Origin: Ectocarpus siliculosus
Taxonomy: Eukaryota; Sar; Phaeophyceae; Ectocarpales; Ectocarpaceae
Direction: 5' to 3'
Length of the DNA stretch: 64,000 bases
Assembly: GCA_000310025.1 (NCBI GenBank)
Contig: FN649748.1
Coordinates: 897,143 to 961,142 of the forward strand
A model generated the notes under the pieces. It saw only the letters and a program-made list of their open reading frames with translations, had not been told where the DNA came from and did no database searches. Below, in pieces: positions 1 through 64,000 of the stretch. The stretch's first letter is position 1. Each line of letters begins with the position of its first letter. The translations under genes were made by a program, and so were the position numbers.

Positions 1-127
1 CAGATGGGCAGAAATACAGTAGGTGGGGGGGCGGCGTCGTGAAGTCGGCGTGATTGAACTGAGTCCCGGTGAAAATTCCTCGCTAATAATGGCGAGGGAA
101 AATATGTGTTTCCCCTGGTTGCCGTTC

Positions 128-600
128 CTATGATAGCGCCGTTAGGCATCCACCCACGTAGATGGAAGTATGCCTATATCTTTGAGATACAGAATGGGCC
201 CGGAGAAAACAAACGTCAAAATCGAGCCTCGATTTCTAATTTTCGCCCGAAGGACCAGCCGAAGCCGGCCAATTTCTTCAAACGGATTTCGTAATTCCTT
301 TGGGCTGTCGCATCGTTTTGTTGCTCTTATTTTAATATTTTCAAATTTCTGGCGAAGAATACAACAACACATCATGCCTTGTCATGCAGGATTTCAAATC
401 GACAGCTCGGTGGTGGCGAACATTGATCGAGGTTGTCGCCCTCCTGAACTTTCTGACACCCTTGATTTGTCGCAGTACAGCAGTACAGAAGCAGTGGGTA
501 GCGCAGCCCGCGGGGGCGCGGGGGCGCGGGGGCGCGGGGGGCGCCGCGAAATAACCACTCTGCCCCCTACCAAAATATTTACATGGGCTAGGTACATTGT
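128..600 (-). repeat. Dispersed repeat, copy A
   Basis: Read on the minus strand, this block matches 61520-61935 over most of its length. Shared landmarks are a GGTAGGGG-CAGA block, TCGCGGCGCCCCCCG, GCGCTACCCACTGCT, GATGCGACAGCCC and CTCGATTTTGACGTTT, in the same order. Positions 508-545 add a GGGGGCGCG tandem run that the other copy lacks. No coding capacity is evident and the family is not recognised; the ends are approximate. Confidence 0.65.
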
Positions 601-838
601 GATGGCAGCATGACAGCCGCAGCGGCGGGACGTTTCTTATTGGACACGCTTTCCCAGCTACCCGTTGTTTGTTGTGTTTCGGGGTATCGCACGATCGTGT
701 TTCATATGTCGTGACCCAGATTGAGCTGGGTTTCTTCGCCCTTTTTTCTTTGTTTTCGTAAACATTTGAGCTTTTTTCTTCAACAGAATGTTTCTTAATT
801 GCGAGCCTGTTCTGTACTTGTCGTCCCCTCTCTCAAAC
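601..838. other. No recognisable feature
   Basis: AT-rich stretch between two repeats with runs of TTTTTTCTT. I see no exon, RNA gene or repeat. Confidence 0.4.
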
Positions 839-839
839 C

Positions 840-1260
840 CTGATCGAACATAATTTAATCAACGACAGGTAGCCTAGGACATTCCGCTCGCCTCCGCTCG
901 CCTCTACTATGCGAGGTAACCATAGAATGAAAAAAAAGAAGTAAAAAAAAGGGAAGAAGAAATAGAAAAGAAATTGAAGAGAGCAGAGGGAGAAAACGGG
1001 AAGAGAAGGACGCAGACAAACACACACGCCAGAGCCACTACCGTAGCGACACACCCAACAAACAAAACAACACAAGACAACACAAAACAACAGACAACGG
1101 GCCACCCGAGCCAGCAAAGGCACGTCATCACTCGTGGGGGCGATGGTGCAATAGTGTAGTGCCGGGGGGGGGATACGTCAATCAAGGGGTTCAATCCGGC
1201 ACAGCATTTCGCACCACTCGGTCCGCCTCGTTTGCTGTCTTCCCTCGCCGGTCCGTCTCG
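840..1260 (-). mobile_element. LINE 3' fragment, inverted copy
   Basis: The reverse complement matches the 3' part of the LINE at 4030-4380: end of the ORF (TGGCGCGAAATACTGTGCCG), a C-run, the CT-rich untranslated stretch and the block starting TTACCTCGCATAG. The copy is truncated at its 5' end and carries no reverse-transcriptase sequence. It lies head to head with the plus-strand tail that follows. Confidence 0.7.
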
Positions 1261-1261
1261 T

Positions 1262-2110
1262 CCGTCTGCAGTACGGTAGTGGTTCCGGTGTGTCTTTCTC
1301 TGTGTCTGTTTTCTCCCTCTGCTTCTCTTTTCCTATTCTCTCTCTTCCAGTCTATTTTTACCGGATCTCCCACACTTTCTATGCATACATTTTGGCTAAA
1401 CCGCCCATGGGTCACCCATGGTTGACCCATGAACATACCCGTGGGTAGCCCGTGGGCAGCCCATGGGCGGCCATGAGTGCCCTTCAACCGGAACCCTATA
1501 GATTATCTGCTCTGGAACGGGCAGTATAACGGCAAATACCCCTAACGCTAACCCTAAACCCAAGCCCACACGATACGTGCTACGTTGGCGCTGGGTGGCT
1601 AAGTTCTAGGGTGATGTGCCGATGGCTAAGTTCTACATGTGTATGTAGTTTGATATGCCGGCGTGGCGAGTTCTAGGATGAAGCGCCCACGGTAGGCACT
1701 TTGTGGGCAGTTCATGGGCCGCCCATGGGCTGCCCATGAAGTGCCCATGGGATGGCGGCCCATGGGTGACCCATGGGTGACCCATGCGCGGTTTTTACAA
1801 AGCTGTCAGTAGTGTGGGAGGTTGCGTTTACCTCGCATAGCGTGTTAGAGGCGAGTGGAGGGTTCTAGCTGACTATCTGTCTTTGAGTTCTGTTGACTTG
1901 CACACCCTTCGGGTCCAATATATGTTTCATACGTTGTTTTTTGTAAGTTAGCCTGTGACCACGGGAATCAACCGCGCTAAGTGTTAGACTACATACAAGA
2001 GTAGGACTAAAAAAGGTACACACATGTACTGGGTAGAGAGTTCTGGACATTTTTTCTGTATGAAGATAACAACAACAACAACATAAACAACAACAACAAC
2101 CATCCACGTC
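1262..2110 (+). mobile_element. LINE 3' tail split by an insertion
   Basis: Positions 1262-1350 resemble the CT-rich 3' region of the LINE at 4200-4300. Positions 1820-2110 resume with the same downstream blocks: TTTACCTCGCATAGCG, an ACCCTTCGGGT hairpin, GCCTGTGACCACGGGAATC, GTGTTAGACTA and a terminal AAC-rich run. The gap is filled by the inverted-repeat element at 1355-1830. No protein is encoded. Confidence 0.65.
1355..1830. mobile_element. CCCATGGG inverted-repeat element
   Basis: The left side (CTCCCACACT, then AACCGCCCATGGGTCACCCA) recurs inverted on the right (TGGGTGACCCATG then AGTGTGGGAGG). Both arms are packed with CCCATGGG-type palindromes, and the centre holds a degenerate CCCTAA-like run near 1538-1560. 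It interrupts a LINE 3' tail, so it behaves as a non-autonomous insertion. It differs from the TTTCATGAAA-type elements at 13.5 and 34 kb. Confidence 0.6.
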
Positions 2111-2299
2111 CCTGGAATCGCTACCCGGTTTTATACCCAACGGCCCAGCCCTCTACTTACAATTTTGATACATCCACATGGGTGTATTTCAGCTACATGG
2201 TTGGGTAGGTGGGCGTTTGGTTGATGCGCGAATATATTGATGTTCCATGTATTATGTAGAATACATGTACATATGCATTCGCAAACATTTGTCGTCCAA

Positions 2300-4525
2300 A
2301 CACATCCTCGTTGAGGTGTGGAACAGAGGAGAGATCCCCCCAAGAGTGGAAGGACGCAACCATCAAGTTGTTGTACAAGAAGGAAGGGTGACCGGTCCAA
2401 CTGCAACAACCGCAGGGGGGTCTCGCTGCTCTTCTACTTAGGCAAGGTCCCCGTCAAGACAATCACCAACCATCGAAGCGCCTTCTGCGAAACCAGCAAC
2501 ATCCTCCCGGAGGAACAATGCGGGTTCCGACCTGGGCGATCCACCATCGACATGCTGTTCGCCGTGCGCCGACTCCACGAGCTGGGGCGGAGAAGGCAAA
2601 CACCACTCTACATGTGATTCGTCGACCTACAGAAGGTGTATGACTCGGTGGACCGAGAGCTGCTGTGGAAGGTGCTGGCCAGGGCCGGGATCCCCGAGAA
2701 GGTGATCGCCGTCATTCTCCAATTCCACGACGGAATGCGAGCCCGGGTGCGCATGGACGACGGAGAGTTTTCGGATTGATTCTGGGTCACACAAGAGGCC
2801 TACAACAACGGTGTGCACTGCTGTCCCCACTGCTATTCAACATCTTCTTCGCCGCGGTCATCGAGGTCGTTGTCATTCGATTCAGCGAGGATGATGATTT
2901 TCTGCAGAACCTGGTGTACCTGGAGGAGGGGACGGGAGCGGGGGCGGGGACACCACTTGACCACGTGCGAAGGGCGGTATGAGGGATGCTGTATGCCGAT
3001 GACGCCGGCGTTGTATCGAGGTCTGTCGAAGAACTGGCGAGAGTGATGGCCGTCATCGTGCAGGTGTTGGGGGAGTTCGGGCTGACGGTATCGGGGAAGA
3101 AGACGGAGACGCTCCTGATGCGCGCAAAGGAGAAGCAGACAACAACACCACGCCCCCCCCCCGTCGTCCCCGCTGATCATGGAGGCAGCAGGGCAGAGGT
3201 ACGCCCAGACGACTGAATTTCGGTTCCTAGGCGGCCTCGTCATCGAACATGGCGACCCCACCCGGGAAATCACCTACCGGAGCAGAACAGCGTGGGCATG
3301 CGTCGGGAGATATGGCCAGAAGCTCTTCGACAGGCCCGCAGCACCGTTTCGACTCAAGACTCGCCTGCTCTAGGCCGAGGCGATGGAGGTACTGCTGTAC
3401 GACTGCATGATGCGGACCCCACGTCAAGAACAATACCGGACGTTGCGGACGACACACCACCGCCTGTTCCTGCGATTTATCGGTTACCAACGCAAGAAGG
3501 GCACCTACCGGCAGCCTTCCTACGCACAGACTCTGAAGAGGGTAGGGCGCCAGAGCGTGGAAGCCGCTGTTCGGCAACGGCGCCTGAGCATTGGCAAGGC
3601 AGCCAGACGGACGGCTCCCTAAACGGTTGGTGCTTCGCAAGCTGGTGGGGGGGGAGGGCCCAGGCAGGGGGAAACCGGAGCAAAACTGGCTGACGTGTCT
3701 GGAGGACGACCTCAAGATGTTCGAAGCAAAGCACGGATCTGCAGACACCGAGCCATGCTTCTTCGGAGTCCCGGAAATAACTTGGATGGAAGCAGCGAGG
3801 GTGGAACGGGGTGCACCGTGGCATACAGGGGTACTGCGGGGAGCTAAGAGGTTCATGACCTCCTGGCACAAGAAGGAAGAGGAGGCTAGCCGACAACGAG
3901 CGCTCAAACGAAACAAGAAGCCCGGCAACAACACGGACACGGCAACAACCACTGGGGCGCGAGGGGTACAACAGGCGGACGAGACGACGAGGGAAGACAG
4001 GAAACGCGAGAGGCGGACCGAGTGGCGCGAAATACTGTGCCGGAGTGAACCCCTTACTTGACTTATGCCCCCCCCCCCCCCCCGGCACTGCACCATTGTA
4101 CCACTGCACCAACCCCCCACGCACGAGGACGCGCATTTACTGGCTCGGGTGGCCCGCTTTGTGTTGTGCTGTCTTGTGTTGCTGTTTGTTTGTTTTTGTC
4201 TCTTCGACGTGTATCTTTCTCTGTCTGTGTCTTTCTCCTTCTCTTCCCCTTTGCTCTCCGTCTGCTCTCTTCTTCTTTTTTTTCCTTTTTTCTCTTTTCC
4301 AAGCCTAGGGTTACCTCGCATAGCGTGCGGAGACGAGCGGATTGGCCTAGGCTATCTGTCGTTGACTTCAATTGACTTGCGGACCCTTCGGGTCCATTGT
4401 ATTTTCGTATACCTTTCTTTGGGTAAATTAGCCTGTGACCACGGGAATCGACCGCGTTAAGTGTTAGACTATGTAGTACGGACAGAAGAAAGTACTGGGC
4501 GGAAAGAATGGAAGACCGGTTTTCA
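2300..4525 (+). mobile_element. Degraded LINE retrotransposon (reverse transcriptase)
   Basis: Translations in shifting plus frames give a broken non-LTR reverse transcriptase. An NRGEIPPEWKD-like thumb/finger stretch comes near 2320, EEQCGFRPGRSTIDMLF near 2511-2560, [20 protein letters not shown] near 2620-2670, then SPLLFNIFFAAVIEV near 2830-2870 and the catalytic LYADDAG at about 2990. Stops interrupt at about 2616 and 2777, and frames change several times. The C-terminal region runs to a stop at about 4061, followed by a C-run, a CT-rich 3' UTR, the GGACCCTTCGGGTCC hairpin near 4382 and a short AAC-type tail. The 5' end (endonuclease) is missing. Dead copy. Confidence 0.85.
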
Positions 4526-4552
4526 ATCTGAAGACATCATCAACGTTGACTC

Positions 4553-4625
4553 AGTGGTCTAGTGGTCAGAGCTTTCTTACACAAGGTTCCACACACGGGT
4601 TCGAATCCCAGTGGTCCACTTACAC
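4553..4625 (+). mobile_element. tRNA-derived SINE head
   Basis: It contains an A-box-like TGGTCTAGTGGTCAGAGC and a B box GGTTCGAATCCC at tRNA spacing. The two acceptor-stem halves do not pair and the anticodon arm is poor, so it is read as a tRNA-derived repeat rather than a working tRNA. It follows a LINE 3' tail directly. Confidence 0.5.
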
Positions 4626-4771
4626 AAGAACCGCCATTTGTTTACCAAACAGCAACGCATGGCAAGGGGTCCGTCCGCGGAGATCCCTACTCTCGATCCC
4701 AGAGACTATAAAAGCTTAACCCCATGTGATCCGGCCGGCCGGGTGCTAACGAGCTCTGAGCATATATCTTT

Positions 4772-4842
4772 GATTAGATAAAATTAGACCATCTATCTGA
4801 CAAGTCAACGTTGACTGATCAGATGGTCTAATTTTATCTAAT
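4772..4842. repeat. Perfect hairpin repeat
   Basis: AGATAAAATTAGACCATCT is repeated inverted as AGATGGTCTAATTTTATCT around a loop containing the palindrome GTCAACGTTGAC. It could be a tiny foldback element. No gene is nearby. Confidence 0.75.
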
Positions 4843-4849
4843 AACGCCG

Positions 4850-5425
4850 ACTGTACATGGAAGTCGTACGAGTGTCGACTCAGTTGTGCTGCATCTTCCA
4901 CGCACTTCTGCCAGTGCTGGTTTGTTGATTGGAGTCTTGTAGGTCGAGATACAGCAGTTCAGTGGGATTCTCGGGTTGTGGAGGCAAAAGTGGACCAGAG
5001 CAAACAATTTCATGCATAGCTCGATTACTGCTGCTGTGTTTTTGCAACAGCAGTATGGACTAGACGCCGAACGACGTCCGCGTACTACCGCAACGACCTA
5101 ACTGGATGGGATACTTCCTACCATAGTACAGTGCGATGCAATCATCTGTTCGTGTGTCGCGCGGCTGCCACATGTGTCGACGACAGGTACACGTAGAGCT
5201 CTCGCCATGTTGTCGTTACCGCGCAGGAGGACCCCTCGGAGATCTTCCACATGGTGCTACAAAGACAGCAGTACTACTGTACATAGATGTCGTAGGAGAA
5301 TGGAGTTGTGCTGTCACGGCATCTTCCACGCACTCTCCTACCGGTGCTTGAGTCGATTGGAGTCTTGTAGGCCGAAATACAAGAGTGGGTTGGGTTCACG
5401 GGTTGTGGAAGCAAACCTGCCTGCA
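4850..5425 (+). repeat. Diverged direct duplication
   Basis: Positions 4850-4990 and 5274-5425 match in order: CTGTACAT, GAGTTGTGCTG, CATCTTCCACGCACT, GATTGGAGTCTTGTAGG and CGGGTTGTGGA-GCAAA. The copies are about 425 bases apart and clearly diverged. I see no coding role. Confidence 0.6.
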
Positions 5426-5604
5426 ACAACAGAGAAGGCGGTGTTCTATTTACTAAATAGAGTATCCCGCTCAACTCTTTCTTTTTTTTTTGCGACATGT
5501 GGTTGCATATTTCTTTGCCACTGCCGAGAAAGACCGCTGGATCTTTACGCAGTCCACCTTTCGCAGTTATCATTTTACACCGAACGACGCAGGACGGGTC
5601 GACC

Positions 5605-5609
5605 TTCAT

Positions 5610-5640
<31 letters not shown>

Positions 5641-5715
5641 TTCTTCACATGAAAAACCGTTCCGATCTCTCTCTACCCAGTAACTTCAACTCCGTATGTC
5701 CGTACTTACTTGTGG
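5605..5715 (-). mobile_element. LINE/SINE tail fragment with TTG run
   Basis: A (TTG)n run is followed by TTCTTCACATGAAAAACCGT, TCTCTCTACCCA and GTATGTCCGTAC. The same order appears at 28137-28220. It is the AAC-rich tail of the LINE family read in reverse. Confidence 0.5.
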
Positions 5716-7114
5716 ATTACCCATTATTGGAAATTGTGGAAATCCCTTCATTCCGAGAGAGCCACAGGTCGGCATCCGGCCTTTTCTTTTTTTGTATGCA
5801 CTTTTCTTATATGTTTTTTTTCTTCCTGTGAAGTTTTGACGTTGCGCTTGCCATCGTCGCTGAAGTGTTTGTGGCTTCAAATCTTCTCAGCCGGCCTTCA
5901 AACTTTTTGCTTGTTGATAAGTCTCCGTGGTAACTTCTCCGCGCATGAGTCATATGCAGTTTGTTATGACCTGCGCTTTGACTCTCACGATGGGTATTTT
6001 ACCTCTCTGTCTTGCATTGGTGAGTACCTGCGTTATACGGAAGGATCGTTCCACGACGCAAACGTCGACGTCTCCGGTTTTTTTTTTGTTCCCTCCGCAC
6101 TCCTTCCTTGCGGCGGTTTTCACACCGACTTCGAACGTGGGGTGCAATTTCCTCTCTTCGTACCTTCTTCCTCGTCGGCCTTCTCCATCGTTATGTATAC
6201 ATAATGTATATCTCGATTTTTCGGCTTAAAGTTTTCGGTTCCGATAGAGACAAGACTACGGACTGACATTCATTTCCCTTTCACCCCCGACGGGACCGCG
6301 CGTTCGTCGAGTGCCGAAATTCTTCACCACTTCCTTGCCTCTCCCAACACCGTCCCTTCTTCCCGCCCCAATAAATCTTCTCCGCTTCTTCTTCTTCTTT
6401 CCTTCCTCCCGGACACTCACCACCATCCGTCCTGGATGTTGGCCCCCAGCCCCATTGGGGGGCGGGGGGCCAATCCTTAACCCTAGTACCTTTTATCGGT
6501 GTTTTTCTGGAGTCTGTGACGAGATGTGACGATCTCTGACGCGGGTGTGGAGCTACGTAGTCCGACCACTGTGTGCAGGTTGGAGCCGCTCTGCTTCTTC
6601 AGTCTGTTTCCTTCCTTATCCTTCCTTTCTCTCTCAGTCGCTCGCTATCGCTCACTCCCAGGGAACACCAGGGAACACCAGGGAACACTGAGCAAGGTGG
6701 AACGCCTGCACATCGCTTGCTACTGCTAGTAACCTGACCGCTACCTGCCTAAAGTCGGAATACTAGGAATCTGGCCAGGTGGTCGGGGTTTTCCTGAAAG
6801 ATATACCCGCCCAGATGGTATCTTAGTCCAAGGGTCCAAATACATACCATAACAGGTCTGAGCGGCACATGTAGACTAGTAGAGACTACTTGGGTGGGAC
6901 GGCGGGTGACGCGATGAGCGCATCGCGAAACCGTTGTGCACGAATGCATACACACACGCATACTACGAGGATTCGGCCAGTGCGACGGCTTCGCTTGGAG
7001 CCTAAGCTCCCAAACCTTGTCCCTGGAGGCATCGCTGAACGCCTGCACATGCCCATTCCTGTTGAAGGGAGGTGCCAAACGTCCCTCAAGAATGAGCAGG
7101 CTACGGGGAGACTA
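5716..7114. other. No gene recognised
   Basis: Contains CT-rich tracts, a triplicated AGGGAACACC motif at 6659-6687 and several short open frames with low-complexity translations. None looks like a conserved protein or has convincing splice partners. Confidence 0.35.
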
Positions 7115-7446
7115 TTTTTTTTTTTTTTTGTCTTCACTTCAAATCAGCGCTCACAGCACTAGTCTACATAGTGGCGTTTCCAACTCGTGGTCTCACAGAA
7201 GAGCCCCTCTCTACTCTCTACCCTCCCCTCCTGCGGTACGTTGCCTTCGAATTTTAATGCGAGAAGAATTCAGCACTCTCTTCCCTCTGTGTACACACAC
7301 GGTCTAGCGCTACCCACTAGGCCAGGAGCGGAAGCGAGAGAAAAACTCACTTTGCAAGAAAAGCTCGCTTGCGCCGGGATTCGAACCCATGACCTGTGGC
7401 CTCTAGAGGGTTTTGAGATATCCAACTAGATCACCGGGGCGACCGG
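7115..7446 (-). mobile_element. tRNA-derived SINE, copy 1
   Basis: On the minus strand it starts with a tRNA-like head (CCGGTCGCCCCGGTGATCTA, then GGGTTCGAATCCCGGCG). A body follows with GAGCTTTTCTTGCAAAGTGA, GTGTGTACACAGAGGGAAGA and TTCTCGCATTAAAATT, then GCGCTGATTTGAAGTGAAGA and a poly-A tail. The same order occurs at 9645-9972 and 38076-38438. An A box, a B box, a unique body and an A tail are the hallmarks of a SINE. Confidence 0.8.
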
Positions 7447-8015
7447 CTATTATCTATACTATACGGCCTGTTGTATAGGCTAGGGACTAAACCACACTGA
7501 TCCACTGCTTAGGCATGGCCCATAGCGAGGGGAGGGGTCTTTCTAGCGAGCATGGCTAGACTCACCCTCAAGGGACCGATACCTTCTTGCTGCGGCGCAC
7601 CCGCCGCGAGGCGTACGTAGTGGTAGAGTTGGGTCGGCACTGGTGCGTCAGGTACAAAATTGCAGATAGATGAGCGGGCCACATGGCCGTCGGTGTAGGC
7701 AGCAATGTCCATCTCAGTTTTGTGCGCGGAGGCAGACGCCATCAGAAAGGTGGACGGGCACTATGTACACGGCCCTAGGTTTGCTAGAGGGAGCTGTACT
7801 GTCTCAAGAACCTGGCTTCGCCATCAAAGGGGAGGAGGGAACAGGTGGTGACGAACTGAATGGGCTGGTTGACCCTGCGGCGCAAGAATTTTTAGACCAA
7901 GAACCTAGTAAAAGTGCAACGAGGGAGAAAGCGAGGAACCGACTGGGAAGGACAGCAACGAGAGCGTGTACGGGCGGAGCGGGTCGATTTTATTCGTGCT
8001 AGGACTGGCCGCAGC
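7447..8015. other. No gene recognised
   Basis: A few open frames of about 80-110 codons overlap on both strands, but none has a recognisable domain. There is no repeat besides the GC-rich minisatellite that follows. Confidence 0.35.
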
Positions 8016-8090
8016 GACACCGGAGCAGCGGCGCCGGAGCAGCGGCGCCGGAGCAGCGGCATCGAGCAGCGGCGCCGGAGCACACGGACG
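8016..8090 (+). repeat. GC-rich minisatellite
   Basis: About four tandem units of roughly 15 bp, consensus CGCCGGAGCAGCGG. It inflates open frames on both strands into Ala/Arg/Ser-rich peptides, which I do not regard as proteins. Confidence 0.8.
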
Positions 8091-8389
8091 ACATCGAACC
8101 GTGACGCACGGACGAACATTTTGTGTTGTCAAATATTTTCCTACTATCTCCTAGGGTTAGGACGTCACAACAGCAATCTGGCAGTTGGCAAGCGGCGGAC
8201 CTCTCGGGTTGTTCGCGGTGGACTGCAGAGATCCCCGTTTCCATTTGGCAGACAGATCTCCCGTTAAGACACACAGGCCATTTCTGTCCGGATTTGGGTT
8301 AGATTGGTTAGATCCGACTCTTTTATTCTTGTAACGAAATGTTATTTCGAGATCTGATTTCTTAAGACCAGTGTTGGATATTGGTCGGG

Positions 8390-8515
8390 CAGAAGGGTTC
8401 GATACAATGCGCCAATCGTATCGAGAAAAAAACACAAATACCGATATTTTGTTCGATATCCCGAAAATGGCTCGATACGTATCGAGTATCGATACTCGAT
8501 ATCGATACGGCTGTT
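8390..8515. repeat. CGATA/TATCG palindrome cluster 1
   Basis: Dense run of CGATA and its complement, including CGATACGTATCGAGTATCGA and the palindromes GATATC and CGTATCG. A second cluster lies at 9527-9640. Function unknown. Confidence 0.6.
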
Positions 8516-9526
8516 TTGAAGGCCTCAGGTTACAAGAAGAGCGAGCGTTACGCAACTACACGTACCCTGGCACACCCGAACCCTTATCTGAAGTATACAG
8601 CAGTGCGCAAGACGTGCGCGCATGGTCCGGCGGCATGCAAGTAGTGGTGTTTGCCAGGTGCCAGGTGTGTGCAGTTAGTTAGTTGAACATCACGGGCACA
8701 ACAACAGCGGGCACACGTTGTGACGTGATGTTGTGCATACAAAAAAAAAAAAAACTGCATCGTGCAAGAGGCAGGAGTTGGTTGTGTAGCTATGTCCACC
8801 AGATATATTTTACATTTTACAGTCAGTGTGCCTTGTACTACCTTCAAAGTTATGCATGCAAAATTCCACCCACCAGTTGTGGGTGCCCAACAATCAGCAA
8901 TGCACCTCGAGCGAGTATCAACTCTAGAAAAACAAACAGCCAAAAGGAAACAAAAGAAAAAACATGGCGAAAACATTATGTGCGAAAATCAAACGCTTGC
9001 CAAACTTGAACACGACGACATCACCTACTACCTCTATTCATCACACGCCCAAGTGGTCGGACATGAAATCAAGCACACCTTGCCATTACGTATTACAAGT
9101 CCCAAAACCAAGTTCACACAGCATAAATTGTCCGCAGGAGGTACGGCCTCTGTTCGCACTAATGTAGCAGTTCTACTTACTGCTGAAACTGCGGGAAACG
9201 CCAAATCTACATAATAAGGAGGCAAGCTGACTCTAAAATTAACGGGTATAACTGCTACACTACTCATTCGGCAGAGGCAGCGCTATCGCCGGCGACAAAG
9301 CCGAATTCTTGAAGACTCATGTTGCACACCGATGTGGTTCTCAGGAGCTGAGACACAGGCGCTGTTGGTGTGGTGTGTGGCTGGCAGGGGCTGGTGTGTG
9401 TGTGGTGTGTGGTTGTGATGGCAGTGGGGGGCGACAGGAGTGGGCGCGTAGCAGGCGCCTTCGGGGAGCGAAAAAAGGGGGTAGACAGCTGGGAAACTGA
9501 CCCCCCCCCGGTAAAAAGGGGGCCAA
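8516..9526. other. No gene recognised
   Basis: Contains a poly-A run (8741-8754) and an A-rich stretch near 8930-8960. An open plus frame of about 150 codons at 8762-9214 has no recognisable domain or splice context. Possibly the interior of a repeat bounded by the two CGATA clusters. Confidence 0.3.
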
Positions 9527-9642
9527 AATACCGATACCGATTCGTATCGACAAATATCGGCGTGGAAACCGGCAATACCGATACTGCGTATCGGCGATAT
9601 ATATCAGTTTTGTATCGATATTCGATACCCAATATCCATACT
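9527..9642. repeat. CGATA/TATCG palindrome cluster 2
   Basis: CCGATACCGATTCGTATCGA, TACCGATACTGCGTATCGGC and GTATCGATATTCGATAC follow one another. It resembles the cluster at 8390-8515 and abuts SINE copy 2. Confidence 0.6.
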
Positions 9643-9644
9643 GC

Positions 9645-10035
9645 CGGTCGCCCCGGTGGTCTAGTTGGTAGCCTCGTAACCTTCTAGAGGGCAGGTCGGG
9701 GGTTCGAATCCCGGCGTAGGCGAGCTTTTCTTGCAAAGTGAGTTTTTCTCTCGCTTCTGCTCCTGGCCAAGTGGATAGCGCTAGTTCGTGTGTACACAGA
9801 GGGAAGAGAGTGCTGAACTCTTCTCGCATTAAAAATTGAAGGCGAAGTACCGCAGGAGGGGATGGTAGAGAGAGGTCTTCTGTGTGTCCACGGGTTGGAA
9901 GCAACGGCACTAGTGCTGTGAGCGCTGATTTGAAGTGAAGACAAGTGAAGAACAAAAAAAAAAAAAAAAAAACACTGGGTAAGACCCAAGTCGTAAGACC
10001 TACCCTTTAATCTGAAGACAACAACAACAACTGCT
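9645..10035 (+). mobile_element. tRNA-derived SINE, copy 2
   Basis: The tRNA-like head (GGTGGTCTAGTTGGTAGCC as A box, GGTTCGAATCCCGGCG as B box) leads into the same body as copies 1 and 3, ending in GAAGTGAAGACAAGTGAAG and an A-run at 9954-9972. The next 60 bases end in AATCTGAAGACAACAACAAC, which is the tail of the LINE family. The SINE either borrowed a LINE-type 3' end or sits beside a LINE tail. Confidence 0.8.
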
Positions 10036-10439
10036 GTACCGACGAATTTGATAATTGACTGGAGATCGAACAAAAGAGGGTCCGAACGCTGAGCGCGTTC
10101 ACCCCTTATCCTACAGGCATCTTACACATTGTGCCCTGTCCTCACACAATCCTAACAGGGGGACTGTGCAATGAGGCGGGCGTGCTTGCCGGTTGTCACC
10201 ACTGGGCCCTCCGGCCAGATAATTTTTCGTGAATTTGTATGCAAACCAACCACATGGGTCGTACTACAATTTGTACAGTAATGCCGACCTGCCTACCTGC
10301 TGACTTAGGACTTACCTCCAATCGCCAAGACACGGGGTAGCAACGGCCACAAACGCCCCAGCCTCTCTCCTCCCTTTTTGTCACCGCCAGCGGTAGTCTC
10401 TGTGTTGGAGGTGCAAACGAGGAAGTACAGAGTTGGGAG

Positions 10440-10880
10440 CCCAATTTGGTTGACCAAACTCCAAGCCAAGAAAGAACAATTCGGTGTGCCACTTCGATAT
10501 ACATACATACCAGTACCGTAGTGCTGACGACTTTTGGTCGAAAGCGGTGGTCTTCATGTCGGGATACCATTTCTTGGAACATTCCTTGGGTCGGTGCAGC
10601 CCTGCGCGGCAACCTAGCTTTTCACCGTACAGCAACCTACAGCGTTCACGGTGCACAACAACCTAGCCCTGACACCGTACAACAACCTAGCGTTGACGGT
10701 GCACAACAACCTAGCCCTGACGGTGCACAGCAACCTAGTTCTTAACCCCTCCTGCGCCGCGGCTTAGCCTAGCTAAACGGGACAGCTGCAACCTAGAACG
10801 CAAACGGTGCAGCAACCTAGCTTTTTCACTGTGCAGCAACCTAGCGTTGCCGCGGCTCGGCCTAGGCTTGCTTGGTACAA
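10440..10880 (+). repeat. Repeat with CAACCTAGC minisatellite
   Basis: Positions 10605-10860 repeat AACAACCTAGC with variable spacers (GTTGACGGTGCAC, CCCTGACACCGTAC). The flank CGGGATACCATTTCTTGGAA and CATTCCTTGGGT recurs, inverted, at 49485-49530, beside a matching CTAGGTTG array. The two form one dispersed family in opposite orientation. Confidence 0.65.
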
Positions 10881-11800
10881 TGACCTAGCCCTTTCCAATG
10901 CCGTAGGTTTGGGTCGGGTCGGTTGGGTTGATGGGGTTAGGGTTAGCGATATATCCTAGCTTTGAGCCGTGATAAAAAAAAGTGGTACAGCGCACGCACC
11001 GGGTTCGAACCAGCAACCAGTAGTTCCGAAATTCAGATCAGATGTTCATCCATCGGTGTATAGTTTCGAAATATAGATGTTCTCCATCGGTGTATAGTTT
11101 TTCCGCCGTCCTCCGTCCTGCCCACCCACCCACCAGTGTATTCTCGGGCTATATACTGTAGCCCTGGTGGTGAAGCCAGGAAGTTTCCTATTGAAAATTC
11201 CCTTCAACCATTGCTTTCGACCAAGTCGTTAGCACTACGCATTTCTGACCATGAATAGCAGATGATTGGCTATGGTAGCAGCAGCGTTTGGTTAAGCATT
11301 TCTGATGCATCAGGGGGCGCTGCTGATTTCGCAGTCGGTGTCCCTACATTACTCTCTGTTCCTGTGGTGTTTCCTTGAATTAAATGTGATCTCTGATCGG
11401 GTTGCATACATGTGTCGTGTGCTTGTGGTGATGATTATAGCAGGAAGGATTGATAAGCACATGGGGGGGACACAGCGGCACCAGGCCCACGCCTGCTTTG
11501 TTGGCGAAATATATGCACAAAATCTTGTGCTCCATGGTTTGACAACCTACAGGGGGATACTACTTTGTTCGTCCCCCGGCACTCACACGTCACGGACTTA
11601 ATAACACGATTTCAAGGGGATCCATCTTCCCGGCACTGCCAACGATTCTGCGAGCTTGGGGCGTTTTCCCGGTCGGTGATGCGGTTCTTGGCCGTGGTGA
11701 TGGTCAGCCTGGCCAGTGAGTAGTCACGGTCAACTTTACATTTAGCGCACGACAAGTCGATTCCCGTAGATCGCCGCAACATGTGCATGCGTGCGTGCGG
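10881..11800. other. No gene recognised
   Basis: Contains a short GGGTTAGGGTTAG run at 10933-10947, a tandem ATAGTTTCGAAATATAG/ATAGTTTTTCCGCC pair near 11060-11105, and short open frames without recognisable domains. Confidence 0.35.
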
Positions 11801-11803
11801 AAG

Positions 11804-12100
11804 CTACGCGCAAGGACGCTCGCGCGCATAGAACATCGACACGGGTGACTTGACTCCACCATAGCCCAGAACCGCCACCAGTTCGCCGGAAGAGCCTGAA
11901 ACCCGACCAAGGAGCGTCTGTCGCATGAGATGGATTGTTTCGATTTCCAAAGCCGCTCCAATGCCCTCGACATGTTCTTCAAGCACAATATACATCCTTC
12001 CCGGTTTCGCGACACTGGCAAAGCATATTTGGTGAAAAATGGCTCTCACGATTATTTGTGAAAACTGATGCACGCTATCTGAAAATTTCACTTCACACAC
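11804..12100 (-). CDS. Hypothetical exon, unrecognised
   Basis: An open minus frame of about 98 codons, with ordinary protein-like composition between about 11830 and 12010 (for example MYIVLEEHVEGIGAALEIET). I do not recognise a family. There is no signal peptide, and no partner exon was identified. It may be an isolated exon, a decayed gene or chance. Confidence 0.2.
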   Translation of the reverse strand: MCEVKFSDSVHQFSQIIVRAIFHQICFASVAKPGRMYIVLEEHVEGIGAALEIETIHLMRQTLLGRVSGSSGELVAVLGYGGVKSPVSMFYARERPCA

Positions 12101-13488
12101 GCATGTGGTTCACTTCATCATACCTCCTATTCACTTGCAACCGTGTGTCGTTATTTCCACCATCCCTCAAGGTTCAATCAAAACGCCGTTGATTGGCGGT
12201 TCTAGCGTATGGTTTGCATGCCGCAGTTCACCTTCTTCTAGGTTGGCACCAATGCACACCCTACATAGTTCATTCACCCACCCAGGTCCTCATCTGGGAC
12301 GAATTCACTCTACGCAATAAACTTTAATTCACACCATTTCCGCGATCCGCCGAGGAAAGTCATGCCATATTATTCTGCATGCCTTGTGAAAATAGATCAA
12401 CGCAATGAGTATCTTCGTCGATGGCAGTCTGAAGCAGTTGCTGGTATTAGCTGGTAGCCGCGGGGTAGATTAGACGGCCGGTTGAGTTCACTGCAAACAG
12501 ATCACCGCTCGATGGCGGACATGGAGGGCCGAATCAGGAGGTGCAGTGAACAATTGAAAATGGGGAATGAAGTTAGAGAGATCCGCCGGTCACCGTCATG
12601 TATTCGCATTTACACTCTTTCGTCCCGGTCGCTGCCCAGTCAGTACCTTCGAAGGGACGGCTTCTGTGGTCACAAGCCGAATACAAGAATGTATGTCGCG
12701 AGCTTGCGCGAGCACCTAAACTTGTGCAGGATATGTTGTACCCGAAAGAAGTGGTACATGGTCAAAATCGAGCACGCACGACAACGATTAGTAGACCACG
12801 ATGCAGCCGCGAAAGAAACAGGATCGCCGGAGGCAACGGCGTAAGTTTCCTACGGTACAGCCGTACCCGGCACCTAACGACACCACCCTGCTGAGTTTTG
12901 GAAAGGCTGTGGATGATGATGTACTCTGCATGATGTCTGTGTGTGGCGAGAGCGGGGGCAGAGGGACTCCGCACGCCAACGGATCAACCGACAGCAAAAC
13001 AAATGTCTCCGCATATCATGGCAACCGCCTTCCAGACCATCGCTAGTCCGAACTTTGTTTGAAAGAATTTATCGGAAAGCGGACAAGGAAAACGGCCAGC
13101 CGTTCAGAAGAGAGAAACCGCGACATGCTGGCACACACGGAACGCGAAAGAAACTCATCGGATCTCTGAATGCGTTCGTTCTCCGTTCTGTATAAATTTG
13201 TGTAGGCGTGTGCGCATGATGTGCAGGGGGATGTGCAAAGGAAAAAATAATCTGTTGCATACGATGGTGATGATGCGGACCCTCTACGATATAGTCTACA
13301 AAAACAAGACGACACAAAATGGTATGCATAGCATACAATATAAGTACATTAGTTGCTGCCACGGCCGGTGGGGGAAATAACGCATCTATCTACGATTTGT
13401 GGGCTGCTAGTGCCGATAGCCTCTTGCTCACCCCACGACCTGGGTCTCGGTACACGAGACTCCGATCGATGCACATCCAACATGCAGC
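12101..13488. other. No gene recognised
   Basis: Short overlapping frames on both strands. The longest (12482-12844 plus) reads like an Arg/Cys-rich peptide without a known domain. The stretch ends where the CATG-palindrome element begins. Confidence 0.3.
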
Positions 13489-14601
13489 GGGGCTTGTACA
13501 TTTTCGTACTTTTTCATGAAAATTTTCATGGAAGTCCATGGAAAGTCCATGGAATTTCATGGACTTCCATGGACTTCCATGGTCTATCATGAAACATTTC
13601 ATGGAATTCCATGGAAGTCAATGGAATTCCATGAAACTTTTCACGAAACTTTTCACGGCATTCCGTGAAAAGTTCCATGGATGTCCATGACATTTTTGTC
13701 ATGAAACTTTCCATGAAATAATTTTACTCCTTGTCATGAAACATTTCATGTTTTAATTTCATGGACGTTCATGACATGCTTTCATGAACGTTCATGACAT
13801 ATTTCATGAACGCCCATGAACGAACGTCCATGGAATGTTTCATGGACGTCCATGGTCTTTCATGAAATATTTCATGAACATCCATGAACGTCCATGGAAT
13901 GTTTCATGCACGTCCATGGTCTTTCATGAAATATTTCATGAACATCCATGAACGTCCATGGAATGTTTCATGCACGTCCATGGTCTTCCATGAAATATTT
14001 CATGAACATCCATGAACAACGTCCATGGAATGTTTCATGAACGTCCATGGTCTTGGACGTTCATGAAACATTTCATGAAAGCCCATGAACGTACATGAAA
14101 CATTTCATGAATCCATGAACGTTTCATGAACATCCATGAACGTTCATGAAAAGTTTCATGAAAGCCCATGGACATCCATGAAATGTTTCATGAACGCCCA
14201 TGGAAAAATTGCTGCTTCTAGCACTGCACGAAAGGGAACACAGTCTCGCAAATCTACTCGTAGCGTTCGTCTCCTTACGTTTGACTTGACCAATAGGCTA
14301 CACGGTCGACTGGCGGGCTAGCGGCTGCTCCTCGATTCTCGTGGGGGTATGCATGAGAACATTGCGAAGACGACCCTGTATTGTACGGCGTGTCTGCCAT
14401 CTCTCTGCGATCTCCACAGCTACTCAGCGCCAGCGATAATGCAAACCATGCGAGGGCGGGACGCCGAAGCGTCGACGCGTCGGCGGAAAACCCGAGGATA
14501 CATGGGGATATGTCCCCGCCCCCCCCAAAATTGTCCCGCGGCTCTGCTGATGGGTGGAGGATGGTTTTCACCACTAACTTTTCTTTCGGCTTGGAGCAGA
14601 T

Positions 14602-14932
14602 GCACCTTGAGCCCGCCGTGTGATTCATCTCAATTATTATAATGGTAGTTATTTTTTATTTATTTTTATATTTTTCATGGAATTCCATGAAAATTTTCAT
14701 GGAAGTCCATGGAGCTCTATGGAATTTTTCATGAAACTCCTTGGACGTTCATGAAACATTTCATGGCATTTCATGGAACTCCTTGACTCCTTGGACTTCC
14801 ATGAAATATTTCATGAAGAGTTCCATGGACGTCCATGAAAAGTTTCATGGAATTCCATGAAAAATATAAAAATAAATAAAAAATAACTACCATTATAATA
14901 ATTGAGATGAATCACACGGCGGGCTCAAGGTG
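14602..14932. repeat. 90-bp inverted repeat next to assembly gap
   Basis: Positions 14602-14690 (CACCTTGAGCCCGCCGTGTG, then an AT-rich stretch) are repeated base for base inverted at 14843-14932, with about 150 bp of CATG palindromes between. The right arm stops exactly at the gap of N. It may be genuine or an assembly artefact. Confidence 0.85.
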
Positions 14933-15017
14933 NNNNNNNNNNNNNNNNNNNNNNNNNNNNNNNNNNNNNNNNNNNNNNNNNNNNNNNNNNNNNNNNNNNN
15001 NNNNNNNNNNNNNNNNN
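14933..15017. other. Assembly gap (85 N)
   Basis: Unsequenced bases inside CATG element copy 1, directly after an inverted-repeat arm. A long palindrome here would explain the failed assembly. Confidence 0.95.
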
Positions 15018-15425
15018 TGCGATAATTCTCATAGAGTTTCATGGACGTCCATGAAAAGTTTCATGGAACTCCTTGGACTTCCATGAAAGTCCAAGGAGTT
15101 CCATGAAACTTTTCATGGAAGTGAAAGGAGTTCCATGAAAATTTTCTTGGAAGTCCAATGAAGCCCATGCACGCATTTCATGGAGACCAATGTCGAACAC
15201 AGCCAAGGCTCATTGTCGGCATTTATCAACCAAGTTGGACGTCACTGGAATATTTATTGAACGTCCATGAAATGTTTCATAGACTTCCATGATGAAATAT
15301 TTCATGGAAGTCCATGGAAGTTAATGGACTGGTTTCATGGAAGACCATGGACGTCCATGGACTTCCATGGACTTCCATGAAATATTTCACCAAAAAACAC
15401 TATAATGTAGATGACTGCATGCAGC

Positions 15426-17167
15426 CGAGGCCAATCGCTGAGGAGGGAAACAATTTCAACAATAATCCGCCGCACAGTGCCAACCACCTCGAGTGGGAAA
15501 CTGAACACACCAGTCGCTCCTCTTCTTGCAGACAGGCAAGCTTCCGCTAGAATTTTGTGCATACCCACTTGACTGCTGCTGCATCTCGCCTTTCAAGACC
15601 CCAAACGGCACAGCAGTGTGTTGCTGCGTTGCATGGTTGCCGCATGTGTCCAGTGGGCAATGTATAGTCTAGGTACGGACAAGGTACCATATCTACAATA
15701 CATACATGTGTACGAGAGCTGACCGCGTCTCCCTCCCTCCCGATAATCGCCTGCTCTCTGTGTCAGTTTGAACTTTGACGGCATATGGGTGTGCCGTGTG
15801 TGTTTCTCGGCTGCTATCTTGACGGTGTGGGTGTGGCGTGTGTGTTTCTCGACTGCTTTGTTTCGACTGCTTGTTGTTGATGAGGTACCTACATCGACTT
15901 GTATGTGGCATCCAGAAGAGATTGAGAGCACGGATTCTAAAACAACGTCCTTCCGACAATGTATTCTATGTTCACGTAAAACCGTTATTTTGTAGATTGT
16001 ACGTGCCTTTATGCCCTCTGTCCTACCGATTACCTCGGGCAAACACACACAGATCCAAATAATAATAACAGTCACACCCGATTCGGTAACCTACCAACCA
16101 TGTGCGTGGTTGTTTCTTTTGTCGGCCACCGGAGCAAACCATTCACACACAGATGGACAAAATACATTGGCCATCAATGCTGTACCTGAATGCCATAGTA
16201 TACATTCCGACCACCTCGAGCATTAAACAACCGATGATTGTGTGGAATCTATCCCCATCTGTGGAAAACTTGCTGCCCATGACCCTCTACAGACACACTT
16301 GAGATTGGTTTTTTTCAAGAGGTTCCGTGCGTTTCGATGTTGTATCCGTAGGAGGACGTATTGACTGCACTATTAGTCTGCGACAGTACATAGTACGCCC
16401 TGTGATGCTTGTGAATGGGTACATAGTCAGCCTGGAATATGCTCCAGGTGCCAACTGATCACAGTCATCTGAAGTGCTTGTCCAGCAATACGTGGTATAA
16501 ACCACGTCTCTTCGGGACATTTCTGTTCATGTCCATTCAGTTTAAACATGGCAGGACAGAGTGATCTCGAGTGACACTAGTTGGTTTCAAAGCACCGGGG
16601 CCATTGACTTCATTCCCAACCCTACTTGCATGCTCTACGGAGGCATGGTCGAGATGTCGAAAAACGTGCGCCTTAGGTCGATATTGGTTCTTGAGACTAG
16701 ACCCAGCCGGGGTAAGGATGGGGGTATCGGAATGACATGGGAACACTGCGACAAAAATGAACTTCCGCTGATGAGACTGAACGTTACAGCTTGAAATGTG
16801 ACTGAAGCTCGGAGCTTCAGAAATCTGCCATTTTCTTTACCTGGGATTTCTGCTACACACACCACTCTTTTCCCTCACCGTCGTCTCCGCCACCGTCGCA
16901 TGTCTTCGGTTTCACCGACAAGGTGATAAACAACAACAACCGCACCCCCCTCACCGTAGTTTCATCATCGTTGAGACCCATTGATGTGAAAATCATAATC
17001 GGTACGCATCGTGGCAGCGTTGCTGCCAAAGTAAAGCCAGCCAGCTCCCTTAATTAGCCGTGCAGGCTGAGTACTGCTGCGTTGTGCGGGCGTTCATGCA
17101 GACAATTACATCGACACACGGTCTTCTCGGGGCCTTGCAGGCAGGCGGCCCCTGCGGACAGCAGTCT
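15426..17167. other. Intergenic, no gene recognised
   Basis: Lies downstream of the photolyase/hydrolase gene. A 36-bp unit (GTGTGTGTTTCTCG core) is duplicated at about 15780-15855 and lengthens a minus frame into a His/Thr repeat. Other frames have no domains. A poly-A signal for the upstream gene was not pinned down. Confidence 0.35.
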
Positions 17168-20100
17168 TCATAAAGCAGGCTTGACGAGCGCTGGTTCTCC
17201 CTCTTCCACCCTCTGTACGAAGCCAGACAAAGCCGCGCACACATCGGCCGCTACCTCATGGTGAGGGCTGCGTGGAACGGATGCAAAGCGTGGGTGACGC
17301 GGGGGTTACACCAACCCGAAAAAACAAGAGCGACGAGAAAGAACTACAAGCGGTAGGGACGTGGAAAGACACACGTGGACAAAGCTCAAGCACGGTCTAT
17401 TTAGATCAACCAATAGGTGGTACGATAAGAGAAGGAGACCCTGTTTGTTGGGTCGTGCGTGCGGCGACTAGCTCGACTCGAGAGTGAATCGGAAAACCAC
17501 CTCACCAAGACTAAATAACCGCGGCCAAGCACGGGCAGGGAGTGCACCACCTGCTGCCTCCTGTCCCACAGCGCACTAACCTAAACGACCGTGCCCCAAA
17601 AAACACCAACTTCTGTTATCATGCGGCAGCAAAACCACGATGCTCTCACCAGTGTCCCCCGTCCAAGCGAACCACCGACACCTGGGGGCCGAGAGCTTCG
17701 AACAGCGTCGCTCTCCCGTCCGCGTCGTTGAGGGGATCCTTCACGCCCTGGGTGACTAACACTGGGCCCTGCGTGTGTGGGTGTGCGTGTCGTGGGCCAC
17801 ATGCACGGGCGTGCGATAGCGGCATCGATCGAGTAGTGGTCAGTGCACGCGGTGCAAGCCACAAATAACCCTTCCCCGGCTCTGGTTCAATCCTCTGACC
17901 GAAACCCCATGGCATGACTACAGGCGCCCGCCACGACAAGCACACTGGGGCAAGGTCGGCCCGGCTCACGAGCAACAACAGCATGAACATGAGCACTAGT
18001 ATCGGGGGCAGGTTCTCGTTCTGCGAGCTGACGTAAATTACAGGCGTTCGGGTCTCGTGAGGCTGTGGCAGGCAAGAGGTCTTGCGCTCCCCCGCCTGGA
18101 CCTTCAAGACCATTGGTGTGTGTGTGGGTGCCGAATGAATTGGACCAGCTCGGTTCAGTGTCGTCCACCCCAGCATGCGGTTGTCCATCACACGACCCTT
18201 TTGTCTGTTGTTGGTCGTGAAGAAGCAGCAAAGAACAGGTATGCACCTCGGCCTTGCAGTCAACCCTGGCTACTAGACTCACCGAGTAAACTCCTCAACG
18301 GCACTTCGGGAAAAAAAAAAAAAGGAATACAGCTATGAACAAAAAAGCGCTCCAGAACCGGCCCGTGCTCACCCCGAACTTCCCCAGCATCTCATTGGCC
18401 GAGCGCGAGAAAGGGAGCTTGCCCCCGGCGGCGATCACGCCGACAGCCCCCGGATCGCACGAGTCTCGCAGTATGTTCTCCGCTAGCCCTTCGTCCACGA
18501 TGCCCGGGTTCTGCAGGATGACGGGAGGCGGGAAAGGGTGCTCGTCGTCGACAAAACGCAGCTACCCGTAGTGGTCCAGTGTTGCAGGGCCTAGGGATGA
18601 TGTTGCCCGACATGTTACAAGCAACACCGAGAAAATATACTACAACGTGGGCGGCGGCCTCATGTAGCTCATCATGAAGTGGGATATTTCGGTGATTGAT
18701 GGTTGTTTGAGTGATTGATGGATACATGGTACAAGGCGTTGCAGCGGCGGTTGTTGGCTGCACAACACAGATGACCAGGGAGAAGTCTGTCTCGATGTTG
18801 GTGCATTCATCGGGTGTAGGTTTTGTGCCGTGAACGAGGGGGAGACTGCCCACAAGAGTAGGGTGCCTCGAAACGAATCAGGTGCGGAAGGAGGATACTG
18901 CTGTAGACACCGGCCACAGCAAGGAGCAAACGACGTCTCTGCGCGCCTTTTGCGGCCTCCTAACCGCACTCATTGGCCGGTAAGAGGGGAAGATTGCTGT
19001 TCTTGCCGTTGTCTAAACAAAACAAAAAACGTTCCAGTCTCTGCTCAGTACCTTCCTTCATCCGAAATTCGGGCGCCTTGCGTGGTCAGTCGCAGGCCGA
19101 ACACCCGCAAAAGGGACACACACAACAACAAAAACAAACTTGAAGGCCCTAGAACAGCATCACAAACCGTGGTATGAACAAAATGCAATGAAAAAAACAC
19201 AAACACGCCAAAGAGAGACGCACTCACGACCGGATAGACGTTGCGGCACGTCTCCGCGATGCGGCCCTGCAAGAAGGCGAACAGCCCGGTCCCCAGCACG
19301 GCGAGGGCCGCGTTGGGAGGGGCGGAGTAGGCCCCCAGCCTCCCCCCGCGGGTGGCCTCCTCGACGCTTAATCCCCCGTACTTGACGGTGGCCTCCGTTT
19401 GGAACTCCTCGTCGTCTAGAATTCTTCCTGCGGGGGTAAAAAATAGAAGGAGGCGTTATTCAGAGAAAGGCGGGGGTTGTCGAGGGCGCGGAGGGTTCTC
19501 GTGGGTGGTGGGTGCTCTTGGATGCTTTGTGTTGATGCGACGTGTTGCTGTCTTGGTGGTGGGTGAACGGAAGGGGGCACGCCATCCCATGAAACGTACC
19601 ACGGGATATTGACTCGCGGTGTGCTGGACACGCTTCCCGACGGGCCCTCCCGACGTGTCCATCAAGAGGGACAACGCCCAAAAGTCATGCACGAGGGCAC
19701 GTTCGGGTGAGGGGCATCCGGTGCCAACCAAATAAACACCTGTCGTTGAGGTATGGTATCTGAACATACGTCTCTGAGGTGTGGTAATCTGTATATTGTG
19801 CGCTGGCACTAACAGTCCACGCTTAGTTACTTACAAGCTGTCGCCATGTGTTGAGTATCTAGGCAGTAATATTCTTCGCAATCGGTGTAGACAGGTAGGT
19901 CGTCCATTGCCCCTTTCGCGGAGACAGACGTACCTGCGCTGTTCACGAGCACGACGCCTCGGCAGAGCTCCTTGCAGTCTGCGGCCACCCCCATCGAGAT
20001 GTACCTAAGGACAGTACACGAGACCCGCCGCATGAAGGGACACGACCACCACACTTTTCTTCCAAAGCAAACACATTGGACAAAGCAGAGATTCGGCTGA

Positions 20101-23100
20101 GTTACGGTTAGGTTTGTGTATCTCCTGCCTGGTTTTCTTCGTCCCCTCTTTCTTTTCGTGGGCAGTCCCGCGACCAGGAGTATGGATGTGTGCTGGATCC
20201 GAAGGATGTGTGGAGATCCCATTCGTACAATCTCCGCAACCCTTGCGCCCCCCAGGACAACTCTCTCTTCTCACAGCTCCAAGAGATGTCCTTTTGTTGT
20301 GAAGCATCATGCTGTCGAGAGACGGACCCCAAGAGTCCCTAGCCACACAAAGAAAAAAATTACCATGATAGTCTGATCCTGTTCGCAGTCTAGCCACACA
20401 ACGAATACAGTGACCATGATAGTCTGATCCTGTTCGCGACCTGGCGGACGGAGCGGGAGGTAACACATAGAATGTGTGGAGACACGAGCATTTTGGACAC
20501 GCGACATGATGAACGAAACCCAAGGCCACCGCTCGTGGAGTCTGGTTGACTGACAGTTTATCCCTGTCCCCCTCGCGAAGGTGTGGCGATCGGGGTCAGA
20601 GATACCCTGCCCTAGGCAATCTCACCCGGAAAAAAAACAAAAAAAAACGCGCATGCCCAAAAACAGTTGGCACATGTCCAGAAAGCAACGAACGCCATAC
20701 TTCCATCATTGGTCATTACCACCTCCAAACCCGTTGAACACTCTTCCCAGAAAACACGAGGACGTACCGAACACAACCTCCGTCCATTGAACGGACGCCC
20801 GACGCACAATTTTTTTCCTTTTTGACCTCCTCGACTCACCCTCCGATCGAGTTGCCGGCGATGAAGAACGGTCCCCCGCCGACCCTTAGAGCAACGTCTC
20901 TGGCGCAGTCCGCCCACGAGTACTGGGAGAAGGACAGCGGAGGCTTCGCCGAGTGCCCGAAGCCCACGAGGTCAAGCGCCAGAAGCCTAACCCCTTCTTG
21001 CGCCGCCGCGGCATCACCGGCGAGGTCACCGCCGACACCGCCCGAAAGCGGCAACTTTCCATCAGCAGAGGCAGCAGCAGCAGAAGAAGAAGAAGAAGAA
21101 GAAGGAGAAGGACAAGGAGAAGGAGAAAACTGTTCGAAAACGCGGTCCCACTGGTCGGAAGAGGCCCCGAAGCCATGGACCAGGAGGGCGGTGGGCGCGG
21201 CGGCGTCCCCGCTGCCGCCGAGGGCGTACCGCACCAGCCAGCCCTGCCAGCGGAGGTACCGTTGCTCCATCGCCTCTGGTAGAAGCAAATGGATTAATCA
21301 AGCGATCTTGCCTGAGGAGACAGCGCAATAAAGGGTCCATCCAGAAAAAAGAGTCTCTACAATACGGTCTGCTTGTTTATTCTAGGTTTTAGGAGTACAT
21401 GACTTGATTTTAGACTACAGGGGTCAGCAGATGCACTTTTCTTTCTTCGGAACACACAGCGGATTGCAGCAGAGAACACACGCACTGCGGGCGACACCAC
21501 ACAGCAAACAACACACGCACAGCAAACAGCTTACGCGTAACAGGCGACACACACGCACAGCGGGCGACAGCATCTGGGTTCGATGCCGCTGGACTCTCTG
21601 TGGTGTAATGAGGCTATCAATGTATTGCTGTCGCGCATGTTTTTTTTTTTTCGTCCCGTTCAACTGCCAGCAATATGAGCACAGCACCACATTAGTTCTC
21701 GAAACCTAGGACGCCGATCGACATCGCACCACTTCGAGCGTGTGCTCCATTGTGGTGTCTCTGGGCGTGACAGTTGTGTTGGGCATGGGTTCTGTATGCG
21801 GCGAGAGCATCGTGGCGATGTGAAATCCGGCTTGGCTTTTTCGTCTGGCGATGCGGCCCGCCTGCCAGGGCAAAAAAAAACGATTTCGATTCCACGCCGC
21901 CACGAAGGTCTTCCCACACACAGCACCCATGCCCAACACAACTGTCACGCCCCGAGATATCGCAATGGAGCACACGCTCGAAGTGGTGCCATGACGATTG
22001 GTGCGCTAGGTGACGAGAACTGACTTGTGTCCTGCTGTATCGTTAGCAGTTGGAAAAACACCGAACCAAAAAAGGAGGGAACAGGGGGTTCAGCACTAGT
22101 AGGCGCGGGGTATGTATGACCACGAAAGCGGGATGTGGACGGGGGGGGGAGGTAACCGGAAGGTGAAAGTTAACATTACCGCAGCTCTCACACCAGCGCA
22201 CAGCAGGTAAGTGTATCAAGTGTGTGGTGTTTGCACTCTGTTTCCGCCCATGAACGCACACGTCTGACGACAGTTACATCTATCCATCTATCAGCTGTCG
22301 CTCGTCGCTCGTTGTAGCGACAGCTAGTATATATTTTATCACCGTGGGGGGGGGAGCCGTGGATGCCGTAGGCATTTGATCATTGACCTCGCATCCCGAC
22401 GAAGCCGGGACGGTGCACGCCGGGTTTTCACAGGACCAGGCTAGCACGCGGAGGGGGGGGGGTGTACTCATAGTCGTGCATGCCGTAGTCGTTAGACCAT
22501 TGACCTCGCATCCCTGCAAAGCCGGGACGGAGCACGCCTGGTTCTCACCGGACCAGGCTCTCGGAAGGGGGGGGGGGGTAATAACTCGTTGTTTGCCCAA
22601 GGTATGTCTGAATCGTTGGTCGGGTGTCTCGGAAAGCAGGCCGTTGGCCACAAGGGGCCAGGCTGTTACTTGCTGGCTTTGGATAAATCATCCATGGATT
22701 CGCAAAAAAGTGGAGATGAAAAGGAAACGAGGCAAAGTGGTGATGGAAAGGAAACGAGGCAATTCTCGGGAACCGCTTGCGGATGACGACTGGGTGATTT
22801 TTTATTCCTCGACGGAAAGGGGTAGCAAAACCTGAGGCAGGAGCTCTTGGAGAGTAAAGAAAGAGCAACGAAACCCCCCCCACGCCGCATCCTACCAATC
22901 ATTATACCGTGGAATTTTGCTGGCGAAGCTCGAGGCCTATTTCCCGGCGGACGGTTGTGCGTCCCTTACCCGCATTCTTGCAAACCCCATCACAACACAC
23001 CATCACAACACGTGTTTTGAGTGCTATTTATTGTTTTTGAAAAAAAAACGTGTGCCAAACACACAACAGATCAACACGCTCACGTCCTCCTTGGTTGTTC

Positions 23101-26100
23101 CCGACAGTTATGTCCCTCTGCGCGAGCAGCGAGTGCCAAGACTCGATCACCGCCAGTTTCCTCGCCCAGCACTTGGAGGGCGCCCGCCGATCTAGGAAGC
23201 TCATCCAGGGGGATCCTCGCCCCTCAGCGGCGGCATCGGGTCGGGTAGGTGCCGGCCTGTAGTCAGGCTGTCGTGCCAGGAACATTCTGTCACGGGCAAG
23301 GAGAGAATGGAGGATATTGAGGTGAGAATTTCGACGATATTGACTATAGAGACAGGCAGAAACACAGGTAGACACAGAGACAGACACAGACGCACGCAGA
23401 GACGGACACAGTTCGACAACAGACGAACACAGACACAAGAACACAGAGGCGGACAGACAGGCAAACCATCAGACAGACTGGTTGAAGAAGAAACAGGACA
23501 GGAACAGACGCAGGAGGCAAAGACAAAGCGGCTTCGACCTCAACTATAGTATTCCACCTCAACTGCAGTTTTTCCGAAGCAACGAAAACAAGTTAGAAAA
23601 GCAAACGACTTCAGTTTGAACGCCAGATGGCGGAGTTTTCTACAGCAGGACCACCACGTCAAATGGGCGAGAGAAACACAACCCACCTTCGCGGCGAGAT
23701 GCAGCCTAGAGCGATTGCCACGCCCAGGGCCCTCGCCAACGCCTCTCCAGGGGCCAGTCCGCCGTACCCCCTCGCCCTCACTATTCGCCGCGTGGTGACC
23801 GCCTCAAGCCCCGTCGGTTCTCCCCCACCCGCGGGTTCGCCCTCTTCCGGCCCAAATACGCTCCTGAGTCGAGGGGAAAACCCACGCAGCACGCGGTTTT
23901 CGGAGGGGCGCAGCCGGGGAAGAGAGAAGGATGCCGGGAACGCGTAGCTTGTTGTGTGTCTACCAGCACGCTGCCGTGAGTTAGGAAGGGCCTGGCTTGC
24001 CTCCTATCATTTGCTGCAACGCTATCGGGAAAAATAGGAGCCGGTTGGACGTCTCATCTGCGTGTAGTATATAAAAGGGTGGGTCTGACTTGGCTCGTGG
24101 ATGAATCTGGCTGTGTGTTGGCGTCTAACAGCTCTGGCTTGTGTTGGTTCATGCAAGCGTCCCGCTAGCAGGCTGCAACATAGTTCTCCATTTACGTGCA
24201 ATGCTGTCATAGACCACGCCAAGGGCGAGTAGTGTATGCAGTGCGTTGCTCATGTCGTGGGAAAGGGATAGACCACGCCCGAGCAGCAACCACCCGTACG
24301 GACCTCAGCTCCATTGACCATCTTCGGTGTGGAAAAACCTCTCTCTCGGGTACCTGCGACTAGATTTCGTACGCGAACTCCAACAGATGCTACTACAACG
24401 CCCGCAAAAAAAAACACCTCGCAAAGTCAACTTCGCCCATCGTCAGGTAGTCGTCGAGCATCGCCAGAGCTCGAGACTCCCCGTAGCCCTCCACGCATAG
24501 ATCCAGAGCGCCGAAGGGGGCCTCGGCTTGCGCTGCCGCGGACAGAGCTTCCTGGACTTGGGGGTTACGGCTGTCGAACAGAACGAGTGGCAGGCCATAG
24601 GGGGCACAGCAGAATGAAGAGGGAAGTCGGGTAAGCGCGCGCGGGGGGGGGGGGTCTTGGTGGCCTGCGGACGGGAATTGTACACCCAATCGGATCGGAC
24701 ACATGACAGCCTTCCAGCTCGACCCCGGACCCGCCTAGAGCGCACACAAACGCTTTCACAACTACGGTATTGACTGCGAGCGGCACAGTCCGTGTGCGGG
24801 AGAAAACGCGCTACCAAGGCTGGACATCATACATTGTGTCTATTGGTATCGACCCACCTGCCAACCCCGGCGAGCACCTCCTCCAAGCTCGGAAAGCTTC
24901 CAGGGTCGATTCCGTCGGGGATCGGTGGAAGCGTCGAGGGCGCGGGGAACTCCGAACGTGCCGGTTCGTCTCCCTGGAACCGTTTTTTCTCGAAATCGCG
25001 GAAGTTCCAGGCCCCATCCGAGTCGTGCCCGTCGACGCCGGTGAGCTGTGAGGCCGACCAAGAGCGGACCTCAACACCGGCGGCGGTAGCGGGCGGCCGT
25101 CGCTTGGCGTCGCCGCCTCGGTCGAGGTGTCGCTCCGGAGCAAGAGCGGCTCGGACTCGCTCGTGTGACCGGCGCAACGCGTGCACGGGACTGTGAATTT
25201 TGTCGATAAGCACGAAAAACAAAAAAGAGACCGCACGTTTACGTTTGTACTGAGTCTGGCTTGAAGGGGGCGGTGGTCTGAATCTCTCGTCGGAACAATG
25301 TTGATTGAAACAACCATACTTCGAGATGACGTACCCGTAGGACTCAAAAACTTCGGTGTGTACGACAAGAGCACGTCCGGCATGGCGGTGCCCGCGGGCA
25401 CCACGGGTAAATCCCTCTACTGAGCAGCGTGCAAGAGGCTGATGACGAAAACCAAACAGTTCTGCGACACTCAAAGCCGTTGGCTTCTTGTTGGCAGCTG
25501 CTTTGCAAAGAAGAAGACAGGGGGGAGGAAGGTCAGTGCGGCGGCCGTGTACCGCGTTCGTTGGCAAAACAAACCTCGAGTGGAAGAAAACGTGAGATGC
25601 CCCCGCCTGCTTGACCAAGCTCCCGACTTCTTCTGCGGCATCCCCTGACCGCACGACGAGGTCGCTGCCGATGCCTCGTAGGGTTTTTCTGAGGTCTTGC
25701 ACCGCGTGGAATGCGAAGGCGGCGTCGAGACGGCTCTCTGCCGCTAGCTCCTGAGATTGTTGGCCAAAACGACGAAGAGAGATTTCGCGGGAAGGGGGAA
25801 GAGACCATGAGTTCCTCGAGAGAAAAAAAAACGAGACAGAAGTCGGTTGGCGTCGAGACGACTCTCCGCCGCTAGCTCCTGAGAGTGTTGGCCCAAGCGA
25901 AAAACGATTTTTTCACAGAGTCTTCAGTTCCTCAAGAAAAAAAAGGTTGGTATGGTTTCGAGCGTTCACGATGTGACATGAGCTGTCTACTAAGCTGGAC
26001 ACAGTGATACCCAAGCGACACAAAATGCTAACTGCTGTGGACACGCAATGCTCAGCACCGTACCAGAAAACAATTGGGAGATATCCCACGTGTTCAGAAC

Positions 26101-27596
26101 CGCCAACATTTAGTTACAGCAGTAGCTATCCGTCGCTGGGGGAAGTATCGAGCCTCGATGTATTCTTCTCCCAACGAGGGCTTGCGTCTTAATTAAACTC
26201 ATGGTCTGAAGCAAAGCTCTGATGATTGTGCGTGTGCAATGAGGAGACCCGCCAACAACCCGAACCTCGCGCAAAACAAGGTGATTCGTGTCTGCGGTAC
26301 GCCTTCCCGAGAGTGATAACTCGAGTGTTCACAAGATCTTGAAAAAAAAACGCACCGTGCATTGCCGGCTGCACACGCCAGCAGAGCACGCCCCATCACG
26401 CGCTCGTACGGGTTTGCACCTCCCTACCGTAGGGTGCACAAAACACAACAAAGCCTAGACCGCTTCTCAAAGCCCGAGTGCTCTGCGGAAAAAACAGTGA
26501 CGGCGGTGCTGGAAATGGGAGTGTTGGGATCGGCTGGTCAAGAGCTTTCATTTTCCGGAATGCATCATTTGACTCCTGGCATCCTCTGCGTCGTGGAGAC
26601 TTCGAGCTTTGTAAAATCGGTCCACGGGGGGTGGTATCTTACCCAACTTGTTATGTGCAACCGTATACGCCACCCTTCTTTCTCTCGAAATCTACCAATG
26701 ACATTGCCAACGAGGTACCAGTATCTACTACTGCTGTAGGTCTTGCCGTTGCCTGTGAAAATGGAACCTGTGCACGCAAGTCTACGACACCGCCCGCTTG
26801 TGTAGGGGGACATGGAACCCGTATTGCTGCACGAAAACGGCTGCTATAATCCTTCAAGGTGCTTGAGAACCTCCCCCCAGGGATCGACCTCTCAGCGACA
26901 GGATTGATGGGGGACCTCGCAAGCTATCTGTCGACAGGAGATTGCGGATCATGAACTGCCGTCAAGCTACTGTAAAGCAGGCCTACAGCAGTAGTTGTGG
27001 CATTGACGGTTTACTCTTGAGTGTTCAATAAATGCCAGGTACAGCAGAATTGTTCCTGGATACCTCACCATCAACGTCGAAAGGTGCGCTACTGTACAAA
27101 ACTTGAAAGCTGGACACACCTGATCATCGAAGACGTACACGGGCACAACCCCCGCCGCCCCGGCGGCGGCAACCAACGCGTCGTGGTCATGGGTCCGCAA
27201 GTCGCACGCGGTGAAGTACACCACGGCAACATCGTCAGAACCCAGCAGGGGGAGCTGCAGGACAGAGACCCTCGGCAGTGGAGGTTCCGCCCAGAAGGCC
27301 GCCATGCTTACACCCGCACGCCCGTTGTTGCGGTGATTTCTCCGCTGGGTGAGCCAGGGGCTGCTGCTTCCTAGATGGGGTGCAGCGGAGCATCGCGAGG
27401 AGCGCGTGCCACCGATGCCGCCGGAGCTCACACCGCTGGTGCTGATGCCGGTGCTTCGCGCACGCTGCGTCTCCTGCTGACGCAGCAAGGCTGTTGGGTT
27501 CAGGTCAGCGCGGTGGACAAACGCCGACTGAGGCCTGGTGGCGGCATGGGCGCACGTGAGGACACACAGCAGCGACAGCGGAGCTGCCAAGCCCAT
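17168..27596 (-). CDS. Plastid-targeted photolyase-like/alpha-beta hydrolase fusion protein
   Basis: Twelve exons join in phase to about 867 codons: 27596-27120, 25750-25575, 25190-24858, 24570-24418, 23863-23687, 23256-23084, 21275-20840, 20004-19934, 19427-19228, 18561-18373, 17768-17650 and 17267-17168. All introns are GT-AG. Residues 1-19 form a signal peptide, followed by QSAF, a plastid-type bipartite signal. Residues about 115-330 match the N-terminal Rossmann domain of photolyases/cryptochromes (VYFTACDLRTHDHDAL, then SASQLTG). Residues 330-496 keep only part of the FAD domain (IALGCISPR, SWHSLLAQRD), so classical photolyase activity is doubtful. From about 500 comes a hydrolase: LLVHGFGASSDQW, nucleophile elbow GNSIGG (Ser639), acid in VKDPLND (Asp806) and GGHCPHHE (His834), resembling pheophytinase-type enzymes. 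A Ser run encoded by a GAA/TTC repeat interrupts it. The same order of domains is known in plants (Arabidopsis At4g25290, from memory). The substrate is unknown. Confidence 0.88.
20339..20440. repeat. Tandem duplication of 50 bp in an intron
   Basis: TAGCCACACAA and CCATGATAGTCTGATCCTGT occur twice about 50 bases apart, inside intron 7 of the photolyase/hydrolase gene. No functional hint. Confidence 0.75.
21694..22023. mobile_element. Foldback element in intron 6
   Basis: The left arm (CACCACTTCGAGCGTGTGCT, GTGACAGTTGTGTTGGGCAT) recurs inverted on the right, and the arms meet near 21860. The arms are about 150 bp and somewhat diverged. Open frames on both strands are mirror images because of the palindrome and are not genes. 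It looks like a MITE-type foldback insertion in intron 6 of the photolyase/hydrolase gene. Confidence 0.75.
22345..22562 (+). repeat. Dispersed repeat, two direct copies
   Basis: About 22350-22440 and 22463-22562 share GATGCCGTAG/CATGCCGTAG, CATTGACCTCGCATCCC, AAGCCGGGACGG and ACCAGGCT. A third copy lies at 47036-47145. Each is preceded or followed by a G-run. The family is unknown; the copies lie in intron 6 of the photolyase/hydrolase gene. Confidence 0.7.
23330..23480 (+). repeat. CAGACA-rich low-complexity tract
   Basis: Imperfect short repeats of ACAGACACAGA and CACAGAGACGGACA in intron 5 of the photolyase/hydrolase gene. The frames across it are low-complexity artefacts. Confidence 0.65.
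25721..25950 (-). repeat. Tandem duplication of an exon edge and its splice acceptor
   Basis: The 5' end of exon 2 of the photolyase/hydrolase gene (minus, GAGCTAGCGGCAGAGAGCCG) and the intron before it are duplicated at about 25849-25950. The second copy keeps a CTCAG acceptor and GAGCTAGCGGCGGAGAGTCG. The upstream copy could act as an alternative acceptor, but reading through it would add intron sequence. Confidence 0.75.
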
Positions 27597-28136
27597 CGTG
27601 TGCTGCCTTTGTACTCACCTCTACCATGATCATGAGAGCATGAGACAGCAGCCTGAGAATGCGGCGGAACTCGACATGCAGGCACTGTCGTTCTCTCATC
27701 CCCCTTGGTTTTTTCGCCGCTTTTCGGGGCTTTCGCTTGTCTGACAACACCCACCGCGCCCCCCATCCCGCTCCAGGCGATCCCACCTCTGCCCACACCC
27801 CGTAGTCGCCCTGCTCCCTGCATCGCTAGAAAAATCGGAAACAGAGAGGCATTACGTGTACTGTGTAGTCTAAGATTACGCGTGGGGGGATCTCTTGACG
27901 GTACATTTAGATCTACATACAGCAGAGACAAGTCTGTATGCTTTACAGTATCGACTGCCTCAGTCTTTGTGGGACGACAAACAAACCTCGATCACAAGCG
28001 TATTAATTACAAACGTAGGTTGGGTTCAAACAAGCACGACCATCAGCGTGTTTTCCGATGATGTGACCAAATGGAAAGTAGGAGTATGTCAGATGTCTAC
28101 CTGTATACACAACATCTAACCTGCGGTCCCACAGGT
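27597..28136. other. Upstream region of the photolyase/hydrolase gene
   Basis: Holds the presumed promoter and 5' UTR of the minus-strand gene. I saw no convincing TATA box or other named motif. Confidence 0.35.
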
Positions 28137-28385
28137 CTTGTTGTTGTTGTTGTTGTTGTTGTTGTCTTCATATTAAAAAAAACCGTTCTGATCTCTCTCT
28201 ACCCACCTTCGTATGTCCGTACTGATCCAACACTGGACGCGGTCGATTCCCGTGGTCACAGGTTAACTTACCCTAAAAAGGTACACTCAAATAAACTGGC
28301 CCCGAGGGGTCCGCAAGTCAATAGAAATCAACGACAGATATTCTGGAATCCTCCACTCCCTCTTCGCGCTATGCGAGGTATCAAC
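28137..28385 (-). mobile_element. LINE 3' tail copy
   Basis: From a (TTG)n run it contains, inverted, the blocks of the LINE 3' end at 4310-4525: TCTCTCTACCCA, CGATTCCCGTGGTCACAGG, the GGCCCCGAGGGGTCCGC hairpin region, ATCAACGACAGAT and CGCTATGCGAGGTA. A weaker partial copy lies near 28780-28855. Confidence 0.65.
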
Positions 28386-30615
28386 TGAGACTAGAGGTCA
28401 CAGGTCTGCACCACATTGAATTTGCTTCACCTGCCCTTCGCTTTGTAAGAGCGGGAAAAAAAAAAAATTGCACCCCGCTTACAAAATTTTCACTCTGCGC
28501 GTTCATTCCCAAAGGAACCATATTGTCGCTACGCCATTGTTGATGTCCGGAAGGCGGCATCGGCACAACAACAAGAAGGAGTGCGTGATGGCTGCTGAGA
28601 CGAACCCTCGAACTGGCACATTTGGGTATATGCCACATTTGGGTATTGTCAGCCCCGAAGTCGACATCCTGATTCGACTCGTGAGACGAAACCTTCGACC
28701 TATTGTAGGCTGTTGTGTGCCGAATGTAGAACAGCCGCCTCTTATTCTTCACACCATAGATACCGTCAGTCTTTGTTTGTCGTTGTTGTTGTTATTTTGT
28801 TCACATGGAAGAACGCTCTGATTTCTTCCCATCCGTATTGTAGTCCAACTGACGCGCGGACTATTTTCTTGATCACATGCACATATTGTAACCGCAATTC
28901 CCGAAACTCGTCTGAAGGTCACAACCGATAATAACGTCCAGGAACAAGAGGGCGTGGAATAAAATTACCCCCAGTGGAGAGACATCCGTACTTGATCAAG
29001 AAAACGCTGTTTCCCACGCCCATACGACGATACCGCCCACAGGCCCACAGGTTTATACTTTCAACTCGATCTACCTTATACGCCAAGGCGGTAAAAATGT
29101 GATCCCGGTGGCCGTGCCGCCCATGGGAGGGCGGCCGCCAACTCTACGTAAGAATGATGACAGAAATGATTTTTCGTCGAGAGAGGCCCTTGCCACCTTT
29201 GGCAAAGTGGGAAGGAACGATTCGCCATCGGTGATCGATCCTTTGGGGAAAATGGTCCTTCCTCTCGAGGGCGGGTGGTCAATGTGGCGTACTCGCTGAG
29301 GCCTGCACAATATGATTGCGCCCCCCCGCCTCCCTATTGGAAAGCTGTGATATTTTAGTATTATTTGACCTGTTGCCCTCGTCGTCGCCGTTGATGGAAA
29401 ACAAATGACCCACATCACCTCCGCCTCCTCTCGAGAGAACCAAGGGGCTCGTTGAGGCACCTCTAAGGTCCACACCAACCTCGCCCTACTTCTTCGTCCA
29501 CATTGATCCGTCATAGTCTGGCCGTCCGCCCCATTGGAAGGGCGACGGGCCACATCCTTGTCCCTAGCTCATGGTGTACACTGAACGCAACGCTTGCTGC
29601 CAAACTAACCCTAACACAACGACTCGCTGCAAAATTCCGAAACGTTTTCACAGGACACGATCGCACGGAAAATCATTTCAACGCCAAGCCGTATCTACCA
29701 AGCTTCTCCTTGTGCACGCTGCAGGCATACTCATACAAGAGCATATCTAACCACACGTACTGCCTCAAAACTGGATCTGCCGTTGCTACGGCCAGCACAG
29801 CCTTTTTCTCAGTCGATTTGTTGGAGCCGCCTTCGCCAAAGAAGCTGAAGCGACAGTCCAATTATAGTCAGGCATCTGCAAGGTGTGGTCGAACAGCATC
29901 ATGCTACTCTGTAAATGCTCCAAAATCCCAACAGCGGAATACTTCGATCTCAGCGGCTCCTCAACTGGCTGGAGAAGTTGCGGTATCCACGCACTCTGCC
30001 ACTCGTTGTGCATCGTAGTGGTTGTTCCAATCGGCTTGTTTCCCGGGTATGCAGCAGGCGCTCGAAGTACAATTTAGCCTTGTACCAAGCAGGGGCGTCA
30101 ACCTCTTCAGCATTTATCTCCTGTTTATCTACAACACCTAGCGCGAACTGTAGAAGGGCATATGCTGGGCGAAGTCATAGATGTCACCGTCTTCCGGCTT
30201 GTGAATGTTCGACGCGCACAATTGGTCACGGCTACCTCCGCTGCACCAGAAGAAGGCCGAAACGAGTCGAGCAATGGGGCTGTCGACAACAAAAAAAGGA
30301 ATTTCCGGTGCGGCCGGGGTTCAAGTCGAAGTGGAGTTCACGCGACGCACGGTAGACACGAAGAAAATAATCAAGTTTCATCCAGAATAAAAAGCGCGCG
30401 CGTTTCTCTTGCCTGTAATCGATCGACATACTCGTGGCAAACGCACGGACCGTGTTGGCCCTTCTTTCGAACAAGTTTCGGAAAAATTGAGCGTATACAG
30501 TACAGTGTCCCAGCAGAACAAGAAATCCTGCGGGAAACTCACTGTCGCATCATGGTGAACCATTTGCACCCTTGAAGAGCGGTCGCCCGCAGACCCTCGG
30601 TGTACCCCCCCGCGA
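28386..30615. other. No gene recognised
   Basis: Open frames at 29071-29553 (minus) and 29503-30018 (plus) are longer than average but have no recognisable domain, and no exon chain could be built. The region may be decayed repeats. Confidence 0.3.
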
Positions 30616-30792
30616 TCAGCGGCGGCCTGTTGCCCAGAAGATTTTGTAGTGCTTCATCACCATGTGAGTACCAGCCAGCGTTGAACACCACAAGTAAGTG
30701 CCGTCTGGAAGATCACCGCCCACATTAGTTGGTGTAGCGAACGTACCCAAGGCAAGAGTTGCCAGACACAGGCAAACGAGTAGGCTCTGCAT
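30616..30792 (-). CDS. Small putative secreted protein
   Basis: Single frame of 58 codons starting at the ATG at 30792. It opens with a good signal peptide (MQSLLVCLCLATLALGTFAT), followed by a short hydrophilic stretch with one Cys and an Arg-rich end. No family is recognised. It may be the first exon of a longer gene or chance; a longer upstream start at 30861 would bury the signal peptide. Confidence 0.3.
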   Translation of the reverse strand: MQSLLVCLCLATLALGTFATPTNVGGDLPDGTYLWCSTLAGTHMVMKHYKIFWATGRR

Positions 30793-31505
30793 CTCGGCAC
30801 AACGGACCCCCTGAAAGGTTGAGATGAAGGGTGAACACGCGTTGCAGACGAGGCAAGGCAAAAAAAAAGTTGGGACCGGGTCACTACCGCATGCATAAAC
30901 TATCTGCCATCCTGGTTGGGTGCAGCTTCATCAGAGAGAGACTGTAGATGCCGAAAGCGAAGACAAGGCTGCCTCAACACCTTATATCCATTTACGAATG
31001 AGAGACATGACGTGAGGGAGGCAAGAAGAGCCTTGCTGCTTGTTACGCCCACCATATGCATTCATGTCCATCCTGTTTCTATGTTCATACTCACAGGATG
31101 TAGCAGGACACGTTTGCCTTGATATTGAAATAAATGTGCTTCACATTGCTACTCACAGTGTTGTCGTCTAAGTTGACGGTTGACTCAAGGGTGCCCGAAA
31201 ATATTTTTCCGACACCTACTATGTACAACGTACCCATTTTCCTATGTGCGAGGATTTTTTGTTGGGGGCCCTCCAAAACGCCATATTTTTTCCTACATAA
31301 ACCATGATATACAAATCCCAATATTACAGGGGGCACCGTATGGCCTACGGAAGTCCTTGGGCATGTGCGTGCCCCCTAGCCTGTGCACTGCGAGTGTGGT
31401 GCGCCCTCGCGGGCCTGTACGCTGTGCTGTGTTCCAGGGAAAGCATGATGAGCACGCCCTCAGGGGGGGGCGTAGGCCTAGGCCAGGCGCATTTATGGAG
31501 CGATC
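30793..31505. other. No gene recognised
   Basis: Short frames only. An AT-rich segment at 31080-31290 lacks any repeat I can recognise. Confidence 0.3.
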
Positions 31506-31763
31506 ATGTACAAAGAGAAGCGGCGGCGACGGTGGTGTCGAGTCGACTTGCTCCTGTGGGCGAGGATTCGGCGATGGTTCCCGCCAGGCGGGGCCCTAGC
31601 GGCGAGAGGCGTTCCCGCAGTATTTGTCGATTGGAAGGTCGAGTGCCCCCGCTGCTGCTTGAGGGTTGGCGCGAAAGCCCTGCTGCAACACATCGCCGGA
31701 CATATCCTTGAGAAAGAGGTACGTACGTGTCCACGTGCGGTGTGTTCAGTGCTTTACAAGTGA
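31506..31763 (+). CDS. ORF with C2H2 zinc-finger-like motif
   Basis: An 85-codon frame whose C-terminal half reads CPRC-(11 residues)-H-x3-H, within VECPRCC and LLQHIAGHIL. This spacing is typical of a zinc finger and is also common in transposon proteins. The N-terminal half is Arg/Trp-rich and not informative. Probably an exon or a decayed transposon remnant. Confidence 0.3.
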   Translation: MYKEKRRRRWCRVDLLLWARIRRWFPPGGALAARGVPAVFVDWKVECPRCCLRVGAKALLQHIAGHILEKEVRTCPRAVCSVLYK

Positions 31764-31944
31764 GCAATCCAAGGCATTTTCACAGTAGAACGTGTGTTTT
31801 TGTAACATGATGTCATGTGGACGACGTGCACGCCAACGTTGATCTTGATACGTCCACGAAAATCCAATGATTCAACTGATTTCAACATCTTTCCTTTCCT
31901 CTTCAAATGAATGCTCGTGTCTCGACGTTGTTGTTGCTTGCTAA

Positions 31945-32085
31945 ATGAAGGAACTCCGAAAGGGTGACACGTGCGGCTCCTGTGGAGAGGGCCGCTGCAA
32001 GACGTGCGTTGTGACGTCCGGCGGCAAATTCTCGATATGTGGCTTTGCTTTCCAACTTCACTCATTGGATCGTGCGAGAGTGTGA
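31945..32085 (+). CDS. Small cysteine-rich ORF
   Basis: A 46-codon frame starting MKELRKGDTCGSCGEG and continuing CKTC, giving the metal-site spacing C-x2-C-x4-C-x2-C. No family is recognised and there is no expression evidence. It may be an exon or an accident of composition. Confidence 0.2.
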   Translation: MKELRKGDTCGSCGEGRCKTCVVTSGGKFSICGFAFQLHSLDRARV

Positions 32086-32289
32086 AGTTGGAGAAAAAAT
32101 CTGTCGAGAGTGCACCCGATCCCACGATTGAAGTTGCAGAGGAAAGCAATCGAGAGTGAAGCCCAGAGATCGAGCCCAACTCAAAAGTGGAAGCGCCCAG
32201 GGGATTTCGGCGGTCGTTGTAGAATACGATGTGGATCCAAATAAATATTTATTGCAGCCATGCGTACCTTTCTTTACGGAGCCTTGGTT

Positions 32290-32601
32290 ACACATCGATA
32301 GTAACTCTTTAGGACTAACCGATGTTGAACGTAGCAAGGCTAGGTTCTTCACGCGAGCAAGGCTAGGTTGCTCACCCCACATCTACCCTAACCCTAACCC
32401 TACCCCTACCCCTAACCCTAACCCTCACCCACAGCCAAAGCACGGCCTCGCGGCCGCGAACTGGGCGGCACGCGGCTGCGCCGCGTGCTCGGAATGCGGA
32501 ACGGGTAGAGCGCTCGGGAGAGGAATCGGCCGCCAGAACCAAGGCAGAACAACGCCCGACCAATCAGAACGCGTTAGTCCTAAAGATCTACTATCAATGT
32601 G
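32290..32601. mobile_element. MITE-like element carrying telomere-like repeats
   Basis: The left end (CACATCGATAGTAACTCTTT, AGGACTAAC) and the inverted right end (CACATTGATAGTAGATCTTT, AGGACTAAC) form about 28-bp imperfect terminal inverted repeats. Inside, 32387-32430 is a CCCTAA run mixed with CCCTACCC, and a CGCGGC-rich stretch follows. No frame of interest and no clear target duplication. Confidence 0.65.
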
Positions 32602-33755
32602 AAAACACTATACTCTCTTTACGGCTCGCCGAGGGGCATGCTTCTGAATGTACGGCGCATCATACCGCGAGACGCCATGGTCATAAGTTGGGCTATCTTC
32701 TCTTTCACGCTGTTGGTGCAGAAGAAACGTTCCTTTCTTCCCCTATCTCGTCAAATGTCCCTCATATATCCAAATCTCGATGCTGCCATGTGCATGCTTG
32801 TCTCGCTACACAACGTTCTTCGGACCATTTCCTTCCTTTCGGCCCGCATTTTGGATCTTCTAGGCATGCATATGTGGGCCGCGTTTCCGTGCGGAGTGTG
32901 CGGACCGCGTGTAATTGAGGTGCGGGCCGCATTCATGATGATGAACACCACCCCCTCTCTGTATCAAATGACGCCGCCACAACTCATGGCGCCCCCAAAA
33001 CTCAACAATGCTGCTGCTGCTGCTGTGTGGTAAATGAGCCAATGTTATAACAACATCTAGCAACGGCACGAGCCTGCAGGTACTATTTTTTTCTCAAAAA
33101 AGAAAACTATGCCACGCCTCCCATTCTTGTTCCCCGTGCCACGCGCCACGCGCCCACGCGCCCACGCGCCCACGCGCCCACAGCTGTGATTGTTGTGCAC
33201 ACAACCACCACAGAGCAACTGGCGCATGCGTACCCACAGCGGGGATCAAGACTCTCGATGCCCATGGGAACACACCACGCGCACAGAAGTCCTCTCGCTC
33301 AACTCTGGCAGCGGTAAAATTTGTACTATCGTCTCCTAAAAACCGAAAATTGCTTAATTACTTGAGATTGTGTGGATTAATTAAATTTGCCAGAGCAGTG
33401 GCAAGTGTGAGAGGATTCGTAGAAGAAGAACTGTTCCTCCGTGCACGATTTCGCTCATACAGAAGCCGGGCTGCACTGACTGACGTGTGGGCCGCGTGTT
33501 GTGTGTGCTAGGGGACGGACTTCTGTCCGTGAGCTTACCCGCCTTGAGTTCGGTTCCCTCAACTTTGGCGATTTTTGCACATGGCCAAAGAGCGTCGACC
33601 GCAAGGCGCTTGCGTCCGAAATAATTGACCCTGCCTCCATATATATATAATATGTACTCCCCAAACCCAAAAACAATAATAATTAAATCAAGCACCCCCC
33701 ATATAATATACCATTATTATTTCAATTCCGAAAAATTTTAAATCGAAAAGTCAAG
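32602..33755. other. No gene recognised, minisatellite inside
   Basis: A 144-codon plus frame (32599-33033) has hydrophobic stretches and a terminal poly-Ala but no known domain. About five CCCACGCGCC units are repeated in tandem at 33137-33182. An AT-rich stretch precedes the inverted-repeat element at 33756. Confidence 0.35.
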
Positions 33756-36572
33756 TACCGTAATTGTGCGTGTGATGGCACCCATCGCACCCATCGTTGA
33801 TTTCGCACCCATCCGTGTTATGGCACCGGGGTGCGCAAAAATATCAAGAACGGCATGATTTAAAACTGTATTTCCGCACCGGTATCGGTGTTATCGCACC
33901 TGGTGCGATATGAACGAAATAAAATCTGCCCAGGACGAAAAATTGCGTGCCGCAAGGTGCCGGTACCCTCCAGGCCACGTGTCGAACGGTTCGTGACGCG
34001 GTTGGCAGGTACCAATTGGGGGGGCTTGTACATTTTCGTACTTTTCCATGGAAAGTTTCATGGACTTCCATGGACTTCCATGGAACCGTTCCATGGACTT
34101 CCATGGTCTTCGAAACCTTCCATGGAAGTTCATGAAAAAAATCGTTGAAGACCATTGATTTCCATGGAATTCCATGGAACTTCCATAGGCTTCCATGGCT
34201 CTCCATGGAAATCCATGGAATTCAATGAAAAAATTCACGACATTCCGTGAAAAGTTCCATGGATGTCCATGACATTTTTGCCATGAAACATGCCATGAAA
34301 TAATTTCACTCCTTGTCATGAAACATTTCATGGAAAAAATTCATGGGCGTTCATGAATTCATGAACGCCCGTGAACGTTTATGAAACGTTTCATGAATGC
34401 CCATGAACGTTCATGAAAAAACCTTTCATGGACGCCCATGGGCGTTCATGAAATATTTCATGATAGCCCATGGTCTGTCATGAAACATTTCATGGACGTC
34501 CATGGTCTTTTATGAAGTATTTCATGAACGAACGTCCATGGATGTTCATGAAATATTTCATGAAAAGGCCATGGACGTCCATGAAACATTTCATGAACGT
34601 TCATGAAATGTTTCATGAAAGACCATTGACGTCCATGGACCATTTCATGAACATCCATGAACGTCCATGAACGTCCATAACCATCCATAAAACATTCCAT
34701 GAACACCCATGGGAATATTTCATGGAATTCCAAATTCTGGAACACCAAATTCGTATACCGGTTGATGGGAATATAATGCAGAAGCACACAAGGAGCATGC
34801 ATACCAAGACTGAGAGAATTCGTGCAGTAGATTGTTAAGGAGTGTGGCTGCTAGCGTGAATAGGGTACATCCTATTGTTCATAGGATGTGGGATGGTCAG
34901 GAGGTATTCGTTCTTGTACCCATACCCCCCCTTAGAGTTGTCTACTTTGTGTGCCCCCTGAGATGAAGTTGGATCCCGACTTCATCTCAGATCCTTGCTG
35001 ATCGTCTCTCAGCAAAAACAAGCAACTCTCCCATCTCTACATGGCCGTGGACAAGAGTGTCAACGACGGAACCTTCATCTAACTCTAGGAGCAAGCTACC
35101 GTCTACGGCTTAACTCCTCGTAAATGGTTTAAGACAACGATGAGGTTGTTCAACATCACGTAACATTGCTTTCATTCGTCATGGGGGTGTGTTGAAATGC
35201 AGCGCATTACTTCGGTAGCTAGATTAGATCCAGCTGCATGATTGCTGTATGCCATGATACGAAGATGCGGTGTGATAAATGACGTTTTGTACAGCAGTAG
35301 AACGTAACACGGTGTCAGATGCTTGTAATTGTAGCGAAATATGGAACGTTTCATGGACTTCCGCGGAAATTTTCATGGAAGATCATGGAGCTCCAACATG
35401 GAACTTTTCATGAAACTCCTTGGACTTTCATGAAACATTTCATGTCATTTCATGGAACTCCTTGGACTTCCATGGAAATTTTCATGGAACTCCTTGGACT
35501 TCCATGAAATATTTCATGGAAGTGAAAGGAGTTTCATGAACAGATTCATGGAAGTCCATGAAGCTCCGTGGAAACCAGTAAAACGTTTCTTGGAAGTCCA
35601 ATGAAGCCCATGCACACATTTCATGGACATCAATGTCCAACACAGCCAAGGCTCATTGTCGGCATTTATCCACCAAGTTGGCGTCACTGGAATATTTCTA
35701 GAACGCCCATGAAATGTTTCATAGACTTCCATGATGAAATATTTCATGGACTTCCACGGACTTCCATGGACATGGTGTCATGGAGTTCCATGGACTTCCA
35801 TGAAACGTTTCATTTTTCCATGGACTTACATGGACATCCATGAAATGTTTCATGGAAGTCCATGGAGGTACATGGACATTCATGAAATGTTTCATGGAAC
35901 TCCATGGACTTCCATGAAACATTTCACTAAAAAATACTATAATGTAGATGATTGCAATTGGGGGGGGCATTTCATGTACACATATATCATGCCATCGTGG
36001 TTTGCACAGTAGAAATGATGTTTTTTTTTCTACGGTAATCAGTACATAGAATGCACTCACTCACCCAACCAACCAAGCACACAGTACACATCCCGCACCT
36101 TCAACTAACCGAACAAGAAGGAGTTCGTAAACGCCTACTACTTCAGTTGTACCGGTAATATGCCCCTTGAGGCAGACAAAGACAGAGGGAAGCACCATCC
36201 AACAAGGGAGGGGTTTGCGACCAACAAAGAGGCTGGAAGAAAAACCATACCGTGCCGTATACCTTCCCCAGCAGGGAACCACAGCGTCTGTTCTCTTTGG
36301 CACACGCCACCCCAAACTCGGATTCGACCTCATCACTGATCACCACTCCGGGCTGGTTGCATAGTACCACCTACGCAAGCTACATGTGCCAGGAACCGGG
36401 GGTGCGTTGGAAATCTTGAACGAAATGACATAATTGCATTTCCGCACCACCGATATCGGTGATGATATGGCACCCATCGGTGTTATGACACCGGGGTGCG
36501 ATAAAAAACCAAGATAGGAATGATTTAAGAAACGATCGCACCCCGGTGCCATCACACGCACAATTACGGTAT
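33756..36572. mobile_element. Terminal-inverted-repeat element hosting CATG element copy 2
   Basis: The ends are exact 27-bp inverted repeats: 33756-33782 starting TACCGTAATTGTGCGTGTGA, and 36546-36572. Internal blocks such as CACCGGGGTGCG, GCACCGG/GCACCACCGATATCGGTG and ATGATTTAA occur on both sides. Removing the nested CATG element leaves about 0.87 kb. The TA at each end may be a target duplication, as in Tc1/mariner elements. It has no transposase frame. Confidence 0.75.
34021..35954 (+). mobile_element. CATG-palindrome element, copy 2
   Basis: It starts GGGGCTTGTACATTTTCGTA and ends ACTATAATGTAGATGATTG like copy 1, with a different 8-bp target duplication, CAATTGGG (34013-34020 and 35955-35962). 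The palindrome arrays at 34045-34730 and 35340-35930 are collinear with copy 1: ATTCCGTGAAAAGTTCCATG and ACTCCTTGTCATGAAACATT occur at matching places, and so does the core AACACAGCCAAGGCTCATTG. The middle (about 34735-35340) is unrelated to copy 1 and holds a 12-bp-stem hairpin at 34958-34990. Length 1,934 bp against 1,929 bp for copy 1. Confidence 0.88.
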
Positions 36573-37157
36573 AGAAGTGTGGTACGGTAGCGGTCGACAT
36601 CTATCTGTGACTATTCTTGGGCACGATGGGCGTCTCTTTGATCCGTTGTTGTTGGTGTATGCGTGAAAAAGTCCCACAGGCCATGGGAAACAAGATCACA
36701 CAAGAAGAGAAAGTGATAAAACGCAGCAGATTACAGTAGTAAAGGACCTGCAGCAAACCGCTAGCCAAAACCACACTCACTCACTCGCGCACAAGGGAAA
36801 GTCACGGCAGGAGAAAACAAAATACCCCGCTTATATGATGCTAATTCCAGGCAAAATATTTATATGCAGGTTGCGCGCAAGCCGGCACTACCGAACGTTA
36901 TGACGACCAACCATGCGACTGCGTTGGCATTGATTGGCCATGTCTTGCGTCGCCCCCCGGGAGGCAAATCACCTACCTCCCGCAGGGGACCCTTGTAGTC
37001 AAATTATTTTCCGAGACGAACAGGGCGCACACAGAAAAGTGAAGACGATACAGAGGTGGAAAAAAAAAAAAATCGTGGTGTCGTAATTGCGAGCAAGGTT
37101 TAAAAATATATATTTTTCTTTAACTTTTTTTTGCTTAATTTGAGTATATTGCAGCGC
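36573..37157. other. No gene recognised
   Basis: AT-rich in the second half, with poly-A and poly-T runs near 37063 and 37120. No exon or repeat recognised. Confidence 0.35.
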
Positions 37158-37502
37158 GGGGGACACATGAGTTTGTAGTCTTTATCTTATGTATAGGTCA
37201 ATATGGCTTTGCGTGTTGTTCACTCTTCATGCCATTTTTTGCCCGCTGTACATAGGCGAGGGCTAGATGATGTGAGACAAACCGAATGCGAAATCGAGAG
37301 TGAAATCGAGAGTGAAATCGAGAGTGACATCGTGAGTGAAATCGAGAGTGAAATCCATAGTGAAATTGAGAGTGAATAGTGGGCGTGAGAGTGTGAGGGC
37401 GCGATTCAGCGAGGGTCCGGGCAAACGTGGCAATTGCAGTAGGTGAGGGTGGGCAGAGAGGAAATGAGAGCGGCAGGGTGAGAGTGAGAGCGACAGGATA
37501 GG
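37158..37502 (-). repeat. Long inverted-repeat arm, left
   Basis: Reverse complement of 42035-42373. Shared blocks include TATGTATAGGTCAATATGGC, TGTACATAGGCGAGGGCTAG, ACAAACCGAATGCGAAATCG, runs of GAGAGTGAAATC, and GGGCAAACGTGGCAATTGCA (one base different in the partner). The outer tip is GGGGGACACAT. Identity looks high apart from short-repeat differences. Confidence 0.85.
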
Positions 37503-38075
37503 ACCCCCACCGGTAATTTCGTCTGCCTGGGGGTGCGAAGTTCTTGTAGTACTCTCATAGTTCTTAGGTTCGCCGAGGGGGCTGCTGATTGTCTCGACCA
37601 ATGGACATCTCGGGCATGCTATTGACTACTGCACTTTGTCGTCGCCAACCACGACGGACGGGGGGCGTTCGCTCGCGGTCATTCTGGGCCGAATGCCTCG
37701 AAACAAGACCTTTCAAGAAGTAGAAATGCATGTTTTTTTCACGTTCGGTTCCGATCTAGCCAACTACTTTTCCTGCATACATACGTACCTCTATTCAACC
37801 CTAGTGTATGGTCTTTGAACTACTGTAGATCTGCGTTGTAAAATGAACGTGTGTACAGTAGCTCTACTAACAAGCCTTCATCACTACCTTTCTTATCCCG
37901 GCGTGGCAGACCTGATCAGTCGCAGAGGCGGACGGGGTGAGCGTCGTGAGTTGATGTTCTACTCTCCAAGGCACGTTTTCTGGTTTTCTGGTGGGTACAC
38001 GTGTGCACGTGGTGACCGTTGAGGATATGTACTGTAGGGGTACATTCGTGGTCCCGGTTTTCTAGTTTGGCGTCC

Positions 38076-38438
38076 CCTAGTTTGTTTATTGTTTTTTCTT
38101 CACTTCAAATCAGCGCTCACAGCACCTGCGTCCTATTTCTCCAACCCGTGGTCACGCAGAAGGGCGATTCCTCCTTGAGGCCCCCTACCGACCCATCCTG
38201 TGGTTCTTTGCCTTCGATTTTTAATGCGAGAAGAGTGCAGCACTCTGTCTTCTCTCTGTGTACACACGAACTGCAGATGGCGCTTTCCACCTAGGCCAGG
38301 AACGGAAGCGAGAGAACTCTCGCTTTGCAAGAAAAGCTCGGTTTCACGGGGAATCAAACCCCTCGACCCTGCCACTACTGTAGGAGGTTTTCGAGGATGC
38401 CAACTAGACGATGCATGTACACCGGGGCGACCGGGGAG
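38076..38438 (-). mobile_element. tRNA-derived SINE, copy 3
   Basis: Same order of blocks as copies 1 and 2, read on the minus strand. The B-box region has decayed (GGGTTTGATTCCCC) and the tRNA head carries an extra insertion (ATGCATGTACA). This is the most diverged of the three. Confidence 0.7.
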
Positions 38439-39303
38439 CAATGATATACATTATTTGACATTTCTATGGACAGGTCCATGGACGGTGGTCCGCGGACGCG
38501 TCTGCCCACGCCCGGGGACGCGTACTTGGACGTCCACGGGCGTCCACGGGCGAGATAAGTTATTGCAATATTGCTTCAACACCTCCGAAAACTCCTAATG
38601 GGCATGGGTGTAGTTTTGTTTGTATGCCAGAGGCGACAGAATATGTCACACCCCGTCACCCCCTGGTCCAATTTTCACCGCTCGAGTAGTTCCTTAGCAG
38701 AAAGAGTGCAACGGTTCCAACACGCATGGTGGTCCGTGTCGAATACTGTATGACAAACAACAGCGATCAATGACGTGATCCACCAATCCAAAGCAGATTG
38801 GAGGTGTCGGAATCGTGTCGTGAAGCTTTCCCAAGAGGTATCGCTTTGAACTACAGATAAAAATATGCATCCTCTTCCTTCGTGGAATAAAACACAACTG
38901 CTGCTATGTTTGGTCTAGGGGGTGCACTATCAAAGCCTTGTGCCAACCAAGCCTGTCAAACTAATAGACCTTGACTGACTGACGCTATCACGCTGCTGTT
39001 CAGAAGTGAACAAAGCTCTGGTAGATTTCAACATGTTGGAACGTTGCTTGTATCGAGTACATAGCTGTACACGCTCCATCCAACGTACAAGCTTTCAAGG
39101 ACCAATCGCTCCGCAAACGGAGAGCGTCTCTCGATGTCCCCCAACCTCGCGGCGTCGGAGCAGCCAATGCTCCTCACGCTCTACCCCTCCCCCTCGACGA
39201 AAACCTTCGGGCGTCCTAAAGATCAAGTCCTAATTTTGGTTGGAACAACGGTAAACGGGGGTAACGGGAATGTGCACTGCCATCCAGGGGTAGTCAGCGT
39301 CTC
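38439..39303. other. Downstream region of the BRO1-domain gene
   Basis: Includes a GTCCACGG/GGACGCGT-rich stretch at 38470-38550 and the presumed 3' UTR of the BRO1 gene. No other gene seen. Confidence 0.35.
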
Positions 39304-48749
<9,446 letters not shown>

Positions 48750-48899
48750 CTGAAAACATACAAGAAAACAACGGGAAGAAAGTAGCAGCACACAACAAAC
48801 GGCCGATCGAGTTACAAAAGAGAACGTCCACGAGTGCGGAAGGACAATTCTTGAGCCTCTCGCTGGACAGCTTGGGAGCCTCTTGGATACATACGTCTT

Positions 48900-49139
48900 G
48901 ATGCCGTGTGCTCCCTCCTCCCTCTTCTGCCCGTGTATCTTGCGTCCCGCATGGCCTCGGCAGGTGCCTCGGAAAAATGGGAAACACGCCTCGCAATGTA
49001 GTTGCAGTACATATAGTCCGAGGCACCGCCGGTGGGTAGGTGGGGATGGAGCAGGAGAGACATATATACCCGTTGGATCGAACGCTTCCTTTCGAAACTA
49101 CAGTGCTGGTTCCTGGTTCGAACCCGGCCTGGTGCTGTA
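48900..49139. other. Possible 5' region of the BRO1-domain gene
   Basis: The N-terminal exons and promoter of the minus-strand BRO1 gene should lie here or further upstream. I could not fix the start codon. Confidence 0.3.
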
Positions 49140-49640
49140 CAATTTTTTTGCACAGCTCAAAACCTAGGACATAGCCCTATCCCTAACCCCAACACAAACA
49201 ACCCGACCCAAAGCTACACACTGGTAAGCGCTAGGTCTGTACGTGCAGTAAGCCTAGGCCGCGGGAAGACCCGGCGCCAGGGGGGGGGGAAGCTAGGTGT
49301 GCACGGCTAGCGCTAGGTTGCTGAACGGTGAAAATCTAGGTTGATGTACAGGCCTAAGGCGGGATATAGGTGAAACGCTAGGTTGCCCTACGTGTACGTG
49401 AAGGCCGCGGTGCAAAGAGGAGGTAAGGGCTAGGTTGTACTTGTACACGGTAAGCGCGAGGTTGCTGTGCACGAGCTGCAACCTACCCAAGGAATGTTCC
49501 GAGAAATGGTATTCCGACCGTCAACCATATTCCGTTCGACCAAGTCGTGAGAACTACCGGCGCTATGATAGTAATAGCCGACGAATGGAAATGTATCATT
49601 GGTTTGCAGCAAAGAGCGCGTGTGTTGCCTCAAACTCTAG
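49140..49640 (-). repeat. Repeat with CTAGGTTG minisatellite
   Basis: Inverted relative of 10440-10880. An array of GCTAGGTTG units (49300-49470) is followed by CCCAAGGAATGTTCCGAGAA and ATGGTATTCCGACC. The array spacing is irregular. Confidence 0.6.
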
Positions 49641-50264
49641 GACCTCCATGATCTAGTGAAAGCAGAGCAGAGTACCCGACTGGAGAGGGAATACGCCACG
49701 TTGCGCCATTGACTTGTACTCGCGACTTGGTTTCGCGGAGATTTGGAAGCATTCCCGAGGCGGAATTCGGCTGCACACACGCCGGTTATTGTACTCATAG
49801 AGAGGGTAAACATTATTCCTCTTCCCGGTCTTTGGAAGTATGCTACCGCGCATGTCGTTTGGAACCGTGTACAGTCTAGAGCAGCAGGCTCCTCTTGCGA
49901 AAGGTTTTACTTTTACTCAATGCCACCGCCGCCGCAAACGCCCTCAACGGGTCGTCCCGACTTGCACAATACCTTTTGGGCTGTTGCGCATCCCTGGAAC
50001 GGGCGAGTCGTGACACCGTCTGTACCAGCCCAAGGAACGTTCTGTCGATTCCATTGAATTGACATTGAAGACCTCGATGCGACAGCAGTTGTGCACAGAT
50101 GCTCCGCTTTTCGTTTGCGAAGAACAGCAGTGTTATTGCACTATAGATCGCAGGCTGCTACCCCACGGCACTGGCAAAGAGATAAACTGGGTCTATATCG
50201 GCTGCACTACGTATGCAGTCATGCTAAGCATCCAACGTGTACGGACGGGCAGACCGTGGGCACT
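49641..50264. other. No gene recognised
   Basis: Short frames on both strands without a domain. It lies between a repeat and the small minus-strand ORF described next. Confidence 0.3.
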
Positions 50265-50438
50265 TCAACCGCAAGGTAACGCTGACCTGATTGCCTTGGA
50301 AGTTTCTTCCGCCCCGAGGTTATCGGCGAAGCACTTCGTGAAGGCTATCACCTTTGTCGCCGGGAGAGGAAAGCGGTACACATGCGTGGCCACCTTGAGC
50401 AGCGCGGGAGATAGCTCCGAGTCCGCTAGCGAAGCCAT
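50265..50438 (-). CDS. Hypothetical small protein or exon
   Basis: A 57-codon minus frame from the ATG at 50438, with ordinary composition (MASLADSELSPALLKVATHV). A GTCAGC donor at the 3' side could splice it on. It would be divergent from the GST-N gene starting at 50772, about 330 bases away. No family recognised; a plus-strand frame covers the same bases. Confidence 0.25.
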   Translation of the reverse strand: MASLADSELSPALLKVATHVYRFPLPATKVIAFTKCFADNLGAEETSKAIRSALPCG

Positions 50439-50771
50439 GGTTCGTTGGTTCGCAGCAACGCGACACCACTGAGTAGTGCTGGTACTTGTACGGGATGGTT
50501 GGTCATATGGGGCACACACAGATGCAGCAAGATGCTTTGACCCCCCCTGTCTGGGAAAGGTTTTCATAATAGATCGTTGGGCATGTTTTTTTCGGGAGCT
50601 GGTGTCATGGAAGGAGGACAAATTACGCCGCGTTTTCGGTCGCATCTACAACTGTGCATAACTCTGACTCACGCTTTGGCATTCCTCTCTCGCTGTTGTA
50701 GTCGTTCGTACGACCGTGAGCGCTGTGCTTTCGCACGGGAAGGCCACGGACGCTCGTGCACACACGCAGCC

Positions 50772-53700
50772 ATGCACTCCGCGGTATCCGCCATCGCTAC
50801 CATGCTGTTGGTGGGCCGAACGGCGGCTTTTCTGACGTCATCCTCAGCTGCGATTGCTGTGTCGCAACGGTCAACGAACAAGCTCAGCATGGCAGCCACC
50901 AAGCCGGACCAGCTCCCTGCAGACGCGAAGCGCTACTACGTCCGACCAGACAGATTCTTAGACGTGCTGACTTCAGCACCGCAGCTGTTGTTCAGGCTAG
51001 GAAGCGGGGCGTTGGTGGATGGGTACACAGGTGAGGGATCTACAGCAGTAGTCTACGCATTTCCGCACGGCAGGCACGTTGACACAACACTCGTCGTATC
51101 AATGAAAGCACGTGTGCTTGCCTACATTGACTTCTAGGTAGGTTGGGAGCGTTGGGTCTACCTTTGATAGGAATGCGTTGAAATACTGTAGGATCCGCCC
51201 AAGTCTACATAGTATGCTAGTAGCCCAGTGAGGTGTGGAAGGACAAGTTGGCTCGTTTTATGCATCCAAAGTATTGCGAAAGATCTCTCGTCGTTGCTCA
51301 GGCACGTGAGTGCTCAACTCCCCGCTGTCGCGGAGCCCTTCAGAGATGTTTTTCTTCTAAAACTTCAAGCATCTTGGTTTGCAATGCTGTGTGTAAGGGA
51401 CAAGGTGTGATGGTAGTGTGAGGTGCTACACAGCGTACACGAGATGGACAACATTGTCCTATGCATAGCCCCCTCCGTTTTTCTGATCTTCTCACGATGC
51501 CGAGAACGACGATTGTCAACAACACTCGACAGTTAAGGTGTCGAGGGAGGAGGAAGGAGACGAGGGAGAATATGCGGTCGTCCGAGCCCTAGGATTCAAG
51601 GTGCGATGGATTCGGTTTTGCTGCTGTCTTTCTCTGGTGGTGCTGTGCCCCCCTTTGAAGACCGTAGTTGTGCGAATGTGCTGTCATCTCTTCCCTTCTG
51701 GACGTGAGCGCACACCTACCGGTGTGTGTTGAACGCACCAGCTGGGGTCACACGCAAATACCTGTTGGTGGTTCTGTACAAGCACTGAAGAAATGCTCAG
51801 TTGGTGGCGTCCTGGACCTTCGAATGGGATGCTATGACTCTACCCTTTCAAGTTCTTGTTGCGCCCTTAATGTTTAGGCTCGTGCGGAATCGTCCAGAGT
51901 GGGAATGCATCCATTCTTCGGGAGAGCCAATGGTAATGGTGTGTCCCGTATCTCGGCCCAGATTAGTTTGCCTGCACTGCCGCACAGTCAGCGGTTATTG
52001 CGTGCGTGTTGTTGGTCGTGGTTGCCTGTGTTTGTTTAGCTAGGATGAAGCGAGGGATAGCGAACTAACGAATGGACAACGGAGCTTGGGAACCGGAGCA
52101 GAAACTGCAGCCAAGTACATCCGTGTCCGGCTTCACCGGCTATTGTATCGGTCGACCAGTCAAAGACCCCGAAAGCAACTGGTGAAACCGCTGTTTTTCT
52201 TGGGAGTAACACTTCCCATCCCGTTGCCAGTGGGGGTGTTCCCTAGGGGTGCTTACCTCTACACCCACGACAAAGGATACGACCCAGGAAAAAAAAGTAA
52301 TAGCTACTGCTGTACATTTTCTCGGAAATCTGTTTTTTGACCAGGTATTGTAGTGGGTCGTGCTGACTTCATTCTACTGCTGTCTCGCTCGTGTATTGTT
52401 GGGGACGGACGCTCGCCGCTTAGGTGACGGAGAGGGGGAACACTTGGGACAGACAGCAGCCGCGAAAACCCATCGAGATCTACGAGTTCGAGGGCTGCCC
52501 ATTCTGCCGAAAAGTGCGGGAGGCAATCAACATCGTGGATATCGACGTCGTCTTTTATCCTTGCCCCCAGGGTGAGCACGAAGTTAATGAATTCCTTTCG
52601 GGACCGAGGGCTTTTCAAGGTTCCCGGTCTGATCAGGGGTAAGCTGTGTCCCTGATATGTATAGACGATTTCCTGTCCTCCGACAACCGTGCGCTCATGA
52701 CACATCCCCAACCAACCGTATCCACTAGAATGATGTTGCAAGCTTCTTGTGCTATTGTGGACACGACGATGTCCTCTTTGGCGCATAGCCGTGTGTTGAT
52801 TTTTTTGGCTAGCCGTGGTTTCACCGTGAACACTCTTGGAACTTGGAGTGGTTAATAGGCACCAGCAAGGTGATAGATGTTGTATGTGCCAGCAACAGAA
52901 CATTGGTCTCCGCTGTGGGGTAACGGCTGACGATACGACATGTTTCACAGCACATCCGGGACACTCGAAAATCGTGTTGGTTTGACGTGAGTGATACGCA
53001 CCTTCGCATGGGAAGGACTTGTATTTACTCTTGCTGCCCGCCGTATGCTGTTGTTGTGATTTCATACATTTCGCAAGACAATCTCAAGTTGTTTCCGGCG
53101 ACGGGTGTTTTCCGTTTTTTGGACGTAGTAACACGTATGCATAATTCGAGTCTGCGTTAATTTCTTTCTTGAGTTTCAAATTGCTTCACGTCACTATGAT
53201 TGTTCCTATGCATGTTCCCATACACAAATTCCCCGCTCCCCCGAACCAGGAGGGCCGACGTTCCGCCCGAAGGCGAAAGAAATGGGCACCACCGCCTTCC
53301 CCTACATGGTGGACCCCAACACGAAGACTTCCATGCCGGAGAGTGACGAAATAGTCAAGTATCTTTTCGAGACGTACGGCGAAGGAGCAAAGGTGGACAC
53401 TTTTTTTTCGCGCGTTTCTATCCGACTAGGCTGCGTTTTGTTTTCGTCCCACCACCTGCCCTTTCGGTGATGCTAAAATGCCCGCGAGGGTCCACCTGTT
53501 CTTTGTGTTGCTTTGCCAAGGTTACCGTGTTTCTGGGTCGCGTCGAGCGTGTACGGAATCACCGTTGCTCCAACATTAGACGTTCGTTGAACTGATGGAC
53601 GCACGCTCGGTATTGTGCTGCTTAGACCGTTTGGCGGCGACCTCGTGTTTTTTCTGCTCAATGATGCTCATATCGGAAATTCCTAGTAACCACCGTGGAG

Positions 53701-55331
53701 TTCGTGTGCGATTTTCTCATCTCCAACCCATTGACACCCCCGTCTCTCGTTTTTGAAATAGGTGCCTTTCCAACTGTCCCTTGGGTTTGGCACGACGTTA
53801 TCGGCCGGTCTTGGGATGCTCCCCCGGGGCCTGAAGGGTTCCAAGTACACCCCGGTGAGCTGATGCTTTGTTGACGCAGCAAATTGTTTCCGTGTGCGGG
53901 CACCCTTACTTTGTCGTTTTTTCTATCTACAGCGTAGTCTCTCGGAGGCTCGAATGACCTATTTGCTTTTGAAACTGTGACAAGTCTTGGGTAACTATAC
54001 TCAAATTTCACTGGTTGGTTCTAGAAGGGACAAATTTACCTTGCACGTTGCAACCGTGATTGTCGGGCTGGCTATCCGTCGCCACCCCCCCCCCCCACCC
54101 CGATTATGAGGCGCCTCCCTCCGACTTGTGATAGACCGCGAAGGGTTCACAACGCACGTGTCCCTTTTCTGCAAGAGCTGCATACCGCCGCAGGAAGACA
54201 ACTATAGAAAAATAACGTTGCTCGCTCCGTCAGAAGTAGTGTGAAGCTACCCTATGCCTTCACATACAGGCCAAACCATCCTGATGTATCCCTTCTTCTT
54301 GCCTTGCCCCGCACGCCCTGGATGCAGGCCAAGATGCCAAAGAAGCCTCTGGAACTGTGGGGATACGAGGCGTCACCTTTCACCAAGGTATCGCATTTGT
54401 TTTGTTCACACGGAATCCGCACATGCGTCTCCGTTGTTCGGCTCCTTTCTTGCGGTCCCTCACTGCCTGGTTACCGTTGCCACACATGTTGGTGAATGTC
54501 TTCTCACGGATTTTCCGCTTCCACAATGTGTCGGATTTTTAGTGGATGCTTACGATCTGCTTTTGCGCAGCGCTGAGCTTGTTTTTCGGGTGGGAAGGCG
54601 ACCCTCGATACGCAACTGTCGCTACGGTCACTTCCCTTGGACAGGATCACTCTCAGAACGTACTTTTTTTTCGTCTCGGAAAGGTAGGTATTTAGTCTCG
54701 CCACTGCCTCCTCCTGCTCGCGAAATGTCTTTATAGGTCGTTCGCGAGAAGCTGAGCGAGTTGGAGATCCCGCACAAGTTTGTCTCTTCTGCGAGAGGGA
54801 GCCCGAAGGTACGTGCTGGGGTGTCAGTCGATCGCCTACAATAGGTCTTAAATGTTAGACGTGCTTTCGCAACGTGGACAACAGGGTATGGTTGTTCTGT
54901 TGGTAGGCTCAGGCGTCGGCTCGCGCTCAGGGGCCGGCTCGGGGGGGTAAGCCACTTAAGATACAATGCAAACGCAAGAGTCGAGAGGTTTGACTGTAGT
55001 TGCGAACTACTTGTACTCTTGGCCCCGTGCGCATTACGTGTTTCAGATAGACGCGTCCGAGGAGTCTTATCCGTGTCCCGACGTTTGCGTTATCCATCGA
55101 CTTCGAACGACGGTATTCCCAACCGCGTCTTGACTTCTCAATGAGTGCTCGCCGAGAGCATGGTCTGAAAGTGAAGACCAAAAATATAAGAAAGTGAAGA
55201 CCAAAGTGTATTTGATGGCCCCCCGGCTCACGACGTTTTCAACGTTTCTCTGGGTATGCGCGCCCAAAGCATAATAAGTGTCTAACAACACGCGCTGCAT
55301 GACTGTCTGGCAGCTCTGATCCGATGCTCTT

Positions 55332-55389
<58 letters not shown>

Positions 55390-55532
55390 TCTTGTACCCA
55401 CTGCAGCGCCAAAAGTTGTACGAGATGGCGGGTGCCGGACAGACGCCATATTTGATAGACCCCAACACCGGCGCTAAGGGATACGAATCCTCCGAGATCA
55501 ATGACTACCTGGATAAGACCTACGCGCTTTAG
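50772..55532 (+). CDS. Plastid-targeted protein with two GST-N/glutaredoxin-like domains
   Basis: Exons: 50772-51030, 52102-52181, 52424-52571, 53250-53392, 53762-53854, 54328-54387, 54737-54808 and 55407-55532, giving 326 residues with all phases matching. Exon 2 is the least certain; an alternative acceptor at 52111 also keeps phase. Residues 1-20 form a signal peptide ending TAAF, a plastid-import motif. RPDRFLDVLTSAPQLLFRLG and then domain 1 follow, with IYEFEGCPFCRKVREAI (Cys138-x2-Cys141) and FPYMVDPNTKTSMPESDEIV, the usual cis-Pro and ES motif. A hydrophobic linker leads to domain 2, where the matching site reads YEASPFTK (residues 254-261) with no cysteine. The C-terminus is YLIDPNTGAKGYESSEINDY. 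The same order occurs in a plant plastid thioredoxin-fold family (Arabidopsis At5g03880, from memory). A glutathione- or redox-linked role is inferred. Confidence 0.88.
55338..55392 (+). repeat. (CT)n microsatellite at a splice acceptor
   Basis: About 24 CT units end 14 bases before the CTGCAG acceptor of the last GST-N exon, in the position of the polypyrimidine tract. Confidence 0.9.
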
Positions 55533-57046
55533 ACCAAACCGTTTGTGTTGAGGCTAGTGGTGGAGTTTTGTGTATGGACCGGGGAACCTACAGTGCAATG
55601 GAGCGCCATCGGGTTGTCTGGGAGGCCCTTCGAATAGCTAGCTGGATACAAGACATTTGAGGCATAGGACCACTCGAAGTAACCCGAGGGTTCAGAACCT
55701 CCCAAGTGTTGACTTGCATGTCGACCGCTGTGAATAGTCCAGCGCACCTTTGCACTAGGTTGAAAACCACGGCGCAGAACCATGAGTTCCACCGAGGAGC
55801 AGGATAGGATAGTCAGTTCATTGGCTCAACGCGACAGTTTTTGGGATGGACGAAACCAGCTTGGATTCTAGAAGGTATGCACCGGTTTTTGCACGACCGG
55901 CGTGTTTATTCGGTTGATGTTGGTCTCCAAGTGCAGTATGTGGATTTCATTCGAGTCCCGTGCCCGTTTTCCCCCACTTGATTCGGAACAATTTTGTTTA
56001 TTTTTCATACAAGGACACATGTCGATGGTGTTGCACAATGAAGTCATCTGGTTAAACAGAGCGGCTGTGAATGTTTTTCACGCGTGTGCGCGAACGGCGA
56101 CGACTCGCACGATTCGTGTGGGCAGGAAGTTCCGTTGGCTAGAATCTATGTATCCCTGTCTTGAGTTTCTATGCATTGCTAGAATAGGTTTGGTGCTGCC
56201 TTATGGGCAACAGATTCACATGTATGGTGCCCTTGCCGTTGGGAAACGAGAGGAGTTACAGCACTTGTTCATTCCTTCAGAGTAGTTCCAGGCTGACGCG
56301 ACGTACCCAGCAGCAGTAGCTTTCTCACAACAGTCTGCAGAATTCAGAGGAGCTGCATGAAAGACCACGAATCATGCTGTCAATCACGGAAGACCTTGAA
56401 GATTATCCGGCGTGTCTTCTCCATCCACCGCTCGCTGCCGAGTTTTCGTATTCAGGACATTCAAAAGCTTTCGTTCACAAATATGGATTGGATCTTATGA
56501 TCTCTCTCCAGGTCGGAGGCGATACTGCAGGGTAGGCCTTAACGAACTTCGGGCTGGGGGAAGGAAAACACCCACAGCACATCAATCATCGCTCAACACA
56601 AGTACCCTGTGCAACAGACTCAACACGCGCAAGACGATCACGTTGTGGTGGTTCGTTCTACTGCATGCAGTATTGTATTCTGGATGGGAGGATCTCAGTG
56701 GCAGGCCGACTACTCCAGCACCCACTTTTCCAGCGGAACAGCATAGACTCGTTTCTACGCCTCCATCTGCATCCTGCACGTATGGGCTCATCGACTGCCC
56801 ACGCTTCATCGTATTTCTGCACGTGGGCAGTCGGTCCACGCACGCTCATTTTGCACTGTCCGGTGCCACGCGAACATTATCCGCATGAACCGCAACATAT
56901 ACTCTACATCCGCGTACTCTCCATCCGCGGAGCCCCCATCCAGCTGCTGCAAGCTGCTGTGTCTGTCCTCCTACACTGCAAGCACTGCTGTGCACAGCCC
57001 TGTGTACAGTGCTTGCGTGGGGACAGCACCAGCACACGCATACACG
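55533..57046. other. Intergenic region and twinfilin upstream region
   Basis: Contains the 3' UTR of the GST-N gene and the promoter and 5' UTR of the twinfilin-like gene. An inverted GCACTG/CAGTGC stretch with TGCAAGCACTGCTGTGCACA lies at about 56979-57015, just before the start. No other gene recognised. Confidence 0.35.
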
Positions 57047-60000
57047 ATGACAGCCCGAGCATTCCTCCGCCTTTCGGACGATCTACGTCAAGCGTTTGCC
57101 TCGGCGCAGGACGATGAATCGGTGCGCTACCTGCGCGTGGAGGTCGTGGACGGGGACACCTTGACGACGGTTGGGTCGAGGGCAAAGGGAGCGGATATCA
57201 AGACAGACTTCGATTCCCTCGCACAGGTAAGGAACCTGTCAATGCGCCACTGCTGTTTGTGTTGTTTCTCCTTTCCTGCTTTGTGGCATGGGTCCAACGG
57301 AGTACACAACAGTATCGTGTTGTGCAATGCACGACACGCGGAGCAATAGCAACATCGTTTGAGCTTGTCCCTGCGGCGTAACAATAACGAGGGCGTTAGT
57401 ACTTTCGTAATTTCGTAAACGGACTGCTGGGTGTTTATGAAGTTCGTTTGCATACATAAACGTCGGTACAGCAGAATTCCTGGGGTTTTAAAAAGTGCAC
57501 CTGTTTTGTTCGGATGAATGTGTAGGAAGGGAGTGCGATTTCTCTTCCTTCACGAATTGTTGTGTTGGGGTCCCATTGTCCAATGTGTCCAACCCTCTCG
57601 AAGAAACCCTCGAAAATTCCCTCGGGGGTTTCTCAAGTAGCCACACGGAATTGAGACTATTTCGCCGTGCTCCAACCCCAGTTCGCCAGCGCGAAGAAAG
57701 CGGCCCGATTGCACCACTTTTGCCCACCCTGGTTCAACTCGAACGGTGCAATCCTGCTGCAACCTTGTTCCATCCGTCCTACAATTCAAACATGTAACTT
57801 CCAGCCCATTCTTGTGTCGTAGTGTGCGACCAGTAGGCGGAACATAACAAAATTTGCAACTTATATTTTCCCCCTTACAACCCTTCAGATAAGCCTTCAC
57901 CACGCCCTTGCCACACACCAATTACAGTAGAGGTCCCTGTTTAAGGCCGCCCTGTGACAGACGAAATAACCGGCCTTAAATAGGGCACCCGGCCTTATTG
58001 GGAACGGGTCTTGTTTAAGGCCGGTACCGGCCTTATAGAGGATTGAGTTTTCCTCAATAAGGCCGATACCGGCCTTATTGAGGAATATTGATGCTGCACT
58101 CAAGCCTTTCGGGACGGTGGCGGGCCCCAACTTGTCTGAAGGCTCGCAGGAAGCACGCTATACATGAAAGATAAATATTGCCGCACAAGTCGTGACAAAA
58201 AATGATGTTGCATATTTCCAAATATGTATTACTTGCTGCCGCAGCTGACGTCAACAGAAAATATGTAGAAGTATATTAGAAGTATTTCACTTGGTACGTG
58301 CGAAGTACATACATATCTCATCGAGTGACACCCTCGTGAAGGTCGACAATAATACTGCCAATCCTGATCAGAATGAGAGGACGCCCACAGCAAAAAAAAG
58401 TCCGACGATCTGCACAACACAACAACCATGGAAAAATGCACATGTTGCACCGACTGACCAACTGGTGCTTACCCGTCGAACACAAAGTCGACACAAAAAT
58501 CGAACAGCCCGACCTCTCCACCCCCAGATACACTAACAACGGCACACGAAAGTTGAAAATACAAGGATGAAACTGGACATGACACCGGACGCGTGAGAAC
58601 CACACTCAACTGATGCCTCCCCCCTTGCGCCTATCGAGTCTACAAAAATTGCCTCATGTCTGTCTGCCTCGCTGCCTTCGAACCATGCGCTGCGATCATT
58701 GCCATTTTGGCCTTCTGTAGATGGAAAGCGGCGTCACGGTTGCCGCTCCCCTCCGCTGCTGTCCCATGAAGTTTGTGGCTGTGGAGGTCGTTGCGCTTCA
58801 CGAAGTTCTTGCTCCACTTGTCGCCAGCCTTGAAGTCCTCGAGCCTCTTCCTCACGGAGTCAGTCGTTTTTTCCGAGCCCAACAGGGTGGCCTTGGCAGA
58901 GCGGCCGAACGATCGGATAACGTTGCCGGTGACGGTGTACTTCGCCATCCGCGCCTTGTTGACGAGGTCCAAAACTAAAGAATCCAACTGTACAAAGTCA
59001 GCAGCAAGCACCACAGGGTTCAAATCGGTGTGCGCGGGTTAGAACGGTACTGCTTTCACGGATGAATAATATCACAAAGTTACGCACCAGCACGAAAGTT
59101 CACGCCACCCTAGCCAAAATGCACATGCAGATAAAATGAGCAGTGGAAAAAAATGTGTATAAATTTAAATATGTTTGTGCCTTTTTTTGTCGTGTGTGGG
59201 TGGTGCATCAGATGAAAAATGTTCGTGGTGCTTCCAATGCAGTTGACCGCGCAAAGCATAATCTCAGTGCATAATCCAGACTGCTTTGGGGGGGGTCGCT
59301 ATTTGCACACATGAAGCACTGCGATTTTTCTTGAAAGTGCGATATCAACCGAGAGTGGTACAAACGGCAGGCTGACAAAAAAAAAAAATCAACACCGAGT
59401 GGTACAATTCAGGCTGCAAAAAAAAAATCAATATATACTCTAGCATACCTCGGGAAAATCCCCCGCCCGAAGGTTCTTCCTTGAGGTGGCGCTGCTGCGA
59501 GTTTTGGCGGCCTGATTCTCTATCTTCGCCCGCTCGGCCTTGACGTTACGCACCGTGCGCTCCCCGCAGTTGAACTGCTCTGCGATCGACTTCTGCGTCC
59601 GCGTGCCCTTGTCCAGCAGACGTAGGATCTCCATCTTGGTGCCGATGTCCATCCGCGTCCGCGAACCAGTCATGTCCGGGTGGTTGGCTGGTTTCGTTTT
59701 TTTTTGTCTTGCCGTGTCTCCGCTCTCCGTGGCTGACCCTTTGCGCTTGCCCTTGCCAGCTGTGGAGCCCTTGCCAGCTGTGGAGGCATCACTAGCCTTT
59801 TGCTTTTGCTTGGAGGCAATGCACGCATAGCAGATGCGGGCGGTTTCGAACTCCGCATCTTGGTCTTGTTCCCCACACAGTCCGTGCAGTCTGCCGCCAC
59901 ACCCTCCGTGACATTGGTGGCCGTCAGGGGCTTCTGGCGTACGGTCTGGCAGTTGGCACAGTTCACCAGCCGCACAAGGCATGTGTGCCCCTACTGGTTG

Positions 60001-61465
60001 GGTCGGTAGGGGTATGCGCTAGGTATTGCTGTTGTGTAGATCTCTGGAGTGGTTGTGTTGCGGCTTGAATAATGCTGGCGAAGAACTGGGTGCGTCACAC
60101 CAAAACCGGCCTTATATAGGGTGCGCGGATGCCCTAATAGGCCTTAAATAGGGACTAACCCTGTTTAAGGCCTATGCGGCCTTAAAAAGGAAGGAAAGTG
60201 TGACAGACGATTTCACCGGCCTTAAAAAGGGCCACCGGCCTTAAATTTGCGGCCTTAAACAGGGACCTCTACTGTAACTGGTGCTTTTCAAGTCTCAGCC
60301 GAATTCCCGGCTCTCGAACCACGTTATCCGTCATTTGCGCCCTCTCCTTCAGCTCCACGTTGATGTGCTTCCCGATGTCCGGCAGCTTTGATAGTCCCCT
60401 TGGACTCTCGATCCGCCAGCCCATACAAATACCGTTGCGTCACCATCGCAAATTGCCTCCCTGCACGAGTGAGCCCCCCCCCTAACACCACAGCGTATCG
60501 TGTACATGTAGCCCTTACGTAGCCACCTGCCTTCCTCCCCTCTTGTGTGCCATCGCTCTCTTGCACCCGGAACCTTCGATCAACAGCGTTCGTTTCCAGC
60601 TGTGGCTTGCTCTGGCTGATGTACCCAACACGTCGACACCATGTCCCCACGTTGTATCAATTCCACCTCATGTTCCCAAGCGCGCGTGTCCAAGCCCGTC
60701 CAATATGTGTAATGTTCACCTCTTGCTCTGCGGTATTGTCCGTCATACATACGGGCAAGCAAGGATCGGAGGGAGGTTAGGGAAGGGGGGAAAGGCTCAT
60801 CGAGGAGTCATGACGGGACCTCTAGAGTGACCACGCGTCGGTGAAGCTCCCTCAGTCCACGATCATGGCGCTCCGTCCCCCGGAGGTTGGGAAGGGCAAG
60901 GAAGCGGGGTGGGAAGACCAGAGGGGGATGAGAGTACTACTGGCCTTGTCAGGAAAGAAACAGCCATCATACCGCATAGTGCCAAGGGACCAACCGATGG
61001 AGGAAACCCACGGCGAAGCATTCGCACGACGTTTACACTGAGAAGAATCAATGACATGGAAGAGCCGACACATCCAGCGGTCATGGGCGCGTGATCGCTG
61101 GGATGTGTCGGCTCTCCCATCTCATTGATTTCTTCTCCGTGTAGACGTGGTGCGAATGGTTCTTCGTGGGCCTACTTCCGCGATTGATCCCTTGACACTA
61201 AGCGATGCACAGAATGACTTGTTGATTCAGTCTGTGCCCAGCAATCAATTTTACCGGCGCTGCATGTACGGATGGGGCGCGCAGTTGAGAAAAATTCTGT
61301 CAGGAAAAAATGTCTCAATTTTTTACGGAAAATAAGAAAAAACGCCTAAGAAACGCAGCTCAATCTCGGCTACAACATGAGAAACGTGAAGAATCATCGT
61401 GCGTTACCCCAAGACAAAAGAAACAAGGGGTAGAAGCTGGGGGAGCGTGTTCTAAGAAACGCCCC

Positions 61466-61499
<34 letters not shown>

Positions 61500-62098
61500 T
61501 GCTCCCACCCCCTACCGAGCAGTAATTTTTTGGTAGGGGCAGAAAGTGGTTATTTTCGCGGCGCCCCCCGCACCCCAGCGCCGCCGCAATGTGCGCTACC
61601 CACTGCTGCCGAACTTCTGTACTGCCACAACCCCCAACGTTCGCCACACGAAGCTGTCGGTGTAGTGCTGCATGAAGGCTTGGTGTGTTGTGTTGTTTTC
61701 TTCGCCATCAGAAATAAGAAAATATGAGAATCAGCCCGATGCGACAGCCCGACAGCCCAATGGAAAAAGAAGTCCGTTTTACGAAGGTGGCCGACTTGGG
61801 CTGGTCCTTCTGCCCAGAATAAGAAATTGATGCTCGACCCGATTTTGACGTTTCTTATCTCCGGGCCGCATCTACACGGCCACCGGCAGCATTCAACCGG
61901 CGTTATTTGAGGGGGGCCCACTGATGTGCACATCTGTCCTCGTGAATCGTGCATCAGGAAGTGGTCGAGGCAACACCCTGTCTGTTCTTGGTGGCGTTGG
62001 ACGGCGACGAATTGAAGTCGATCACGGGACGCGGGGGCGCAGCAGGAGGGGCGGCGCGGCTGTGGCTGCTGGTGGCGTGGATCCCCGATGATTCCAAG
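57047..62098 (+). CDS. Twinfilin-like ADF-H protein, 5' part
   Basis: Exon 1, 57047-57226, encodes 60 residues starting MTARAFLRLSDDLRQAFASA and containing VRYLRVEVVDGDTL, the start of an ADF/cofilin-homology domain in the twinfilin pattern. Exon 2, 61958-62098, encodes EVVEATPCLFLVAL, an Ala/Gly-rich insert and LWLLVAWIPDDSK, matching the central strand and the (F/W)-I-A-W-x-P-D motif of ADF-H domains. Both junctions are phase 0. The donor after exon 2 is AAG|GCGAGT, a GC-type donor. Twinfilin binds actin monomers and caps barbed ends; two ADF-H domains are expected, so most of the gene lies beyond the window. Intron 1 is 4.7 kb and holds a pogo-type transposon and other repeats; intron 2 holds a LINE. 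Another ADF-H family member is possible. Confidence 0.78.
57925..60274 (-). mobile_element. Pogo/Tigger-type DNA transposon
   Basis: Exact terminal inverted repeats begin CAGTAGAGGTCCCTGTTTAA at 57925 and mirror at 60249-60274. TA lies directly outside each end, the target duplication of the Tc1/mariner/pogo group. Both subterminal regions are packed with CGGCCTTA(A/T) motifs, likely transposase-binding sites. The element is 2,350 bp and carries a minus-strand gene for a CENP-B-like DNA-binding region only; no DDE catalytic region was found. It sits in intron 1 of the twinfilin-like gene, on the opposite strand. Confidence 0.9.
58640..59982 (-). CDS. CENP-B-like DNA-binding protein of the pogo element
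   Basis: Two exons, 59982-59449 and 58987-58640, join in phase (GAG|GTATGC donor, TTGTACAG acceptor) into 293 residues without a stop. The N-terminus has a Cys/His cluster (CHGGCGGRLHGLCG, then CYAC) that looks like a treble-clef zinc site. A basic Lys/Ser-rich linker follows, then a pogo/CENP-B N-type helix-turn-helix (KMEILRLLDKGTRTQKSIAE, CGERTVRNVK). Exon 2 gives the second helix-turn-helix (LDSLVLDLVNKARMAKYTVT, KWSKNFVKRNDL). The frame ends soon after (TDMRQFL), before any DDE catalytic domain. It could bind the element's ends but not cut DNA. Likely nuclear. Confidence 0.75.
60275..61009. other. Twinfilin intron 1, no gene recognised
   Basis: Contains a C-run near 60476 and short frames without domains. 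No exon fits the twinfilin model here. Confidence 0.4.
61010..61175. repeat. Foldback hairpin element
   Basis: CATTCGCACGACGTTTACAC, ATCAATGACATGG and AGAGCCGACACATCC on the left recur inverted on the right (GGATGTGTCGGCTCT, CCATCTCATTGAT, GTGTAGACGTGGTGCGAATG). The stem is about 75 bp with a loop near 61080-61100. It lies in intron 1 of the twinfilin-like gene. Confidence 0.8.
61469..61499 (+). repeat. (CTG)n trinucleotide repeat
   Basis: Ten CTG units. In one frame they give poly-Ala in a short ORF (61310-61525) that I do not regard as a gene. Intronic in the twinfilin model. Confidence 0.9.
61520..61935 (+). repeat. Dispersed repeat, copy B
   Basis: Forward-strand partner of the block at 128-600. 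It includes TCGCGGCGCCCCCCG, GCGCTACCCACTGCT, GATGCGACAGCCC, GGCTGGTCCTTC and CGATTTTGACGTTT. It ends about 25 bases before twinfilin exon 2. Confidence 0.65.
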
Positions 62099-62700
62099 GC
62101 GAGTAAATCACAAATCGTTTTTTTTTTTTTGGAGGCTTGGTGTCACAACGCTGATTTGAAGTGTTGGCCAAAAAAAAATGGACTTGTCGTGCTGCTGGAG
62201 ATTTATGCGTCAGGAGGGGGTGTGATTTGAAACCCGTCCATCCCCCCTGATGAAACCTCACAGGTTGATTTGTATTGGAGATTCGGACACATAGACGCGC
62301 TGAGTGAGGATAGCTGTATACTGAAAATCCACAGTAGCTATAGTGAGGTGACAATTCGAGAATGCAGTACACATAGACCCGATCCCCAACCCGTACCCGA
62401 ACCCCTCCTGAAAAATAGAGGCCATGCGCCCCCCCCCCCAGAGGATGAGGGTACAGTACAAAGTAAGCACAAGCTTACCGAAGGTTAATGCATATTGGTA
62501 CGGCAAAAAAAAAATACTGAAGTCCCCCATTGCGCGGTGGAGGACTTAGAGTTAAGCCACCTCAAAACTCTCCGGCGTGAGATCCAAAATGGATCGGACG
62601 GTGGAGGGGGGGGGGTGTTCGTTGCTTGAAATGGATCAATAAAACATAGAGCAATCAAAGCAAAGCTTATTACTCACGTCGAGCAAGCCGAACGATCTGA
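62099..62700. other. Twinfilin intron 2, proximal part
   Basis: Starts with the GC donor. T-, A-, C- and G-runs are present. No further twinfilin exon was recognised before the LINE. Confidence 0.4.
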
Positions 62701-64000
62701 CCAACCACGCAAAAACTGCGGAGCTAGATCTGCGGCACGCACAATGCATTGTTTTCGATTGGAGAGAGGCGAGTACAAAGCAGCAAGGAATTGTTGGCCA
62801 AACTTTCGGCAGATAGGTCTACTCGGGAGCGTAAGTGGGGTAGCAACCCATGGTGGAGCGTACATGAGAAGCTGGACGTTGGTTTACCCTCCATACCGGC
62901 GTGTGAGTAAGATCTTAGGCTATGCAAGTCGTCCCTGAACTTATTGTGGTGAAAATTACCTCCCAGGAGGAAAGTAGCTTGTACCGCGGGACTTCGGAGA
63001 TGATAAATTCGGTGGTCGGGGGACGTCTGGGTGTTTACTAAGAAGAACGCCCGGCACAAGACTGGGGTACTTGTGCCAGGAGGCGTGAACTTGGATCTAG
63101 ACTACGAGCCTATGTTGGAGGCGATATTTAGCGTCGGTGAGCCGGCAAAAGAACTGAAAGCAACCACAACCCCCACCGGGCACTCGGGTTGAGAAGGCCG
63201 AGTATTCCGTATACCTTCCTGAAAAAACACGAAAAACGAGTAGCCACGGGTCCAGTTGCTGTAGAGATCATGAGGATGGTGAAGAAGCCGGGAGGGTGGA
63301 AGCAGAAACTGTGGAAGGGAGACAGGTTGGAACTGCTGCTGTTTGGGATTCCAAGGGACATGACGAGGATGGAGTTCAAGAAGTGTTGTGACAGGGAGGG
63401 ACTGCACTGCCTAGCAAGGGGAGAAGTAGGCAGAGAGCATGAATATTTCCGGTGAAAATTGACCATGGGAGACAGCCAAGAGTGCTTGGGGGTTGACATC
63501 GAGACGCTGTCGAACTACGTAAGGAAGTTTGGATGGAGGGTTTGCGTCGCAAACATGATAGAAACAGAGAAGGTAAGGAGACAAAAAGGCGAGGGCGATG
63601 GAGGCGAAGAAGGGACCGGGCGGGGGAGGCGAGCAGGCAAGTCAGAAGAACGCCGAGAAGAAGCGGAAGGCGAACGGTAGAGTGCGCAAAATCTCCAATA
63701 GGGAAAAGCACAAGCTGAGAGTGGGGTCGTGGAACGTGTGCGGGTTCGCAAGGAGTGAGCGCAAGCGGTTGGAAATAGTGGACCAAATAGAACAAAACGA
63801 TCTAGATGTAGTGGGGATCCAAGAGACGTGGGAACTGAAGGATGGGGACGTGGTAAGCAAACTTGGTAAATACCGGTGGGTAGGGAAAACAAGAAAGGGC
63901 TTAGACCCGAAGAAAAGGGGGGAGGGGGGAGTCGGATTCCTGGTCAAGGAACACTTGTTTGGCGTGGTGGAAGTAGTGGTGAAAACAGAGTTCGAGGAAA
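62700..64000 (+). mobile_element. LINE retrotransposon, 5' part
   Basis: From about 63010 the translation reads VWVFTKKNARHKTGVLVPGG and LDYEPMLEAIFSV, an ORF1-type stretch that meets a stop near 63190. A frame with KKPGGWKQKLWKGDRLELLL follows (63189-63455), and then ORF2. The order and the endonuclease start mark a non-LTR retrotransposon; its 5' boundary is uncertain and its 3' part lies beyond the window. The twinfilin gene must be interrupted by it only in an intron, if it is intact. Confidence 0.7.
63598..64000 (+). CDS. LINE ORF2 start: AP-like endonuclease (partial)
   Basis: Open to the window end from the ATG at 63598. After a basic Gly/Lys-rich leader comes LRVGSWNVCGFARSERKRLE (N-x-C-G of the endonuclease/exonuclease/phosphatase fold), then DLDVVGIQETWEL, with the catalytic Glu in QET, and GVGFLVKEHLFGVVEVVV. 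This is the nicking domain used for target-primed reverse transcription. No stop in the visible 134 codons, so the copy may be fairly young. The reverse transcriptase should follow outside. Confidence 0.8.
   Translation, partial: MEAKKGPGGGGEQASQKNAEKKRKANGRVRKISNREKHKLRVGSWNVCGFARSERKRLEIVDQIEQNDLDVVGIQETWELKDGDVVSKLGKYRWVGKTRKGLDPKKRGEGGVGFLVKEHLFGVVEVVVKTEFEE

Follow-up and report, generated by a model that had tools for sequence, protein, structure and literature searches.

Classic MITEs are under about 0.6 kb in length, and Sola1 elements duplicate 8 bp of their target. In the hAT transposon Hermes the repeated subterminal motifs, one pair of which is quasi-palindromic, are bound by BED zinc fingers and follow a strict phasing, and the preferred target is nTnnnnAn (PMC10368747); subterminal repeats are likewise reported to be important in Kat1 (PMC4763223). 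Multiple transposase-binding sites are documented in the arms of Galileo, a Foldback-like element of the P superfamily (PMC3688188), Zisupton (KDZ) elements have an 8-bp target-site duplication (TSD; PMC12730594), and giant KDZ and Sola-1 elements have been reported from Ectocarpus (PMC12477816).

The repeat described here lies twice in a 64,000-nucleotide stretch of Ectocarpus siliculosus DNA, the whole of which we call the window. With non-autonomous hAT elements of the Hermes, Ac/Ds and Tol2 type it shares an 8-bp TSD, a short terminal inverted repeat (TIR) and repeated subterminal motifs, and its 10/12-bp CATG stepping is in line with the phasing of the Hermes subterminal repeats (PMC10368747), but it differs from hAT elements in carrying about 50 CATG per kb. 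It resembles Galileo/Foldback in its long arms of internal repeats with, potentially, several binding sites (PMC3688188), whereas a 4-bp core underlies the arrays of its arms, whose inverted-repeat character was assessed over the outer 60 bp. The TSD is as long as that of KDZ (PMC12730594); the KDZ/Sola1 giants, compared by description rather than by their tips, are generally >10 kb and gene-bearing, unlike this element. As in MITEs and Pack-type elements, no transposase was seen, movement is presumably in trans, and varied cores lie between the same ends; start-end pairs are longer than classic MITEs, at 781–2654 bp (5408 bp in C53, which holds a nested insert), and a TIR is present. On balance we favour the view that this is a non-autonomous cut-and-paste DNA transposon, long, MITE-like and palindrome-armed, on whose tips and CATG arrays a DDE transposase supplied in trans would dock.

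Borders, copies and target sites

The two window copies lie exactly where the first-pass annotation had placed them, at 13489-15417 and 34021-35954, each within its own perfect 8-bp flanking repeat, CATGCAGC for copy 1 and CAATTGGG for copy 2. Their ends had been called exactly the same, which holds for the first 25 bp (GGGGCTTGTACATTTTCGTACTTTT), identical in both, and not for the last 24 bp, which are near-identical. The features are as follows.

6065..6197, plus strand: unoccupied target, a repeat copy matching the C20 insertion site across the junction, 126/133 through a single 8-mer, CTTCGAAC
13481..13488, no strand: left target-site duplication of copy 1, CATGCAGC, a perfect 8-bp repeat with 15418-15425
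13489..15417, plus strand: copy 1, complete element with core type A, 1929 bp including 85 N
13489..14208, plus strand: left arm of copy 1, terminal inverted repeat and CATG array, with CATG clusters; RNA fold of the arm z = -19
14209..14668, plus strand: core type A of copy 1, CATG-poor, two pieces of the longer C57 core
14867..14932, minus strand: right edge of core A repeated in inverted orientation beside the N stretch (C23:912009-912074, minus, 91%)
14933..15017, no strand: 85 N in copy 1, probably an assembly gap
15182..15273, plus strand: conserved 3' subterminal block, common to core types A and B, at least 40 genome places at 90–100%
15394..15417, plus strand: right tip of copy 1, ending in ACTATAATGTAGATGACTG, 46 genome matches and 0 in controls
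15418..15425, no strand: right target-site duplication of copy 1, CATGCAGC
34013..34020, no strand: left target-site duplication of copy 2, CAATTGGG
34021..35954, plus strand: copy 2, complete element with core type B, 1934 bp
34021..34735, plus strand: left arm of copy 2, terminal inverted repeat and CATG array, with CATG clusters
34736..35345 (edges approximate), plus strand: core type B of copy 2, without a match to core A among the matches listed
35346..35954, plus strand: right arm of copy 2, with CATG array, conserved block (35625-35715) and right tip
35955..35962, no strand: right target-site duplication of copy 2, CAATTGGG

Elsewhere in the window, two minus-strand frames at 24827-27614 match DNA photolyase and are probably exons, and a telomere-like interstitial repeat (ACCCTA, 7.7 units) occupies 32385-32430; at gathering scores Rfam returned no match on the window. 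The EsV-1-7 cysteine motif, which is reported to have proliferated in brown algae (PMC12477816), has at least 150 matches in the genome (best 150 of 880 candidates) and none in 14 control genomes; a brown-algal host is accordingly the most likely one.

Searching the whole genome (189 Mb, 492 contigs) with the element ends, at up to 3 mismatches, gave 42 matches to the left-end motif (first 25 bp) and 46 to the right-end motif (last 24 bp), against none for reversed-pattern controls of either; a shorter left pattern was unspecific at 3 mismatches (68 matches vs 34 in controls). The conserved block near the right end, 91 bp long, recurs at 90–100% identity among the best 40 of 42 candidates, two of the places lying within the C20 copy. 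We read the element as a DNA transposon family, probably non-autonomous, with about 40 recognisable copies, from which we assembled 20 start-end pairs and analysed 19, C402 being dropped as a duplicate of C3b; the pairs leave aside left ends without a partner or with unread surroundings, and C211, which is mostly N. An earlier description was not found in the literature, and the family may already bear a name among the 51 curated Ectocarpus families given as 'DNA/Unknown' in Table 1 of PMC12477816.

The ends had been thought to show only a weak similarity instead of an inverted repeat, a view that the comparison of the outer 60 bp overturns: set in register, the left tip and the right tip in reverse agree at 9/14, 13/20 and 27/40 positions, an imperfect inverted repeat, and the matches over 20 and 40 bp were equalled by 0 of 20,000 shuffles. 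Among the 19 pairs the mean difference is 2.9% in the first 25 bp, 11.5% in the last 24 bp and 23% in positions 26–60 (ungapped), figures that are biased for the tips, as the copies were partly selected by their ends.

A perfect in-register 8-bp duplication flanks 10 of the 19 pairs (C30b and C349 among them share one site); with up to one mismatch and up to 3 bp of slippage the figure rises to 15/19, compared with 3/342 in a partner-swapped control, and four pairs (C2b, C15, C165 and C455a) have no 8-bp duplication. The distinct sites with a duplication number 15, two of them with one mismatch. We also joined the flanks of 12 insertions through one copy of the 8-mer and matched these joined sites against the genome, which gave uninterrupted empty sites for three insertions, at least 33 for C20, at least five for C60 and at least two for C3a (best 40 of 1217 candidates). 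All 40 scored matches span the junction, and the one in the window, for C20, was read through: it aligns through the single CTTCGAAC, which fixes the borders and shows insertion with an 8-bp duplication. The other nine joined sites had no match among the matches listed (best 40 of 1217 candidates), a result that carries little weight because few candidates were scored. Taken together, the number of copies, their 8-bp duplications and the unoccupied targets strongly support the original claim that the element is mobile and has these borders.

At C30:3865632 and C349:14795 the element occupies the same site (CGAGCGTT) but measures 1117 bp at the former, 32 of them N, and 1578 bp at the latter, and the right flank at C158:77793 is that of C30/C349. 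These three loci are haplotigs or duplications in which instability of the array is perhaps visible. A further candidate relative, C4:2794135, was rejected because it consists of a left end alone, with an 8-bp match that probably arose by chance.

Cores and the source of transposase

A core shared by the two window copies had been proposed, and this did not hold: the cores of copies 1 and 2 have no mutual match among the matches listed, and each recurs in other copies. Arms, 3' block and tips are common to both core types. Searching with the C57 core located parts of core A at C57, in copy 1 and at no fewer than 24 other loci of 82–98% identity, with a longer form in C57, C455:532k, C95, C107 and C74 (91–94%) and, for part of the core, at least 14 further relatives at 71–76% (best 40 of 101 candidates throughout). 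In copy 1 the pieces that align to C57 are C23:911351-911675 (97%) and C23:911673-911810 (89%). The core A part with distant relatives corresponds to L049 2011-3024, and one such relative, C134:73503, has at a distance of ~10 kb a weak hAT match (C134:83614) that is interrupted by three stops; this relative is not one of the 109 element coordinates used below for the distance to hAT genes. Core B is common to copy 2 and C2b and, by way of C2b, is also found in C25:876k, C3b, C3:5.51M, C12, C3:2.9M and C455:512k (in both cases among the matches listed). Two cores on the same arms could be two deletion products of a larger element, or the arms may carry unrelated passengers.

Six core-A frames from C57 and C107 gave no Pfam match over the cut-off (best E 0.005, 18 bits vs 28.3), and in C23b and C2b the longest frame seen within core B has 78 aa. 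Because the cores hold no recognised gene, we do not claim gene capture of the Pack type. No transposase was seen among the loci inspected, which supports the non-autonomous status first proposed, and an autonomous partner with the same ends was not found among them either. C53 (5.4 kb) was rejected as an autonomous copy, since its middle is a nested repeat found at many other loci; 10 of its 19 frames of at least 100 aa were run against Pfam, with no match. Long open frames beside the ends at C10 and C56 turned out to be retroelement integrase and reverse transcriptase, which we read as Ty3/Gypsy. A 21-bp pattern from the left tip had no match in viral contigs. Among possible long copies the strongest candidate is C211 (30296-41098), with intact ends and a perfect TSD, AGTATACG, around ~10.8 kb, of which 9851 bases are N.

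The suggestion that mobilisation is hAT-like keeps the fit of its 8-bp TSD and loses ground elsewhere. Twenty PF05699 matches mark hAT transposases in the genome, none of them within 47 kb of the 109 element coordinates, the nearest lying at 47 kb. A resident hAT on C9 (~3998.6-4002.4 kb, with ends in L090/L091) has the TIR TAGGGTTGTGTATCGG and a perfect 8-bp TSD, ACTTGTGC (both by eye), a long open transposase frame, of which C354 holds a 97% copy, and, subterminally, just inside the TIR, the palindromes CGATAT/ATATCG. Its tip reads TAGGG, whereas those of the element read GGGGC (left) and CAGTC (right), and in the first 11 bp there are 5 mismatches on the left and 7 on the right, as compared by eye with this one hAT family; the Repbase family rule allows at most one mismatch in an 11-bp tip alignment (PMC4455052). 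We therefore rejected the C354/C9 hAT as the partner, its tips differing at 5 and 7 of 11 bp. Run with tblastn against 90 other loci, its transposase gave a single match of 14 residues, and this lies in the flank of the same hAT, L091. The Hermes-type target nTnnnnAn occurs in 2 of the 15 distinct targets, in contrast to the Hermes preference. A hAT origin is thereby neither shown nor excluded; given the failed tip and target tests, we consider it likely that the family works in the manner of a hAT or Foldback element, through repeated subterminal sites, but we do not classify it as hAT. Assuming mobilisation in trans, hAT is the superfamily that we would tentatively name for the transposase, a P/Foldback-like or another superfamily is a lesser possibility, KDZ/Zisupton is unlikely and Sola1 is more unlikely again.

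It is possible, though doubtful, that the family itself belongs to KDZ (Zisupton type) or Sola1 and has its partner among the giant DNA transposons of brown algae. The TSD length of Zisupton and the giants reported from Ectocarpus would fit, as would the intact ends and perfect TSD that enclose the long, mostly N stretch of C211; the KDZ profile PF18758 has no match in this genome, which says little, as the control genomes were equally silent.

The CATG-rich arms

CATG reaches 51 per kb in copy 1 and 47 in copy 2, compared with 4.5 in the remaining window, and numbers 52–98 in each of the 20 assembled copies. The array unit is CATG with a loose TY on its left flank and RA on its right. Across 18 elements, adjacent CATGs are set 10 bp (n=556) or 12 bp (n=248) apart and hardly ever 11 bp (n=18), and tandem periods of 10–94 bp are present in the arms. 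Folded as RNA, the left arm reaches -351.8 kcal/mol vs -185.7 kcal/mol for 20 shuffles, which yields the z value given in the feature list.

The body had been described as built from short palindromes such as TTTCATGAAA, and this description fails as a statement about strict palindromes: only 162 of the 1339 CATGs in the 18 elements sit in perfect 10-bp palindromes, fewer than the 209.9 expected under random flank pairing, so that half-site composition accounts for most of the palindromic units and strict palindromy as a selected feature is rejected. Single flank positions are matched slightly above expectation, at 663 vs 599.9, 950 vs 925.3 and 594 vs 571.3 from the CATG outwards.

In 243 arm alignments CATG ranks highest in retention among 75 common 4-mers, at 0.840 where 4-mers overall reach 0.636, a value that misalignment of array units may inflate. 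Divergence, taken over all local alignments of at least 100 bp with off-diagonal ones included, is 0.026 in CATG columns, 0.060 within 6 bp of a CATG and 0.029 in the rest at ≥93% identity, and 0.041/0.098/0.049, 0.054/0.167/0.066 and 0.059/0.238/0.103 in the three lower identity classes. CATG columns are thus lowest in every class, clearly so only where misalignment is likeliest, and we make no claim that CATG is under selection within copies.

The first-pass annotation knew this architecture from no named family. Internally repetitive ends are in fact known from hAT and Galileo/Foldback elements, while the density and phasing of the CATG arrays do look unusual. Nor are such arrays confined to one family here: a second palindrome-armed repeat in the window (~1366-1821) has other ends (TCTCCCACACT...AGTGTGGGAGR), CATG-centred arrays of GCCCATGGGC and telomere-like CCCTAA inside, and occurs elsewhere at L046 (~1527-2070) and L067 (from ~582; right end not found). 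Arrays of short palindromes are thus a recurrent feature among the DNA-transposon-like repeats here; this makes the element less unique and raises the question of a shared cause. In L046 the C25 element is inserted in the left end of the second-family copy (~1518-1560).

Proposed mode of transposition and its significance

In the mechanism that we favour, a DDE transposase encoded by another element would supply the activity in trans and would recognise the nearly invariant tips. The CATG ladder may act as a multivalent docking surface on which many transposase copies are bound or queued, aiding tip binding, in the way that subterminal repeats serve hAT and Galileo/Foldback elements, and steps of 10 and 12 bp would place the CATG sites roughly on one face of the helix. 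The element would then be cut out and joined to its target with an 8-bp stagger, and any core lying between two such arms could be mobilised.

Alternatively, the arrays may be passive, a tandem-repeat expansion that transposition tolerates and in which only the tips matter. The wide spread of pair lengths and tandem periods, the nearly equal pace at which CATG and other sequence change in high-identity alignments and the lack of favour for strict palindromes are all consistent with such an expansion; the steps of 10 and 12 bp with hardly any of 11, the presence of CATG arrays in every assembled copy and their occurrence in a family of the same genome with different ends argue against it, and we regard it as rather unlikely.

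A Foldback-like element of the P superfamily, with arms of internal repeats as in Galileo, is improbable as a classification of this family, its long, internally repetitive and self-complementary arms and the documented binding sites of Galileo notwithstanding, and Table 1 of PMC12477816 has no P element for Ectocarpus. More speculative still, and hardly probable, the CATG ladder might be a self-marking platform, along which a transposon-encoded protein polymerises or whose CATG it methylates, licensing or silencing transposition, a trick that would have evolved again in one or more families with different ends, such as that of the GCCCATGGGC arrays. The Ectocarpus Sola1 protein is described as combining a ParB-like domain with a methyltransferase domain whose predicted product is N4-methylcytosine or N6-methyladenine (PMC12477816). 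That the copies are an immobile satellite or an assembly artefact with borders similar by chance, as the N stretches in copy 1 and several other loci and the apparent duplicate loci (C30b/C349 on both flanks, C158 on the right flank, C3b/C402) might suggest, is refuted by the uninterrupted empty sites and goes against the 8-bp duplications at 15 distinct sites, and we give it practically no credence.

Exact borders, targets and empty sites are now given for a brown-algal transposon family, which offers a test case of how far one 4-bp motif, repeated as a ladder, can take over a transposon end. Should the ladder be passive, it would illustrate how repeat slippage lengthens the arms of an element whose tips remain unchanged. 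If instead the ladder is a platform for protein docking or methylation, it would link transposon ends with the marking of chromatin, and this in a lineage that is said to have no silencing machinery on a par with those of animals or plants (PMC12477816).
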